DNA of 64,000 nucleotides from an uncultured Candidatus Thioglobus sp. Its GTDB lineage: Bacteria > Pseudomonadota > Gammaproteobacteria > PS1 > Pseudothioglobaceae. Positions 1 through 64,000 of this stretch are shown piece by piece. Where the stretch lies: positions 310,001 to 374,000 of the forward strand of contig CAJJCX010000001.1 of assembly GCA_905182815.1 (NCBI GenBank), read 5' to 3'. Each line of letters begins with the position of its first letter. Within the stretch, counting starts at the first letter, position 1. The translations under genes and the position numbers were made by a program. The notes beneath the pieces were generated by a model, which was given only the letters and a program-made list of their open reading frames with translations, ran no database searches and was not told the DNA's origin.

Positions 1-6
1 GACTTT

Positions 7-1434
7 ATGAATAAACTGCATTCGGATATTGGCCTAATAGGGCTTGGTGTAATGGGATCTAGTCTTGCTTTAAATATGGAGAGTAATGGCTACAGAGTCT
101 CTGTTCATAATCGCACGTCTCCACAAATAGATAATTTAATCAATAATAGATCAAAGAGTAATAATATTATTGGTTTCGCTAATCTTGAGGAGTTTGTAAG
201 TTCAATTGAAAAGCCTCGTAAAATTATGCTAATGGTCGTTGCGGGCACTGTTGTTGATGACTACATTAATAAACTTATTCCTCTTATCGACAAAGGCGAC
301 ATCATTATTGATGGTGGCAACTCTCATTACCCCGACACTATTAGAAGAACTAAAGAGCTAGAAGACAAAGGCTTTCAGTTTATTGGTGCTGGCGTCTCTG
401 GAGGTGAAGAGGGTGCTCTAAAGGGCCCTTCAATCATGCCAGGAGGCTCAGTATCTGCTTGGCCTGAAGTAAGAGGTATATTTCAGGCAATATCAGCCAA
501 GGTTGAGGGTAACGAGCCTTGTTGTGACTGGATAGGTGAAGATGGCTCTGGCCACTTTGTAAAAATGGTCCATAACGGCATTGAGTATGGTGATATGCAG
601 CTTATTTGTGAAGCTTACCAAATCATGAAAGATGTCTTGGATATGTCGAACGATGAAATGCATCAAGTATTCAAAAAGTGGAACGAGGGTGAGCTTAGTA
701 GCTATCTAATCGAAATCACTGCAGACATAGTTAAATTTAAAGATAAAGATGGGACTTATCTTGTTGATAATATTTTAGATGCGGCGGGTCAAAAAGGAAC
801 CGGTAAGTGGACTGCAACGGTTGCCCTTGAACTTGGTACTCCTCTTACGCTAATTGGAGAGGCGGTATTTTCAAGATACCTTTCATCCATTAAGCAAGAG
901 CGCATCCAGGCATCAAAGTTGTTAAGTGGCCCAAGCCTTGCTTTTGAAGGTAACAAGGAGCAAGTTCTCAATGATATTCATGATGCACTATATGCTTCAA
1001 AGATTGTTTCTTATGCCCAAGGATATGCCTTACTAACAAAGGCAGCTAAAGAATTTAATTGGAATTTAAATTACGGCGGCATTGCTCTTATGTGGCGCGG
1101 AGGCTGCATCATTCGCTCGGCTTTCTTAACTAAAATTAAAGATGCGTATGACGCTAATTCTGAGTTGCAAAATTTATTGTTAGATCCTTTTTTTAAAGAT
1201 AAGATTAATAAATCTCAAGATGGCTGGCGCCGAGTTTGCTCATTAGCAATTAGTCATGGCGTGCCAATACCTGCAATGACCTCCTCTCTGTCATATTTTG
1301 ACGGTTATAGAGCAGAGAGGCTGCCAGCAAACCTGCTTCAAGCTCAGCGCGATTATTTCGGTGCTCACACCTATGAGCGGCTAGATGCAAAAAAAGGTGA
1401 ATTTTTTCATACTGAGTGGATCAAGGGCAATTAA
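7..1434 (+). CDS. gnd: 6-phosphogluconate dehydrogenase (decarboxylating)
   Basis: This cytosolic enzyme converts 6-phosphogluconate and NADP+ to ribulose 5-phosphate, CO2 and NADPH, the last oxidative step of the pentose phosphate pathway. The 475-residue length fits the long bacterial form. The N-terminal dinucleotide fold carries IGLGVMGSS at about residues 11-19, the substrate motif GGNSHYPDT lies near residue 103, and the catalytic KMVHNGIEYGD segment has its Lys at about residue 186. The start ATG lies six bases into the window, so its promoter and ribosome site cannot be judged. The stop is two bases before zwf, and gnd-zwf-pgl form one operon that covers the whole oxidative branch and supplies NADPH. 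Confidence 0.97.
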   Translation: MNKLHSDIGLIGLGVMGSSLALNMESNGYRVSVHNRTSPQIDNLINNRSKSNNIIGFANLEEFVSSIEKPRKIMLMVVAGTVVDDYINKLIPLIDKGDIIIDGGNSHYPDTIRRTKELEDKGFQFIGAGVSGGEEGALKGPSIMPGGSVSAWPEVRGIFQAISAKVEGNEPCCDWIGEDGSGHFVKMVHNGIEYGDMQLICEAYQIMKDVLDMSNDEMHQVFKKWNEGELSSYLIEITADIVKFKDKDGTYLVDNILDAAGQKGTGKWTATVALELGTPLTLIGEAVFSRYLSSIKQERIQASKLLSGPSLAFEGNKEQVLNDIHDALYASKIVSYAQGYALLTKAAKEFNWNLNYGGIALMWRGGCIIRSAFLTKIKDAYDANSELQNLLLDPFFKDKINKSQDGWRRVCSLAISHGVPIPAMTSSLSYFDGYRAERLPANLLQAQRDYFGAHTYERLDAKKGEFFHTEWIKGN

Positions 1435-1436
1435 TT

Positions 1437-2900
1437 ATGAAGCCTGAAGCTGCTATAAAAATTAAAAGCTTTGTGCTTTTTGGGGCCCTAGGGGATCTAT
1501 CTATTCGTAAGTTAATACCTGCCTGGTATTATCTAGAGCGTGACCATATGCTTGATGATGGTTTGCAGATTTTAGGTGTTGGAAGGCAGGTGCTAACGAA
1601 GTCTCAGTTCAAAGAAAAAGTAAACAATGCTCTGAGCACTAATGTCTCAGATGAGTACTTAGACGTTGATATTATTTCTAAGCTTTTGAATCGCTTTGAT
1701 TACTGTTGCTGTGATCTTCAGAATCCTAATAGTTACCAAGTGCTAAGCTTAAGTCTTAAGGAATGGAGTAAGCCAGTCGCTTACTATTTAGCAATCTCCC
1801 CAAAGCTTTTTGAAAGTGTTTTTGATGGCCTAAATAGCGAACAAATAATAACCAGTTCATGCAGAATTATTGTTGAGAAACCTATTGGGTATGATCTTGA
1901 GTCTTCTAAGGACATTAATGCCAAACTTTTAAAGCACTTTAATGAGTCTCAAATTTATCGAATTGATCACTATCTAGGAAAAGAAACAGTGCAAAACCTT
2001 ATCACTCTTCGGTTTGCAAATTCATTGTTTTCAAGTCAATGGAACAGTAAGGGTATTGATTATATTGAGATAACTGCCGCAGAATCTGTTGGTATTGAGG
2101 ACCGTTGGGGGTATTTTGATGGAATGGGGCAGCTAAGGGATATGGTGCAAAGCCATCTTCTTCAGTTGCTATGCCTGATAACAATGGAGCCACCCAACCG
2201 CCTTAATGATCAGAGCATTCGCTCAGAGAAGGTTAAGGTTCTTGAAGCTTTAAAACCGATTAATAAGGAAGGGATTGAGTCGAATTTTGTTTCTGCGCAA
2301 TATACCGATGGTAAAAATAAACTTGCCTATATTGATGAAGAGGGTGCAGACGTAACAAGTGATACTGAGACTTTTGTAAGCATTAAGGCAGAAATACAGA
2401 ACTGGCGATGGAAAGGGGTTCCTTTCTACTTAAGAACTGGCAAAAGAATGAAAAGTAAAATGACGCAAATTGTTATTCATTTTAAATCTGATGGGCACTA
2501 TATTTTTGATCAAGACAGTGAAAGTTTAAAAGGTAACACCTTAATTATCAGTTTGCATCCTTCTGAAAGTATCTCTTTGCAGGTTTTTACTAAGCCCCAC
2601 GGCGTTGACAAGCACTCAACTTTAAGATCTGACCCTATGAGCCTAGATTTTATAAAAACTCAAAAATTACTCAATATTCCAAGCGGCTATCAAAGTCTCT
2701 TGATGGATATTCTCAATGGTAATCAGAGTTTATTTCTCTGTAAAGAAGAGGTCGAGCTTGCCTGGCAGTGGTGTGATAATGCTTTAGAAGCCCACAAAAA
2801 ATCAAATCAAGAGCTTTATTTCTATCCTGCGGGAACTAATGGACCTAAGGAGAGTGAGCTACTTATTCAGAGCAACGGACATGAATGGCATGAGGAGTAG
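1437..2900 (+). CDS. zwf: glucose-6-phosphate 1-dehydrogenase
   Basis: The enzyme oxidises glucose 6-phosphate to 6-phosphogluconolactone with NADP+. The 487-residue product has the nucleotide-binding GALGDLSIRK near residues 15-24 and the family signature RIDHYLGKE at about residues 175-183, which holds the substrate-binding Lys and catalytic His. I chose the ATG at 1437, two bases after the gnd stop, over an in-frame GTG at 1416 inside gnd, because homologues begin close to the Rossmann segment. The gene overlaps the start of pgl, consistent with translational coupling. Nothing unusual is seen apart from the gnd-first gene order. Confidence 0.97.
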   Translation: MKPEAAIKIKSFVLFGALGDLSIRKLIPAWYYLERDHMLDDGLQILGVGRQVLTKSQFKEKVNNALSTNVSDEYLDVDIISKLLNRFDYCCCDLQNPNSYQVLSLSLKEWSKPVAYYLAISPKLFESVFDGLNSEQIITSSCRIIVEKPIGYDLESSKDINAKLLKHFNESQIYRIDHYLGKETVQNLITLRFANSLFSSQWNSKGIDYIEITAAESVGIEDRWGYFDGMGQLRDMVQSHLLQLLCLITMEPPNRLNDQSIRSEKVKVLEALKPINKEGIESNFVSAQYTDGKNKLAYIDEEGADVTSDTETFVSIKAEIQNWRWKGVPFYLRTGKRMKSKMTQIVIHFKSDGHYIFDQDSESLKGNTLIISLHPSESISLQVFTKPHGVDKHSTLRSDPMSLDFIKTQKLLNIPSGYQSLLMDILNGNQSLFLCKEEVELAWQWCDNALEAHKKSNQELYFYPAGTNGPKESELLIQSNGHEWHEE

Positions 2901-3609
2901 TAAAACTTATTATTTGCCCGATTCTGTTGACTTTTATAGTACAAACAATAGTGAATCATTGGCTATAGATTTATCTCAAAGTATTGGTGAAATTTTAGCT
3001 GAAGCAATCAAAAAAAGAGGTCGTGCAAGTATTGCTGTTTCTGGAGGAAGTACGCCTATTCCTCTTTTTAAAGAGTTTTCGTTGTTAAATATTGATTGGA
3101 AAAAAGTAGATTTAACATTAGTTGATGATCGATGGGTTGACCCTAAGAATACTGATAGTAACGAATTGCTTGTGAGAACGCATCTTATAAAAAATAAAGC
3201 ATCCAAGGTCAATTTTATTCCGTTAAAAAATGACTCCAAAACAGCTAAAGATGGTCAAAAAAATAGTGAAGAGATGTTAAAAAATATCACGCTTCCTTTT
3301 GACGTTATTGTTTTAGGTATGGGCTCTGATGGACATACTGCATCTCTTTTTCCTTGCTCAGATGAGCTTTCTGACGGGATGAATCTAAATAATTTAAACT
3401 GTTTGATTTCAACTTCTCCAAAAACTGCGCCTTATGAGCGCTTAAGCCTTACTGCAAGGGTGATTATTGATGCTAAAAATGTTTTTCTGCATCTGAATGG
3501 GTCCAGCAAGCTCCACACTCTAGAAAGCGCAATGGAGTATAAAGATTCAAGCAAAATGCCAATCTATACTTTTTTAGAAAATGGACTTAGCATCTACTGG
3601 AGTCCTTAA
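2881..3609 (+). CDS. pgl: 6-phosphogluconolactonase
   Basis: The predicted role is hydrolysis of 6-phosphoglucono-1,5-lactone between the Zwf and Gnd steps. The 242-residue protein belongs to the NagB/DevB fold group: it has AVSGGSTP in the N-terminal third, the LVDDRWVD segment, and GMGSDGHTASLFP near residue 146, which are the standard signatures. I take the ATG at 2881, within the end of zwf (20-base overlap); an ATG at 2890 is an alternative. Its position directly after zwf supports the 6-phosphogluconolactonase reading over glucosamine-6-phosphate deaminase. It is the last gene of the pentose phosphate run before a 94-base gap. Confidence 0.93.
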   Translation: MNGMRSSKTYYLPDSVDFYSTNNSESLAIDLSQSIGEILAEAIKKRGRASIAVSGGSTPIPLFKEFSLLNIDWKKVDLTLVDDRWVDPKNTDSNELLVRTHLIKNKASKVNFIPLKNDSKTAKDGQKNSEEMLKNITLPFDVIVLGMGSDGHTASLFPCSDELSDGMNLNNLNCLISTSPKTAPYERLSLTARVIIDAKNVFLHLNGSSKLHTLESAMEYKDSSKMPIYTFLENGLSIYWSP

Positions 3610-3703
3610 ATAATTTTATTTTAAGTTGTCTGCCATAATGCACTTTATTTTTTGAAAAAGCAATGGATAATAATGTGTTTATAGTTAAATTTAAAACCCA
3701 CTT

Positions 3704-4039
3704 ATGAAAATTAATAATATTGACGGCGAAGTTGTTAAAGATAATGAAACTTATATTCTTAAGGATAACACCTCACTAAATAACTTTGTAATAAGCTCAA
3801 CAACACTTCATGCTGGTAAATCAACAAAAGGCCACAGCCATGCTGGTAAAGAAGAGGTTTACATGATTATGAGTGGAAGTGGAAAAATGGATCTTGATGA
3901 TAAGACTATACTAATCGAGGGTGGCGATATGGTTCTGATTGAGGATGGCGTTTTTCATCGGGTTCATAATTTGGGCGAAGATGATTTGTATATGGTTTGT
4001 ATATTTGATGGAGAGCGTGAAAATGTTTATAAAACCTAA
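3704..4039 (+). CDS. small cupin-domain protein
   Basis: This is a 111-residue single-domain cupin. The first metal motif is visible as HSHAGKEEV (two His and a Glu) at about residues 43-51, and the second as GDMVLIEDGVFHRVHN near residues 72-87, so a metal-binding beta barrel is expected. The cupin_2 family has many activities and the sequence does not tell which. It sits between pgl and a glucokinase remnant in a sugar-phosphate cluster, so an isomerase-like or sugar-binding role is conceivable, but it lacks recognisable signatures of the cupin phosphoglucose isomerases. It has its own 94-base upstream gap. Confidence 0.75.
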   Translation: MKINNIDGEVVKDNETYILKDNTSLNNFVISSTTLHAGKSTKGHSHAGKEEVYMIMSGSGKMDLDDKTILIEGGDMVLIEDGVFHRVHNLGEDDLYMVCIFDGERENVYKT

Positions 4040-4044
4040 CTATT

Positions 4045-5025
4045 GCTGGAGACTGTAACCATCAGCAAGCAGTCTTATAATTTGGTTGGTGATATAGGCG
4101 CAACTAATGCAAGGTTTGCTCTTGTGGCTCCTGGCTCGTCAGACTATCGAATAACATCAGACGCTTAAATGTGACAGATTTTGATAACAGTTCAGAGCGC
4201 AATCAGTTTTTACATATCTTCGTTCTTTAGAGCTTGACATTGTTTCAGCATGCTTAGCCTACGGCAGGTACAGCCCACTTAGACGTCTTTAAGCCTGCTA
4301 ATAACCACTGGGCTATTAAACAAGTCAGATGTCGCTTCAGCTTTGAATGGATGACTCAGGTTAATTGGATTAATGACTTTTCAGCCCAAGCTCTTGCAAC
4401 TACAACTCTTACTGATAACGATGTTATTGCTTTAATCAGGGCTATGTGAGCCTGAAAGAGTCAGGTTGGTTATAGGTCCTGGGACTGGTCTAGGAATTTG
4501 TGGTGTTAATCAGTCTAATTCGGGCTGGCTTCCAATTCAGGTGAAGGCGGTCATTCAGATTTTGCACCAAACTCTAGTCTTAGAAATTGAAATATTGAAC
4601 TTTACTACTAAAACAATTTGGCCATGTTGCAGTTGAGCGAATATTGTCTGGGCCAGGTATTGTTAATTTGTATAAAGCTTTATGCCAAATTAATGGAAAG
4701 AAGAATTGTTTAATTCACCCTCTGAGATTACTTCTGCTGCAATAAAAGTTAATCCAGATGTCAATTGCCAAAGAAACACTCCACTTGTTTTGTCAAATAT
4801 TTGGCTCAGTCACTGGAAGTATTGCTTTATCAACAGGCTGCTTAGGCGGCATTTATATTACAAGCGATCTGGTAAGAAACTTTTTAGATTTCTTTATTGA
4901 TAGTGACTTTTTAAAAAGCTTTGAAGACTAAAGGGCGCTTAAGATATTATATGACTGATATTCCGATCTGTATATCAAAAAAAGAAAATCATGGGCCTAA
5001 TTGGATAGTCACTCTACCAAGCTAA
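4045..5025 (+). pseudogene. glk: glucokinase remnant with many frameshifts
   Basis: No long frame is open here, but translated pieces in alternating frames line up in order with proteobacterial glucokinase: an N-terminal NLVGDIGATNARFAL (about 4080-4125), a WINDFSAQALA segment near 4369, VIGPGTGLGICG near 4470, GEGGHSDFAP near 4541, ERILSGPGIVNLY near 4637, GSVTGSIALSTG near 4807 and a C-terminal piece ending at a stop at 5025. I count roughly eight to ten frame changes plus in-frame stops in about 1 kb. No good start codon is seen at the front. The gene would have fed glucose into the adjacent zwf pathway. Decay is likely, although indel-type sequence errors occur elsewhere in the window. 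Confidence 0.85.
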
Positions 5026-5069
5026 ACTAAGTTTATAAGCAGCATTTTATTTAATGTCTAGGGCCGTCT

Positions 5070-5417
5070 TCATAGAAGGATCTGCGCAATCTCATCTCGT
5101 GATCCAAAGTAGTTTGCCACTTTAATTTCTAAACCTGGACTACCCTCAGAGGCCTCAGTAATTTCATTAGGTATATCTCTGGTGATGTGAACCCCAGCAG
5201 ATAGGAAATAAGGCAATATTGTAACTTTAGTTGCGCCTAGTTCAGTGCACTCTTTAATTGCTTCTGGAATAGAGGGTGAGGCGAACTCCAAGAAGGCAGG
5301 CATTACTTTGTCAAATTCTTTCGGTTCTAATGTCGAAATTTTTTCTGATAAAGATTCAATCTCAATGTTTGATTCTTCTCTTCTGCTGCCGTGGGCAACT
5401 AGTAATAATATATGCAT
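5070..5417 (-). CDS. CbiX/SirB-type sirohydrochlorin chelatase-like protein
   Basis: This 115-residue protein belongs to the short CbiX family, which inserts metal (Fe2+ for siroheme, or Co2+) into sirohydrochlorin; the short forms act as homodimers. The metal and tetrapyrrole ligand His9 is in VAHGSRR and a second conserved His77 is in LSAGVHITRDIP. I start at the ATG at 5417, because the 15 residues upstream in the same frame are rich in Tyr and Phe and are not part of the family. It is divergent from hemH, which makes a tetrapyrrole role coherent. A siroheme role for sulfite reduction is likely but inferred. Confidence 0.85.
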   Translation of the reverse strand: MHILLLVAHGSRREESNIEIESLSEKISTLEPKEFDKVMPAFLEFASPSIPEAIKECTELGATKVTILPYFLSAGVHITRDIPNEITEASEGSPGLEIKVANYFGSRDEIAQILL

Positions 5418-5545
5418 ATTTTTTATATAATAATGAAAGTCGTAATATGTAAATAACCACAATAGATATAGATAACATGTTTTACAGTGAAAGGCACTTT
5501 ATAGGGTATCTTATCACCTTGAAAAAATAAATTTGAGAGACTAAA

Positions 5546-6577
5546 TTGTACCAATGTACTTCAATACACGAATCTGCAAGTGAGGCAAAAATTGGGATTC
5601 TTTTGTCTAATTTGGGAACTCCTGATGCACCTACGAAGAAGGCAGTTAAGCCCTATTTACGGCAGTTTTTATCAGATACAAGGGTTATTGAGCCTCCTCC
5701 TCCTCGCTGGATTTGGAAAATTATATTAAATGGGGTAATTCTTAACTTAAGACCAAGAAAATCAGCGAAGGCCTATCAAACTGTTTGGGATACGCATGGA
5801 AAAGGATCACCGCTTCTATCAATTGCAAAAAAACAAAAAAATGCAATAGCAACAGAGCTTGAGAAGCTTGCACCTGGTAAGTTTGCTGTGTCTTTAGGTA
5901 TGAGCTATGGAAATCCATCAATGGGCTCTGCACTAAACGAGCTTGAGGCTCAGGGATGTAATAATATTATCATCTTACCTTTATATCCTCAATATGCTGG
6001 GGCATCAACTGGTTCAGTTTTTGATGCAGCTGCTAGAGAGCTGATGAACTGGAGAAATGTTCCTGACTTAAGGTTTATTAGTAGCTACAGTAAAGAAGAT
6101 TTATATATTGAAGCTTTAGCTAATAGTGTTAAAGAATATCAAGCAGCTCATGGTAAGCCCGATCTCCTTTTAATGTCATACCACGGAATACCTAAGCGCT
6201 ACTTTGATAAGGGAGATAACTACCCATGTCAGTGCTGCAAAACTACGTTTCTTTTGGCCTCTAAGTTAAATTTAAAGCCTAATGAATATACTATGACATT
6301 CCAATCTAGACTAGGTGCTGGCGAATGGATGAAGGAATATACTGATAAAACATTAAAGGCACTTCCAGCCAAAGGCGTGAAAAATGTTCAAGTTATCTGT
6401 CCTGGTTTTTCTGCAGATTGTCTTGAGACGATTGAAGAGATTAGTGAAGAAAATCATGATTACTTTATGGAGTCAGGCGGTGAAAAATTTGGCTATATTC
6501 CAGCGCTTAATGACAGAAAAGACCACATTGAATTCCTAACACAGCTTCTACTAAAAAATGCAGTAGGGTGGATGTAA
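5546..6577 (+). CDS. hemH: ferrochelatase
   Basis: Ferrochelatase inserts Fe2+ into protoporphyrin IX, the last step of heme synthesis, at the inner face of the cytoplasmic membrane. The 343-residue product matches the family along its length: GILLSNLGTPDAP near the N terminus, LGMSYGNPS, the catalytic His213 in MSYHGIPKRYF, and the PGFSADCLETIEEI signature near residue 290. The start is a TTG at 5546 preceded by GAGAG; the nearby ATG at 5554 is in another frame. The gene is followed after four bases by an epimerase, so the two are probably cotranscribed. Confidence 0.95.
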   Translation: MYQCTSIHESASEAKIGILLSNLGTPDAPTKKAVKPYLRQFLSDTRVIEPPPPRWIWKIILNGVILNLRPRKSAKAYQTVWDTHGKGSPLLSIAKKQKNAIATELEKLAPGKFAVSLGMSYGNPSMGSALNELEAQGCNNIIILPLYPQYAGASTGSVFDAAARELMNWRNVPDLRFISSYSKEDLYIEALANSVKEYQAAHGKPDLLLMSYHGIPKRYFDKGDNYPCQCCKTTFLLASKLNLKPNEYTMTFQSRLGAGEWMKEYTDKTLKALPAKGVKNVQVICPGFSADCLETIEEISEENHDYFMESGGEKFGYIPALNDRKDHIEFLTQLLLKNAVGWM

Positions 6578-6581
6578 TAAG

Positions 6582-7424
6582 ATGAAGATTGTCATTTTTG
6601 GTGGCTCGGGATTGATTGGTAAAGCGCTTGCAAAAAATCTTTCAGCTAGTCATGAAGTTCAGTGCTTAAATAGAAGTGCTTTCAAATCTATAGATACTTT
6701 GTCATTGTCATTAAAAGATAGTGATCTTGTTATTCAACTGTCTGGATCGACTATTGCAAAGCGATGGACTAAGAGTCATCTAAAAGAAGTTTGGGAGAGT
6801 AGAGTCGATACTACTCAAATGCTCTCAAAAGCAATAAGCATGATGACAACCAAGCCAAAGGTTATGTGCGCTTCAGGGGTTAGTTTTTATCCTGAGTCAG
6901 ATTGCAGTAACCCTCACTCTGAGAATGGCTTAAGAGGCGAGGGTTATCTTACTGAGCTTTCTGTGGCATGGGAGAGCGCTGCAAAGTCAATCTCAGAAGA
7001 CACTATAATTTTAAGATTTGGGGTTGTTCTTTCAAGAAGTGGAGGCGCTTTTATGAAGCTTTATTGGCCTTATTTTTTTGGATTAGGCGGTCCAATTGCA
7101 AGTGGAAACCAATGTTTTTCTTGGATTCACATAAAAGATCTTGTAAGAGCTGTTAATTTTATTTTAAATAATCCACAAGCCAAGGGTGTGTATAACATTA
7201 CTGCGCCAGAGCCTATTCCTCAAAAGGTATTGGGTAAAGCTCTTGCTAGTGCTTTAAAAAGACCATTTTTAGTGCCGCTTTGGGAATGGCAGTTAAAACT
7301 ACTTTTTGGAAGTGGCTCACAAATATTGACAGAGAGTATATCTGTTATCCCAAAAAAAATACTTGAGGAAGGCTTCATTTTTGATTATCCAGATATTAAG
7401 AGTGCAATGGATGATCTTACTTAG
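6582..7424 (+). CDS. TIGR01777-family NAD-dependent epimerase/dehydratase
   Basis: This is a 280-residue short-chain-dehydrogenase-like protein of the YfcH/TIGR01777 type. The N terminus has the dinucleotide motif IFGGSGLIGKAL, and further on ILRFGVVLSRSGGA and the C-terminal DUF1731-like tail (GKALASALKRP onward) are typical. The substrate of the family is not established; relatives are annotated as sugar nucleotide epimerases. It starts four bases after hemH. A 140-base gap with a terminator-like hairpin separates it from the FKBP gene downstream. Confidence 0.88.
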   Translation: MKIVIFGGSGLIGKALAKNLSASHEVQCLNRSAFKSIDTLSLSLKDSDLVIQLSGSTIAKRWTKSHLKEVWESRVDTTQMLSKAISMMTTKPKVMCASGVSFYPESDCSNPHSENGLRGEGYLTELSVAWESAAKSISEDTIILRFGVVLSRSGGAFMKLYWPYFFGLGGPIASGNQCFSWIHIKDLVRAVNFILNNPQAKGVYNITAPEPIPQKVLGKALASALKRPFLVPLWEWQLKLLFGSGSQILTESISVIPKKILEEGFIFDYPDIKSAMDDLT

Positions 7425-7513
7425 TAAGATTTTTTAATGCTTTAGCCTGAAGTTTCTTTGGTATATGATAAAATATAATATTGAGATTCACCCTGTAACA
7501 AAGAATTACTTTT

Positions 7514-7543
7514 AGACTTTCCATCTTGGAGGGTCTTTTTTTT
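7514..7543 (+). terminator. intrinsic terminator or leader attenuator before the FKBP gene
   Basis: AGACTTTCC and GGAGGGTCT form a nine-pair stem with two G-U pairs around a five-base loop, followed by eight T residues. It lies about 90 bases after the epimerase stop but only about 21 bases before the FKBP start codon. A TATAAT hexamer at 7474-7479 would place a transcription start upstream of the hairpin, so it may act as a leader attenuator and not only as the end of the hemH transcript. Confidence 0.7.
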
Positions 7544-7564
7544 GTATTAAATTTTGGAGAAGAT

Positions 7565-8050
7565 ATGAAAGTAACTAAAGATAAAGTCGTTTCAATGCAT
7601 TACACCCTTAAGAATGATGCGGGAGACGTTATTGATTCGTCTGAAGGCAAAGAAACTATGGACTTCTTACAGGGTCATGGAAACATAATTCCAGGATTAG
7701 AGACAGCTTTAGAGGGCTCTAAGAAAGGCGATAAGGTTGAGGTTTCTATTGAGCCTGAAGAGGGTTATGGCCTTAAAATGGATGATGCAATTCAAGAAAT
7801 TCCAAGAACTGCCCTACAAGGAATTGATGAGGTAACTATTGGGATGCAGCTCCAATCTCAAGACCAAGATGGAAACCCTTTTGTTGTGACTGTTATTAAG
7901 CTGGATGACGAAAAGATTACTGTTGATGCAAACCATCCTTTGGCTGGAGAAACTCTTCACTTCTCAGTCTCTATTGAAGACGTTAGAGATGCATTGGAAG
8001 AGGAGGTTTCTCATGGACATGCTCACTCTGCTGGCGGACACTCCCACTAA
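7565..8050 (+). CDS. slyD: FKBP-type peptidyl-prolyl isomerase, SlyD-like
   Basis: This 161-residue protein catalyses cis-trans isomerisation at proline and acts as a folding chaperone in the cytosol. The FKBP half-domain (KDKVVSMHYTLKNDAGD and GHGNIIPGLE) encloses an IF chaperone insert, as in SlyD, and the C terminus is His-rich (HGHAHSAGGHSH), a nickel-binding feature that is short compared with E. coli SlyD. I choose the ATG at 7565, preceded by GGAGAAG, because an upstream in-frame TTG at 7526 lies inside the terminator hairpin. Confidence 0.92.
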   Translation: MKVTKDKVVSMHYTLKNDAGDVIDSSEGKETMDFLQGHGNIIPGLETALEGSKKGDKVEVSIEPEEGYGLKMDDAIQEIPRTALQGIDEVTIGMQLQSQDQDGNPFVVTVIKLDDEKITVDANHPLAGETLHFSVSIEDVRDALEEEVSHGHAHSAGGHSH

Positions 8051-8076
8051 ATAAATATGACTCTTAGCGGACTAAA

Positions 8077-8724
8077 GTGATTAATAAGATTGCTTGTCCG
8101 CTTTGTAAGACAACTAATAGCTCTAAATTCTATAAAGAGAAGTTTCGCGAATATTTACGCTGTTTAAGTTGTGATTTTGTTTTTGTTCCAAAAATGTATC
8201 ACCTCTCAGATGCTGAGGAAAAATCAAGATACGATACCCATAATAATGATCCTAATGATCATCGTTATCGCCACTTCTTATCCCAACTATTAGTGCCCCT
8301 TTTAGAAAGGATCCAACAAAAATCAAATGGCCTTGATTTCGGCTCAGGCCCTGGCCCAACGCTTTCTCTTATGCTTGAAGAATGTGGACACTCTGTGGAT
8401 CTCTATGACAAGTTCTATGCTAATGATATTTCTGTATTTGAGAAAAAGTATGACTTTATTACTGCTACTGAAGTAGTGGAGCACTTGAGTGAGCCTATGG
8501 CAGAGATAAGCAGACTTATTGAAATGCTTAATAATCAAGGTCACCTTGCTGTAATGACCCAAATATTAACCCCTCAAATTGACTTTAGCTCATGGTATTA
8601 CAAGAATGACCCATCTCATATAGGCTTTTTTACTAAAAAGTCGCTAAGTTTCTTAGCAAGCTATTTGAATATTGAGGTTTATTTTATTTCAGAAAGGGTG
8701 GTTTTCTTCCAAAAAAATAGTTAA
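8077..8724 (+). CDS. class I SAM-dependent methyltransferase with N-terminal zinc ribbon
   Basis: The 215-residue product starts with two CxxC pairs (CPLC at residues 7-10 and CLSC at 29-32), a zinc ribbon found at the front of many Methyltransf_23 proteins. It continues with a SAM-binding glycine motif, LDFGSGPGPT, and the post-motif DFITATEVVEHL. The methyl acceptor cannot be deduced. The start is a GTG at 8077, 26 bases after the FKBP stop; an ATG at 8057 reads only seven codons. The 3' end overlaps the convergent rsgA by four bases. Confidence 0.85.
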   Translation: MINKIACPLCKTTNSSKFYKEKFREYLRCLSCDFVFVPKMYHLSDAEEKSRYDTHNNDPNDHRYRHFLSQLLVPLLERIQQKSNGLDFGSGPGPTLSLMLEECGHSVDLYDKFYANDISVFEKKYDFITATEVVEHLSEPMAEISRLIEMLNNQGHLAVMTQILTPQIDFSSWYYKNDPSHIGFFTKKSLSFLASYLNIEVYFISERVVFFQKNS

Positions 8725-9683
8725 GGAAGGATGTTAAGATAGCTTTCGTAGCGATTAGGGTGTATTTCTCCTAATTCAACAGCCTCTTTAACAACACATC
8801 CTGGCTCATTAATATGGTGACAGTTTCTAAACCTGCACTCACCGGCTAGTGATTTAAATTCTCTAAAGCCATTAACTATTTGTTTTTCAGAAAGGTTATC
8901 CAGTTGAAACTCTCGTATTCCTGGGGAGTCAATTAAGTCACCGCCACTAGGGATATGATAAATAGTTGTATTTGTCGTGGTATGCTTGCCAAGCTTACTC
9001 TTACTAGAAATTTCATTAACTCTAAGTTCTAAATCTGGGATTAATGAATTAATGAGTGATGATTTTCCAACGCCAGACTGACCGAGAAAAATATGCGATT
9101 TATTAACAAGCTTTGTTTTGAATTCTTTCAGGTTTGTTTCATTTTTAACACTTAAAAAGTGGACGTCATACCCAAGCTCTTGGTAGTTTGAAAAGTCACT
9201 TTCTAATTGCTCACTATTTTTTGAAAGTTCAATTTTATTAACAACAATGTTAATTGGTAGATTGGAGTCTTCTGCGATTACAAGGTAACGATCAATAAGC
9301 TCAAACTGATAGTGGGGCTCAATAGCGACAATAAGCCAAAGCTGATCAATATTGGCAGCTATTAGGCGCTCTTGCCTCTTTAGTTCTGTTTTCCTTGGGA
9401 ATATTGCTGTTACTATTCCTTCGCCTTCTTTTGTTGTCTGAAGCAGAACCTGGTCTCCTGCGACAGAAAATCCAATATTTTGACGACTGACTGCCTGAAA
9501 AATTTCACCACTTTTAAGTTCAACAAGCTGTCGTTGTCCATATCTTGTAATAACTAAACCCTTATGCCCAGCCTCATTATTGTCTACATTTGACTCTGCT
9601 TTAATAGATGCTTTATTTGACCGGGCAATTTTTTCAGATTGAACCTTATCAATTCGCCACTGTTGTCTTCTAGTAAGGGCCAC
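8721..9683 (-). CDS. rsgA: ribosome small subunit-dependent GTPase A
   Basis: RsgA is a circularly permuted GTPase that checks late maturation of the 30S ribosomal subunit. The 320-residue protein has an N-terminal OB-fold region, NKIEL (G4) before GQSGVGKSSLIN (G1) and DSPGIREF (G3), which is the permuted order, and a C-terminal zinc knuckle with CRFRNCHHINEPGC. It is 12 bases downstream of the M48 protease gene on the same strand and so probably shares its transcript. All motifs look intact. Confidence 0.95.
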   Translation of the reverse strand: MALTRRQQWRIDKVQSEKIARSNKASIKAESNVDNNEAGHKGLVITRYGQRQLVELKSGEIFQAVSRQNIGFSVAGDQVLLQTTKEGEGIVTAIFPRKTELKRQERLIAANIDQLWLIVAIEPHYQFELIDRYLVIAEDSNLPINIVVNKIELSKNSEQLESDFSNYQELGYDVHFLSVKNETNLKEFKTKLVNKSHIFLGQSGVGKSSLINSLIPDLELRVNEISSKSKLGKHTTTNTTIYHIPSGGDLIDSPGIREFQLDNLSEKQIVNGFREFKSLAGECRFRNCHHINEPGCVVKEAVELGEIHPNRYESYLNILP

Positions 9684-9695
9684 TAAATGATCAAT

Positions 9696-10943
9696 TTATA
9701 ATTGTAGGCGCTCAATTCTGAGAACTGCACTTGGGTGTGAATCATGAAAGGCTGAGTAGTACTTATCTGGAGATAATGACGATGAATTTTCTTTATAAAG
9801 TTTAATTAGAGATGAAATTAAGTCATTTGCGTCTGTATGACCTGCTGCAAAAGCATCTGCTTGAAACTCATGCTTTCTAGATGCAAGGTTACTGAAAGGC
9901 GTAATGAAAAAACTAAAGACTGGAAGTGCCAAAGCGAAAAGAACAAGCGCAGCATGAGATGATGGCTCAGACACTCCAAGTCCATTATAAAACCAAGCTT
10001 GATTTATTAGGAAACCTAACAAAGCAAGACTAGCAAAACTAAATATAAAAGAACTTGCCATCCTTTTTTGCGTGTGCTTATGATGAAAGTGTCCCAGTTC
10101 ATGTGCTAGGATCGCTTCAATTTCTTTATCTTCCATACCTTTGAGGAGTGTATCAAAGAACACGATTCTTTTATTTTTACCAATTCCTGTGAAGTATGCG
10201 TTTCCATGAGACGATCTTTTAGATCCATCCATAACATAAATACCATCACTCCCAAATCCTGTTCGAGTAAGTAGACTTGTAATTCTACTTTTAAGGCTCT
10301 CATTGTCTAGTGGATTAAATTTATTAAAAATTGGCGCTATATAAGAAGGATAAACCCACATCATTATTAGTGAAAATCCACTAATAATTAACCAAACATA
10401 AATCCACCAGTAATTCCCAATAGCTTCAATATTCATAAGAAATAAAATTGCATAGATCAGAGGAAGCATTAAAATTAAAGTTAATAAGATCTCTTTAAAT
10501 AGATCCCCTACAAAAGTTTTAATAGTCATCCGGTTAAATCCAAATTTTTGTTCAAGAACAAAGGTGCGATAGATGCTGAAGGGGAGGTCAATTAGGCTTG
10601 CAATTAACATGATGCTCAGAACAAAAACTGTCCCCATTAAAACAGGATCTAAAATTCTTTGGCTCCAATACGAATCAAGTGAATCCATGGCCCCACCAAG
10701 CGTCCAAATAAGAAGCACAACAGTAGAAAAAATGATTTCAAAATGATTTAAAAGAAGTTTGGCTTTGGTGTAGTTGCCCGCTTTTTGATGATCTTCAAGC
10801 TTAATGGACTCACTAAAGCCTTCTGGAACAGCATTAAAAGAGTTATTTATTGCTTTATCTTGTCTAAAATTAAGCCAAAGTAATGATAAAACAGACGTTG
10901 ATATTGCAAATAAAAAAATAAAAGTAAATAAGTTGAATTCCAT
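9696..10943 (-). CDS. M48-family membrane zinc metallopeptidase (Ste24/CAAX protease-like)
   Basis: This 415-residue protein has an N-terminal multi-pass membrane part (M48_N type) with several hydrophobic segments and a C-terminal M48 protease domain with the zinc site HELGHFHHKH. The downstream Glu ligand probably lies in ASRKHEFQADAFAAG. It resembles Ste24/CAAX prenyl proteases, but bacterial members more likely act in membrane protein quality control. It is divergent from ilvE, and rsgA follows it after 12 bases. Confidence 0.9.
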   Translation of the reverse strand: MEFNLFTFIFLFAISTSVLSLLWLNFRQDKAINNSFNAVPEGFSESIKLEDHQKAGNYTKAKLLLNHFEIIFSTVVLLIWTLGGAMDSLDSYWSQRILDPVLMGTVFVLSIMLIASLIDLPFSIYRTFVLEQKFGFNRMTIKTFVGDLFKEILLTLILMLPLIYAILFLMNIEAIGNYWWIYVWLIISGFSLIMMWVYPSYIAPIFNKFNPLDNESLKSRITSLLTRTGFGSDGIYVMDGSKRSSHGNAYFTGIGKNKRIVFFDTLLKGMEDKEIEAILAHELGHFHHKHTQKRMASSFIFSFASLALLGFLINQAWFYNGLGVSEPSSHAALVLFALALPVFSFFITPFSNLASRKHEFQADAFAAGHTDANDLISSLIKLYKENSSSLSPDKYYSAFHDSHPSAVLRIERLQL

Positions 10944-11012
10944 TTTTTTTAATTTAGAAGGGAAAAAGTTTTCAGATCTAATTATACCTAGTGATTTAAC
11001 ATATATTAGATA

Positions 11013-11042
11013 TTGAAAATTTCATAAATTGCTGGGTATAAT
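11013..11042 (+). promoter_or_regulatory. sigma70-type promoter of ilvE
   Basis: TTGAAA at 11013-11018 and a perfect TATAAT at 11037-11042 are separated by 18 bases. The predicted start site is about 45 bases before the ilvE ATG. The same 153-base region must also hold the minus-strand promoter of the M48 protease gene, which I could not define. Confidence 0.65.
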
Positions 11043-11096
11043 TTCGTGATAAATATCAAATATATATAGTTTAATTTTTAAAAATTAAGGTTTTTT

Positions 11097-12029
11097 ATGA
11101 TGACAATGGAAGACAGAGATGGATTCATCTGGATGGATGGAGAGTGGGTTGATTGGCGTGAAGCAAAAGTTCACGTCCTAACACATACCTTGCATTATGG
11201 TATGGGCGCTTTTGAAGGTGTTCGCGCTTATGAAACATCCGATGGACCTGCAATTTTTAAACTTGAAAAGCACACTGAGCGCTTATTTAATTCAGCTCGG
11301 ATTCTTGGAATGAGCATCCCTTTTGATGCGGATATTCTAAACCAAGCTCAAAGAGAGGTTGTTACAAAAAATAATCTAAACTCTGCCTATATTAGGCCCA
11401 TGTGTTTTTATGGTTCAGAAGGTATGGGCTTAAGGGCCGACAATTTAAAGGTTCACGTAATGATAGCTGCTTGGGAGTGGGGCTCTTATTTAGGTGAAGA
11501 CAACATGAGAAAAGGCATTCGAATTCGAACCTCTTCTTATATTAGGCATCATGCTCATCCCTCTTTAAGTGGGGCAAAGATGAATGGTAACTATATTAAT
11601 TCAATGATGGCCCTTAAAGAGGCCCAAGATCATGGCTTTGATGAGGCCTTAATGCTTGATGTTGATGGCTTTGTTTCGGAAGGTAGCGGTGAAAATATTT
11701 TTGTAATTAAAGATGAAGTTCTCTATACGCCTCATTTAACTTCTGCTTTGCCAGGAATAACTCGAGATACTATTTTTACTTTAGCAAAATCTTTGGGTTA
11801 TAAAATTACTGAAAAGAAAATTTCTTGTGATGACATCTATAATGCTGATGAGGCATTCTTTACAGGAACTGCAGCAGAGGTTACGCCAATAAGAGACCTC
11901 GATGGAAACCAAATAGGAATAGGATCACGAGGCCTAATTACTGAGAAGCTTCAAGCTTTATATTTTGATTGCGTTCATGGGCGTAATGAAGACTATAAAT
12001 ATTGGATTGAGAGTGGGAGATGTTCTTGA
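11097..12029 (+). CDS. ilvE: branched-chain amino acid aminotransferase
   Basis: This PLP enzyme makes or breaks down Leu, Ile and Val by transamination with glutamate. The 310-residue fold-type IV protein shows FEGVRAY in the N-terminal third, the PLP-binding Lys161 in GAKMNGNY, and EGSGENIFVI and TGTAAEVTPI, which contact the cofactor phosphate. There are two adjacent ATGs at 11097 and 11100; the ribosome site is weak. The last ten bases overlap the next small gene, suggesting coupled translation. A well-formed promoter lies upstream. Confidence 0.95.
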   Translation: MMTMEDRDGFIWMDGEWVDWREAKVHVLTHTLHYGMGAFEGVRAYETSDGPAIFKLEKHTERLFNSARILGMSIPFDADILNQAQREVVTKNNLNSAYIRPMCFYGSEGMGLRADNLKVHVMIAAWEWGSYLGEDNMRKGIRIRTSSYIRHHAHPSLSGAKMNGNYINSMMALKEAQDHGFDEALMLDVDGFVSEGSGENIFVIKDEVLYTPHLTSALPGITRDTIFTLAKSLGYKITEKKISCDDIYNADEAFFTGTAAEVTPIRDLDGNQIGIGSRGLITEKLQALYFDCVHGRNEDYKYWIESGRCS

Positions 12030-12208
12030 AAAAACCAAATCATCCTGACTCCACCTTTGTTTTAGTTTCCAAAAATGAAATCCCTTTCCATTGCCCTCCA
12101 AAAGGTGAAAAGACATGGAATATGCACCCTAAAGTATTTCTTTCATTTTCGGAAGAAGGAAAATCAAAATGCCCATATTGCGGCGCTAATTATCAGTTAG
12201 ATACATAA
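12020..12208 (+). CDS. small zinc-finger protein (zf-CHCC type)
   Basis: The 62-residue protein carries a C-x(n)-H-x(n)-CPYC arrangement (FHCPPKG, NMHPKVF, KCPYCGANY), the pattern of the zf-CHCC family related to the NDUFS6 subunit of respiratory complex I. The bacterial protein has no settled function; zinc binding is expected. It starts within the end of ilvE. aroK begins 19 bases after its stop, so ilvE, this gene and aroK are probably one transcript. Confidence 0.85.
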   Translation: MFLKKPNHPDSTFVLVSKNEIPFHCPPKGEKTWNMHPKVFLSFSEEGKSKCPYCGANYQLDT

Positions 12209-12227
12209 AATTTTTTCCCTTGAAAAA

Positions 12228-12743
12228 ATGCAATCAAAAATAAACAATATTATTCTAGTTGGCCCAATGGGTTCAGGTAAGACAACTATTGGGCGGCGTT
12301 TATCAGAAAAGTTAAGTCTCGATTTTTTTGACTCAGATCATGAAATTATTGATACAACAGGCGTAAGCATTGATCATATATTTGATGTTGAAGGTGAAAA
12401 AGGCTTTAGGGCTCGAGAGTCTGATGTAATAAAAAAATTATGTGTTACTCCTAATATAGTTTTAGCAACTGGAGGCGGCGCAGTAATACTTAAGGAAAAT
12501 CGTGAACTGATCAAGAAAGCAGGTGCAGTGGTTTATCTTTCATCATCCGTTGATCAAATTCTTAGAAGGACCGCAAAGTCAAAAACTCGGCCTCTGCTTG
12601 AAAAAAGTAACAATCGAAGAAAAACGATTACTGATATTTTAGAAGCTAGGGATTCCTTATACAAAGAGGTTGCTTCAGTCATTATTAATACCAATGGAAA
12701 AAAACTTAATGAAGTGATTGATGAAATTATTGAAGCGCTATAG
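12228..12743 (+). CDS. aroK: shikimate kinase
   Basis: Shikimate kinase phosphorylates the 3-hydroxyl of shikimate on the way to aromatic amino acids. The 171-residue P-loop protein shows GPMGSGKTTIGRRL near residue 11, a DSDHEI segment that contacts shikimate, a FRARES segment with the substrate-binding Arg, and ATGGGAV. The aroB gene that usually follows in gammaproteobacteria is absent; a TolC-family gene follows after a gap of 116 bases. Confidence 0.93.
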   Translation: MQSKINNIILVGPMGSGKTTIGRRLSEKLSLDFFDSDHEIIDTTGVSIDHIFDVEGEKGFRARESDVIKKLCVTPNIVLATGGGAVILKENRELIKKAGAVVYLSSSVDQILRRTAKSKTRPLLEKSNNRRKTITDILEARDSLYKEVASVIINTNGKKLNEVIDEIIEAL

Positions 12744-12859
12744 GCTTTATATTTTTATTTTTTGCATAAAATTCATCAAAACTTCACTAAAATATTTATT
12801 TGTTACTCTAAAATGATACTTTTTTATGTTAATTGTTTTGAACAGACAAAGGGGATACG

Positions 12860-14236
12860 ATGTTAAAGAGAGCTAGTCTTTCGGTATTTTTGTTAATATC
12901 ATCAAATGCAAGTGCCATAACCCTAAATGAATTCAGTGAAAGGTTAGTGGAAACGCACCCTTATTTTGTTCAGCTATCTCTATCTGAAAAAACAAGCCTA
13001 TTGGATCAAAAAGCATCTTTAACTTACTCTGACTGGAATATAAAGGCCGGCGCTAGTGAAGCATTCTCTGGTGGTGAAGATACTTCTCAACCCTATATAA
13101 TGATTTGTATACAACTAAATATGAGGTTTCTGCAAATAGAAAAGTTGAAAATTCAGGTGCTAGCGTTAATTTAAAGCACTCTTTAACTCGAAATGATAAA
13201 GACAGTAATGCCTCTCATTCAAATCTCTTGGCGTTTGATTATGTCCGCCCGTTACTTCAAAATAAAGATGGCTTGAATGATCGTCTTGCTACTGACCTAG
13301 CTTCGTTAGATATGATGGCAAAGCAAGTAAGCCTTGAAGAGCAAGCTGAAACATTTTTAGCATCTAAGCTCTCTAAATTTATAGATTTGGCGCTCAAACA
13401 AGAAATTGTAAAAAACCATCAAATTTCACTTGATTTATCAAAGCAGCAGCTTGATTTGGATGAAGAAAAATATGAAAACTCGCTGATTGATAAGTCTGTT
13501 TTAATTCAACAAAAAGATTCTTATGTTAAAGCTAAACAGCAATTACTTCAGTCCAGTAAAGAATTAATTATTGAAAGAAGAGAGCTCGCTAATCTAATAG
13601 GCTCTAAAGAGTCAGATATGATTGTTGAACTTGACTTATTTGAAGTTCATAACTTAACTGAAATTGATCCTAGCTCTTTTGTTAAAGATTCAAGATTAAT
13701 TCAAAAGTTTGACTTTGATAAAGCTAGATTTCAAAGGCAGTTAATAACTTTTGAAGATAAGACAATGCCTAGCGTTAATTTAAATTTAGGCTTGTCTTCA
13801 TTGGGTGAAAATGACAAGTATTTTGGCAGTTTTGGTAATAGAGATTACTCTTGGAATGTTGGTGTTGATATCTCTTATCCATTAGGCTCTAGAAAAGAGC
13901 TAATAGATGTTGAGCGCACAGAAATTAGCATTGATAATGTGGATGCTAAAAGGCAAGAGAGCTGAGATTACAAATGTTCAACAAATTAATTATCTGCTTG
14001 CACAAGTTGACTTATTGTCCGAACTTGTTGTGCTTTATTTAGAGCAGGGCTCTTTAGCTGAAGAAATGGTTATTGAGGAGCAGATTAAGTTTGGTGAGGC
14101 TCGTGGTCAAAAATCACTAGTTATTGCAGCAAAAAGAAATGCTAACCTTGCAAACCTGACTTATCTGCAAGCAGCTGGCACTTACCAAAAAATAGTTATT
14201 GATTACAAAGCAGCAATCGATCAATTGTATAAATAA
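12860..14236 (+). CDS. TolC-family outer membrane efflux protein (frameshifted)
   Basis: Three frames join to one protein of about 458 residues. It begins with a signal peptide (LLISSNASA, cleavage near residue 19) and has long Gln, Leu and Lys-rich heptad helices typical of TolC-type trimeric outer-membrane tunnels. One break is near 13100, where removing two bases restores reading through NDLYTTKYE; the second is near 13950. Periplasmic and inner-membrane pump partners are not adjacent; the only RND permease in the window is 32 kb away. The acyltransferase starts two bases after the stop. The breaks look like sequence errors because the rest is uninterrupted. Confidence 0.75.
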
Positions 14237-14238
14237 AA

Positions 14239-15081
14239 ATGATTCGCCTGTTTTTATCTTTATGCTCTATTTTGCCTCTGAAGATTAATCATATATTTGG
14301 GGCATTAATAGGTAAATTACTATATATTTTTGGCTCTGAAGCAAAAAAAGTTTCAGTCCAAAATGTTGAAATTTGTTTTCCTGAGCTCAGCCTTAAAGAC
14401 CAAAAGTCTCTTGTTAAAAATGCATTAATTCATACAGGCAAAAATTTAACCGAATCTGGTTTAATTTGGAATCAAAGTTTTTCAAAAAATGTGAACTATG
14501 TTTGTGATTTTAATGGTGAACATTATTTAGACAATCAAAAAAAAACTATTCTACTGGTACCTCATATTGGATGCTGGGAGCTAACAGGTAGGGTTCTTGC
14601 TAATACAAGAAAAGTTACGTTTATGTATAAACCACTAAGAAGTCAAAAACAAAATGATTATTTATTTAAGCGCAGAAATAAAGGTAACTTGACTATGGCT
14701 AGCGCTGATAAATCTGGAATCTTAAAGATTCAGCGCGCATTAAAAAATAATGAACTTATTGGGATGTTACCTGATCAAGACCCAGGAGAGGAGGGGGGCA
14801 TTATGTCTCCATTTTTTAATAAAGAGGCTAACACAATGACCTTGCTTGCTAAAATTGCAAATAAGAATGATCTGCAGGTATTAATGTTTTGGGCCAAAAG
14901 ACTTCCTAAAGGAAGGGGTTATGAGCTTAATCTCGAGCCAGTTGAACTTAATTTAAATGGTGATACTTTAGAAGACCACGTTGCATCCATGAACCACTGT
15001 ATTGAAGATTTAATTAGAAAGATACCAGAGCAGTATATGTGGAGTTATAAACGATTTAAATCAACGCATACATACGGCTAA
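14239..15081 (+). CDS. lysophospholipid/lipid A acyltransferase (LpxL/HtrB family)
   Basis: This 280-residue membrane-associated acyltransferase has the family HxxxxE active site as PHIGCWE near residue 110, followed by MYKPLRSQKQND and LPDQDPGEEGG. Members add secondary acyl chains to lipid A at the cytoplasmic face of the inner membrane. The N-terminal hydrophobic stretch (about residues 1-30) is a probable membrane anchor. It starts immediately after the TolC-like gene. Whether it is LpxL, LpxM or an ornithine-lipid enzyme cannot be settled from sequence. Confidence 0.88.
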   Translation: MIRLFLSLCSILPLKINHIFGALIGKLLYIFGSEAKKVSVQNVEICFPELSLKDQKSLVKNALIHTGKNLTESGLIWNQSFSKNVNYVCDFNGEHYLDNQKKTILLVPHIGCWELTGRVLANTRKVTFMYKPLRSQKQNDYLFKRRNKGNLTMASADKSGILKIQRALKNNELIGMLPDQDPGEEGGIMSPFFNKEANTMTLLAKIANKNDLQVLMFWAKRLPKGRGYELNLEPVELNLNGDTLEDHVASMNHCIEDLIRKIPEQYMWSYKRFKSTHTYG

Positions 15082-15155
15082 TTATCTGAATCCAAGTAAT
15101 TGTTATTTTATTGTCACAAAAATCTTGTCATTATCAATAATGGTATAATTTATCT

Positions 15156-15827
15156 ATGAGAATTTTTGAAGATGTAAGAAGCGTTTTTGACCGCGACCCA
15201 GCGGCAAGAAATGTATTTGAAATACTTACCTGTTATTCAGGGGTTCAGGCTGTAATTATTTATCGCTTAACTCATTTATTATGGGGTTATAAACTCTTCT
15301 GGCTTGCGCGCTTTATTTCTACTTTTGCGCGCTGGTTTACTGGCATTGAAATTCATCCTGGCGCTGTCATTGGGAGACGCTTTTTTATTGACCATGGTAT
15401 GGGCGTTGTTATTGGTGAAACTGCTGAGATTGGTGATGACTGCATGATGTACCACGGAGTTACGCTCGGCGGAACCTCTTGGGATAAAGAGAAGCGCCAT
15501 CCCACATTAAAAGACGGCGTAGTTATTGGAGCGGGTGCAAAAATTCTAGGCCCAATTACTCTAGGCCTTAATGTTCGTGTTGGTTCAAATTCAGTTGTAG
15601 TAAGGTCAGTTGATGACAATGACACTGTAGTTGGCATCCCAGGACGCGTCGTTGTTAAGAAGGCTAGTGAGAGCGATACGTTTGACTCTTACGCTGCAAG
15701 CTCAAGTGGTCGCTCTAATGACCCAACTATTCAAGCTGTAGATTCTATTATTGAGCGCTTGGCTGAAATCGACAAGAAAATAGCCAATCTGCCTGTTGAT
15801 TCTAAGCCCATAAAAGAAGACTCATAA
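15156..15827 (+). CDS. cysE: serine O-acetyltransferase
   Basis: CysE acetylates L-serine with acetyl-CoA to give O-acetylserine, the acceptor for sulfide in cysteine synthesis. The 223-residue length matches the shorter EpsC-like forms. The C-terminal half is a left-handed beta-helix of hexapeptide repeats (for example [20 protein letters not shown] with catalytic His and Asp, then [14 protein letters not shown]). Its location directly before iscR is common in bacteria and links cysteine supply to cysteine desulfurase. The C-terminal tail is polar and lacks a clear regulatory Ile. Confidence 0.94.
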
Positions 15828-15861
15828 ATTGTTGAAAATAAGTAATTGTTGAGTGAATTTA

Positions 15862-15895
15862 ATACTTGACTATTTTCGTAGGTTACTAGTATAAT
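15862..15895 (+). promoter_or_regulatory. iscR promoter with an IscR type 1-like site
   Basis: TTGACT at 15866-15871 and TATAAT at 15890-15895 are spaced by 18 bases. The stretch 15862-15886 overlaps the -35 element; its left half, ATACTTGACTATTTT, matches the E. coli type 1 (cluster-dependent) IscR consensus at every position, while its right half is degenerate. This placement fits autorepression of the isc operon by [2Fe-2S]-IscR. Confidence 0.6.
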
Positions 15896-15927
15896 TTGCT
15901 TGAATTTTTTAATAAACTAATAATGTT

Positions 15928-16356
15928 ATGCAACTAACTACTAAAGGAAGATACGCAGTAACTGCAATGCTTGATCTTGCATCTAATGAGTCAGCTAAAC
16001 CTGTCACACTGGATATGATTTCTCAAAGGCAAAATATCTCACTTTCTTACTTAGAGCAGCTCTTTGCTAAGCTAAGAAAAGCATCATTGGTTAAAAGTGT
16101 TCGAGGTCCAGGTGGCGGTTACCTTTTAAATGTTAACGCTGTGGACGTTACTCTTACACAAATTATTGAAGCTGTTGATGAGAACATAGATTTACGTCGC
16201 TGTCACGGCTCAAAAGATTGCTTAAGGGGTAAGCAGTGTTTGTCACATCACTTGTGGTGTGAGGTAAGTGACCAAATAAGAGGGTTTCTGAGTACCAGAA
16301 ATCTTCAACAGGTCATTGATGATTATAAAATTAATCAAGATATACAATTACATTAA
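15928..16356 (+). CDS. iscR: Fe-S cluster-sensing regulator IscR (Rrf2 family)
   Basis: IscR binds a [2Fe-2S] cluster and represses the isc operon when clusters are sufficient. The 142-residue protein has the N-terminal winged helix (MQLTTKGRYAVTAMLDLA) and the ligands Cys92, Cys98, Cys104 and His107 in RCHGSKDCLRGKQCLSHH, with the same spacing as E. coli IscR. It heads iscS-iscU-iscA-hscB-hscA-fdx. A promoter with an IscR-like site is immediately upstream. Confidence 0.97.
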   Translation: MQLTTKGRYAVTAMLDLASNESAKPVTLDMISQRQNISLSYLEQLFAKLRKASLVKSVRGPGGGYLLNVNAVDVTLTQIIEAVDENIDLRRCHGSKDCLRGKQCLSHHLWCEVSDQIRGFLSTRNLQQVIDDYKINQDIQLH

Positions 16357-16375
16357 TAATTAAGGAATATAAATA

Positions 16376-17590
16376 ATGCTAACTCCAACTTATATGGACT
16401 ATTCATCTACTACTCCAGTAGATGCTCGTGTTGCTAAAAAAATGGCTAAATTCTTAACAATGGAAGGTGACTTTGGGAATCCAGCTTCACGCTCTCATTT
16501 TTATGGATGGCAGGCTGAAAAAGCGGTCGATGAGGCGCGCTCACAAGTAGCTGATCTAGTAGGGGCTGATCCAAGAGAGATTGTCTGGACTTCAGGCGCA
16601 ACTGAGTCAAATAATCTAGCAATCAAAGGTATTGCACACTTTTATGAAAAGCGTGGTAAGCATATTATTACCCTAAAAACTGAACACAAGGCTGTCCTAG
16701 ATACATGCCGCCAACTTGAAAGAGAAGGCTTTGAGGTTACTTATTTAGACCCATTGCCGAACGGATTGTTAGATATGGATGTTTTTAAGAAAACAATAAG
16801 AGAGGATACAATTCTTGCCTCAATTATGCATGTTAATAATGAGATTGGTGTCATCCAAGATTTACAGGCTATTGGTGATATTTGTAGAGAAAATAAGGTG
16901 TTTTTCCATGTTGATGCTGCTCAATCAGTTGGTAAGTTAGAGATCAATTTAGAGTCACTTCCGGTTGACTTAATGAGCTTTTCAGCGCATAAGATATATG
17001 GACCTAAGGGTATGGGAGCGCTTTATGTGTCTCGTAAGCCAAGAGTCAGACTTGAGGCTCAGATGCATGGTGGTGGACATGAGCGCGGAATGAGGTCTGG
17101 CACCTTAGCTACGCATCAAATTGTTGGTATTGGTGAAGCGTTTGCAATTGCTAAGGCTGAAATGAAAGATGAAGGTATAAGGGTTCAAAAGCTACGTGAT
17201 AGATTGCTTGCTGGTTTTTCTGACATGGAGGAGGTTGTTGTTAATGGTGACCTAGACCAAAGAATTTCAGGAAATTTGAATATAAGTTTTAACTATGTTG
17301 AAGGTGAATCTCTAATGATGGCGATTTCTGATGTAGCGGTGTCTTCTGGCTCTGCTTGCACTTCATCAAGCTTAGAGCCTTCTTATGTGCTCCGAGCTTT
17401 AGGGCTTACTGATGAACTGGCACACAGTTCAATTCGTTTCAGTGTTGGTCGATATACAACTGAAAAAGATGTCGATGATGCAATTACACTGGTTCGTGAA
17501 AAAGTTCAAAAATTAAGGGATTTATCGCCTCTATGGGATATGTTTAAGGATGGGGTTGATTTAAGTACAGTTGAATGGGCTGCGCATTAA
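16376..17590 (+). CDS. iscS: cysteine desulfurase IscS
   Basis: IscS is the PLP enzyme that takes sulfur from L-cysteine and passes persulfide to IscU and other acceptors. The 404-residue product has the PLP Lys206 in [10 protein letters not shown], the conserved His in TEHKAVLD, and the persulfide-forming Cys328 in [10 protein letters not shown], at the same numbering as E. coli IscS. The C terminus ends in the usual [12 protein letters not shown]-type tail. It lies 19 bases after iscR and is fully open, unlike several genes downstream. Confidence 0.98.
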
Positions 17591-17661
17591 GTAGGCTAAG
17601 TGTTTAAATCAATAAAATATAACGGTATAGAGTAAAATTAAACTTAAATTCGGAGTAATTT

Positions 17662-18042
17662 ATGGCATATGGTAAAAAAGTAATGGATCACTATGAAAAC
17701 CCACGTAATGTTGGAGTTTTAGATAAGGATGCCGCAAATGTAGGAACAGGAATGGTTGGAGCTCCTGCTTGTGGTGACGTCATGAGATTGCAAATTCAAA
17801 TAAATGATGAAGGTGTAATCGAAGAGGCTAAATTTAAAACGTATGGGTGCGGCTCAGCAATTGCCTCATCATCTCTTTTAACCGAGTGGGTTAAAGGAAA
17901 GACGTTGGATGAAGCAGCTCAGATTAAAAATACTGAAATTGTAGAAGAGTTAGAGCTACCTCCCGTAAAGATTCATTGTTCAGTTCTGGCTGAAGATGCA
18001 ATAAAAGCAGCCATTAATGATCTGAAGAGTAAGGCTAGCTAA
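17662..18042 (+). CDS. iscU: Fe-S cluster scaffold protein IscU
   Basis: IscU is the scaffold on which [2Fe-2S] clusters are built. The 126-residue protein has Cys37 and Asp39 in GAPACGDVM, Cys63 in YGCGSA, and Cys106 in [10 protein letters not shown], the complete ligand set. The HscA recognition LPPVK sits just before Cys106. It follows iscS after 71 bases with a GGAGTAA ribosome site. Confidence 0.98.
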
Positions 18043-18047
18043 TAATT

Positions 18048-18371
18048 ATGGCAATAACGTTAACTGAAAAAGCGGCAGAGAGAATGAGCGATTACTTAGC
18101 TAATCGAGGCACAGGTGTTGGCGTAAGGCTCTCTGTTCAAACGACAGGCTGCTCTGGCCTTGGCTATAACATGGAATTTGTTGATGCAGTTAATGACGAT
18201 GACACACTGTTTGATGACAAGGGCGTTAAAGTTATTGTTGATGCTAAAAGCTTAATTTATATAGATGGTACTGAAGTTGATTACCAAAAAGAAGGCCTAA
18301 ACGAAGGTTTTGAGTTTAACAATCCAAATTCGAAAGCTGAATGTGGTTGTGGCGAATCCTTTACTGTTTAA
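18048..18371 (+). CDS. iscA: A-type Fe-S carrier protein IscA
   Basis: This 107-residue protein receives and transfers Fe-S clusters. The three conserved ligands are present: Cys35 in TTGCSGLGY, and Cys99 and Cys101 in ECGCGESF. It starts five bases after iscU, consistent with the standard isc order. The sequence is intact. Confidence 0.97.
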
Positions 18372-18404
18372 TACGTTTTCGTTAGTTCTCAAGGTAAAAC
18401 CCTA

Positions 18405-18921
18405 ATGCAAAATTATTTTGAGTTATTTGATCTTGAAACATCATTCTTTATAGATGATGATCAGCTCAAATCTTCATATCGAAAAGAAATATCCAGGTTT
18501 CACCCGGATAAATATGCTAACAAAGAGTGAGTCTGAAAAGCTTCAGGCGCTTCAAAATACATCACTTTTAAATACAGCATTTACATCTCTTAAAACCCCA
18601 TTAAATCGTGCAAGTTATCTACTTAAGATGCAGGGTTTAGATCCATTTGATGAGAGAGATACAGTAATGAATCATGATTTTTTGATTTCTCAGATTGACT
18701 TACGTGAAGAGCTTGAAGTAATTGAGGAAGATCGAGATAGCTTAGGCTTAGAGGGCTTTTTGGAGCGAGTTGATCTTCATATCGAAGAGAATACAGAATC
18801 AATTTATAAGGCTTTTGAGCTTAAGAGTGACCTCATGGATATCAAAATGAATGTCAGAGAACTCAAGTTTTATGATCAGCTCTATAAAGAAGCTAATAAA
18901 TTAATGGACGAACTGCTCTAA
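18405..18921 (+). CDS. hscB: J-domain co-chaperone HscB (frameshifted)
   Basis: HscB delivers IscU to HscA and stimulates its ATPase. The true start is the ATG at 18405, giving MQNYFELFDLE and a J-domain with the HPD tripeptide in RFHPDKYANK near residue 35. The frame then hits TGA at about 18528; a single-base change near 18525 joins it to the downstream frame, which holds the C-terminal domain (LREELEVIEED and MNVRELKFYDQLYKEA). The total of 517 bases corresponds to about 171 residues, the normal size. An ATG at 18454 in the second frame is not the real start because it lacks the J-domain. Confidence 0.88.
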
Positions 18922-18932
18922 GGATTTAGTTT

Positions 18933-20780
18933 ATGGCGTTATTACAAATTTCAGAGCCCGGCCAATCCACTGCGCCACACCACCATAATTTGGCTTGTGG
19001 TATTGATTTAGGTACAACCAACTCTCTAGTGGCTAGCGTAATGAGCGGTGAGACAAAGCTAGTTTTAGATCAAAGCGATAGGGCAATCCTTCCATCTGTC
19101 GTTTATTGCGGCTCTAAGGAGCTTATCGTTGGTCATGAAGCGCTTGATTTGGCAATAAAAGATCCAACAAACACAATTCTATCAATTAAGCGTTTTATGG
19201 GAATTGGTTATAGTGAAGCAAAAGAAATTAAAAATTTACCCTATGATTTTGAAGATCATAAGGGCAGCGTTTTATTTAAAACTGCAATTGGCAGTCTCTC
19301 AGCTATTGAAATTTCAGCAAAAATTCTCTCTACCTTAAAGACTCGCGCCGAAGGGGCTCTTGGCGGTGAGCTAAAAGGTGCGGTAATTACTGTCCCTGCA
19401 TATTTCAATGATGCACAAAGACAATCTACTAAAGGACTCAGCCAAACTTGCAGGAATAAATGTCTTAAGGCTTCTTAATGAGCCAACAGCGGCTGCAATT
19501 GCCTACGGTTTGGAGTCAGGCGAAGAGGGTGTTCATGCGGTTTATGATCTTAGGTGGCGGTACGTTTGATATATCAATACTAAATTTCACTAAAGGAGTT
19601 TTTGAGGTCCTTTCAACGGGCGGTGACTCAAGTCTTGGCGGTGATGATTTTGATAACTTAATATTTGAAGACTGCACTCATTCACTAAATCTGACTAACT
19701 TAACTGCCTCACAAATCCAAACAATTAGAAAGCTCTCAAAGTCTGCAAAAGAAGAGCTATCAGTCAATGAGGCTGCTGAATTTTCTATTGAAGGTCAGCT
19801 CTATAAGATTACAAAATCTCATTTTGATGATATGAGTGAGCCTCTAATCAAAAGAACGTTACTTCTAACAAAGCGAGCCTTGAGAGATGCTGACGTTAAT
19901 ATATCTGACGTTAAAGAAGTTATTATGGTTGGTGGCTCAACTCGAATGAGCTCAATAAGAGAGCGAGTTGGAGAAGTCTTTAATAGGCCTGTTTTGTGCT
20001 CTATTAACCCTGATGAGGTTGTTGCCAAGGGCGCTGCAATTCAGGCAAACATATTGGTTGGTAATAAAAGTAGAGACGACGTATTACTGTTAGATGTTCT
20101 GCCTCTTTCTTTAGGTCTTGAGACTATGGGCGGATTGGTGGAGAAGGTGATTCATAGAAATACCACAATACCAATTACTAGGGCTCAAGAGTTTACGACC
20201 TATAAAGATGGCCAAACTGGAATGAGTATTCATGTATTTCAGGGTGAGCGCGAGCTTACAAAAGATTGTAGATCACTCGGACGTTTCGAGTTAAAAGGAA
20301 TCCCTCCAATGGTTGCCGGGAGAGCTCGCATTCTAGTTGAATTTCAAGTGGATGCAGATGGCTTGTTATCCGTTTCAGCTAAAGAGGAAACTTCTGGCGT
20401 TAAATCTGAAATAGCTATTAAGCCTTCATTTGGTCTTAGTGACTCAGATATGGAAAAAATGCTTAAAGACTCTGTTGTATTTGCCCAAGAAGATATTATC
20501 TTAAGGCAGCTTCAAGAGCAGAAGAGTTGATGCAACAAGGACAATCGAGGCAATTGATTCAGCCTTAGAGGCTGATAAAATTCTTCTAGATGAGGCGATG
20601 CTTAAAACCATCCTTCAGTCAAGAGACTATTTATCATCAATAATAGAGTCTGATGATGTCAGCTCTCATAAAAAATGCAACCCTAGATCTTGAAAAGTTA
20701 GCTCAAAATTTGTTGAGATGAGAATGAACAAGTCAATAATGAGCGCGATGAAAGGTCATAAAATTGATGAATTTAACTAA
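18933..20780 (+). CDS. hscA: Hsp70-type chaperone HscA (multiply frameshifted)
   Basis: HscA is the specialised Hsp70 of cluster transfer from IscU. Pieces in several frames assemble to about 615 residues, the family length: [12 protein letters not shown] near residue 23, [36 protein letters not shown], then the substrate-binding domain and a tail ending in KGHKIDEFN. Extra bases are seen near 19434 (ACTAAAGGACTC) and 19553, and more breaks near 20527, 20660 and 20715. The flanking genes are intact and the protein is otherwise well conserved, so I read the breaks as sequence errors, not gene loss. Confidence 0.85.
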
Positions 20781-20798
20781 TAACTATAAACTATCACT

Positions 20799-21137
20799 AT
20801 GCCTCAATTAATTATCCTGCCAAATGAAGAATTTTGCCCTGAGGGCATTGTTATTGAAACAAATACTGGAACGAGTGTTTGCAGAGCTTTGCTTGACAAC
20901 GGCATTGAAATTGAGCATGCCTGTGAAATGTCGAACGCCTGCACAACATGTCATATATACGTTCGAGAGGGTTTTGACTCAATTGAAGAGTCTGATGAAA
21001 TCGAAGATGACCTTCTTGATAAAGCCTGGGGGCTTGACCCTGACTCAAGGCTTTCTTGTCAGGCTATTGTTTCAGAAGAAGATTTAGTTATTGAAATACC
21101 AAGGTACACGATTAATCAGGTGTCAGAAAATCACTAA
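20799..21137 (+). CDS. fdx: isc-type [2Fe-2S] ferredoxin
   Basis: This 112-residue adrenodoxin-like ferredoxin donates electrons during cluster assembly. The ligand pattern is CEMSNACTTCHIYV (three Cys) plus the fourth Cys in RLSCQAIV near residue 88. It starts 18 bases after hscA. The small iscX gene that often follows is not found here; the next gene is an unrelated membrane protein. Confidence 0.95.
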   Translation: MPQLIILPNEEFCPEGIVIETNTGTSVCRALLDNGIEIEHACEMSNACTTCHIYVREGFDSIEESDEIEDDLLDKAWGLDPDSRLSCQAIVSEEDLVIEIPRYTINQVSENH

Positions 21138-21158
21138 ACTTTAAAAAAGAGAGTACTT

Positions 21159-21629
21159 ATGTTTTTAGATAAAATTAATGACGGTTTTTGGGCTTGTAAG
21201 CATACGTGGGCAAAAAGCGCCAATAATACAAAGTGGTGCCTCATTGGCTGTGCTACTGGTGAATTTGCGACATTGGCCTATTTCAGCTACTCTGGCATCA
21301 CGAGTGACCTCGTTCTTTATAGTACTGTTTGGTACTTATTTGCAGCGCTGCCTCTTATTAATGGCCTAATAACCAGTGTCATCTTGGAGACGATCATTCT
21401 TATCAGGTCAAATTTTGATTTTGCAAACGCCTTAAAAACGGCGCTAGGGATGTCTTTTATTTCAATGCTGATGATGGAAGTCGCGATGATGTTTACAGAC
21501 TTGGTTTTTACAGGCGGCGTCTTGGGCCTAAATTATTTTGCGATCCCTTTAATGCTTTTAGTCGGTTTTTTAGCGCCTTGGCCCTATAATTACTGGCGCT
21601 TAAAGAAGTTTAATAAGGCTTGTCACTAA
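21159..21629 (+). CDS. DUF4396-like integral membrane protein
   Basis: This 156-residue protein has about four hydrophobic segments and an N-terminal polar stretch with Cys and His. The C-terminal signature (LGMSFISMLMMEVAMM and WPYNYWRLKKFNKACH) resembles DUF4396 membrane proteins, whose function is unknown. It has its own ribosome site (AAAGAGAG) 21 bases after fdx and ends at a strong hairpin. Being last in the isc transcript may be coincidental. Confidence 0.6.
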   Translation: MFLDKINDGFWACKHTWAKSANNTKWCLIGCATGEFATLAYFSYSGITSDLVLYSTVWYLFAALPLINGLITSVILETIILIRSNFDFANALKTALGMSFISMLMMEVAMMFTDLVFTGGVLGLNYFAIPLMLLVGFLAPWPYNYWRLKKFNKACH

Positions 21630-21656
21630 CCTCTCCCAATAAAGTGAGAGGTTAGT
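21625..21656. terminator. bidirectional terminator hairpin
   Basis: ACTAACCTCTC and GAGAGGTTAGT form a perfect 11-pair stem with a 10-base loop, between the converging ends of the DUF4396-like gene and mrp. The T-tract is interrupted (TAATTT), so the efficiency is uncertain. Confidence 0.7.
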
Positions 21657-21670
21657 TAATTTATAATCTC

Positions 21671-22753
21671 TTACTCAATTGTAATCTTTGGAAAAGCCCC
21701 AATTGACTCGCTTTGAAGCGACAATGTCGCAGCAACATTCCTTGCAATTTCCTGATACATCATTGAGACTTTACTCTCTGGATCTTTAGCAACACTAGGA
21801 GTACCTTCATCAACATCAGTTCTGATTTCTAGTTTAAGTGGAAGCGCTCCAAGAAACTTCGTATTAGAGCTAGCCGCCATTCGCTTCGCCGCCGCCATTA
21901 CCAAAAATCTCTTCAGCGTGATTACAGTTTGAGCAAATATGAATCGACATATTTTCAACGATACCTAATATTGGAATATTTACTTTTTCGAACATCGCTA
22001 AACCTTTCTGAGCGTCAATAAGCGCAATGTCTTGAGGCGTTGTAACAATGACCGCTCCGCTCACAGGAATTTTTTGAGATAAGCGTTAGCTGAGTGTCAC
22101 CCGTTCCTGGTGGAAGGTCAACAATCATGTAGTCCACATCTTCCCATTCTGTGTTCTTTAAAAGCTGCTCTAAGGCCTGAGTTACCATCGGGCCGCGCCA
22201 TACCATAGGAGAGGCTTCTTCAACTAAAAACCCAATAGACATTGCCTGAATGCCATGCGCCAGAACTGGCTTCATATTACCTTCTTTAGACTCTTCGGGC
22301 CTAAGATCTTTAACGCCTAGCATGCGCGGCTGAGAGGGGCCATAAATGTCCGCATCGAGGAGGCAACGTTTGCGCCTTCAGACTGAAGAGAGAGCGCAAT
22401 GTTAACAGCAGTCGTTGACTTTCCAACGCCGCCCTTGCCTGAGGCAACAGCAATAATATTTTTAACTCCTGGCAGCGCAGGACTCCGCCTTGAACCGCAT
22501 AAGCCGCTATTTTTGACTTGATAGAAATATTTGAGTAATTAACGCCTTCCTTTGAGAGCGCTTCTTCGACTGAACCTTTAAGGTCTTCATGATAGTTAAT
22601 CGCAGGATATTTAAGTAGAAGTTCAACGTTCACTATCTCATCGTCAATAGAGATATTTTTAACGTTCTCAGATGAAACAAGGTCTAAGCCTGTATGAACA
22701 TCGATAACAGTGCTAAGAATTTTTTGTATTGAGTCTTCAGTTAAATTTGTCAA
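21671..22753 (-). CDS. apbC: Mrp/ApbC-family Fe-S cluster carrier ATPase (frameshifted)
   Basis: Mrp/ApbC proteins are P-loop ATPases that bind and transfer [4Fe-4S] clusters. The 1083-base span fits the family (about 360 residues). An N-terminal DUF59-like domain is followed in shifted frames by [49 protein letters not shown] (with the CxxC ligands) and a C-terminal part ending in GAFPKITIE. Breaks lie near 22475, 22363, 22075 and 21885. The gene is divergent from metG, as it is in E. coli. I take the breaks to be sequence errors. Confidence 0.85.
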
Positions 22754-22843
22754 TTTGGTGACCTCAGTCGGTAAAATAGCGCTATTTTATCGTACAACTA
22801 TCTTAGGAATCCTTAATAATATTGGGATTATTGATAACAAATT

Positions 22844-24487
22844 ATGACCAAACGAAGAATACTTGTTACTTCAGCTCTGCCTTATGCCAATGGTGAGATT
22901 CATTTAGGGCACTTGCTTGAATACATTCAGACAGATATCTGGGTTCGGTTTCAAAAAATGCAGGGTAATGAGTGTCATTATGTGTGCGCAGATGATGCCC
23001 ACGGAACCCCAATTATGCTCAAGGCAGATGAGATGGGGATTGATCCTGAAGAGTTAATTGCTGGGGTTAGTGAGCGCCACCAGGCAGACTTTAAAGATTT
23101 TAATGTTAACTTCAGTCAGTTCCACTCGACGCACTCTGAGGAGAATCGTCATTACTCAGAGCTGATCTATTCTCGCCTTAAAGATTCAGGCTTTATTAAG
23201 ACCCGCGTTATATCTCAGGCCTATGATCCCTGAAAAAGAAATGTTTCTACCAGACCGCTTTATTAAAGGCGAATGCCCTAAGTGCGGCGCTGATGATCAG
23301 TACGGTGATAACTGTGAGGTATGCGGCGCAACTTATTCAACAACAGAGCTTAAAAATGCTAGGTCGGTTGTTTCTGGCGCAGTCCCAATTGAAAAAGAGT
23401 CTGAGCACTATTTCTTTGATCTTGCCTCAGTTTGAACAGCAATTAAAGGAATGGACAAATGCTGGACACCTCCAAGATGAGGTCAGCAATAAATTAGCAG
23501 AATGGTTTGAGCAAGGCCTTCAGCAGTGGGATATTTCTAGAGATAAGCCTTACTTTGGCTTTCAAATTCCAGGAACTGAGGACAAGTACTTCTATGTCTG
23601 GCTTGATGCGCCAATTGGTTATATGGCAAGCTTTAAAAAGCTGTGTGATAACAGTGACCTTGAGTTTGATGACTTCTTTGCTAAAGGCTCTGATACTGAG
23701 CTTTATCACTTCATTGGTAAGGACATTGTTTACTTCCATGCGCTATTTTGGCCTGCCACATTAATGGGCTCAAACTTTAGAACGCCGAACGCAATCTTTG
23801 CTCATGGCTTCTTATCGGTCAACGGTCAAAAGATGAGTAAATCACGTGGAACCTTTATTCAGGCAAGGACTTACTTAGAGACTCTTAATCCAGAGTGTCT
23901 TCGTTATTACTATGCCTATAAGCTATCTTCTAAGATTGATGACATTGACTTAAACCTTGAAGACTTTAAGCAGCGCGTTAATTCAGACATTGTGGGCAAG
24001 GTCGTAAACATCGCCTCAAGAAGCGCTTCTTCGTTGTTAAGAAGTATGATAAAGAGCTGTCCGCTCAATGCATCGAGCAGGAGCTCTATGATGAGTTTGT
24101 AGCCGCTGGCCCTAGAAATTGCAGCACATTATGAGGCTAGAAACTTTGGACACGCTATGCGCTCAATTATGAAGCTTGCGGACAAAGCAAATCAGTACAT
24201 TGATGAGAAGAAGCCTTGGCAGCTTGCAAAAGAAGAGGGTAAGGCGCAAGAGGTCCACGAGGTAACGTCTCTAGCGATTAACCTGTTTAGAGTTTTGATG
24301 ACGTATCTTAAGCCCGTGCTTCCAGAGATGGCTAAGAGTTCAGAGGAGTTTCTTAATATTGACTCACTGAACTGGGATGACTATTAAGAGCCCACTGACA
24401 AGTCATCACATCAATAAATTTAAACCGCTAATGACTCGTATTGAAGATGAGCAATTAGAGGCAATGATCGAGTCGTCTAAAGTATAA
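22844..24487 (+). CDS. metG: methionyl-tRNA synthetase (multiply frameshifted)
   Basis: MetG charges tRNA-Met. The pieces assemble to a core enzyme of about 547 residues: [15 protein letters not shown] (HIGH-type motif), a zinc domain with CPKCG and [14 protein letters not shown] near 23830-23860, and an anticodon-binding domain ending in [10 protein letters not shown] at the stop 24485-24487. Breaks are near 23230 (an extra C), 23421 (an extra G), 24030, 24105 and 24387. It lacks the C-terminal tRNA-binding EMAP-like domain of E. coli MetG, as many bacterial MetGs do. An essential gene with five breaks strongly suggests sequence errors. Confidence 0.9.
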
Positions 24488-24502
24488 AATACCAAAAGTT
24501 TA

Positions 24503-24589
24503 GGAGGATGGCAGAGTGGTCGATCGCGCACGCTTGGAAAGCGTGTATACCTCACGGTATCGAGGGTTCGAATCCCTCTCCCTCCACCA
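24503..24589 (+). tRNA. tRNA-Ser (GGA)
   Basis: This is a class II tRNA with an encoded CCA end. The anticodon GGA at 24536-24538 sits in the loop TTGGAAA of a CACGC/GCGTG stem, a variable arm follows, and the T arm is GAGGG-TTCGAAT-CCCTC. The acceptor 5' strand reads GGAGGAT while the 3' strand TCCCTCC expects GGAGGGA, so one G appears to be missing near 24507. It begins 15 bases after metG. Confidence 0.93.
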
Positions 24590-25328
24590 TATTTCTTGAA
24601 TAAATTAAGGGGTTTTCGTACTCCATAAAAAGGGAGTTTCCGGAGACCATAAAAAAGGTAACGATATCAAGGCTTTATTTTTATAAAAAAGCTTGATTTA
24701 ATAGTAATTTCTAATATTTGAAATAGCTTCTTCATTGTTTTTCCACTATAACTCCTTTTGTTTCTCCTTTTGTATCTTCTTTTCTAAACTTAGTTTTTCT
24801 TTAGCACTCATAACATAGGCTGCTCCTGCTAATAAAACGATAGCACCTGCTTCTGCTATTAATACCCAAGGGTCAGCATCTTTACTGTGTAATATAATCA
24901 ATCTACACAAGGCCGTCATTGCAATAATAATTGGAAGTGTTACTGGTATTCTATTACTAATATAATAAGCACCAACCATGCCTACAATTTCTGTATAAAT
25001 GAATAGCAAAAATAAGTCTGCTAGTTCAATATTTTGTAGTAACCACATACCCCATACTTCGTTGGCAGCGGCTACAACAGTTAATACACCTATGCCACCA
25101 AGCATTAGTTTTTCTGTAACTGTTGTAGTCCAATGTAGCCTTTCGTTTAACTTATCTTTCATTATGTTCTATTACCTCTTAATACTAGGATTGAATAATA
25201 ACTTGAACTAGCGTCAAAATTTCATTTTTTACAATTAATTTATTATTGTGAGTAGAATTAATTAAGAAATTTAATAAACCTTTATATAAGGGCTATAGGC
25301 TTTAGCGAATCCCACATCCTCCACCATA
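24569..25328. repeat. tRNA 3'-end direct repeat flanking a small insert
   Basis: The tRNA-Ser end contains CGAATCCC, five bases, then CTCCACCATA (24569-24591). The same arrangement, with a different five-base spacer (ACATC), recurs at 25306-25328, so 18 of 23 positions match. The roughly 715 bases between hold one gene (PsiE-like) of accessory type. This resembles the two attachment sites left by an element that integrated at the tRNA, but no integrase is present. Confidence 0.4.
24746..25162 (-). CDS. PsiE-like (phosphate-starvation-inducible) membrane protein
   Basis: This 138-residue protein has four predicted membrane segments (about residues 20-36, 45-65, 73-90 and 100-118) and a Lys-rich C-terminal tail. 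Its size and layout, including RLIILHSKDADPW, fit the PsiE family, which is of unknown function and named for phosphate starvation in E. coli. It lies alone on the minus strand between tRNA-Ser and a tRNA-end-like repeat, so it may have arrived on a mobile element. Confidence 0.65.
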   Translation of the reverse strand: MKDKLNERLHWTTTVTEKLMLGGIGVLTVVAAANEVWGMWLLQNIELADLFLLFIYTEIVGMVGAYYISNRIPVTLPIIIAMTALCRLIILHSKDADPWVLIAEAGAIVLLAGAAYVMSAKEKLSLEKKIQKEKQKEL

Positions 25329-25351
25329 CTTACTCTGTCACCATCGCTGAT

Positions 25352-25942
25352 TTACTTGTAATTTAGTCGCCATTCGCGAAACTCTTCATTATGAATAGCG
25401 AAAACAAGACCTTCAGTAAAACCGTTTTTAAGTCTATAAGTTTCTTTAAGGTCTTGACAATAAATATCAATAGTTGCGTTTAAATCATTAAGAGTGAAAT
25501 AATCATTAATGCCTTGGTTATTTTCTTCTATTGATTTAGCAGTTTTTAAATCTGTAAACATACCGGTTATGATTTTTGCAATTGTATCTCTTTGTTTAAT
25601 GCAGGCATCAAAGTCCTCTATGTAATCCTTGTAACCTCTGATAGCATATATCGTATAGTTGTTTGGTATAGTATTCTTAATAAAAACTGAGGCTTTGTCA
25701 TATATATTTTTCTCTCTCGGTACTATGATTTCCAAGAATTTATTTGGTTCATTGAGATAAGAATATCTATTTAAATCTTTGTATTTCTCAATCCCATCAA
25801 GAATTTCATCTTCACTCATAAAGTCGAGCAGACTGTCCCCAAGGCTTATATCTACAACTTCGAAATTTGCAAAATGGACTGCAAGAACTGCAGGGGAATT
25901 AAGAAAGAATAGTGAGAGCAGAAGTAGGGGTAGTTTTTTCAT
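25352..25942 (-). CDS. hypothetical exported protein
   Basis: I do not recognise this 196-residue protein. It starts with a clear Sec signal peptide (LPLLLLSLFFLNSPAVLA, cleavage near residue 21). The mature part is acidic, rich in Asp, Tyr and Ile, with two Cys residues (CIKQRD near residue 113 and CQDLKETY near 161) that could pair in the periplasm. No family motif is visible. It lies between the putative tRNA-associated insert and kbl, with a hairpin upstream. Confidence 0.6.
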   Translation of the reverse strand: MKKLPLLLLSLFFLNSPAVLAVHFANFEVVDISLGDSLLDFMSEDEILDGIEKYKDLNRYSYLNEPNKFLEIIVPREKNIYDKASVFIKNTIPNNYTIYAIRGYKDYIEDFDACIKQRDTIAKIITGMFTDLKTAKSIEENNQGINDYFTLNDLNATIDIYCQDLKETYRLKNGFTEGLVFAIHNEEFREWRLNYK

Positions 25943-25998
25943 AATAGGATTATATGTTAACTGAGACTAAAGTCCAAACATCGTTTGATCTGAGAGAG

Positions 25999-26021
25999 CG
26001 ACTATTATTAATAGTTAGTCG
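25999..26021. promoter_or_regulatory. palindrome between kbl and the exported-protein gene
   Basis: CGACTA and TAGTCG enclose a perfect odd palindrome, ACTATTATTAATAGT (26001-26015). On the minus strand it lies just after the kbl stop and about 60 bases before the exported-protein start. It could be a terminator without a good T-tract or an operator. Confidence 0.35.
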
Positions 26022-26048
26022 AGTTCAGTACCGATTAATTATTTTTCT

Positions 26049-27242
26049 TTAATTTGATAAATCCTTATAAGTAGAGGAAAAAGCTTCAATTGCTTTATCT
26101 AAATCACCTTTAGTATGTCCCGCTGATATTTGTACTCTGATTCTTGCTTTGCCTTTTGGCACTACAGGAAAGAAAAAACCAATTGCATAAATCCCCTTTT
26201 CTAGAAGTTTGACTGACATCTTTTGTGCTAATTTAGCATCACCTAACATGACTGGAACAATTGGATGAACGCCATCATCTACATTAAAGCCTGCCTCTTG
26301 CATACCTTGACGAAAGTAATTCGTATTCTTTTCTAGATGATCTCTCAGTTCTGTAGAGTTTGAAAGCATCTCTAATACTTTTATCGAGGCTGCGCATATC
26401 GAAGGCGCGACAGTATTTGAAAATAAATAGGGTCTGGAGCTTTGCCTCAACATATCAATGATTTCTTGACGACCTGAGGTGAAACCACCCGAGCCACCAC
26501 CAAGCGCTTTGCCAAAGGTTCCAGTAATAATATCAACACGGTCCATCACATCACAATATTCATGAACTCCACGGCCTGTCTTTCCTATAAAGCCAGTCGC
26601 ATGACAGTCATCATGATGGACCATAGCATCATACTTATCAGCCAAATCACATATTTTGTCGAGCTGCGCAATAGTGCCATCCATCGAAAAAACACCGTCA
26701 GTTGTAATTAGAATACGTCTAGCTCCACTCTCTTTAGCTTCAATTAGTTTTGCCTCAAGATCAGTCATATCATTGTGCTTATAACGAAATCGAGCGGCCT
26801 TACAAAGACGAACACCATCAATGATTGAAGCATGGTTGAGTTCATCAGATATAACCGCATCGTCCTTAGACAAAATTGTTTCAAAGAGTCCTGTATTGGC
26901 ATCAAAACAAGCTGCATAGAGAATCGTATCTTCCATGCCAAGAAATTCACTAACCTTGTGTTCAAGTTTTTTATGGATGCTCTGAGTACCGCAAATAAAG
27001 CGGACAGATGACAAGCCAAAACCCCAGTCACTAAAACTATCTTTGGCTGCTTGAATTACCTCAGAATGGTTTGCTAAACCAAGATAATTGTTCGCGCACA
27101 TATTGATCACATCAGTGCCACCTTCAAGTGTAATTTGGTTTTTTTGATCAGATGCAATGACGCGTTCAGTTTTCCATAAACTTGCCTCTTTAATGGCATT
27201 TAAATCTTTTTCTAAGCTCACTTTTGCACTTTTAAAACTCAT
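26049..27242 (-). CDS. kbl: 2-amino-3-ketobutyrate CoA ligase
   Basis: Kbl is a PLP enzyme that cleaves 2-amino-3-ketobutyrate with CoA to glycine and acetyl-CoA, the second step of threonine degradation. The 397-residue protein has the expected [12 protein letters not shown] segment, [12 protein letters not shown] and the PLP Lys in [14 protein letters not shown] near residue 243. It starts 14 bases after the tdh stop, giving the E. coli-like pair, although here tdh comes first. All motifs are intact. Confidence 0.96.
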
Positions 27243-27256
27243 TAAAATTCCTTAAA

Positions 27257-28293
27257 TTAATCTTCCCAATTGAGGATGACTTTGCCAGATTGGCCTGAAC
27301 ACATTACATCAAAACCCTTCTGGAAGTCAGTGTAGTGGTAATGGTGGGTAATAATTTTTTCAAGTGGGAGCCCACTTTGTACCATCATAGAGCCTTTATA
27401 CCAAGTCTCAAAAATCTCACGACCATAAATACCTTTTATATGTAAGCCCTTTGAATACAACCAAGTCCCAATCAATACCAGAACCCGAAGGCATGATGGC
27501 TAGCATTGCTACCTTGCCGCCATTAATCATTTTATTAAGCATCTCCCCAAATGCCTGAGGGGAGCCTGACATTTCAAAGCCAACATCAAAGCCTTCAAAA
27601 ATACCTAAACTTTCCATTAATTCTTTCGTGATTTGATTTTTTTCAACATTAACAGTGATTACTTTTGGTAAGATTTTTTTAACTAAATTAAGGCGGTATT
27701 CATTTAAATCAGTAATTACTATATTACGAGCACCACTGATGAGCAGCAACCATTGCAGCCATAATTCCAATTGGACCTGCACCAGTTATTAAAATATCCT
27801 CTCCCACCATATCAAATGAAAGCGCGGTATGAACTGCATTCCCATAAGGGTCGAAACAGGCTAGTAAGTCCGCTGAAATTTTGACACTTGGTTTAAATAC
27901 ATTTTCTGCTGGAACCGATACATACTCTGCAAAAGATCCTTCTCGATTAACTCCAATCCCAACAGTATTAGGACACAGGTGTTTGCGTCCACCTAGACAG
28001 TTACGGCATCGATTGCAAACTATATGACCCTCAGCAGAAACCAGATCACCAACCTTTAATCCAACAACACTTTCACCTAACTCAGCTATAACTCCAGCAA
28101 ATTCATGACCTGTTGTCATTGGCACAGATATGGTTTTTTTTGCCCATGCATCCCAATTATAAATATGTATGTCAGTACCACAAATTGCAGTTTTCTGAAC
28201 TTTGACGAGCACATCGTTACTGCTTACCTCTGGCATGGGTACGTCTTCAAGCCAAATCCCTTTCTCTGAGTGGCTTTTAACTAATGCTTTCAC
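27257..28293 (-). CDS. tdh: L-threonine 3-dehydrogenase (frameshifted)
   Basis: Tdh oxidises threonine to 2-amino-3-ketobutyrate with NAD+. The span corresponds to about 345 residues, near the usual 341. The first frame holds the catalytic zinc site ([19 protein letters not shown]), the structural zinc Cys cluster and the Rossmann [13 protein letters not shown]. The frame breaks near 27735 after AAHQ and resumes with [15 protein letters not shown], then breaks again near 27455 before [18 protein letters not shown]. Both look like single-base errors. The intergenic region upstream carries a 19-base palindrome. Confidence 0.88.
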
Positions 28294-28337
28294 AATACAA
28301 TCCTTAGTTGTTTAAAAAAATATTAGTGAGTAGAATT

Positions 28338-28356
28338 TATATCAATAATTGATATA
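28338..28356. promoter_or_regulatory. palindrome upstream of tdh
   Basis: TATATCAAT and ATTGATATA flank a central A, a perfect 19-base odd palindrome about 45 bases upstream of the tdh start in the 135-base gap after pntB. Position and symmetry suggest a repressor or activator site for tdh-kbl. The AT-rich background lowers confidence. Confidence 0.4.
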
Positions 28357-28428
28357 TCATTTTATAGAAAGGGGCTATAGAGGGTTAGTTGTTTCTCAAA
28401 TTCTAGATTATAAATAGTTCTTATTTAA

Positions 28429-29863
28429 TTAGTCGATCAAGGGCAAGAGTTTATCGATAGATTCTTTTGCATCCCCGTAGAACATTCTTGCATTCTCCTT
28501 AAAGAATAAAGGATTTTCGATGCCAGAATAGCCAGTTCCCTGACCCCGTTTGGAGACAAACACTTGTTTAGCCTTCCAGCATTCTAATACAGGCATGCCT
28601 GCAATTGGGCTGTTTGGGTCTTCTTGAGCAGCTGGATTCACAATGTCATTAGATCCAATTACAATAGCCACATCGGTATCTGGGAAGTCATCATTAATCT
28701 CCTCCATCTCCATAACGATGTCATAAGGTACCCGCGCCTCCGCTAGAAGAACATTCATATGACCTGGCAAGCGACCAGCTACTGGATGGATTGCAAAGCG
28801 AACATTTTTTCCCTGAGCTATTAACTTACGAGCTAATTCAGACACTGATTGTTGAGCTTGGGCAACAGCCATACCGTAACCTGGGATTATTATAATACTT
28901 TCAGCTTCATTTAATACAGAGGCAACACCGTCTACATCAATAGCGACCTGCTCTCCATTAATCTCCATTTGAGGACCAGATGAACCACCAAAGCCACCAA
29001 GAATTACGCTCACAAAGGACCGATTCATGGCTTTACACATGATGTAGGATAAAATAGCGCCTGATGATCCTACTAAAGCTCCAACAACAATCAAAAGGTC
29101 ATTACCAAGACTAAATCCAATCGCAGCAGCAGCCCAACCTGAATATGAATTCAGCATCGATACCACTACCGGCATGTCTGCACCACCAATACCCATGATA
29201 AGGTGATAACCAATAAATAAAGCCATGACCATCAGAATGATCATCGACAATAACTCACCAGAATTTAAATACCAAGCTACAGACAATACTGACACAATAG
29301 CTGCAGTTGCATTAAGAAAGTGACCCCCAGGAAGTTTGATAGCTTCTGAAGTTACTTTGCCTGCTAGCTTGCTATAAGCAATCACTGAGCCTGTAAAAGT
29401 AACAGCGCCAATCCAGATACCCAAAGCTGTCTCAACACGAAGAATGTTTATCTCTACCACTGACTTTTTAGCAAGTAGCCCTGAAAACCCTTCAAGCATT
29501 TTCTTGGCAGTATCATCCATAGAGGCAATATTAACCAGTTCAAAATGAGTGTTAAAGCCCACAAATACCGCGGCAAGTCCAACCAAAGCATGCATACCAG
29601 CAACTAACTCTGGCATTTCAGTCATTCCCTACTTTCGACGCTAAAAGGTAACCTATCAAGCCACCTGCTGCAATCAGAGCCAGTGAGAGCCACCAATGCC
29701 CTAATCCAGGACCTAGTAGGGTGGCAGATACAGCTAAGGCCATTCCAGTAATACCATACCAGACCGCGCGCTTTGCGCTTTCCTGACCAGACAGCCCGCC
29801 AAGTGATAGAATAAATAACACCGCTGCAAGAACGTAAACAGCAGAAGTAAAGCCTATTTCCAT
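28429..29863 (-). CDS. pntB: NAD(P) transhydrogenase subunit beta (apparent frameshift)
   Basis: PntB is the membrane and NADP(H)-binding subunit of the proton-translocating transhydrogenase. Two frames make up the normal protein: residues 1 to about 79 (start ATG 29863, [13 protein letters not shown] with three membrane segments) and then [16 protein letters not shown] onward with the remaining membrane helices and the C-terminal NADP domain ([24 protein letters not shown]). The junction at about 29626 reads GGGAATGACTGA, so one extra A separates the frames. It could be a sequence error or a true split with an ATGACTGA overlap; PntB is normally one chain. Confidence 0.88.
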
Positions 29864-29876
29864 GACGCCAGCCTCA

Positions 29877-31448
29877 TTAAGATTTCTGGAACATGGCAAG
29901 CATGCGCCTGGTTACAAGGAAGCCACCAAATATATTAATGCCCGCAAAAAACACTGATATCGCAGCAAGAACCATGACTATAGAGCTGGATGAGTTTATC
30001 TGAAGTATTGCTCCCAATATTATGATTGATGAAATCGCATTGGTCACAGCCATCAATGGCGTATGAAGAGAGTGGCTAACATTCCAAATCACTTGAAAAC
30101 CAACAAAAACAGATAAGATAAAAACAATAAAGTGCTGCATAAAACTTGCTGGTGCATAGCTTCCAACTAAGAATAACAATGCGCCTCCAACAAAAAGTAA
30201 TATAACTTGGTTTTTAGTCTGTTTTTTAAAGGCTACAACCTCATCAGCTCGAACCTCTTCAGGGGTTTTATCTGGAACCCTTGCTTTTTGAATAGCGGCA
30301 ATAGCCTGTACTTTTGGAGGTGGAGGAGGAAAAGTAATCTCTCCATTGTGAACGACCGTTGCGCCGCGGATAACGTCATCCTCCATATCATGAACTATCA
30401 CTCCATCTTTGTTGGGAGTCAAGTCATCAATCATGTGGCGAATATTACTGGCATAAAGAGTGCTCGCCTGAGCGGCCATCCGGCTTGGAAAATCTGTATA
30501 ACCAATAATAATTACGCCATTATCTGTAACAATGCGCTCATCTATAACAGTAAGCTTGCAATTTCCACCTTTTTCAGCAGCCAGATCCACTATCACTGAG
30601 CCAGGTTTCATACTGGCAACCATATCCTTAGTCCAAAGCTCAGGCGCTTCTCGATTAGGAATTAAAGCGGTAGTAATCACAATATCCATATCAGGCGCAA
30701 TCTCTCGGAACTTGGCTAATTGAGCGTTAGTAAATTCAGGCGAAGATACAGCAGCGTAACCTCCAGTTGAGGTGCTATTGTTCTGTTCATCTTCAAAATC
30801 TAAGAAAACAAATTCAGCGCCCATAGACTCTACCTGCTCGGCAACTTCTGGGCGAACGTCAAATGCATAGGTGATAGCACCAAGAGAGGTAGAGGTGCCA
30901 ATTGCTGCGAGTCCAGCAACACCGGCGCCAACTACTAAGACCTTTGCTGGGGGTACTTTACCGGCTGCTGTCATCTGTCCAGTAAAAAAGCGGCCAAAGT
31001 TGTTACCCGCCTCAATCACTGCGCGATAGCCGGAAATATTGGCCATAGAAGATAATGCATCCATTTTTTGGGCGCGACTAATGCGCGGCACCATATCCAT
31101 AGCAATAACGCTAGCCTCTTTAGCTTTAGCCATTTCCATTAACGCTTCATTGGCGCCTGGATAGAAAAAAGAGATTAGTGTCTTGGAGGATGAAAGTCTT
31201 TTGATTTCAGATTCACTTGGCGGCTGAACCTTAACAATTACATCACTTGCCTTTATAAGCGCTTCACCAGATTTGCAGATCTCAACGCCTACATCTTCAT
31301 ATTGCTTATCAATAAAGCCAGCTGCAATACCAGCACCCAATTCTACCAGGCACTCATGACCAAGCTTTTTTAGCTTAATTGCACTATCTGGAGTTAAGGC
31401 AACACGCTGTTCACCTGAAGAGGTTTCTTTAAGAGCTCCAATTTTCAT
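29877..31448 (-). CDS. pntA: NAD(P) transhydrogenase subunit alpha
   Basis: The 523-residue protein is the fused PntA form: an N-terminal NAD(H)-binding domain (KVLVVGAGVAGLAAIGTS near residue 170, RPEVAEQVES) and a C-terminal part with about four membrane segments from residue 420 on. With PntB it couples proton entry to NADPH formation from NADH. The start codon has GGACG upstream. In a cell with proteorhodopsin, transhydrogenase links light-driven proton motive force to NADPH, which is an inference from the parts present. Confidence 0.95.
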   Translation of the reverse strand: MKIGALKETSSGEQRVALTPDSAIKLKKLGHECLVELGAGIAAGFIDKQYEDVGVEICKSGEALIKASDVIVKVQPPSESEIKRLSSSKTLISFFYPGANEALMEMAKAKEASVIAMDMVPRISRAQKMDALSSMANISGYRAVIEAGNNFGRFFTGQMTAAGKVPPAKVLVVGAGVAGLAAIGTSTSLGAITYAFDVRPEVAEQVESMGAEFVFLDFEDEQNNSTSTGGYAAVSSPEFTNAQLAKFREIAPDMDIVITTALIPNREAPELWTKDMVASMKPGSVIVDLAAEKGGNCKLTVIDERIVTDNGVIIIGYTDFPSRMAAQASTLYASNIRHMIDDLTPNKDGVIVHDMEDDVIRGATVVHNGEITFPPPPPKVQAIAAIQKARVPDKTPEEVRADEVVAFKKQTKNQVILLFVGGALLFLVGSYAPASFMQHFIVFILSVFVGFQVIWNVSHSLHTPLMAVTNAISSIIILGAILQINSSSSIVMVLAAISVFFAGINIFGGFLVTRRMLAMFQKS

Positions 31449-31806
31449 AATTTTCGTCCTTGTGTGACGCGGCCTTTCACCTTATTAAAACTTTGTAAAT
31501 ACATTACCAAATATTAAATTTCATAACTGGCACTGCATTTCATTTTTTTATATTTACATATTATAACATTCTATCAATAATAGATATATATGTTTACATA
31601 TATATGATAATAATAGTTGTCCCAGTTTAATTGAATTAGAAATTCGTTATACCAATCTGAGTAAATAGGAAAACAAAGATGTTTTTGATAAATGAATTTT
31701 AGTTGAATAAATTGAAGATTATTAGAGCGATAAACTTAAAAATATTATGGTTTAATCTACCCCATAAATACAAAAGAGAGCAAAGATTTGTCTTGTCCAA
31801 ACATAA
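31449..31806. other. AT-rich intergenic region without a gene
   Basis: These 358 bases separate pntA from fdxA, both on the minus strand. No credible frame is seen on either strand. It should hold the pnt promoter. A palindrome at 31584-31605 (ATATATATG, TTTA, CATATATAT) is the only clear structure; its right half continues as CATATATATGA, the same 11-mer that is repeated in front of tctA. Confidence 0.6.
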
Positions 31807-32157
31807 TTAATCACCTTTCCCGGGCTTTTCAGAAAATAGATGCATCTTTCCATCTGGAAAATTATCCGGGTGATATTTTTCATGCTCAGGGTCTGGACCA
31901 CTATTTTCAGTAATAACTGGCCAATTCATCTCAGTGCTGTATTTTCTATTGAACTCTAACCATTTAACGCCAACAGGATCAGTATCAGGCAATATAGCCT
32001 CAACTGGACACTCTGGAACGCAGACATCACAATCAATGCACTCATCCGGGTTAATAACTAGCGTGTTTTCACCTTCGTAGAAACAATCTACTGGGCACAC
32101 CTCAACACAATCTAGGTGCTTACATTTGATACATCCATCGGTTACTACGTAGGCCAT
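31807..32157 (-). CDS. fdxA: 7Fe ferredoxin FdxA
   Basis: This 116-residue low-potential ferredoxin has the ligands for one [3Fe-4S] and one [4Fe-4S] cluster: [16 protein letters not shown] at residues 9-24 and [15 protein letters not shown] near residues 40-54. The C-terminal extension ([15 protein letters not shown] and on) is typical of FdxA. It is an electron carrier of unspecified partners. It stands alone, with a 358-base gap downstream and 118 bases upstream. Confidence 0.95.
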
Positions 32158-32275
32158 TTGACTTCATCCAAATAATAGAAACTAAAAATATAACTCTGTG
32201 TTAATTTGAACACATTCTATTAAGAATAAAAACATGAAATACAACAAACATCAAAAAGAGTACAATTGATGAGTA

Positions 32276-32476
32276 ATGGCTTTACTTCAACTAGCGGATA
32301 GAACTATGAAAAAACAGAATGAAGAACTAAAAACCAAGAAGAAAAAGAAATTATCATTGCAAGAAAAAGCAATAATGGCTACCAATGCAAGGTCTGAAGA
32401 GTCAGACACTCATAATTCTGACTGGAATCCCGGCTCACTAAGTAGACTGGATAAGGCTTTAAAAGAAGAGAGTTAA
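32276..32476 (+). CDS. small basic hypothetical protein
   Basis: I do not recognise this 66-residue frame. It is very Lys and Glu-rich, with a run of five Lys near residues 22-26, and no membrane segment. The start may be the ATG at 32276 or the second Met at codon 11. It sits alone between divergent fdxA and the YeiH-type gene. It may be a short DNA- or RNA-binding protein, or spurious. Confidence 0.4.
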   Translation: MALLQLADRTMKKQNEELKTKKKKKLSLQEKAIMATNARSEESDTHNSDWNPGSLSRLDKALKEES

Positions 32477-32578
32477 TATTTATTTGCAGGGTGATTAATT
32501 AAAAAACCATAGCGCCACTTTAGATCTATATTGATTTAAAATGACTCGCCGTATCAATTACCTTAAATACCTTTCTAA

Positions 32579-33586
32579 ATGAATTCCTTGATTATTAAAT
32601 TACAAGATCGACTTAATGGGCTTTTCCCTGGCCTAATTGTTGTTGGGACAATAGCCGCAGCAGCAGGATTTCTAAGCCTTCACTACAAAGCCCCAGTGAT
32701 GCTCTTTGCACTCCTAATTGGTATTGCCTTTAACTTTCTAGCAACCGATGAGCGCTGCGCTCCAGGCATAGAGTTCTCAAGTAAAAAAATTCTTCGCTTT
32801 GGTGTTGCATTATTAGGCTTCAGAGTTACGCTTGATCAAATTTTAGGTCTTGGTACGAATGTACTTTTACTTGTTCCAATTCTTGTGCTTTCATCGATTG
32901 CAATTAGTTGGTTCATCGCGAAGTTGATGGGTAGGCGTTATCTTTTTGGACTTTTAACCGCGTGCGCTGTCTCAATTTGCGGCGCAGCTGCAGCGCTCGC
33001 TGTTGCCTCCGTCCTCCCTAATTGGAAAGATAGGCATCGTGATACTTTATTTGTCGTTGTCTGCGTAACAGCGCTCTCAACCTTTGCGATGATTGCCTAT
33101 CCTATTTTGTTTTCAGTAGGGGGCTTCAGTGACGTTGAGATTGGAATCCTTATTGGCGCAACCATCCACGATGTTGCGCAGGTAGTCGGCGCTGGCTATG
33201 CCGTGTCTAATGAGACTGGTGATGTAGCTACCTTTATTAAGCTACTGAGAATTTCAATGCTACCGTTCATTGTTATTATTATTGCGCTTTTATTAAAGGG
33301 TGATGATGAGCTTGGTACTATTAGCCCTAAAGCATTCCCATGGTTTGCCCTTGGCTTTGCCTTATGCTTGATTGTAAATAGCATCGGATTCATACCTCAA
33401 ATGCTAACGGGGTTTCTTGCCGATGTCTCGCAATGGTTTTTAGTGTTCGCTATTGCAGGGCTTGGCGTTTCCACATCACTTAAGTCGATGATGGAGCTAG
33501 GCGGAAAATCAATCGCACTTATGGTCTTACAAACTGTCGCTTTACTTGGTATTGCAGTTCTCGCTGTTTCAACGGACTTCATCTAA
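32579..33586 (+). CDS. YeiH/UPF0324-family putative sulfate exporter
   Basis: This 335-residue integral membrane protein has about ten hydrophobic helices and matches the YeiH family (GLFPGLIVVGTIAAAAGFLS near the start, RFGVALLGFRVTLDQI, ATIHDVAQVVGAGYAVS). Members are annotated as putative sulfate exporters on limited evidence. A small gene follows after a ribosome site 13 bases on. In a cell that may degrade organosulfonates an exporter of sulfur oxyanions would be useful, but this gene is 24 kb from that locus. Confidence 0.85.
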   Translation: MNSLIIKLQDRLNGLFPGLIVVGTIAAAAGFLSLHYKAPVMLFALLIGIAFNFLATDERCAPGIEFSSKKILRFGVALLGFRVTLDQILGLGTNVLLLVPILVLSSIAISWFIAKLMGRRYLFGLLTACAVSICGAAAALAVASVLPNWKDRHRDTLFVVVCVTALSTFAMIAYPILFSVGGFSDVEIGILIGATIHDVAQVVGAGYAVSNETGDVATFIKLLRISMLPFIVIIIALLLKGDDELGTISPKAFPWFALGFALCLIVNSIGFIPQMLTGFLADVSQWFLVFAIAGLGVSTSLKSMMELGGKSIALMVLQTVALLGIAVLAVSTDFI

Positions 33587-33599
33587 CAAAGGAGAGAAT

Positions 33600-33794
33600 A
33601 TGAAGGTTTTAGAGGTTTTAGATGCTGAATTGGTTTTGGTGGATTTAGAGGTGAATTTGGGAAATAAAAAGCAAAACAGCCCAACGCTTTGTGCTCGCTA
33701 CAACGGAAAAATTATTCCCTTAAGTACTCCAGATGGAAGGCCAATCCTAATGAAGGAAGATAACGCTATAGAAGGAGACTCAGTAGTTAAATAA
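33600..33794 (+). CDS. small hypothetical protein after the YeiH-type gene
   Basis: This 64-residue protein has no family I can name. The start ATG at 33600 follows AAAGGAGAG, a good ribosome site. The sequence begins with a Val/Leu-rich strand-like stretch (KVLEVLDAELVLVDLEVN) and ends acidic. The 13-base spacing from the exporter gene suggests cotranscription. Codon use looks like its neighbours. Confidence 0.6.
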   Translation: MKVLEVLDAELVLVDLEVNLGNKKQNSPTLCARYNGKIIPLSTPDGRPILMKEDNAIEGDSVVK

Positions 33795-33888
33795 ACCACT
33801 CTGACATGACGAACTTGTCTTTAATTGGCATAACAGAGATCCATTTGTTGTTTAGTAAATTTTTAACGCTTGTCTTATTGAGTAAAAA

Positions 33889-34869
33889 TTACCAACGGCT
33901 ATGAATATCAGCCTTAATCAGATCATCATAAACAGCATTAATAGCAGGCAGTAAAGATGAGATTTCTTTAAGATCTGATGCTTTTAGGTTCATTAGGGCC
34001 TGTGATTTGTTTTTTGCTCCTGGGATAACAACGCTAACTTCATCGTGCATTAAAATCCACTTTAAAGCCAAGTCTGTTAATGAATAATTATCTGGAATTA
34101 AGCTTTTTAGTCTTTCAACAGCTTCTAGCCCTTTCTTGAAGCTTACCCCAGAGAAAGTCTCACCAACATCAAAAGCATCACCATTAATATTGTAGTTTCG
34201 ATGATCATTTGAAGGAAATTTTGATCTTAAATTCATTTTTCCAGTCAAAAGACCACTTGCTAGAGGTACTCTTGCAATAATTCCAACGCCTCTCTTTGCG
34301 GCCTCTTTAAAAAATATTTCAGCAGGTTTTTGTCTAAATATATTGAATATAATTTGAATGCTTTTCACGTTCGGAAATTGTATTGCATCCATCGCCTCGG
34401 AGACTTTTTCAACGCTAACACCATAGTTGGCTATTTTTCCGAGCTTAACGAACTCATCCATCATTTCATAGGTTTCTTTTTTAGGACAAATTTCACTTGG
34501 AGGGCAATGTAATTGAAGCAGGTCAATACAATCTACCCTTAAGTTAATTAGAGATCTATCAATAAATTTTTCAATGTTTTTAAAGTTGTACCCTTCAGGA
34601 GTATGAGGGTTTAAGCGCCTTCCAGATTTTGTCGCAACAAATATTTTTTCTGACGTGGAATTTATAAGCTCACCAACAAACTTTTCACTTCTTCCATCCC
34701 CATAAACATCTGCAGTATCAAAAAAGTTTACCCCATTGTCAAGAGAGGTTTTTAACACTTCTCTCGCATCTTTAGGTGATACTTCTCCCCACTCAGAACC
34801 GATAGCCCAACAACCTAAGCCAATTTCTGATGTTTTCCATCCAGTATCTGAAAAATCTCTGTATTTCAT
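33889..34869 (-). CDS. aldo/keto reductase
   Basis: The 326-residue TIM-barrel NADPH oxidoreductase shows the catalytic tetrad: Asp and Tyr in FFDTADVYGDGRSE near residues 49-62, Lys in VATKSGRR, and His in LLQLHCPPSE. The NADPH phosphate site is in the C-terminal IPGAKNKSQALMN. Its substrate is not predictable; relatives reduce aldehydes and sugars. It is divergent from the oxoprolinase-like operon over 209 bases and ends facing the small gene at 33794. Confidence 0.9.
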   Translation of the reverse strand: MKYRDFSDTGWKTSEIGLGCWAIGSEWGEVSPKDAREVLKTSLDNGVNFFDTADVYGDGRSEKFVGELINSTSEKIFVATKSGRRLNPHTPEGYNFKNIEKFIDRSLINLRVDCIDLLQLHCPPSEICPKKETYEMMDEFVKLGKIANYGVSVEKVSEAMDAIQFPNVKSIQIIFNIFRQKPAEIFFKEAAKRGVGIIARVPLASGLLTGKMNLRSKFPSNDHRNYNINGDAFDVGETFSGVSFKKGLEAVERLKSLIPDNYSLTDLALKWILMHDEVSVVIPGAKNKSQALMNLKASDLKEISSLLPAINAVYDDLIKADIHSRW

Positions 34870-35078
34870 TTTTGATTTGAAGCCTATTAAAACTACTTTT
34901 TACCACCAATAACTTTTACTATATGATATTAATTCAACTTAAGCGCTACAGAGTTAATTATAAATTTTGAATAAATAAGGCCTTATACTTTTTTATATGT
35001 CAATCAAATTCAAAATTATCTTTGATGTATTTAGGCTATTATTAATTTACATAGAATTTGTATATTTCAAGATAGTTT

Positions 35079-38000
35079 ATGCACAGTAAAAAACCCTTCA
35101 AAAATACAAAATGGCAATTCTGGATTGATAGGGGTGGCACATTTACCGATATTATCGGGCGCAACCCAGCTGGCAAAATTATTACTCATAAGCTTTTATC
35201 TGAAAACGCAAGGCAATACCAAGATGCTGCAATTCAAGGCATTCGAGATTTATTAAGATTAAAAGAGGGTGATGTCATCCCAATAGACAATATTGAGTCA
35301 ATTAAAATGGGTACAACAGTTGCAACTAATGCGCTTCTAGAACGAAAAGGAGAGAATACATTACTGGCAATTACGAATGGGTTTGCAGATATTTTGCGAA
35401 TAGGCTACCAACAAAGGCCAAAACTATTTTCACTTGACATTAATCTTCCAGACATGCTCTACTCAAAAATTATTGAGATTGAAGAGAGGGTTGATGTTAA
35501 CGGCAAAATTCTCACAAAACTTGACACACTTAAATCTGAAAAATTACTAAAAAGCGCTTTTAATGAAGGTTATAAATCAATAGCTATTGTTTTGCTTCAT
35601 GGCTATCGCTATCAAGATCACGAAAATAAATTAAAGCTTATTGCAAAAGAAATTGGTTTTAAGCAAATTTCAGTGAGCCATAACGTAAGCCCTCTGATGA
35701 AGATTATTCCAAGAGGTGACACAACAGTGGTTGATGCGTATCTTTCACCTATCCTTCGTCGTTATGTTGCTCAGGTTAAAAACGCTCTAGGATCTGATAA
35801 AAACGACTCTGGAAAGTTAAAATTTATGCAATCAAATGGTGGCCTCACAGATGCAAACTACTTTCAGGGGAAGGATGCAATTTTATCTGGGCCCGCTGGC
35901 GGGGTTGTTGGTATGGTTAAGACGGGTGAAAAGGTGGGGCTTAATAAACTGATTGGTTTTGATATGGGCGGCACATCAACCGATGTTTGTCACTACAACG
36001 GTGAGTATGAAAGAACCCTTGAAACTGAAGTTGCTGGTGTTAGGCTTAGGTCTCCGATGATGCTAATTAATACTGTTGCTGCAGGAGGCGGCTCAATTCT
36101 TAACTTTGATGGTTCGAGGTATAGAGTTGGACCAGATTCTGCAGGCGCGAACCCAGGCCCAGCTTGTTATCGAAATGGTGGCCCCTTAACCGTCACAGAT
36201 TGCAACGTAATGATTGGTAAGCTGAGTCCAGATTTCTTTCCAAAAGTTTTTGGACCAAATGCAAATCAAAAGCTTGATTCAAGGATTGTCTTTAAAAAAT
36301 TTAAAGCTCTTGCTAAAGAGATCTCTTTGTCAACAAATAAGCTGATTTCTCCAGAGGAGGTCGCAGAAGGATTCTTGTCGATTGCAGTTGAAAGTATGGC
36401 AAATGCAATTAAAAAAATATCTGTTCAGCGTGGGTATGATGTAAGCGACTATGCCCTTTCTTGTTTTGGCGGGGCAGGGGGTCAGCACGCCTGTCTAGTT
36501 GCCGACAGTCTTGGGATAAAGCAGATCCATCTTCACCGATATGCCGGCGTTTTATCTGCCTACGGTATAGGGCTTGCTGACAGCAGCACAATTAATGATT
36601 TGGCAGTTGAATTGGTTCTAGATGAGGAGATCATTAACTCTCTTTCAATAAGCTTTAAAGAGCTAGAGAATTCTGGAAAAAAAGAATTGATTTCTCAAAA
36701 TCTAAACGAAAAGTTGTTTGTCTACTTTGATCGTGTGTACCTTCGATACAAGGACTCTGATAGCTCTTTAGCTGTAAGATTTGATGACTACAAATCCATG
36801 AAGTCGAGCTTTGAAAATACCCATAAAGCTCGCTTTGGGTTTATATCTCCAGAAAAAACACTCATCATTGAATCTATTCAGGTTGAAGTTTCATGCCAGA
36901 GTGAGCAGTTTGATTTAGAGGAGATACCTATCCAAGCATTAAAGACTAAAACCCTAACCTCAAATGATGTTTTTATAGGCGGTGAAACACAACAAACTAT
37001 TTTTTACAACCGTAGCGATATTGCTTCTAATGACTTAATTTTTGGACCGGCTGTTATTATTGAATCGACCTCAACAATCGTAATTGAGCCAGGCTGGCAA
37101 GGATGCCTTAATGATAAAAATGATCTCATCTTAGAGAGGACTGAAAAAATAAAAAGGGCGAGTGCGATTGGTACTAATGTGGACCCAGTAATGCTAGAGA
37201 TCTTTAACAACCTATTCATGAGCGTTGCTGAGCAGATGGGCACAGTACTTGAAAACACCGCCTCCTCCGTAAATATTAAAGAGCGCTTAGATTTTTCGTG
37301 CGCTTTGTTTTCGCCAACAGGCGATCTTGTCGCTAATGCGCCACATGTCCCCGTTCATCTGGGCTCAATGAGCGAGTCCATTAAAACAATTATTCGTGAA
37401 AATTTCGACACTATGAGTCGAGGCGATGCATTTTTGATCAATGCCCCTTATAACGGAGGAACTCATCTGCCGGACATCACTCTTATTAAGCCAGTTTATG
37501 ATGAAAACAGTGAAAAGGTAATTTTTTATGTTGCAACGCGTGGCCACCATGCCGATATTGGGGGCACAGTCCCTGGCTCTGCTCCAGCAAATTCGAGTCA
37601 TGTTAAAGAGGAAGGAATTTTAATTGACAACTTTACTTTAGTCTCAAAAGGTGTCTTCCTTGAAAAAGAAATCTATGATTTACTTAGCTCAGGGGAATAT
37701 CCAGCGCGCAATATTCAACAAAATATCGCAGATTTAAAGGCGCAAGTAGCGGCAGCTGAAAAGGGATCCCAAGAGCTATTAAAAGTTATTAAAAATTATG
37801 GGTTAGGTGTTGTCCATGCTTATATGAAACATGTCCAAGATAATGCTGAAGAGTCTGTTCGAAGAGTCTTAGATGTTCTTAGTGACTCCAGCTTTACTTA
37901 CAAAATGGATGATGGGAATCAGGTTTCAGTTGCAATAAGCGTTGACAAAATAGAGCGAAGTGCTACGATCGATTTTACTGGGACTAGTGAACAGCACCCC

Positions 38001-38717
38001 GGCAATTACAACGCTCCAAGTGCGATTTGTTATGCAGCAGTTTTGTATGTTTTTCGTTGCCTTGTGGATGATGATATTCCTCTAAATGCAGGTTGCCTCA
38101 AGCCATTAAATCTAATTATTCCAAAGCGCTCCATGATTAACCCAGAATACCCAGCAGCAGTGATTGCAGGAAACGTCGAAACATCACAGTACATTGTAGA
38201 TGCTTTACTTGGCGCTTTAGGGGTTGTTGCAGCATCTCAAGGAACTATGAACAACTTTATCTGGGGAAACGACAGAGTACAAAACTATGAGACTATTTGT
38301 GGCGGCTCAGGAGCTAGTATCAATCAAGATGGCTGCAGCGCAGTTCACACTCATATGACTAACTCTCGATTAACGGATCCTGAAGTTCTTGAATGGAGGT
38401 TTCCTGTAAGACTTGAATCCTTTAGCATAAGAAAAAATTCTGGAGGCAGTGGGTTAAAAAGTGGCGGTGATGGGGTTGACCGAAGATTGCGCTTTTTAGA
38501 GCCGATGACTGTTAATATAATTACCGGGCATAGAGTAGTTCCGCCTTATGGCTTGGCTGGTGGAAACTCTGGAGCCCTAGGAAAAAATTATGTAATCCAT
38601 TTAGATAACAGCATTACTAAATTAAAAACGAAAGGACAAATTGAAGTGGTCAAAGATGACATTTTTGTCTTAAAAACTCCTGGAGGAGGAGGGTTTGGAA
38701 AACCTATTTTAATATAA
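35079..38717 (+). CDS. fused hydantoinase A/B (5-oxoprolinase-like) protein
   Basis: This 1212-residue cytosolic enzyme joins a HyuA half (ASKHA ATPase fold; [12 protein letters not shown] near residue 15, [11 protein letters not shown] near 295) to a HyuB half from about residue 700 ([41 protein letters not shown]) and ends in KTPGGGGFG. Fused HyuA-HyuB is the layout of ATP-dependent 5-oxoprolinase, which opens 5-oxoproline to glutamate; related enzymes open hydantoins or N-methylhydantoin. The operon with a creatinase-like protein and DUF1989 makes other cyclic ureides possible substrates. Confidence 0.9.
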
Positions 38718-38756
38718 CAAAACAAACCATAAAATTCTAAAAATTGGAGTCAGACT

Positions 38757-39908
38757 ATGGCAATTCATTTTACAAATGAAGAGTTCAAAAAAAGACAGAA
38801 GAATGTTATTTCAGAACTCAATAAGAAAAACCTTGATGGCATTTTAATATTTCGCCAAGAGAGTATGTATTATCTGAGTGGCTATGACAGCTTTGGGTAT
38901 GCCATGTTTCAATGCCTATACCTTGGAGTAGACGGAAGAATGGTTTTGCTCACAAGGGCTCCAGACCTTGCACAAGCTGAGTTAACGTCAATACTTGATG
39001 ACATTAGGATTTGGAAAGACGAAGCCGGAATGAATCCTGCTCAAAATTTAAAGCTTCTATTGAAAGAATTTCACTGTGAAAATAAAAAATTAGGAGTTGA
39101 GTACGACAGTGTGGGATTAACTGCTCACAACTATCGACTTTTAGATAGCGCACTAAAAGGATTTTGTTCGCTTGACGACGCATCAAACTTGGTTAATAAA
39201 TTGCGCTACATTAAAAGTGAAAAAGAGCTTGAATTTATAAGGACTGCAGCAACTCTTGCAGATGAAGCGTACAAAGCGGGCATTGAATTGACTCATTCTG
39301 GTGCTTTTGAAGGCGATATTTTGGCTGCGATGCAAGGCGCTGTGTTTAAAGGTGGAGGTACCTATGCTGGAAATGAATTTATAATTGGCTCTGGAGAGCA
39401 TGCATTACTTTGTAGATATCACTCTGGCCCAAGACACCTTAGTGAGGTTGATCAAATGACACTAGAATGGGCTGGGTGTTACCGCAGGTATCATGCCGCT
39501 ATGATGCGAACTGTTATTATTGGAGAGGCAACTGAGCAACACCAAGACATGCATAGAGTCGCAACGCAAGCACTTGAAGCGTGTGAAGATGCTTTAATTC
39601 CAGGCAACACGTTGGGTGATGTCTTTTTAGCGCATTCAAATGTCATGGATAGAGGTGGCTACAGAGATCACCGCTTAAATGCCTGTGGATACACAATGGG
39701 CTGTGCCTATGCCCCAATTTGGGTAGATTATCCGATGATATTCGAAGGTAATTCCATGGTGGTTGAAGAAAATATGGTCTTCTTTCTGCATATGATTATT
39801 ATGAACAGAGATAGTAGGCTTGCAATGTGTCCGGGGCATACTGTCATTGTTGGCTCTAATGGAGTAGAGAGGTTGAGCAAAACAACATTAGATTTAGAGG
39901 TAAGATAA
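38757..39908 (+). CDS. M24-family creatinase/Xaa-Pro-peptidase-like protein lacking metal ligands
   Basis: The 383-residue protein has the two-domain M24 layout (creatinase_N then pita-bread fold). Aligning on the conserved Arg-Thr after the second ligand, the usual metal residues look replaced: LEWAGCYRRYHAAMMRT has Glu and Ala where peptidases have two Asp, CGYTMG replaces the His motif, and VFFLHMI has His in place of a Glu. A metal-independent, creatinase-like hydrolase is therefore more likely than a peptidase. It follows the oxoprolinase-like gene by 39 bases and precedes DUF1989 by 3. Confidence 0.8.
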   Translation: MAIHFTNEEFKKRQKNVISELNKKNLDGILIFRQESMYYLSGYDSFGYAMFQCLYLGVDGRMVLLTRAPDLAQAELTSILDDIRIWKDEAGMNPAQNLKLLLKEFHCENKKLGVEYDSVGLTAHNYRLLDSALKGFCSLDDASNLVNKLRYIKSEKELEFIRTAATLADEAYKAGIELTHSGAFEGDILAAMQGAVFKGGGTYAGNEFIIGSGEHALLCRYHSGPRHLSEVDQMTLEWAGCYRRYHAAMMRTVIIGEATEQHQDMHRVATQALEACEDALIPGNTLGDVFLAHSNVMDRGGYRDHRLNACGYTMGCAYAPIWVDYPMIFEGNSMVVEENMVFFLHMIIMNRDSRLAMCPGHTVIVGSNGVERLSKTTLDLEVR

Positions 39909-39911
39909 CTT

Positions 39912-40775
39912 ATGAAAACAATAAAGCAAAATCAAGAGCCAAGTGATGCCCAAGAGCGGCGTGCAATTAAGCCAGTTATCTGTTACCCAATAGATAATTT
40001 ACCATCCCACGACTCAAGTCTTTATGCCAACGCAAGAAGTAAAATGAAGCTTGTTGAATCAATAATTATTCCTCCAAGGGATGCTAAAGCATTTGAAGTT
40101 CCTGCGGGTCATTTTTTTCGAATTGTCAGTGTTGAAGGGCCGCAAGTTGGAGATTTAAATCTGTGGAATAGAGACAATATTAGTGAGCACTTTTTCAGTG
40201 GAAAAACCAGAGCCCTCCACGGAACTCATGTTAGTACAGGTGACAAGCTGTACTCAAATCTTCCTTTCCTAAGACCGATGGCAACAATTACTCATGACAC
40301 TCTAGATTGGTATGGCTGGGATGAGGACGGCGGAAGCGTTCATGACGTTATTGGAACGCGTTGTGACCCATACACTCATATGTCTTTGAATAACGAAGAA
40401 TACCATTACTGCTGTCATTCAAATTTATGCAGAACTCTGTCTAATCATCAACATGCAAAAATTTCTGAAATAGAAATGAAAGTTCATGATGTTCTTAATG
40501 TTTTTATGTGCACAGGTTTTACAAAAGAAACGCATCAGTACTTTATGAAGGCAAGCCCTGTAAGGCCCGATGATTTTATTGAATTTTTCGCAGAAATAGA
40601 TTTACTAGGTGCTTTGTCTGCATGCCCTGGTGGTGATTGTAGTTCAAGCCATTCGAGCGATTCTGCAAAATGTTACCCATTAAAAGTAGAAGTTTATAAG
40701 CCAAACGACGGCACTCTAAAGCAATGGACATCACCATCCTTAAATAAATATTCTAAAAACCATGGATTAAGTTAA
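39912..40775 (+). CDS. DUF1989 urea carboxylase-associated family protein
   Basis: The 287-residue product shows the DUF1989 signatures: IIIPPRDAKAFEVPAGHFFRI near residue 53, GPQVGDLNLWN, RALHGTHVS, and a Cys/His-rich segment (GTRCDPYTH and YHYCCHSNLC) that probably binds metal. Family members occur with urea or guanidine-utilisation genes, and some act in nitrogen-compound breakdown. Together with its two upstream genes it suggests catabolism of a cyclic or ureido nitrogen compound. It starts three bases after the M24-like gene. Confidence 0.85.
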   Translation: MKTIKQNQEPSDAQERRAIKPVICYPIDNLPSHDSSLYANARSKMKLVESIIIPPRDAKAFEVPAGHFFRIVSVEGPQVGDLNLWNRDNISEHFFSGKTRALHGTHVSTGDKLYSNLPFLRPMATITHDTLDWYGWDEDGGSVHDVIGTRCDPYTHMSLNNEEYHYCCHSNLCRTLSNHQHAKISEIEMKVHDVLNVFMCTGFTKETHQYFMKASPVRPDDFIEFFAEIDLLGALSACPGGDCSSSHSSDSAKCYPLKVEVYKPNDGTLKQWTSPSLNKYSKNHGLS

Positions 40776-40830
40776 TGAATAGCTTTGGATAAAATTAACA
40801 GTTGTGAATTAATAAAAACTTGTGTTGTGT

Positions 40831-41979
40831 CTAAATCATCTTAGTCGCATACCAGTTACAAAATGAGGCAACGTTTTCTTCCATTAGAGGAGAAAATTGA
40901 CCCTGCAGTGATGGTGAATTTCGAAGCCCTTTATGTTGATTCTCTAGAGCAATAATGTCCTCACTCATGGCGTCATCAAGGCGCTGATAATAGGCCTGAG
41001 ACTTTTCATTAAAATCAGGTAGCTCTGTTGTACTTTTTGGAAAACAAATGCTTTGACGTATTTGGCAGCGCTCTGAACTGATTGGAGTGGCTTCATAAAC
41101 CCAGATCGCCTCTTGGCTTGCTGCAAAAGTCATATTTGGAAAAATCCAGCTATACCGAGCTCCAAGGCTCCATGGCTCAGTTAAACTCGTCATTTTTGGT
41201 AAAGCGCTGAGTTGTTGGGCCTCAAGTAGGGCGCCAGTTCCAGAGGTAAGTCCAAACTGACTCGCATAGTCACCCGATGTAATGTCTGACTCTTCAGGCT
41301 TCCAATAGAGATTATCGATGCTGGTTGGGTGCACGTTGTTCAGGTGGTAGTATTCATTAAAAACATCTAAAAATGCCTTCCAATTGCACTGCACTTCAAA
41401 GGCTTGACGCCTTGTCGTTACAAGATCGTTCAATGCCCAAGGCTTATGAAGTTTTGCAAAATCGCCTAACTGCTTCTCTAAATTTGTTGACTCACTCCCA
41501 ATAAAAGCAAACAAAAAGCCTTCTACTTCTTTTAGGTCATACTCAATCAGTGAGTGCTCTGAGAAATCAAAATTTGGATTTTTATCCATCTCTTTGGCGT
41601 GAATTAGGACTCCATCTTGTGAATATGTCCAGCCATGAAAAGGGCAACTAATTGCTTGGCATTGTCCGTTACCCTCTAACAACTTAGCGCCGCGATGCCT
41701 ACAGGTATTTGCATATAACCGCAAAGCTTTATCTTGATCACGAATCAATAAAAGTGCTTGACCGCATAACTCTAATGCTTCATATTCACCCGGAAGCATC
41801 AATCTATCTGCCCGACCTAACCCCAGCCATTGATCTGTAAAAATACGTTTTTTTTCTTGTGTAAAAATAGAATTCTGCCAATAGAATTCAAAAGGGAGGC
41901 TCCTTCTATGAGGCAGTGGTAAAGAGCATAGCTTTAGATTTTTTAGTAGTTTATTTTCAATTTTCTCGCTGTTTTTCAT
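40831..41979 (-). CDS. Rieske non-heme iron oxygenase alpha subunit
   Basis: The 382-residue protein has a Rieske [2Fe-2S] domain (CRHRGAKLLEG and CPFHGWTYS, near residues 87-115) and a catalytic SRPBCC domain with iron-binding His residues in NEYYHLNNVHPTS near residue 200. Such proteins hydroxylate or demethylate small substrates; relatives include the carnitine and stachydrine demethylases. No reductase partner is adjacent. It converges on the DUF1989 gene and may belong to the same nitrogen-scavenging region. Confidence 0.88.
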   Translation of the reverse strand: MKNSEKIENKLLKNLKLCSLPLPHRRSLPFEFYWQNSIFTQEKKRIFTDQWLGLGRADRLMLPGEYEALELCGQALLLIRDQDKALRLYANTCRHRGAKLLEGNGQCQAISCPFHGWTYSQDGVLIHAKEMDKNPNFDFSEHSLIEYDLKEVEGFLFAFIGSESTNLEKQLGDFAKLHKPWALNDLVTTRRQAFEVQCNWKAFLDVFNEYYHLNNVHPTSIDNLYWKPEESDITSGDYASQFGLTSGTGALLEAQQLSALPKMTSLTEPWSLGARYSWIFPNMTFAASQEAIWVYEATPISSERCQIRQSICFPKSTTELPDFNEKSQAYYQRLDDAMSEDIIALENQHKGLRNSPSLQGQFSPLMEENVASFCNWYATKMI

Positions 41980-42134
41980 CGTTAATTGCTTTAATTGATT
42001 TTTAAATAATACATTGTTATTTTGAATTACATTGGAGCATGAGTCTACCCATAATAAATATTTTGATAAATAATATATTAAATAGGATTACAATATAACC
42101 TCAACTATTTTTTTAATTACAGGGGAGAGTAATT

Positions 42135-43769
42135 TTGAAACACTTATACAAAATGCATTCAATAGGTTTGCAAAAAATAATTCCAGGTGTGCTTTTGAGC
42201 TTTGTTGTTACATTGGGCTTCTTTAGCCAATCGTCAATAGCTGCAAGTCACAAGGTTCTAAACTTAACAATACTTCATACAAATGATTTTCATGCTCGTT
42301 TTAGGCCTATTAGTAAGTACGATAATAATTGCTCTGCTGAGAACAATGCTGAAGGAAAATGTTTTGGCGGCTCCGCTCGTCTAATTACAGCAATTGAGGA
42401 TGCACGCTCAAGGCATGAAAATACAGTACTTTTAGACGGTGGTGATCAGTTCCAAGGGACTCTTTTCTATAACCTTTATAAGGGTAAGGTTGCAGCAGAA
42501 ATGATGAATAAACTTGGTTACGATGGAATGACTGTTGGAAACCATGAGTTTGATGATGGCCCTGAAACCTTAAGAGCATTTATGGATGCGGTTAACTTTC
42601 CAGTGCTTATGGCAAATGCAAATGTTGATATGGAGCCAGAACTTAAGGGTAAGCTTCAAAAATCAACGGTCATAGAGAGAAGTGGTCATAAAATTGGACT
42701 GATAGGCCTTGTTACAGAGGACGTTGTTGATATTTCGAGTCCTGGTGATAATATTATATTCACGGATGCTATTACTGCTGCGCAAGCTGAGGTCGATTCT
42801 TTGACAGCAGCTGGAGTTGGCATAATCATACTTATGTCACATTCTTCATACGAAATTGACAAAGAAATTGCAGCCAACACAACAGGTATTGATGTAATTG
42901 TTGGTGGTCATGATAATGCTTATCTATCAAACATTAGCGATAGAGCAAAAGGACCTTATCCAACCGTTGTTAATGGCACTCAAATTGTACAAGCTTATGC
43001 CTATGGTAAATACTTAGGTGAGCTCTCAGTTGTCTTTGATGATGAAGGTGAGGTTATCTCTGCAACAGGTGAGCCAATTACGATTGACGGCTCTGTCAAT
43101 GAGAATAGTCAAATAGTTGCTCGCTTAGATGAATTAGAGAAGCCAATAACAGATCTTAAAGAAACTCTAGTTGGAAACGTTTCTAGCTCTTTAAATGGCG
43201 ATAGAGCTGTTTGCCGAGTTCAAGAATGTGATATGGGTAATATGATAACGGACGCAATGAGAGCGGCAGGAATGGAAAAAGGTTATTCGATTGCTCTTGC
43301 AAACTCAGGAGGCATTCGAGCCTCTCTTGATGCTGGGCAGGTTACATTGGGCGAGATAATGACTATCCTTCCATTTCAAAACACAATGTCAACCTTCAAG
43401 GTTACGGGTAAGCAGTTACTTGCAGCGATTGAAAATGGTGTGAGCCAGGTTGAGGATGGCTCAGGTCGATTCCCTCAAGTTTCTGGAATGCGCTTCTCAT
43501 TTGATGCGTCAAAACCTGCTAATGAAAGGGTGACTTCAATTGAAATCCAAGAGAGTAATGGGTCTTTTAGTGCTCTGAATCTATACGGTACATACGGTAT
43601 GGTTTCTAATAACTTTATTCGTGCTGGTGGTGATGGTTATAAAATGTTCAGGTCTGCAACAGATATCTATGACTTTGGTCCAGATCTAGCCGATGTTGTT
43701 GTCGATTATATTAAGGCAAATCCAGGTTACTCAGGTTTCACTGATAATCGAATTACGCAAGTTAAGTAA
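42135..43769 (+). CDS. secreted 5'-nucleotidase / 2',3'-cyclic phosphodiesterase (UshA-like)
   Basis: This 544-residue periplasmic enzyme has a signal peptide (hydrophobic core about residues 18-33, cleavage after SIAA near 37) and the metallophosphatase motifs LHTNDFHARF, DGGDQFQG and GNHEFDDG. Its C-terminal nucleotide-binding domain holds GNMITDAMRAAG and ANSGGIRASL. It releases phosphate and nucleosides from extracellular nucleotides. A strong terminator follows. The pseudouridine genes nearby also fit nucleoside salvage. Confidence 0.92.
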   Translation: MKHLYKMHSIGLQKIIPGVLLSFVVTLGFFSQSSIAASHKVLNLTILHTNDFHARFRPISKYDNNCSAENNAEGKCFGGSARLITAIEDARSRHENTVLLDGGDQFQGTLFYNLYKGKVAAEMMNKLGYDGMTVGNHEFDDGPETLRAFMDAVNFPVLMANANVDMEPELKGKLQKSTVIERSGHKIGLIGLVTEDVVDISSPGDNIIFTDAITAAQAEVDSLTAAGVGIIILMSHSSYEIDKEIAANTTGIDVIVGGHDNAYLSNISDRAKGPYPTVVNGTQIVQAYAYGKYLGELSVVFDDEGEVISATGEPITIDGSVNENSQIVARLDELEKPITDLKETLVGNVSSSLNGDRAVCRVQECDMGNMITDAMRAAGMEKGYSIALANSGGIRASLDAGQVTLGEIMTILPFQNTMSTFKVTGKQLLAAIENGVSQVEDGSGRFPQVSGMRFSFDASKPANERVTSIEIQESNGSFSALNLYGTYGMVSNNFIRAGGDGYKMFRSATDIYDFGPDLADVVVDYIKANPGYSGFTDNRITQVK

Positions 43770-43774
43770 TTTTT

Positions 43775-43805
43775 AAAAGGGCCCTAATAGGGCCCTTTTT
43801 TTTAT
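43775..43805 (+). terminator. intrinsic terminator after the 5'-nucleotidase gene
   Basis: AAAAGGGCCC and GGGCCCTTTT pair over a five-base loop, followed by a T-tract. It starts six bases after the stop codon. Confidence 0.92.
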
Positions 43806-43914
43806 TAGTTTCTACATTTTAAATAGCTCAAAAACCTGTTTTAAAAAAGGGTCAAAAAAAACCATTGTTAATTCGAGGGTAATTAATAATCTTTCAAGGT
43901 ATATTTTTTCACTA

Positions 43915-43933
43915 ATAACTAATGGTTAGTTAT
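43915..43933. promoter_or_regulatory. inverted repeat upstream of proteorhodopsin
   Basis: ATAACTAATGGTTAGTTAT has two perfect eight-base arms around TGG, ending 29 bases before the proteorhodopsin start codon and before its ribosome site (GGGAG). It may be an operator or a leader hairpin. Confidence 0.45.
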
Positions 43934-43962
43934 TGTTAATTTAATTTATTTAGGGAGTTCTT

Positions 43963-44692
43963 ATGAGCGACACGAGTTTATTTTTACAAGCTGGCGATTT
44001 TGTTGGCGTTTCATTCTGGATAGTGTCTGTGGCGATGGTTGCTGCTACAGTATTTTTCTTTTATGAAGGTATGGCAGTAAATAAAGAGTGGAGACTGTCA
44101 ATGACAGTTGCAGGTTTGGTAACGTTGGTTGCTGCTGTCCACTATTATTACATGAGAGATTACTGGGTAGCTTCGGTTATCGCAGGAGCTCCTGATTCTC
44201 CAATCGTATATAGATATATCGACTGGTTAATTACAGTGCCATTATTGATGATTGAATTCTTCATCATTCTTGAAAGCAGTAGGCGCTTCAGTATCAACAA
44301 ACTCTTTTTGGAGATTGTTAGTAGGTACTCTAGTCATGCTTATTGGTGGATTCGCAGGTGAGGCGCATTTAATATCCGCTTCTATGGGATTTGTCATCGG
44401 TATGATAGGTTGGGCAATCATCATCTGGGAAATCTTCGGTGGTGAGGCTAGTAAAGCAGCTGAGGCAAATGCAAGCGTAAAGTCTGCATTCAATGCTCTT
44501 AGAATTATTGTTTTAGTAGGCTGGGCTATTTACCCTCTTGGATATGTCTTCGGATATATGATGGGAAGTGTCGATGCAGGAACTTTAAACATTGTTTATA
44601 ACCTTGCAGATTTTGTTAACAAAATCTTATTTGGTTTAATTATTTGGAATGTTGCAGTGCAATCAAGCGCAGCTGTCAGCAAGAAGAAGTAA
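43963..44692 (+). CDS. proteorhodopsin, green-tuned proton pump (one frameshift)
   Basis: This seven-helix retinal protein pumps protons out in light. The frame breaks near 44272; removing one G (ATTCTTGAAAGC) joins it into a 242-residue protein. In the corrected numbering the proton acceptor is Asp87 in RYIDWL, the donor Glu98, the tuning residue Leu95 (green-absorbing), a conserved His60, and the retinal Lys220 in FVNKILFGLIIW. No signal peptide is seen. No carotenoid or retinal-synthesis gene is in the window. An inverted repeat precedes it and a terminator follows. Confidence 0.93.
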
Positions 44693-44714
44693 ACATAACT
44701 TTAAATAAGTTCAT

Positions 44715-44745
44715 AAAAAGCCCTCTTCATTGAGGGCTTTTTTTT
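44715..44745 (+). terminator. intrinsic terminator after proteorhodopsin
   Basis: AAAAGCCCTC and GAGGGCTTTT pair over TTCATT, followed by a T-tract, about 23 bases after the stop codon. Confidence 0.92.
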
Positions 44746-44771
44746 AGCTTTTTGTTAATAGATCAAATTTA

Positions 44772-44891
44772 CTACAACTTATTCCTTCGACACCTTTCAC
44801 TGCAGTAGAGGACGTTCTCCCAGTCTTTACGCCATTTTTTTCTCCAGGTGAAGGGCTTATTGCAAGTTTTACAAATCTTCTCTAATTTCAT
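44772..44891 (-). CDS. DUF2256 mini-protein
   Basis: A 39-residue gene reads from the ATG at 44891: it has CKTC near residue 7, [12 protein letters not shown], then YCSERCRR. This CxxC...CxxxC pattern with the Trp/Lys/Arg core is that of DUF2256, a tiny putative zinc-binding family often found beside cryptochrome or photolyase genes. Its ATG overlaps the TGA of the photolyase-related gene (ATGA), so the two are translationally coupled. Its function is unknown. Confidence 0.85.
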
Positions 44892-46378
44892 CGAGTATGG
44901 GCCTTAATAAATTTTTCTGCCTCGCCAAAGATAAGCTCTTTCCTTTCTTGTGACATTCTGTCTAATAGTTTGGGTTGAAGGGATAATCTAGGGTTAGATT
45001 CATAGAACTTTCTATTTTTTTGAATGAACCTCCAATAAAGTCCGTCAACTGCATTGCACCATTCACCTTTTTTGTAGTTACTCATTTTAAGTAGGTAATT
45101 TGAGCCACAGGTGTAAGGCTTGGTTGACATTAGGCCGCCATCAGAATAGGTTGCCATTCCGAACACATTTGGAACCATAACCCACTCGGAAGAGTCAATA
45201 TACATCTCCATAAACCACCTGTATATTTCTTTGGGATCAATTTCGCAAAGATTCATCAGGTTGCTTATGACCATAAGTCTAGGTATGTGATGGTTGTATC
45301 CATCTTGTATTGCAGTAATGATAGAATCATCTAAAGGCGCTATTCCAGTTGAGCCTTCGTACCAGCTTGAAGTTAACTTGCCAGTATGTCCCCAATAGTT
45401 TTTATTTGATTGGTAGTCACCTTTTGTTTGATATACGCCTCTGATAAACTCACGCCAACCTAAGACTTGCCTTACAAAGCCTTCCAATGAGTTCATGGGG
45501 ATTTGATAAGTATCAGCGCTATCTAGTAGGGTTTGAATAACTTTTTGAGGAGACAAAAGCCCTATATTCATTGAGGCGCTGATGCAGCTATGAAACAAAA
45601 AGTTTTTGCCTTCTAGCATTGCGTCTTCATAAATACCAAAATTAGTCATTCTCTGCTTTAAAAAATCTTCAAATTGACTCTCAGCATCACGTCGATTAAC
45701 AGGAAACCATGGATTATCAAGGCTTCCAGGGTGGTCATTAAAATGCTGCATAATGAGGCTACAAACTTCATCATGGTGTAACGATTGCTTAGTATTTGGC
45801 AGCTCAGGAATCAAAGTATTAGCAGGAATTTTTTTTCGATTTTCTGCATCAAAGGACCATTTACCGCCCAAAGGCTTGTTGTCTTCATCCATCAAAATGT
45901 TGAATTTTTTCCTTGCGTGCTGATAGAAATTCCCCATTCTAAGGGCTTTTTTATCCTTCATTAGTGAATAAAGCTCTTCCCTAGAAAACAGAAACATTGG
46001 CGACTGGTGAACTTTAAACTTAACATTACTCTTAGTTAAGCCTTCAAGTAATTCAGTTTCAAAGGTCTTGTCTTCAATTTCAAATACATTTACCTGCTCT
46101 ATTTCATTATCCAAAACGTAATCAACAAGACACTCTAGATAAGATTGATTTTCAATTCGATCATTTAAGGCAAAGTATCCAACAGAGATGCCCAAAGACT
46201 CAAGCTCTTCTTTGTACTCACGCATTGCACATAGAAACAAGTAAAGCTTGAGTTTGTGATGTTTTTCATAGCTGCAAAGATCAAAGTCTTCTGCCATAAA
46301 GACCTCATTACAGCCCAGCTCTTGAAGTAATTTGGGCTCAAAGAGTTGGTTTCCTAGAATTACAAACATGCTTTTCAT
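44888..46378 (-). CDS. photolyase-related protein (DPRP/FeS-BCP family)
   Basis: This 496-residue flavoprotein resembles prokaryotic (6-4) photolyases of the PhrB type: an N-terminal ILGNQLF Rossmann domain, [12 protein letters not shown] and [18 protein letters not shown] in the FAD domain. PhrB carries four Cys for a [4Fe-4S] cluster. Here the Cys in LMNLCEI and [10 protein letters not shown] are kept, but the MSDYCxxC pair reads MSNYKKGE, so two ligands are missing. It may repair UV lesions or sense light. It faces proteorhodopsin and overlaps the DUF2256 gene. Confidence 0.88.
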
Positions 46379-46557
46379 TTATGCTTAATTTTAGTTAATT
46401 AATAGCTATCAAATTTTAAAGCATCAAGTCATAAATTATTGATTTTATTCACTAAAAAATGTATAAAAAAAACGGATTATAAGTTCACCAAGTCTTCACT
46501 ATTTCTTTACGTACCATCTATATAATATTTTGGTTGAAGTTAAAGTAAGAGAAAATT

Positions 46558-49500
46558 ATGGATTCGTTTTTAAATTTCCTTGTACGTCAAAAAAAACTCG
46601 CACTATTATTTACGTTGTCAATTGTCGTATTAGGCTTTATGACGCTCCAAAAAATTCAGCGTGATACCTACCCGGTTATTGAATTTGATCGGCTCTCAAT
46701 AAATACTTCTTACCCAAGCGCCTCTCCGAGGGATGTTGAGAAGAATATTACTAACGTAATTGAGAGCAAAATAAAGGGAATTTATGGAATCAAAGAGCTG
46801 ACATCTACTTCATCTGAAGGGACATCTCGTATAAATATTGAAATTGATGAGGATGTTGATGACATTCAAGAGGTGAAGGCTAGCATTTCTGAGGCGGTCA
46901 ATGAAATTGAAGACTTGCCAGAAGATGCTAATGACCCATTAGTAGTTGACAGGACAAGTACTGAGTGGCCAATCCTTACAATAGTAATCGGTGGAGATGA
47001 CATCAATGTCGAGACTGCTAAAGCCATTGCCAATAATATTGAGAAAAATCTTTCTTTAATTGACGGTATTGCGAACATTAATATTGGTGGAGACTCTGAA
47101 AGAGAGGTACAAATCAGAGTTAATCCAGAAAAGCTTTTACAATACCAACTCTCTTTTGATCAGGTAAGGAGCGCCATCGCTGATCAAAATATACGCTCTG
47201 CTATTGGTGATAATAACCAAGGAAGAAATCAAAAAAATATCGTTATTATCTCTGAATATCAAGACAAAGAATCTTTAGAGGACGTTGTTGTAAAGTCCAG
47301 CTATGATGGGCCAACAATTCTATTAAAGGACATTGCCTCAATTGATGAAGGTGAAATTGGTTTCAATACAATTACTCGAATTAATGGGACTAAGGGCTTC
47401 GTCCTCAAGGTTACAAAAACAGAAAAAGCAGACGTTATTAGAACCATTGAAAAAGTAAGAGAGACTTTGGATGTCCTTAAAGAATCATACCCTTCAAATA
47501 TCAATTTAATTGTTACCGATGACAGATCAAAGCCAGTATCTAACCGATTAAATATTGTAACTAACAATGCCTTAGTAGGGCTAGCCTTAATTATGGTTGT
47601 TTTAGGCTTATTTTTATCTTTTAAGACTGCATTCTGGGTTGCTATAAGTATCCCTGTGACTCTTTTAGGGACGGTTGCTTTTCTTGGCTTTGTAGGCGAA
47701 ACAATTAACTTAATCTCATTAATTGGAATGGTTTTAGTCTTAGGCTTAGTTGTGGATGACAGCATTATCATAGCTGAAAGTATTCACCACTATAAAGAAA
47801 AGGGGGGTGACGTCTATCAAAATATTGTTGATGGCTTTAAAAGGGTAATCATGCCTGTTGTGACGACTATATTAACTACAATCCTTGCAATATCAACCGT
47901 TCTAATAATGAGTGGAACGACCGGTAAATTTATATACATATTACCTATTACTGTTATCTGCGCTTTAACATTCTCATTTCTTGAAGTGAGTATCGCTCTG
48001 CCTGCTCACATGTCTGGCAGTAAGGTCAGCAAACAAAAAACATGGTTTAAGCCTGTCGAAAGATGGTTTGAAAAAGTCCTAGTCGTAATCCTTAGGTGGC
48101 GCTTTATAGTTTTAAGTCTTTTTATTGCGCTTCTTGCATTCAGTGCTTATGTTGGCATGAAGGAAATTACTTATATTCAGTGGCCATCGAGCGGCACAAA
48201 CTCGATAAATATGCGCATTCAAACGCCACTTGGGACTCCCGTTGAAACAACTGAGCAGTCCATCATTAAAATTGATAATATTATTATCGATAAGGTGGGG
48301 TCAAACCTAGACTTTTTTACGAGCACAATTGGTTCAAGAGCCTCTAATCGAGCATCGATTGCTATTACCTTGACGCCAGCGAATGATCGCGCAATCTCTG
48401 CTAAAGAAATTATTGAGATCCTTAAAGAAGAAACCAAGGATATTGAAGGGGTTTCAAGGATTAACTTTAGAACAAATAGAGGCGGCCCAGGCGGAGCGTT
48501 AGATATTGAGTTAAGTCTAATTGGAAGTAATGATGTTCAGCGCCAGGCCGCTGTTGACCAACTTGAAAAAATACTTAGTAGCTACGACGGAGTCAGCGAC
48601 ATTGATCGTGATGACGATTTGAGTAAAAATCGAATTGAAGTCTTGTTGGATTATGAATCAATGGCAGGGTTAGGAATTCAATACCAGCAGGTATATAGCC
48701 ACTTAAGAACCATATATTCTGGGATGGACGTTTCTGATGTTGATTTTAATAACACCAAGCTAAGCGTTAAAATGTATCTTGGTGATAGCAATTATTCTGA
48801 TGACTATATTACGGAAACCTCTATCAGGAATAATCAGGGAAGAATGATCCCAATGTCTCAATTTGCAAGTGTGGTTGAGACTCCAGGTGATCCAAACTAC
48901 AAGCACTTGAATGGTGAGCGAGTTGTTAAGGTAAGTGCGGCAGTTGAAGACTCAGTAACCACCGCTCAATCTGTCTCAAAAAGAGCACTTGAAGAGCTTG
49001 ATTTGATTAATAATTTTCCTGAAGTTCGTGCCATAGAAGGGGGCAGCTCATTTGAAGCAAAAGAAGCTTTAAGTGATTTTACTTTGGCACTAGGGTTTGC
49101 TGTCTTTGGTATATTCATGTTAATAGCGCTTCTTTTTAATTCATACTCTCAGCCGTTGTTAGTTATTCTTAGTATTCCTTTTGCTTTGATTGGCGTAGTT
49201 TGGGCTTTCTTCTTTCACTCTGAGCCATTTAGTTTTTTTGTTTTATTAGGGGTCTTAGCACTAGTGGGAGTTGTGGTAAATGATTCTTTAGTAATGATCA
49301 GCCATCTGAATTTTATTAAGCAAAGTCAAGACAAAGATAGTTCGTCAATCCAGTGGATTGCGATGGGTGCTAAAGACCGACTAAGGGCAGTAATATTAAC
49401 GACCCTTACAACGCTCGCAGGTGTGTTGCCGCTTATCTATGGCTTTGGAGGTAAAGACGCATTCTTACAACCAATGGTAATGGCGCTGGGGTACGGCTTA

Positions 49501-49608
49501 CTATTTGGTACTTTTGTTACTTTGATACTTCTTCCTTGCCTTTATTCTTTAAACTTAGACTTAATTAACTGGATTAAAAAAATAAAAAATAGTCTATTGA
49601 AAACATGA
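46558..49608 (+). CDS. RND-family efflux permease (AcrB/HAE1-like)
   Basis: The 1016-residue inner-membrane protein has the RND duplication: an N-terminal helix, a periplasmic domain (residues about 35-330), helices 2-7, a second periplasmic domain and helices 8-12. The paired Asp of the proton relay is visible in LGLVVDDSIIIAES near residue 400. It would export hydrophobic compounds. No membrane fusion partner is adjacent, unlike normal acrAB operons. Its TGA overlaps the ATG of the next gene (ATGA), so the pump is translationally coupled to psuK, which is unexpected. Confidence 0.9.
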   Translation: MDSFLNFLVRQKKLALLFTLSIVVLGFMTLQKIQRDTYPVIEFDRLSINTSYPSASPRDVEKNITNVIESKIKGIYGIKELTSTSSEGTSRINIEIDEDVDDIQEVKASISEAVNEIEDLPEDANDPLVVDRTSTEWPILTIVIGGDDINVETAKAIANNIEKNLSLIDGIANINIGGDSEREVQIRVNPEKLLQYQLSFDQVRSAIADQNIRSAIGDNNQGRNQKNIVIISEYQDKESLEDVVVKSSYDGPTILLKDIASIDEGEIGFNTITRINGTKGFVLKVTKTEKADVIRTIEKVRETLDVLKESYPSNINLIVTDDRSKPVSNRLNIVTNNALVGLALIMVVLGLFLSFKTAFWVAISIPVTLLGTVAFLGFVGETINLISLIGMVLVLGLVVDDSIIIAESIHHYKEKGGDVYQNIVDGFKRVIMPVVTTILTTILAISTVLIMSGTTGKFIYILPITVICALTFSFLEVSIALPAHMSGSKVSKQKTWFKPVERWFEKVLVVILRWRFIVLSLFIALLAFSAYVGMKEITYIQWPSSGTNSINMRIQTPLGTPVETTEQSIIKIDNIIIDKVGSNLDFFTSTIGSRASNRASIAITLTPANDRAISAKEIIEILKEETKDIEGVSRINFRTNRGGPGGALDIELSLIGSNDVQRQAAVDQLEKILSSYDGVSDIDRDDDLSKNRIEVLLDYESMAGLGIQYQQVYSHLRTIYSGMDVSDVDFNNTKLSVKMYLGDSNYSDDYITETSIRNNQGRMIPMSQFASVVETPGDPNYKHLNGERVVKVSAAVEDSVTTAQSVSKRALEELDLINNFPEVRAIEGGSSFEAKEALSDFTLALGFAVFGIFMLIALLFNSYSQPLLVILSIPFALIGVVWAFFFHSEPFSFFVLLGVLALVGVVVNDSLVMISHLNFIKQSQDKDSSSIQWIAMGAKDRLRAVILTTLTTLAGVLPLIYGFGGKDAFLQPMVMALGYGLLFGTFVTLILLPCLYSLNLDLINWIKKIKNSLLKT

Positions 49609-50552
49609 CACCCAAACAAAAGCACTATGTCTTTGTAATTGGTGGGGCCAATATTGATCTTCAGGGGTCTAGTGATAACCCGCTTTTATTAAAGGATTCA
49701 AACCCAGGTGAAATATCAATGTCTTCAGGAGGCGTTGGAAGAAATATTGCTGAGAACATGTCTAGGCTCGGTATACCAACAAAAATATTTTCATATGTCG
49801 GATCTGACGCTCTTGGAAATTTTTTAATTGAGTCCACTCAAAAAGCGAAGGTCGACACTTCATACATAAATAGGCATCCCACATTGCCAACCAGTCAATA
49901 CCTGTCGGTGCTGGATGATAATAACGACATGCTGGTGTCAATCTCAGACATGAGAATTATTAATGAGATGACAATTGATGACATTAGAAGCCACAAAGAT
50001 GCCTTAAATCAAAGCTCTTTGATTGTAATTGATACAAACATCCCAGTTGATGTCATTGAGTACATAACAGAAGAATTTAGCCATATTCCCCTGTTTTTAG
50101 ATACAGTATCGATCGCAAAGGCATCAAAGATAACGCACCTTATTGGTAAATTTCATACCGTTAAGCCAAACAGATTAGAGTCTGAGCTAATTACTGGCAT
50201 TAAAATTACTGATCAAAGCTCTATGCATAGCGCTGCAAAGAACATGTTTGAAAAGGGCTGCAAACAAATCTTTATTACTCTGGGTGACGAGGGTGTGTTT
50301 TATTATGATGGAAAAGATTATGGGATGTTTAATCAAAAAAAGATAGATGTAGTCAGTGCAAATGGAGCGGGAGATGCTTTTGTGGCTGGAATGGTTTATG
50401 GTTTTTTAAATTTAAATGGCATTAAAGAAACAGTAAAATATGCATCAGCTGCTGCGCTGATAGCATTAAAGAGTAAAAATACTATCAGTGATCAGTTATC
50501 AGTAGAAAATGTAGCACTATTATTAAAGGAACAGAGCAATGAAGCTGAATGA
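49605..50552 (+). CDS. psuK: PfkB-family kinase, probable pseudouridine kinase
   Basis: This 315-residue ribokinase-fold protein has the N-terminal GGVGRNIAENMSRLG and the C-terminal PfkB signature GAGDAFVAGMVYG with the catalytic Asp near residue 256. The adjacent psuG makes pseudouridine the likely substrate: the kinase forms pseudouridine 5'-phosphate. It overlaps the RND permease gene by four bases and psuG by 14 bases. Confidence 0.88.
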   Translation: MTPKQKHYVFVIGGANIDLQGSSDNPLLLKDSNPGEISMSSGGVGRNIAENMSRLGIPTKIFSYVGSDALGNFLIESTQKAKVDTSYINRHPTLPTSQYLSVLDDNNDMLVSISDMRIINEMTIDDIRSHKDALNQSSLIVIDTNIPVDVIEYITEEFSHIPLFLDTVSIAKASKITHLIGKFHTVKPNRLESELITGIKITDQSSMHSAAKNMFEKGCKQIFITLGDEGVFYYDGKDYGMFNQKKIDVVSANGAGDAFVAGMVYGFLNLNGIKETVKYASAAALIALKSKNTISDQLSVENVALLLKEQSNEAE

Positions 50553-51459
50553 TTATTTAGATTTTCACCCAGACATTGAAAATGCACTAAAAAATAACCT
50601 GCCAATTGTTGCGCTCGAGTCCACTATTATCTCTCACGGGATGCCTTACCCTAAAAATATAGAGACTGCGTTGATGGTTGAAGAGACTGTTCGATCAAAT
50701 AATGCTGTTCCAGCAACGATTGCAATTATTAAAGGGCGCTTAAAAATAGGCCTTACTGAAAAAGAAATTGAATTTTTAGCAACGAATGACGAGATTAAAA
50801 AGATCTCCAGGAGGGATCTTGCTGTAGCTGTTTCACAGCAGTTATCTGGGTCAACAACCGTTGCGTCAACAATGATTATTGCAAAACTTGCAAATATAGC
50901 GGTATTTGCAACAGGCGGAATAGGAGGCGTTCATAGAGGCGCTGAAACAACGCTTGACATCTCTGCAGATCTTGATGAGCTTTCAAGAACAAACGTGTGT
51001 GTTGTGTGCGCTGGGGTAAAGTCTATACTTGATATTGGACTAACTCTTGAGTATCTTGAAACCAAAGGCGTTCCTGTTATAGGCTATAAAACTTCTGAGA
51101 TGCCAGCTTTTTACTCCACAAAATCTGGCTTTAATGTTGACTACAGAATTGATGCAGCAACTGATATTGCTGGCATACTTAAAACCAAATGGGACCTCTC
51201 TATTGATGGAGGTGTATTAGTTACGAACCCTATTCCAGTTGCATTTGAGCTTGAATCAAGTGCTATGAATGAGGCAATAAATCTAGCCATTGTTGAGGCT
51301 GATAATGAAAATATTACAGGCAAAAAAATAACGCCTTATTTGTTATCAAAAGTTAACGAAATTACTAAAGGTAAAAGCTTAGATGCCAACATCAAGTTGA
51401 TTAAAAATAATGCAGACCTAGCGGCAAAAATTGCAGTGCATTTTTCAAAGAAAGATTAG
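50539..51459 (+). CDS. psuG: pseudouridine-5'-phosphate glycosidase
   Basis: PsuG breaks the C-C glycosidic bond of pseudouridine 5'-phosphate, giving uracil and ribose 5-phosphate. The 306-residue protein shows the family motifs VALESTIISHGMPYP near residue 23, GGIGGVHRGAETTLDISADL near 138, the conserved VCAGVKSILD with the catalytic Lys, and LVTNPIP. With PsuK it completes the pathway. The stop is adjacent to the stop of a convergent small membrane protein. Confidence 0.95.
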   Translation: MKLNDYLDFHPDIENALKNNLPIVALESTIISHGMPYPKNIETALMVEETVRSNNAVPATIAIIKGRLKIGLTEKEIEFLATNDEIKKISRRDLAVAVSQQLSGSTTVASTMIIAKLANIAVFATGGIGGVHRGAETTLDISADLDELSRTNVCVVCAGVKSILDIGLTLEYLETKGVPVIGYKTSEMPAFYSTKSGFNVDYRIDAATDIAGILKTKWDLSIDGGVLVTNPIPVAFELESSAMNEAINLAIVEADNENITGKKITPYLLSKVNEITKGKSLDANIKLIKNNADLAAKIAVHFSKKD

Positions 51460-51837
51460 TTACTCTTTTTCTCTTACGAAAAAATTAAACAATAGAATTA
51501 TTGCTACAAAAAAAAGTATCAATAATACAAGGATTCCTTGGTCCGACCTGAAGTACTTTTCAATAGAAGCAATGGTTTCATTCATTGCTTCACTCTTATC
51601 ATCATCTTGAATTCTTACTGTAGGCTCTTTCTTACTGGGCTCTGCTTCAATAACCTCTTCTATGTTTTCATCAATCTGCGCCTCAACAAGCTCATCTTCC
51701 TGAAGGAAATTTGGGGTTTCATCATAATCTTCATTCAGAGAGTTTAAGGGAAGTATCTGGTCTCTATCATCACCTCCAGCAAAAGAGTAGCTGACAAAAA
51801 AGAAAGATACAAATAGGATTAAAAGTATTTTTTTCAT
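51460..51837 (-). CDS. hypothetical exported acidic protein with C-terminal membrane anchor
   Basis: I do not recognise this protein of about 125 residues. From the ATG at 51837 it has a signal peptide (ILLILFVSFFFVSYSFAG), a very acidic, probably disordered middle (rich in Glu, Asp and Asn, residues about 25-85), and a C-terminal membrane helix (GILVLLILFFVAIILLFNFF) ending in FVREKE. An upstream in-frame Met would add 13 residues. The layout suggests a periplasmic-facing tethered protein. It abuts psuG tail to tail. Confidence 0.6.
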   Translation of the reverse strand: MKKILLILFVSFFFVSYSFAGGDDRDQILPLNSLNEDYDETPNFLQEDELVEAQIDENIEEVIEAEPSKKEPTVRIQDDDKSEAMNETIASIEKYFRSDQGILVLLILFFVAIILLFNFFVREKE

Positions 51838-51968
51838 AGAGCTTACAATAATATACCTATAGGAAAAAAATATCAAAGAATTCCACCAATAACCTGAGGA
51901 TTTTTTAATTCAATTTTTCGAGTTATTTAATTCTGATAATATATAGGCTAATTTAAACGGAGAAAATT

Positions 51969-52160
51969 ATGGCAACTTATGAATGTAGTAATTGTGGAAT
52001 GGGCGTTAATGCAACCTGCGCTAAATGTGATGAGCCACTTGTAGATGGCATGCTTAAGCTAGATGATGGCGGTGAAGTTCAAATCTCTGAGTGTCCAAAT
52101 GGTCACGGAAAGATCAAATCACCAATGTGCTGTGGTAATGATATGAGCTGCGCGATTTAA
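51969..52160 (+). CDS. Cys-rich zinc-ribbon-like miniprotein
   Basis: This 63-residue protein has three metal-binding-type clusters: ECSNCG and CAKCDEP in the first third, and CPNGHGKIKSPMCCGNDMSC at the end, with nine Cys in total. It looks like a double zinc ribbon, or possibly a metal-storage or redox protein. I have an impression of close relatives in other marine bacteria but cannot verify it. It has its own ribosome site (GGAGAA) and a perfect terminator, so it is a single-gene transcript. Confidence 0.75.
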   Translation: MATYECSNCGMGVNATCAKCDEPLVDGMLKLDDGGEVQISECPNGHGKIKSPMCCGNDMSCAI

Positions 52161-52184
52161 TAGCATTTTAAAGCTATTCCAATG

Positions 52185-52214
52185 ACCCCTAGTATTAGTA
52201 ATACTAGGGGTTTT
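52185..52214 (+). terminator. intrinsic terminator after the Cys-rich miniprotein
   Basis: ACCCCTAGTATT and AATACTAGGGGT pair perfectly over AGT and are followed by a short T-run. It lies 25 bases after the stop. Confidence 0.9.
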
Positions 52215-52244
52215 ATTTGTTAATAATTTAGAATACTCATCTCT

Positions 52245-53078
52245 ATGAAAAGTTTACTTACCTCAGAAGAAATTAAACAATTTAAGCGAGATGGTGCCGC
52301 CTTAATAAAAGGTAAATTTGATAAACAATGGATAGACAAGCTAAGAAGAGGTATTGATGAAGATATCAAAAACCCCAGCCCAAGGTTTGAAAGGCACACC
52401 AAAGATATAAATGCACCTGGTTACTTTGAAGATTTCTGGACCTGGGATCTTTATAAGGACTTTAAAGACTTCGTTTTTAACTCACCAACAGCAAAAATAG
52501 CATCTGAGCTCTTGGAAGCTAAAAAAATAAACTTAGTAATGGACAACTGGTTTTTTAGAGAGGCGGGATCAAAGTCTGGCGCTCCATTTCATCACGACAT
52601 CTCCTACTTTGATTTTGAGGGCTCAATGTGTGTTCTTTGGCTTCCACTAGAGCCTGTATCAAAGGAAGAGGGGATTGCTTGGATTAAAGGCTCCCATCTT
52701 TGGGATAAGCTGTTCATTAGAACGCGATTCAATGAAGGGCATCTTGTAGATGGAGAGGCTGGCACTGTCAATGGCAAAACTTATGATATTACGCCAGATA
52801 TTCTTAATAATAAAGATGATTATGAATTTCTACAGTGGGACCTTGAACTGGGAGATTGCATCTTTTTTGATATGCGAACGCTGCACGGAAGCTTAAATCA
52901 AGTAACGCCAAAAAAAGATATTCATCGATACACCTTAAGAATGGCTAAAGAAGGTTCTATAATTGAGTATCGAGGTGATTGGGCCCAAGAAGAAAGAGCA
53001 ATGATGGAGGCAAATGGTTATCAAAATGGTGATGATTTAGGTGGCAAAATGTTTCCAACTTTACATGAAGAAATATAA
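52245..53078 (+). CDS. phytanoyl-CoA dioxygenase (PhyH) family protein
   Basis: The 277-residue protein is a 2-oxoglutarate and Fe(II)-dependent oxygenase. The iron facial triad is visible as HHDISYF (His-x-Asp near residue 115) and the distal His in RTLHGSLNQ near residue 213, with a following Arg (YTLRMAKEG) for 2-oxoglutarate. The substrate is unknown; relatives hydroxylate small metabolites such as ectoine or phosphonates. It is separated from its neighbour upstream by a terminator and ends just before the convergent DUF2306 gene. Confidence 0.88.
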   Translation: MKSLLTSEEIKQFKRDGAALIKGKFDKQWIDKLRRGIDEDIKNPSPRFERHTKDINAPGYFEDFWTWDLYKDFKDFVFNSPTAKIASELLEAKKINLVMDNWFFREAGSKSGAPFHHDISYFDFEGSMCVLWLPLEPVSKEEGIAWIKGSHLWDKLFIRTRFNEGHLVDGEAGTVNGKTYDITPDILNNKDDYEFLQWDLELGDCIFFDMRTLHGSLNQVTPKKDIHRYTLRMAKEGSIIEYRGDWAQEERAMMEANGYQNGDDLGGKMFPTLHEEI

Positions 53079-53101
53079 TTATGCATCACTTAGGATTAAC
53101 A

Positions 53102-53521
53102 TTAGCTTAAAAGCTTACTGTTAAATAACAACTCTCCTATAAAGCGCCCAGGCATTAGCGTAAAAAATCCTGCAATTATTAAACCACCAACATAAAGATA
53201 AATCATTAAATAACGATGTTTTTTTGTTTCACCTTTTTTTATTGCAATATAGGCTGCTGGACAGGTATAGATCGTCAATATACATAATAAATGTATAAGC
53301 CCAAAATGATTTAAAAGCAATCTTGGACCAGCAAATGCCGGAATAAATAGGGCAATAGATGCGGTTGTAAGCATCAATAGTAAGTAGATTTTTCCAAGAA
53401 ATTTATGCTGAGTAGAACCTTTTCGCCTAATCATCATATAGGTGCCAATTGCAAATGCAGGCAGAATTGTTGCTAGGTGTGCATACACAAGTGAGTAATA
53501 ATTTAAAGGGTATTCAATCAT
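53102..53521 (-). CDS. DUF2306-like membrane protein
   Basis: This 139-residue protein has four predicted membrane helices. The conserved polar residues within them (HLATILPAFAIG, STQHKFLGKIY, KKHRYLMIYLY) fit the DUF2306 family, whose His residues may bind heme or metal; function is unknown. It is 34 bases downstream of the class V aminotransferase-like gene on the same strand and is probably the last gene of that transcript. Confidence 0.65.
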   Translation of the reverse strand: MIEYPLNYYSLVYAHLATILPAFAIGTYMMIRRKGSTQHKFLGKIYLLLMLTTASIALFIPAFAGPRLLLNHFGLIHLLCILTIYTCPAAYIAIKKGETKKHRYLMIYLYVGGLIIAGFFTLMPGRFIGELLFNSKLLS

Positions 53522-53555
53522 TATTAAATAACCAAAAAGAGACTAATAGCTTGCT

Positions 53556-54803
53556 TTAAATTGTTTTTAAAGCGTTAATCAGGTTGCTAACATCCTCATG
53601 GGTATTGTAGTGCACCATACTCGTCCTAACAACGCCATCATCAACATTAATCCCAAGTGCTTTTAAACAGCGCCATGCATAAAAGTTATCGTTTCGAGTA
53701 GCTATGCCTTGCTTAACCAGATCGCTACTTAATTCTTTGGAGGATTTATTATTCATAGTGAAGGCAATTGTAGGTGCTCTGTCTTTATTACTTATTTTGG
53801 TTTTTCCTATAAGATTGATGTCATCTCGAGTGTTAATATAATCCAGCAACGGGTTTGCTATTTCCATCTCATGCTTAGCAATCAGTTCATTAACAGCTTC
53901 AATTTTTCCTCTAGTTGAAGCATCTTGGCCAGGGAAGTGATGTTCATATAAGTTGTTGAAGTACTCATAAACGCCTATTAAACAAGACAATTCTTCATGG
54001 TTTGGCCCGCCTGGATTAAGTGTGTATGGAACATCTCCTTCAAGAAATTCGTGATTTTGATTAGGTAGCTTGTTTAGAATGTCTTTTTTTCCATAAAGAA
54101 GCCCAAGGTGGGGGCCAAAAGTCTTGTAGAGGCTAAATGCGTAAAAATCGACATCTAGATCCTTTACATCTGGAAATCCATGCGGCGCATAAGATACGCC
54201 ATCACCAACAATATAAGCGTCATACTCATGAACCAATTTTGCAATCGACTTAAGGTCATTTATCGAACCAACAATGTTAGAGCAATGGGTAATCGCTACT
54301 ATTCTAGTTTTCTCTGATAAGAGGGCTTTTAAATCATCAATGTCAAGTTCAGCTGTTTCTGGATTGATTTGCCATTCTTTAATAATCATTCCATGCTCTG
54401 CTAGTCTTCGCCATGCGCCAACGTTTGCCTCATGATCTTGGTTTGTAACGATGACCTCATCACCTGGCTTAAGGAGGCTTCTCATTGCGTTAGAAAGGAC
54501 ATACATATTCATTGTCGTTGAACCACCTATAATTATTTCATCAGTTTTTGCATTAATCATCTCAGCAAAAAGCTTTGTGGCCTGGTCCATATTGTCACCA
54601 GCAATGGCAGACGTATCAAATTCAGCATAGGGCTGAACTTTAGTAGAAGTCATAAAATGGTTTAAGTGCTCTATGACATTAGTTGGAACGTAGCTTCCTC
54701 CAGCATTTTCAAAGAATGACCATTTCGAACTTTTGGGGTCACTAAAAGCTGGGAATTGTGCTTTGACGAAATCAACGTCTAATGAAATATTATTACTTGG
54801 CAT
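53556..54803 (-). CDS. class V PLP enzyme, cysteine desulfurase-like (VC1184 type)
   Basis: This 415-residue fold-type I PLP protein resembles SufS-like enzymes: FSDPKSSKWSFFENAGGSYVP near the N terminus, VTNQDHEANVGAWRRLA with the PLP-stacking His, and the Schiff-base Lys in FSLYKTFGPHLGLLYG near residue 226. I see no Cys in the usual persulfide loop, so sulfur mobilisation for Fe-S clusters is unlikely. A desulfurase, desulfinase or lyase acting on a small amino acid is possible. It follows the aldolase gene by 39 bases in the gntR transcript. Confidence 0.85.
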   Translation of the reverse strand: MPSNNISLDVDFVKAQFPAFSDPKSSKWSFFENAGGSYVPTNVIEHLNHFMTSTKVQPYAEFDTSAIAGDNMDQATKLFAEMINAKTDEIIIGGSTTMNMYVLSNAMRSLLKPGDEVIVTNQDHEANVGAWRRLAEHGMIIKEWQINPETAELDIDDLKALLSEKTRIVAITHCSNIVGSINDLKSIAKLVHEYDAYIVGDGVSYAPHGFPDVKDLDVDFYAFSLYKTFGPHLGLLYGKKDILNKLPNQNHEFLEGDVPYTLNPGGPNHEELSCLIGVYEYFNNLYEHHFPGQDASTRGKIEAVNELIAKHEMEIANPLLDYINTRDDINLIGKTKISNKDRAPTIAFTMNNKSSKELSSDLVKQGIATRNDNFYAWRCLKALGINVDDGVVRTSMVHYNTHEDVSNLINALKTI

Positions 54804-54842
54804 TGGAGCTCCTTATCAAAAAAATAACACTACTAAGCAAAC

Positions 54843-55568
54843 CTAATTTTTGTAGTCTGCTTCTTCCTTATCTAAAATTCTTTTTAAAGCATCAAAATGC
54901 ATATCTGATGCGTCGTACTTTTGCCATTGCTGGGCTGTTTTTGCGGCAATCTCGTGTGACACATGATGCAATGCTTTGCCTGTTTGGTAAGCCCCAATGA
55001 GCGTTTCACAGGACCTTTCAAAGTAAAAGAGATCATCAAACGCTTTAGCAACTGTTTTTGCAGCAGTTAGAACGCCGTGATTACCCATTAACATTACTGA
55101 GTTGTCGCCTAATATGGAACTTAATCTCTCTGCTTCCTTACCAAGACCCATGCCGCTGTATTCATAATCGATAGAAACCCTTTCATAAAAGCGCATGGTA
55201 TTTTGATCAATCGGCTTCATAGTTTTATCCTCTAAGCAAGCCAAAATGGTTGCATACTTTGGGTGGACATGAAGAATGCATCTTGCTTGAGGATTATTTC
55301 TATGTAAAGCGCCGTGTATTGCCCATGCCGTTGGGTCAGGAGCATTTGGCTTAGACATTGTAGCGTCATCATTTGAATCAACAAGAATAAGGTCGCTTGC
55401 ACATATCTGTGAGAAGTGCATTCCAATGGGGTTAAGAAGAAATTTAGAGCCATCATCTGAAACTGCTAAACTAAAATGGTTTGCAACAGCTTCATGCATA
55501 TTAAGCCGTGCAGCCCAGCGAAAAGCTGCAGCAAGATTAGTACGTTCTTTTTTGAAGTCATTTGACAT
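54843..55568 (-). CDS. class II aldolase/adducin family protein
   Basis: The 241-residue protein has the zinc-binding pair HVHPKYATILACLE near residue 100 and the later His in LMGNHGVLTAA near residue 160, the metal site of class II aldolases such as fuculose-phosphate aldolase. Many members act on sugar acids or decarboxylate. The substrate is unknown. It lies between gntR and the class V PLP gene on the minus strand and is probably in the GntR regulon. Confidence 0.85.
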   Translation of the reverse strand: MSNDFKKERTNLAAAFRWAARLNMHEAVANHFSLAVSDDGSKFLLNPIGMHFSQICASDLILVDSNDDATMSKPNAPDPTAWAIHGALHRNNPQARCILHVHPKYATILACLEDKTMKPIDQNTMRFYERVSIDYEYSGMGLGKEAERLSSILGDNSVMLMGNHGVLTAAKTVAKAFDDLFYFERSCETLIGAYQTGKALHHVSHEIAAKTAQQWQKYDASDMHFDALKRILDKEEADYKN

Positions 55569-55642
55569 ATTCGATTAGTTTAACTGGAAGTCAATTAAAT
55601 GGCAAAAATAAAGATAGTAATTAACTAAATAGATAGCTTTGT

Positions 55643-56368
55643 TTAATTATGTTGAGGTGTACCAATTGTTGTTGTGTAGCTAAACATATCTGCTCTTCCA
55701 GTTGTAATACGAAACTCAACCAAACCCTTGTCTTTTGCATAAGAATGTCGATTTAATATTACAACTGGGTCACCCTTATTAATGTGAAGAATTTTTGCAG
55801 TTTTATCATCTGCAATTCCTGCAGTCAAAACTTCTTGAGAGGAGTTAATTTGAGTATCAAACTCTTTAAAAACAACAGCATAAAGAAGGTCAGGTATATG
55901 GAGTGAAGGTTTTTGAAGTCCTTCTACAACACCAGAAATCCACCAAGATTTTTCAATAATAATAGGATTTTTTTTATCAATATAACCCCTTCTTTCTAGG
56001 TAAATAATATCATCACCTTGATTTATTCCTAATTGAAAAGCAACTTCTGAAGTAGCTTTAATTTTTTTTCTAATTGGGGTGGTTTTATAAATTCGAATTG
56101 ATGATCCAGTTTGGTTTCCATAACTAAAGAAGTTAAAAATACTGTTATCAAAGCCATAATCAGATATGTAAGTCCCCTTACCGTGATGACGATATAGAAC
56201 CTTGTTATGCTCTAGTTTATCAATTGCCTTTCTAACAGTTCCAACGCTAACGTTAAGTAGTTTTGAAAGTTGAGATTCAGATGGTATTAAATCGCCTATG
56301 GTAAGTTCACCACTGCCTATTTGATTATTTATATAATCTATAACAGTTTGGTATAACTTTCTATTCAT
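55643..56368 (-). CDS. GntR/HutC-type transcriptional regulator with UTRA domain
   Basis: The 241-residue protein has an N-terminal winged helix (IPSESQLSKLLNVSVGTVRKAIDKLE, the helix-turn-helix at about residues 28-53) and a C-terminal UTRA ligand-binding domain starting near residue 90. It likely senses a small carboxylate or its CoA-pathway intermediate. It is divergent from tctA-tctB-tctC, and upstream of the aldolase gene on its own strand, so it can control both directions. Palindromes occur on both predicted starts in the 193-base intergenic region. Confidence 0.9.
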   Translation of the reverse strand: MNRKLYQTVIDYINNQIGSGELTIGDLIPSESQLSKLLNVSVGTVRKAIDKLEHNKVLYRHHGKGTYISDYGFDNSIFNFFSYGNQTGSSIRIYKTTPIRKKIKATSEVAFQLGINQGDDIIYLERRGYIDKKNPIIIEKSWWISGVVEGLQKPSLHIPDLLYAVVFKEFDTQINSSQEVLTAGIADDKTAKILHINKGDPVVILNRHSYAKDKGLVEFRITTGRADMFSYTTTIGTPQHN

Positions 56369-56400
56369 TTTATTAGGCCTATTTTTATTAAATTTTTGTT

Positions 56401-56421
56401 ACCAATTGGTCAATTAGTATA
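56401..56421 (-). promoter_or_regulatory. gntR start region with ACCAATTGGT palindrome
   Basis: A minus-strand TATACT (56421-56416) is followed by the perfect ten-base palindrome ACCAATTGGT (56401-56410) where transcription would begin. This is a candidate autoregulatory operator. No convincing -35 element is seen. Confidence 0.4.
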
Positions 56422-56460
56422 CTTATTTACTTTAAATATTTTTGTCATAAATTTTTTTTG

Positions 56461-56489
56461 TTGACATTTTTAAATGTGCGGTGTAGGAT
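56461..56489 (+). promoter_or_regulatory. sigma70 promoter of the tctABC operon
   Basis: A perfect TTGACA at 56461-56466 and TAGGAT at 56484-56489 are spaced by 17 bases. The predicted start, about 56496, falls inside the operator palindrome immediately downstream, leaving a leader of about 65 bases to the tctA ATG. Confidence 0.7.
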
Positions 56490-56494
56490 GTTTT

Positions 56495-56530
56495 ACTCAT
56501 ATATATGAGTATTATAAGACATATATATGA
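56495..56530. promoter_or_regulatory. tandem operator-like sites before tctA
   Basis: ACTCATATATATGAGT (56495-56510) is a perfect 16-base palindrome over the predicted transcription start. Its core CATATATATGA (56498-56508) is repeated exactly at 56520-56530, 22 bases on, so two sites would face the same side of the helix. The divergent GntR protein is the likely binder. Confidence 0.6.
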
Positions 56531-56561
56531 ATAAATATATGTTTTACTAATTTGGATACTG

Positions 56562-58055
56562 ATGGAATTTTTAAACTACTTTGACAATGTATTTACTGTT
56601 TATCATATTGCCCTTCTAGTAGGAGGAACCTTTGCAGGGATTATTCTTGGTGCACTTCCAGGTCTAAGTCCAACGATGTCTGTCGCACTATTAATTCCTT
56701 TTACATTTCATATGAAACCAGAAAGTGGACTTATACTTCTAGGAGCCATGTATACAGCAACTGTTGCTGGTGGCGCAATTAGTGCAATCCTTGTCAATGT
56801 TCCTGGCGCGCCTGCAAATATCGCTACTGCATTGGATGGCCATAAAATGGCACAGAGCGGCAAAGCCAAAAATGCCCTACACTATTGCTTCATTAGCTCC
56901 TTTGTTGGTGGAGTGTTTGGAGTCTTCATACTCATATTTTTTACTCCACCTTTAGCAGCACTTTCATTAAAGTTTATGTCTACAGAGTTGTTTTGGGTCG
57001 CAATCTTAGGAATCACAATTATTGCTACTCTTGACTCAAAGTCAGTAATTAAAGGCTTATTGTCAGGACTATTTGGATTAATGCTTGCAACAATTGGAGA
57101 GCACCCAACAAATGCAGTTGAAAGGTTTGTTTTTACTGACCATCTTGAAAGTGGAGTTCATATTGTTGTTGGCTTAATAGGTTTATTTGCAATGCCTCAA
57201 GTGTGGAACCTTCTAGAAAATTTTTATGCTAAGAAAAACCAAGTTTTTTCTGCTACTGGCGATGCAACATTAATTCAGTCCTTTAGGTTAGTTTTTAGCA
57301 AAATAAAAGCCTTATCAATTGGATCTATCATTGGTTCAATTATTGGAATTATTCCAGGTGCAGGTGGCCAGATTGCTGGCATTGTTGCTTACGACCAGTC
57401 CAAAAAAGTAAGTTCAAATAGAGAAAACTATGGAAAAGGAGAGCCAGAAGCAATTATTGCTGCTGAGAGTGCTAATAATTCTATGGTAGGGCCTTCTCTA
57501 ATCCCACTTCTTACATTAAGCATTCCTGGAAGCCCTACAGCTGCAGTATTGCTTGGTGGTTTATTGATTCATGGAATATTCCCAGGCCATGATATTTTTA
57601 CTAAGAATCCTGAGGTTGTGTGGACCTTTATTGATTCACTAATAATTGCACAGATTCTAATGCTGATTATTGGTTTATTTCTTAGTAGGCATAGTAAATG
57701 GATTATGAAGGTGCCTGATAACTATATGGCAGTTGGTATTTTGTTACTCGCTGTATTTGGAACTTACAGTATTCAAAATAACTATTCTGACGTTTTAATT
57801 ATGTTTACATTGGGAACTCTGATGTACTTTGGCAGTAAAGCTGGCTTTAGTCCAGTCCCAGTAGTTCTGGGCTTAATTTTGGGAACCATGACTGAGGAAA
57901 AATTTCTACTTGGTAACCTTATAGGGAATGCCAAAGGTAGTGCTTTTCAACACTTTACCTCAGGAACAATCAATATTGTTCTAATTTCGCTTTGTATTGC
58001 TTCAATTGTGTACGGCGTATATTCCAGTCGAAAATCTAAAAAAATTAAAGCATGA
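56562..58055 (+). CDS. tctA: tripartite tricarboxylate transporter, large membrane subunit TctA
   Basis: This 497-residue protein has about 11-12 membrane helices and the TctA motifs GALPGLSPTMSVALLIPFTF near residue 30 and IGIIPGAGGQIAG near residue 263. With TctB and TctC it imports carboxylates using the ion gradient. Members take up citrate, tartrate, aromatic acids and sulfolactate. Its TGA overlaps the tctB ATG by four bases. It is the first gene of the operon that contains the dehydrogenase-ligase fusion. Confidence 0.93.
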   Translation: MEFLNYFDNVFTVYHIALLVGGTFAGIILGALPGLSPTMSVALLIPFTFHMKPESGLILLGAMYTATVAGGAISAILVNVPGAPANIATALDGHKMAQSGKAKNALHYCFISSFVGGVFGVFILIFFTPPLAALSLKFMSTELFWVAILGITIIATLDSKSVIKGLLSGLFGLMLATIGEHPTNAVERFVFTDHLESGVHIVVGLIGLFAMPQVWNLLENFYAKKNQVFSATGDATLIQSFRLVFSKIKALSIGSIIGSIIGIIPGAGGQIAGIVAYDQSKKVSSNRENYGKGEPEAIIAAESANNSMVGPSLIPLLTLSIPGSPTAAVLLGGLLIHGIFPGHDIFTKNPEVVWTFIDSLIIAQILMLIIGLFLSRHSKWIMKVPDNYMAVGILLLAVFGTYSIQNNYSDVLIMFTLGTLMYFGSKAGFSPVPVVLGLILGTMTEEKFLLGNLIGNAKGSAFQHFTSGTINIVLISLCIASIVYGVYSSRKSKKIKA

Positions 58056-58483
58056 ATAGTCAAATCAAACTATCAACTGTTATTGTTACACTAGTAAGTG
58101 CCTTTCTAGTTTATTCATCATTTATTTTAGGTGATTCAGAGAACTATCTATTTCCAAGGCTCATATCTGCAACTATTGCTATTTTAGCGATAATGCTTTG
58201 GTTTGAGAAGGGTGAGGCTGACAAATCAACTAATTTTAAAGATTTAATGCCAGGCATAGCAATCGCTTCAGCATTTATCTTACTACTAAAAATACTGGGC
58301 TTCTACTTAGCCTCAATGATCGTATTCTTTACGCTTGTAATGTACTACACCAAGCCTACGGAATCAAAAGACTTTTGGCGTTTGCTACTCATAAAACTGG
58401 GTGTCACTATTGTGTTTACTTTTGCACTTTATGGATTGTTCACGCTACTTTTAAAGGTTCATACGCCAGAAGGTTTGTTTTAA
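58052..58483 (+). CDS. tctB: tripartite tricarboxylate transporter, small membrane subunit TctB
   Basis: The 143-residue protein has four membrane helices (about residues 9-25, 36-50, 68-95 and 108-135) and the typical LFPRLISATIAILA at the start of the second helix. TctB is poorly conserved and is identified mainly by size, topology and position between tctA and tctC. It overlaps tctA by four bases. Confidence 0.88.
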   Translation: MNSQIKLSTVIVTLVSAFLVYSSFILGDSENYLFPRLISATIAILAIMLWFEKGEADKSTNFKDLMPGIAIASAFILLLKILGFYLASMIVFFTLVMYYTKPTESKDFWRLLLIKLGVTIVFTFALYGLFTLLLKVHTPEGLF

Positions 58484-58501
58484 TAAAAAAAAGGAGAAAT
58501 A

Positions 58502-59461
58502 ATGAAAATTGTTAATATAACTAAATTAGCCTTACTAGCTATAGCATCTCTGATGTTAATGCCAGCTCAGGCTGATTATCCTGAAAAGCCAATTGGCGTA
58601 ATGGTAGCTTATGGACCTGGTGGAGCGACAGATTTCCAAGCTAGAATTGCAACATTAGCCTCAGGAAAGGCAGACCTTATTGGCCAACCAATCTATATCC
58701 TAAATAAACCAGGTGCTGGTGGAAGAACAGGTTGGAATTGGTTTGCAAGTGAGGCTTCGCAAGACGGCTATATGCTTGGTGCTTACAATGTTCCACACTT
58801 TATAGCGCAGTCAATTGTATTTGATACTAAGTACAATATTGATAACCTTGAGCCAATTGGAAATTGGGGTGCAGATCCTGCGGTGTTAATTGTAGGCAAA
58901 GACAGTCCATTTAATACAGTAGGAGAGTTGCTTGCTCATGCTGAAGCAAATCCAGGCGCTGTAACAATTAGTGGCGCTGGAAAATTTGTTGGTCACCATA
59001 TCGCTTTCTTGCAGTTCGCAAAAGCATCTGGTGCAAATCTAACTTATATTCCTGCTTCGGGTGGAGTAGATGCTCTAAGAATGGTTAAAGCTGGAGAGAC
59101 AGTTGCTGGCTTTAATAATCTATCTGACTCTGCAAGAAGTGCAGCTGATCTAAAGATATTAGCTGTTGCTGACCTAACGAGACATGACTACTTGCCAGAC
59201 GTTCCTACGCTTATGGAAAGCGGTGTTGATGTTGACGATTCAAGTGTTAACTTCCGTGGGTTAATGGTCCCTTCTGGAACACCTCAAGATGTTGTGGATT
59301 ACCTTGCGAGCAAAGTTCCTGCAATGTTTAATGAAAAGAAAACACAAGGAAAAATGAAGTCTACTAACTCGCCATCAAGAGTGATGTCTAGAGACGAAGT
59401 CATTGCCATGTGGAATGAAAGACAGGCATATCTTACTGAACTCCTAGCGGGTCTCAAGTAA
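58502..59461 (+). CDS. tctC: tripartite tricarboxylate transporter, substrate-binding protein TctC
   Basis: This 319-residue periplasmic receptor has a signal peptide cleaved after AQA (about residue 24), then the family start YPEKPIGVMVAYGPGGATD and, further on, ILNKPGAGGRTGWNW. Homologues bind a carboxylate with two backbone-water contacts, so a carboxylated ligand is expected. A ribosome site AAAGGAG lies upstream. It is followed after 80 bases by the fused dehydrogenase-ligase gene, linking import to that enzyme. Confidence 0.92.
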   Translation: MKIVNITKLALLAIASLMLMPAQADYPEKPIGVMVAYGPGGATDFQARIATLASGKADLIGQPIYILNKPGAGGRTGWNWFASEASQDGYMLGAYNVPHFIAQSIVFDTKYNIDNLEPIGNWGADPAVLIVGKDSPFNTVGELLAHAEANPGAVTISGAGKFVGHHIAFLQFAKASGANLTYIPASGGVDALRMVKAGETVAGFNNLSDSARSAADLKILAVADLTRHDYLPDVPTLMESGVDVDDSSVNFRGLMVPSGTPQDVVDYLASKVPAMFNEKKTQGKMKSTNSPSRVMSRDEVIAMWNERQAYLTELLAGLK

Positions 59462-59541
59462 AGTAAAATTTGCTGAAATATTTTTTATTGGAGGGCTATT
59501 AAAGCTCTCCAGTAAATTCTTATAATTCATATAAATAAGTA

Positions 59542-62451
59542 ATGACTATTAAACAAAAATCATCAATAGCAAGTATTGTCATTGAGGCAAGAAAAGCACA
59601 ATCAATTATTAATGATTATTCTCAAGAGCAGATTGATGAATTAATTCTGGCAGTTGCCTGGGAAGTAATTCAGCCTGAAAATAATCAAAAACTTTCTGAG
59701 ATGGCAGTAAAACATACTGGTCTTGGAAATGTTGAAGACAAGATGAGAAAAAATCGACGAAAAACTATTGGACTCCTTAGAGATCTAAAAGGTGTCAAAA
59801 CGGTTGGAGTTATTAATCAAGATATTAAAAAAGGCCTAACTGAGATTGCAAGGCCAGTTGGCGTGGTTGGCGCAATTGTGCCCTCAACAAACCCTGTTGC
59901 AACCCCTTTAAATAAAGTAATTAATGCACTTAAATGCAGAAATGCAGTCATATTGGCGCCATCACCAAAAGGTGCATTGGTTTGCAGTAGTGTAGTTGAG
60001 CTAATGCAAAAAGCCCTTCAGCGGATTGGAGCACCTAAAAATATCGTTCAATCATTGCCTGAACCAATCAGCAAAGATGATACGAACGAATTATCAAAAC
60101 TTGTTGATTTAATTGTGGCAACTGGATCACAAAATAATATACAAAGAGCATTACAAAGTGGCACCCCAACGCTTGGTGTTGGAGTTGGTAACGTTCCTGC
60201 CATAGTAGATGATAGCGCTAATTTAAATGATGCATCTCACAAGATTATGACTTCAAAGACTTTTGATAATGCAACAAGTTGCTCTTCAGAGAACAGTATT
60301 ATTGTTCTAGATAGTGTATATGAGGCACTAATTAAATCCCTTGAAAAAGAGGGTGGCTCATTGTTAAATTCAAAGGAAAAAGCTGTCCTTGCAAAAAACA
60401 TGTGGAGTAAAGAAGGCGTCATAAACCGAAATATAATTGCAAAAAAATCTAATGAAATTGCTTCTTTAGCAGGACTTAGTGATAAACATATGAATTCTAA
60501 GTTCCTTATGGTTGAAGAAGAAAATATTGGCAATGATCACCCATTTTCAATGGAAAAACTCTCACCCGTTTTGGCAGTTTATAGAGCCAAAAATTTTGAT
60601 CATGCCGTTGAAATTGCAACTACCATTCTTGACAATCAAGGTAAAGGACATTCTTGCAGTATACATAGTGAAAATAAAGATAATATTCTTAGACTTGGAA
60701 ATGAGTTACCTGTTTGTAGAGTTATAGTAAATCAAGCGCATTGTTTTGCAACTGGTGGTAACTTTGATAATGGGCTTCCATTTTCATTATCGATGGGCTG
60801 CGGAACATGGGGCAATAATATTACAGATGAAAACTTAAATTATAAGCACTACCTAAATATAACCAAAATAGTTAAAACCATTAAGGCTGATGAGCCCTCG
60901 GAAGATGATATCTTTTCTAGTTACTGGGAAAAATATTCATTAACGCCTTCTACTATTACAGAGCTGGTTGATCAATTTGCAGAAACTACGCCAAATAAAA
61001 ACTATTTGATTGATGCAGATTTAGACCTTCATATTTCATATGGTCAGCTTAAAAAAGATATTTTGAAGCTTGGCATCTTTTTTCAGCAAAACAATATTCA
61101 TACGCGTGATAAAGTTGGGTTTATGCTTGATAATGGCTATGCATCTTCACTTCTTTTTATTGCGGCAATGTATCACGGCATAACAATTGTGCCATTAAAT
61201 GTGTTGGCAGGAGCTAAACAAATTAAGTACACAATAGAACACTCAGAGTGCAAGCTAATACTCGCCTCTAAGATCTATATTGACAAGTTCAGTGATATTC
61301 TTGAAGCCTCAAATGTCCAAGTAACTTGCCATGAAAAAGCGAATGACTTAGAAATTAATAACCATAAAATTGTTAATTCAACTACTAAGACTTTATTGTC
61401 AGATGCGCCAGCAGTATTGATATATACATCAGGAACAACTGGCGTGCCAAAAGGGGTTCTTCTTTCCCACAAAAATGTTTTAGCTGGAGGTAAAAATACC
61501 GCTTTAGCGCATGAAATTAATAAAGATGATGTATCTTTTTGCGTGCTGCCTCTTTACCATATTAACGCTGAAATGGTGTCCATTGCTAGCGCCCTAGTGA
61601 GTAATAGCTGCGTTGTTATTGTTAGCAAGTTTAGTGTTACTAATTTTTGGAATATTATTGACAAATATAAATGCACTTGGTTTAGTGTTGTTCCTACGAT
61701 TATTAATTATTTGCTTAATGATAATTTTGATATAAGTTCATTGAATCTTAAAAATCTACGCTTTGGTAGGTCTGCATCAGCACCTCTTTCTCCTGAAGTC
61801 CATAAAAAGTTTGAAAAAGTATTTAATGTTAAAATTATTGAAACAATGGGCCTCACTGAAACGTCAGCTCAAATCCTTTCAAATCCTATGGATCAATGCA
61901 AGCATGGCTCTGCAGGAAGGCCTTATGGCAATGAAGTTAAAATTATAGATGATTCTGGAAATTACCTAGCTTTTGGAAACATTGGTGAACTAGTTATCAA
62001 AGGCGATAACGTTCTTTTAGAGTATTTTAAGAACGAAGAGGCAACAGCAGAGGCTTTTAATAAAGATGGTTATTTTTTGACTGGCGACCTTGGTGTTGAA
62101 GATGAGGATGGCTTCTTTTTTATAACTGGCAGAAAGAAAGAGTTAATTATTAAGGGCGGTGAAAACATATCACCTAGAGAGATTGATGACACGCTTTATA
62201 AACATAATGCCGTATTGGAGGCATGTACATTTGGCATTAAAGATGAAAACTATGGTGAAGAAATTTCAGCTTGTGTTTTTTTGAAAGATAATTTATTTGT
62301 TAATGAGGAAGAATTACTTGCACTTTGTACAGCAGATCTTGGAGAATATAAGACGCCTAGTCAAATAATTTTTGTTGATAAGCCATTACCTAAAGGTCCA
62401 TCTGGAAAAATTCAACGTCTTAAAATCGCAAGTCACTATAGTCATACCTAA
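59542..62451 (+). CDS. fused acylating aldehyde dehydrogenase / AMP-forming acyl-CoA ligase (SauS-SauT-like)
   Basis: The 969-residue protein has two enzymes in one chain. Residues 1 to about 455 are a CoA-acylating aldehyde dehydrogenase with the catalytic Cys247 in NATSCSSENS and the terminal LPFSLSMGCGTWGNN, like sulfoacetaldehyde dehydrogenase SauS. Residues about 475-969 are an AMP-forming ligase with YTSGTTGVPKG near residue 630, GRKKELIIKGGENISP, and the catalytic Lys in GPSGKIQR, like SauT. It would turn a carboxylate into its acyl-CoA and then the aldehyde. Sulfoacetate is my best guess; acetate-like or other C2 acids are alternatives. Confidence 0.85.
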   Translation: MTIKQKSSIASIVIEARKAQSIINDYSQEQIDELILAVAWEVIQPENNQKLSEMAVKHTGLGNVEDKMRKNRRKTIGLLRDLKGVKTVGVINQDIKKGLTEIARPVGVVGAIVPSTNPVATPLNKVINALKCRNAVILAPSPKGALVCSSVVELMQKALQRIGAPKNIVQSLPEPISKDDTNELSKLVDLIVATGSQNNIQRALQSGTPTLGVGVGNVPAIVDDSANLNDASHKIMTSKTFDNATSCSSENSIIVLDSVYEALIKSLEKEGGSLLNSKEKAVLAKNMWSKEGVINRNIIAKKSNEIASLAGLSDKHMNSKFLMVEEENIGNDHPFSMEKLSPVLAVYRAKNFDHAVEIATTILDNQGKGHSCSIHSENKDNILRLGNELPVCRVIVNQAHCFATGGNFDNGLPFSLSMGCGTWGNNITDENLNYKHYLNITKIVKTIKADEPSEDDIFSSYWEKYSLTPSTITELVDQFAETTPNKNYLIDADLDLHISYGQLKKDILKLGIFFQQNNIHTRDKVGFMLDNGYASSLLFIAAMYHGITIVPLNVLAGAKQIKYTIEHSECKLILASKIYIDKFSDILEASNVQVTCHEKANDLEINNHKIVNSTTKTLLSDAPAVLIYTSGTTGVPKGVLLSHKNVLAGGKNTALAHEINKDDVSFCVLPLYHINAEMVSIASALVSNSCVVIVSKFSVTNFWNIIDKYKCTWFSVVPTIINYLLNDNFDISSLNLKNLRFGRSASAPLSPEVHKKFEKVFNVKIIETMGLTETSAQILSNPMDQCKHGSAGRPYGNEVKIIDDSGNYLAFGNIGELVIKGDNVLLEYFKNEEATAEAFNKDGYFLTGDLGVEDEDGFFFITGRKKELIIKGGENISPREIDDTLYKHNAVLEACTFGIKDENYGEEISACVFLKDNLFVNEEELLALCTADLGEYKTPSQIIFVDKPLPKGPSGKIQRLKIASHYSHT

Positions 62452-62476
62452 TTGAGTATTAAGTTTTAGAGTTTAA

Positions 62477-62530
62477 GCCTTAATTGAATTAAGGCATTTT
62501 CGGGTAAACTATGATGAACTTAATTAAGGC
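62477..62530. promoter_or_regulatory. palindrome and repeated half-site upstream of pta
   Basis: GCCTTAATTGAATTAAGGC (62477-62495) is a perfect 19-base odd palindrome, and TTAATTAAGGC recurs at 62520-62530, just before the pta ribosome site region. It may be an operator or a weak terminator between the fusion gene and pta, so pta might have its own control. Confidence 0.4.
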
Positions 62531-62536
62531 AATATA

Positions 62537-63499
62537 ATGGCGCTATTAGAAGACCTATCCAGCAAAGCTAAAGCTAAATTTCCACGAATCTTATTACCCG
62601 AATCTAGTGACTCTCGAGTCTTAGAGGCGGCTCAAATTCTTTCGAGTCAAAAAATTGCTCAAATTGTGCTTTTTGACATAAATTCAGACCATTCTCTGGG
62701 TATAGAAACAATTAACCGTGAAAACGAAGATTTGAAGGCCAAGTATGCCCAAACCTTGTTTGAGATAAGAAAGCACAAGGGTGTTACTTTAGAGATTGCT
62801 CTTGAAATGATATCAAACCCAACTGTATTTGCAATGATTGCCCTTCATAGGGGCGATGTTGATGGCGTTGTCACGGGTGCTATAACTCCAAGCCAAGAGG
62901 TTCTTAGTAATGCACTTCGAATTATTGGCGTTTCTAAAGGCAGTAAACTAGTATCGAGTTTATTTCTGATGGCGTTTGATCAGAATCACAAAATGTATGG
63001 TGAAAATATGATTTTTTCAGATTGTGCAATGAATATTAATCCCAACTCTGAAGAGCTTGTAGAAATAGCCCAAAGCGCCTATGAAACGGCAAAATTGTTT
63101 TTAGAGGAAGAGCCTAAGATGGCTATGCTTTCATTTTCAACAAATCAAAGTGCCAATCACTCGGAGGTTGATAAAGTAAGAGATGCAACCAATATTCTAA
63201 AGTCTAGGCTTGCAGGTGCTCAAATAATTGGCAACATTCAGCTTGACGCTGCTCTAGATAACGAGGTCTTAAAAATTAAATATCCTGAGGCTTCATTTAC
63301 ACCACCTGCAAACGTCTTAATTTTTCCAAACCTTGATGCTGCAAACATTGGCTATAAGCTGGTTCAGAGATTTTCAGGAGCCAAAGCAATTGGCCCAATT
63401 CTTCAGGGGCTGGCAAAACCAGTTAATGACTTATCTAGGGGTTGTAGCGTGGATGAGATTGTTAATACTGTGGTAATTACTGCAAATCAATGTAGTTAG
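62537..63499 (+). CDS. pta: phosphate acetyltransferase
   Basis: Pta converts acetyl phosphate and CoA to acetyl-CoA and phosphate. The 320-residue short form has PRILLPESSDSRVLEAA at the N terminus, DVDGVVTGAITPS near residue 112, and the PLQG-type ending GPILQGLAKPVNDLSRGCS. In sulfonate pathways using Xsc, Pta recovers the acetyl phosphate, so its place here supports that type of route. No ackA is adjacent, consistent with assimilation instead of acetate excretion. The gene is 85 bases after the fusion gene. Confidence 0.93.
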   Translation: MALLEDLSSKAKAKFPRILLPESSDSRVLEAAQILSSQKIAQIVLFDINSDHSLGIETINRENEDLKAKYAQTLFEIRKHKGVTLEIALEMISNPTVFAMIALHRGDVDGVVTGAITPSQEVLSNALRIIGVSKGSKLVSSLFLMAFDQNHKMYGENMIFSDCAMNINPNSEELVEIAQSAYETAKLFLEEEPKMAMLSFSTNQSANHSEVDKVRDATNILKSRLAGAQIIGNIQLDAALDNEVLKIKYPEASFTPPANVLIFPNLDAANIGYKLVQRFSGAKAIGPILQGLAKPVNDLSRGCSVDEIVNTVVITANQCS

Positions 63500-63501
63500 A
63501 C

Positions 63502-64000
63502 TTACATTCCAATATAATTTGGCCCACCACCGCCTTCAGGAGGCACCCAGTTAATATTTTGTGAAGGATCTTTAATGTCGCAGGTCTTGCAGTGAAGGCA
63601 GTTTTGCGCATTAATTTGGAAATAATCTTCACCATCTTTTTCAATTATTTCATAGACTCCCGCGGGGCAATACCTCTGAGCTGGCTCATCATAGAGTTTT
63701 TTATTGTGAGCTAAGGGGATTGACGCATCTGTAAGCTTTAAATGAACAGGCTGATCTTCCTCATGATTCGTTCCAGACAAGAATAAAGAAGAGGTAATAT
63801 CAAAACTCAAAACGTTATCTGGAGCGGGGTATTCTTTTATAGGCGAAGACTTGCTAAGGCTTAATGAATCGCAATCCCTATTCTCGTCTTTAATAGTGAA
63901 CGGAAGTTTGTTTCGAAAAATATTTGATTCAATAAAGTTATAAGCTGCGCCAAGATAAAAACCAAATTTGTGCATAGCGGCACTAAAGTTTCTAGACTCA
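63502..64000 (-). CDS. ETF-ubiquinone oxidoreductase, C-terminal part (cut by window end)
   Basis: The reading frame remains open past the window end, so only about the last 165 residues are seen. They carry the C-terminal signatures of electron-transfer flavoprotein dehydrogenase: LSFDITSSLFLSGTNHEEDQ, RYCPAGVYE, and the [4Fe-4S] ligands in NAQNCLHCKTCDIKDP, ending NINWVPPEGGGGPNYIGM. The protein passes electrons from ETF to ubiquinone at the membrane. The internal Met at 63975 is not the start. It converges on pta with a two-base gap. Confidence 0.93.
   Translation of the reverse strand, partial: ESRNFSAAMHKFGFYLGAAYNFIESNIFRNKLPFTIKDENRDCDSLSLSKSSPIKEYPAPDNVLSFDITSSLFLSGTNHEEDQPVHLKLTDASIPLAHNKKLYDEPAQRYCPAGVYEIIEKDGEDYFQINAQNCLHCKTCDIKDPSQNINWVPPEGGGGPNYIGM

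Follow-up and report, generated by a model that had tools for sequence, protein, structure and literature searches.

We found that the gene at 43963 to 44692 on the plus strand of the window, i.e., the whole 64,000-nucleotide stretch of DNA analyzed here, is very probably an ordinary green-absorbing, proton-pumping proteorhodopsin (PR) gene of Candidatus Pseudothioglobus; the living cell would have an unbroken copy, and the extra base that interrupts it here would be an assembly error. The rhodopsin is a new ortholog of an already known PR kind and is ordinary overall; the lack of known retinal genes across the genus and the co-occurrence of PR with two genes next to it here are modest extras.

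Two pieces matching the Pfam family PF01036 (Bac_rhodopsin), in different frames, jointly make up the gene (Table 1), and the intact ortholog in genome G002 covers profile positions 3 to 223. The sequence-only reading had described a green-type PR interrupted by a single base, and one extra G at 44272 does account for the change of frame. With this G removed, Asp87, Leu95, Glu98, and Lys220 all fall at the numbers given to them in that reading. Asp87, Thr91, and Glu98 form the DTE motif, Lys220 is the retinal-binding lysine, and Leu95 occupies the tuning site; His60 is also present. The gene thus has the Bac_rhodopsin domain over its whole length, the DTE motif with the lysine, and the tuning-site Leu of a PR, and as assembled fails only to keep one uninterrupted frame. 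Leu at the spectral tuning site denotes green absorption, which is established knowledge and is also stated in the accessible text of PMC10308929. We infer proton pumping and color from the family: retinal on Lys220 would absorb green light, the Schiff-base proton would then pass to Asp87, and Glu98 would reprotonate the Schiff base as protons leave the cell. Among solved structures, green PR (PDB 2l6x and 8cnk) and PDB 9r22 ("microbial rhodopsin") are of the same family with the same DTE-Leu residues; the window gene differs from them in being broken by one base as assembled and in coming from a genus without known retinal genes. The G002 ortholog, 97.1% identical to the window gene in DNA, matched 9r22 at an E value of 1.3e-135 and 2l6x at 6.3e-71, and the alignment suggests that 9r22 may itself come from Pseudothioglobus. 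The best matches to this ortholog in genome_contigs were Candidatus Pseudothioglobus aerophilus (L026, 100%), a SUP05-cluster MAG, Candidatus Thioglobus, and "PS1 clade" records; the genus assignment rests on these matches.

A terminator-like hairpin lies 3′ of the PR gene, as the sequence-only reading had noted, and the 3-kb region holds 5 such sites versus 1.8 expected. A sigma-70-type scan gave no plus-strand promoter-like site upstream of the PR gene, and promoter-like sites in the 3-kb region were not above chance (8 versus 10.4 expected).

Table 1. Features of the PR locus (positions within the window)
Feature	Position	Strand	Evidence
5′-Nucleotidase-like protein, upstream of the rhodopsin	42135..43769	+	PF02872, PF00149
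Terminator-like hairpin 3′ of the 5′-nucleotidase gene, before PR	43775..43799	+	Terminator scan
Likely ribosome-binding site, AGGGAG, preceding the start codon ATG (43963)	43952..43957	+	Read from the sequence; inference
PF01036 piece 1	43963-44361	+	Profile 3-99/224, E 1.3e-19
PR, first part, residues 1-103, including Asp87, Thr91, Leu95, Glu98	43963..44271	+	Pfam, alignment, residue numbering
PF01036 piece 2	44252-44692	+	Profile 95-222/224, E 3.5e-26
Frame-shifting extra G	44272..44272	+	Alignment with relatives
PR, second part, shifted frame, Lys220 (codon at 44621)	44273..44692	+	Pfam, residue numbering
Terminator-like hairpin 3′ of the PR gene	44715..44742	+	Terminator scan
39-aa DUF2256 protein	44772..44891 (coding 44775-44891 plus stop)	-	PF10013, E 5.6e-18
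Photolyase-related FAD protein (DPRP, FAD_binding_7)	44888..46378	-	PF04244, PF03441

PR was found in 11 of the 29 genomes of the genus, the window's own genome (G000; 1.32 Mb, four contigs, 76.8% complete) included, and two of the bearers, G006 and G028, are single contigs that are 99% complete. In a DNA alignment of 15 rows, the extra G was absent from all 14 rows other than the window's, five of which are exact re-fetches, so that they represent nine distinct relatives (9/9). The tenth PR-bearing relative, G028, stood outside the alignment and has a frame that is open and without stops; an open PR frame of 237 to 252 aa is present in 10/10 PR-bearing relatives in the genus. The dN/dS values against G002 were 0.004/0.128 before the break and 0.009/0.102 after it, and those against G009 were 0.013/0.379 and 0.024/0.211, respectively. 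By these values the rhodopsin gene appears to have been constrained until very recently, or to be so still, and an old pseudogene is ruled out by the low dN/dS on either side of the break. Low dN/dS alone cannot separate an error from a fresh mutation, since a recent real mutation leaves the same low values. The constraint on both halves would also suit programmed frameshifting, in which the full protein is made from the broken gene on purpose, but the base, or any need for a change of frame, is found in 0/9 distinct relatives, making this exceedingly improbable; a split-but-working rhodopsin was rejected on the same count.

To place the break in the context of the assembly, we compared the window's contig C1 (404,317 bp) in both directions with G006, a single-contig genome, using mechanical ORFs and tblastn. 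Frameshift breaks numbered 60 across 357 genes of C1 when set against G006 and 5 across 377 genes in reverse. The 60 breaks, 14 of them inside the window, hit 43 distinct genes. When 20 of the 43 were submitted to NCBIfam naming, 12 gained a family at an E value below 1e-30, TrpS, GatB, DnaK, HscA, SucA, and AroA among them; the matches of MsbA (3 breaks), PntB, and the PRK10788 peptidylprolyl isomerase were below the curated cut-offs of their models. Like the PR break, those in TrpS and GatB are isolated ones. A cell cannot live without tryptophanyl-tRNA synthetase, and the second-copy search, which covered TrpS, returned the broken pair of pieces as the sole TrpS match in the whole own genome; the isolated TrpS break must therefore be an error, or else be tolerated because it lies near the end of the protein (residue 346 of 399).

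The clustering of the breaks, which leaves at least one in 27 of 41 ten-kb bins, counts against an error at 44272, as does the finding that, among the genes shared with G006, C1 positions 339,631 to 391,008 hold no break besides that of PR. Nine of the breaks fall within 6 kb at window positions 18524 to 24393 (HscA, MetG, and neighbors), a low-quality stretch of the assembly. MetG, broken twice in the window, was set aside as evidence of error because its G006 yardstick may itself be split: the 401-aa ORF of G006 covers only positions 3 to 398 of a model of 676 residues, and a second ORF, of 149 aa, overlaps the end of the first. The methionine–tRNA ligase at G006:C1:952967-954608 (L165), made up of these overlapping ORFs, may be split or frameshifted. 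Internal stops in the tblastn matches were also considered as a second sign of decay and rejected; the unfiltered counts of 102 on the own contig and 7 in the reverse test shrank to 5 versus 3 once 6 of 12 identical residues were required on each side. The raw excess is taken to reflect matches running out of frame beyond the breaks.

Judged from these comparisons, the break at 44272 most likely reflects an error, because the contig is dense in indels, near-indispensable genes including the only TrpS found are broken in it, and intact copies of PR exist in 10/10 PR-bearing relatives of the genus. This agrees with the earlier suspicion that the frameshift is probably an error, although the surrounding stretch is otherwise clean. 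Two observations favor a recent loss-of-function mutation in the strain, which would leave a second rhodopsin, described below, as its only intact one: in 30,285 bp aligned to the closest contig, G002:C47, no coding indel except the one in PR departs from a multiple of three, and PR, being absent from 18/29 genomes of the genus, is dispensable. Such a mutation is nevertheless quite unlikely, given isolated breaks of the same kind in GatB and the only TrpS found on the same contig, a PR that is intact in every PR-bearing relative, and flanks of the break that show no decay. A single-base break in this assembly should accordingly not be taken for a pseudogene.

The second rhodopsin, absent from the sequence-only reading, is intact and lies outside the window, ~270 kb from the window gene, at G000:C1:83263-83970 (L001:1462-2169). 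Its motif is DTL, its tuning site is occupied by Gln, and the retinal lysine is present; the gene next to it encodes an SPFH/Band_7 domain (PF01145). Residues 1 to 230 match PDB 9r21, a "flotillin-associated rhodopsin," at an E value of 1.8e-133. Flotillin-associated rhodopsins (PMC10308929; PDB 9r21 and 9r23) carry, according to the accessible text of that paper, a DTT, DTL, or DNI motif and stand next to a flotillin gene; the second rhodopsin is alike in its DTL motif, Gln, and SPFH/Band_7 neighbor and, by sequence, is of this published kind. The window gene was rejected as another member because of its DTE motif and different neighbor. Flotillin-associated rhodopsins were found in 5/29 genomes of the genus. 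In the accessible text of PMC10308929, genomes with such a rhodopsin always had PR as well; here, no PR was found in G014 (completeness 77%, contamination 6%) or G019 (94% and 2%, respectively), two of the five. In the IscS tree, G019 groups with G001 and G026, both PR-less. Its flotillin-associated rhodopsin (G019:C2:48774-49409; L014) has a DSL motif.

The sequence-only reading had also reported that no retinal genes lie nearby. This holds for the whole own genome at its 76.8% completeness, where the check for blh and crt genes gave no Blh or phytoene synthase match, and it extends to all 29 genus genomes searched: PF15461 (Blh), PF00494 (phytoene synthase), and PF03055 (RPE65-type oxygenase) were each found in 0/29 genomes. 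As to sensitivity, the PF15461 search found its family in 14/369 genomes of the class and in 0/14 named controls, the PF00494 search in 11/58 relatives (all 11 outside the family) and 7/14 controls, and the PF03055 search in 2/14 controls. Since matches to these marker families are missing from all 29 genomes, the two 99% complete PR bearers included, retinal should come from outside or be made in an unknown way. We infer that it is probably scavenged, in which case the pump would depend on the surrounding water for retinal or a precursor.

The available text of PMC7734400 describes rhodopsin bearers without known retinal genes, such as SAR86, Aurantimicrobium, and others; here, likewise, the pump gene is present and blh is absent, and the genus differs from those cases in additionally lacking phytoene synthase (29/29). 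One of them, Aurantimicrobium minutum, produces retinal although it has neither blh nor diox1 (PMC7734400, same text), a precedent for a cell with an unknown retinal route of its own instead of scavenging, and a failed match to known families leaves room for such a route. It is rather unlikely here, however, because the phytoene synthase family is found in 0/29 genomes, and with no such match, the usual route should yield no beta-carotene either. This alternative bears only on the retinal supply. At Station ALOHA, the accessible part of PMC5864233 reports, retinal genes become scarcer with depth, and below 200 m the PR-bearing bacteria are dominated by SAR11 and SUP05. In the literature seen in part on PR or retinal in Pseudothioglobus, Thioglobus singularis, SUP05, and ARCTIC96BD-19, we found no statement on the retinal genes of the genus, and the accessible text of PMC10308929 nowhere mentions "blh." The pattern suggests that this genus, widespread in the ocean and equipped with light pumps, relies on others for the pigment.

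On the other side of the PR gene lies the light-active flavoprotein gene that the sequence-only reading had named; it encodes a DPRP/FAD_binding_7 protein on the opposite strand. Between the two sits a small DUF2256 gene that had gone unmentioned, and by the coordinates, the DPRP gene ends in a stop codon that overlaps the DUF2256 start codon. DPRP was found in 12/29 genomes of the genus, after two of the 14 genomes first listed (G015 and G022) were dropped as partial and only 26 to 27% identical. DUF2256 was also found in 12/29, the match in G018 being partial (29/39 residues). Both occur in 11/11 PR-bearing genomes, and outside these DUF2256 occurs in 1/18, as the partial match. Of the 14 genomes with a completeness of 89% or more, 7 carry PR, DPRP, and DUF2256 together and 7 carry none of the three. 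The Fisher value for the co-occurrence is 3.5e-7, ignoring shared ancestry, and in the IscS tree the clustering of PR is only modest. A simple clade of PR-bearing species was not supported by this tree, which includes 18/29 genomes, some of the PR-less ones only 53 to 67% complete: the PR label needs 4 changes, a value matched by 32/500 label shuffles.

The pump, the photolyase relative, and DUF2256 thus mark the same genomes, which upholds one part of the earlier idea of a "small light-related cluster." The physical cluster itself did not hold generally, as the order nucleotidase-PR-DPRP occurs in only four genomes (G000, G002, G009, and G023). In eight others (G003, G006, G007, G010, G013, G020, G025, and G028), the nucleotidase and DPRP genes are adjacent without PR between them; PR lies elsewhere in seven of these eight, and none was found in G020 (65% complete). 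In G028, ~4 kb separate DUF2256 from DPRP, and PR lies far away from it. A tentative and somewhat doubtful reading is that PR, the FeS-type photolyase relative, and DUF2256 form a set for sunlit water that is gained and lost together, with the pump running wholly on scavenged retinal, and that the flotillin-associated rhodopsins are independent of this set, occurring even in a clade with neither the pump nor known retinal genes, which would favor a retinal-free role for them. DUF2256 was rejected as a general neighbor of PR: among the best 80 of 178 PR loci in genome_contigs, some of them cut by contig ends, the strict pattern occurred in 8/80, namely in the eight closest, Pseudothioglobus-like loci (L026 to L033), and in 0/72 others. 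A literature search found no paper pairing DUF2256 with a photolyase.

The DPRP protein has both the DPRP (PF04244) and the FAD-binding (PF03441) domains of FeS-type photolyases/cryptochromes, and its closest solved chains, 9hnk, 5kcm, 4dja, and 3zxs, are PhrB/CryB-type FeS photolyases/cryptochromes. Against 9hnk, it shows a 10-residue alignment gap near the Cys-x-x-Cys loop of FeS-type photolyases, which helps hold the iron-sulfur cluster. The same short form of the loop was found in 12/12 DPRP copies of the genus that reach it (L212 to L223).
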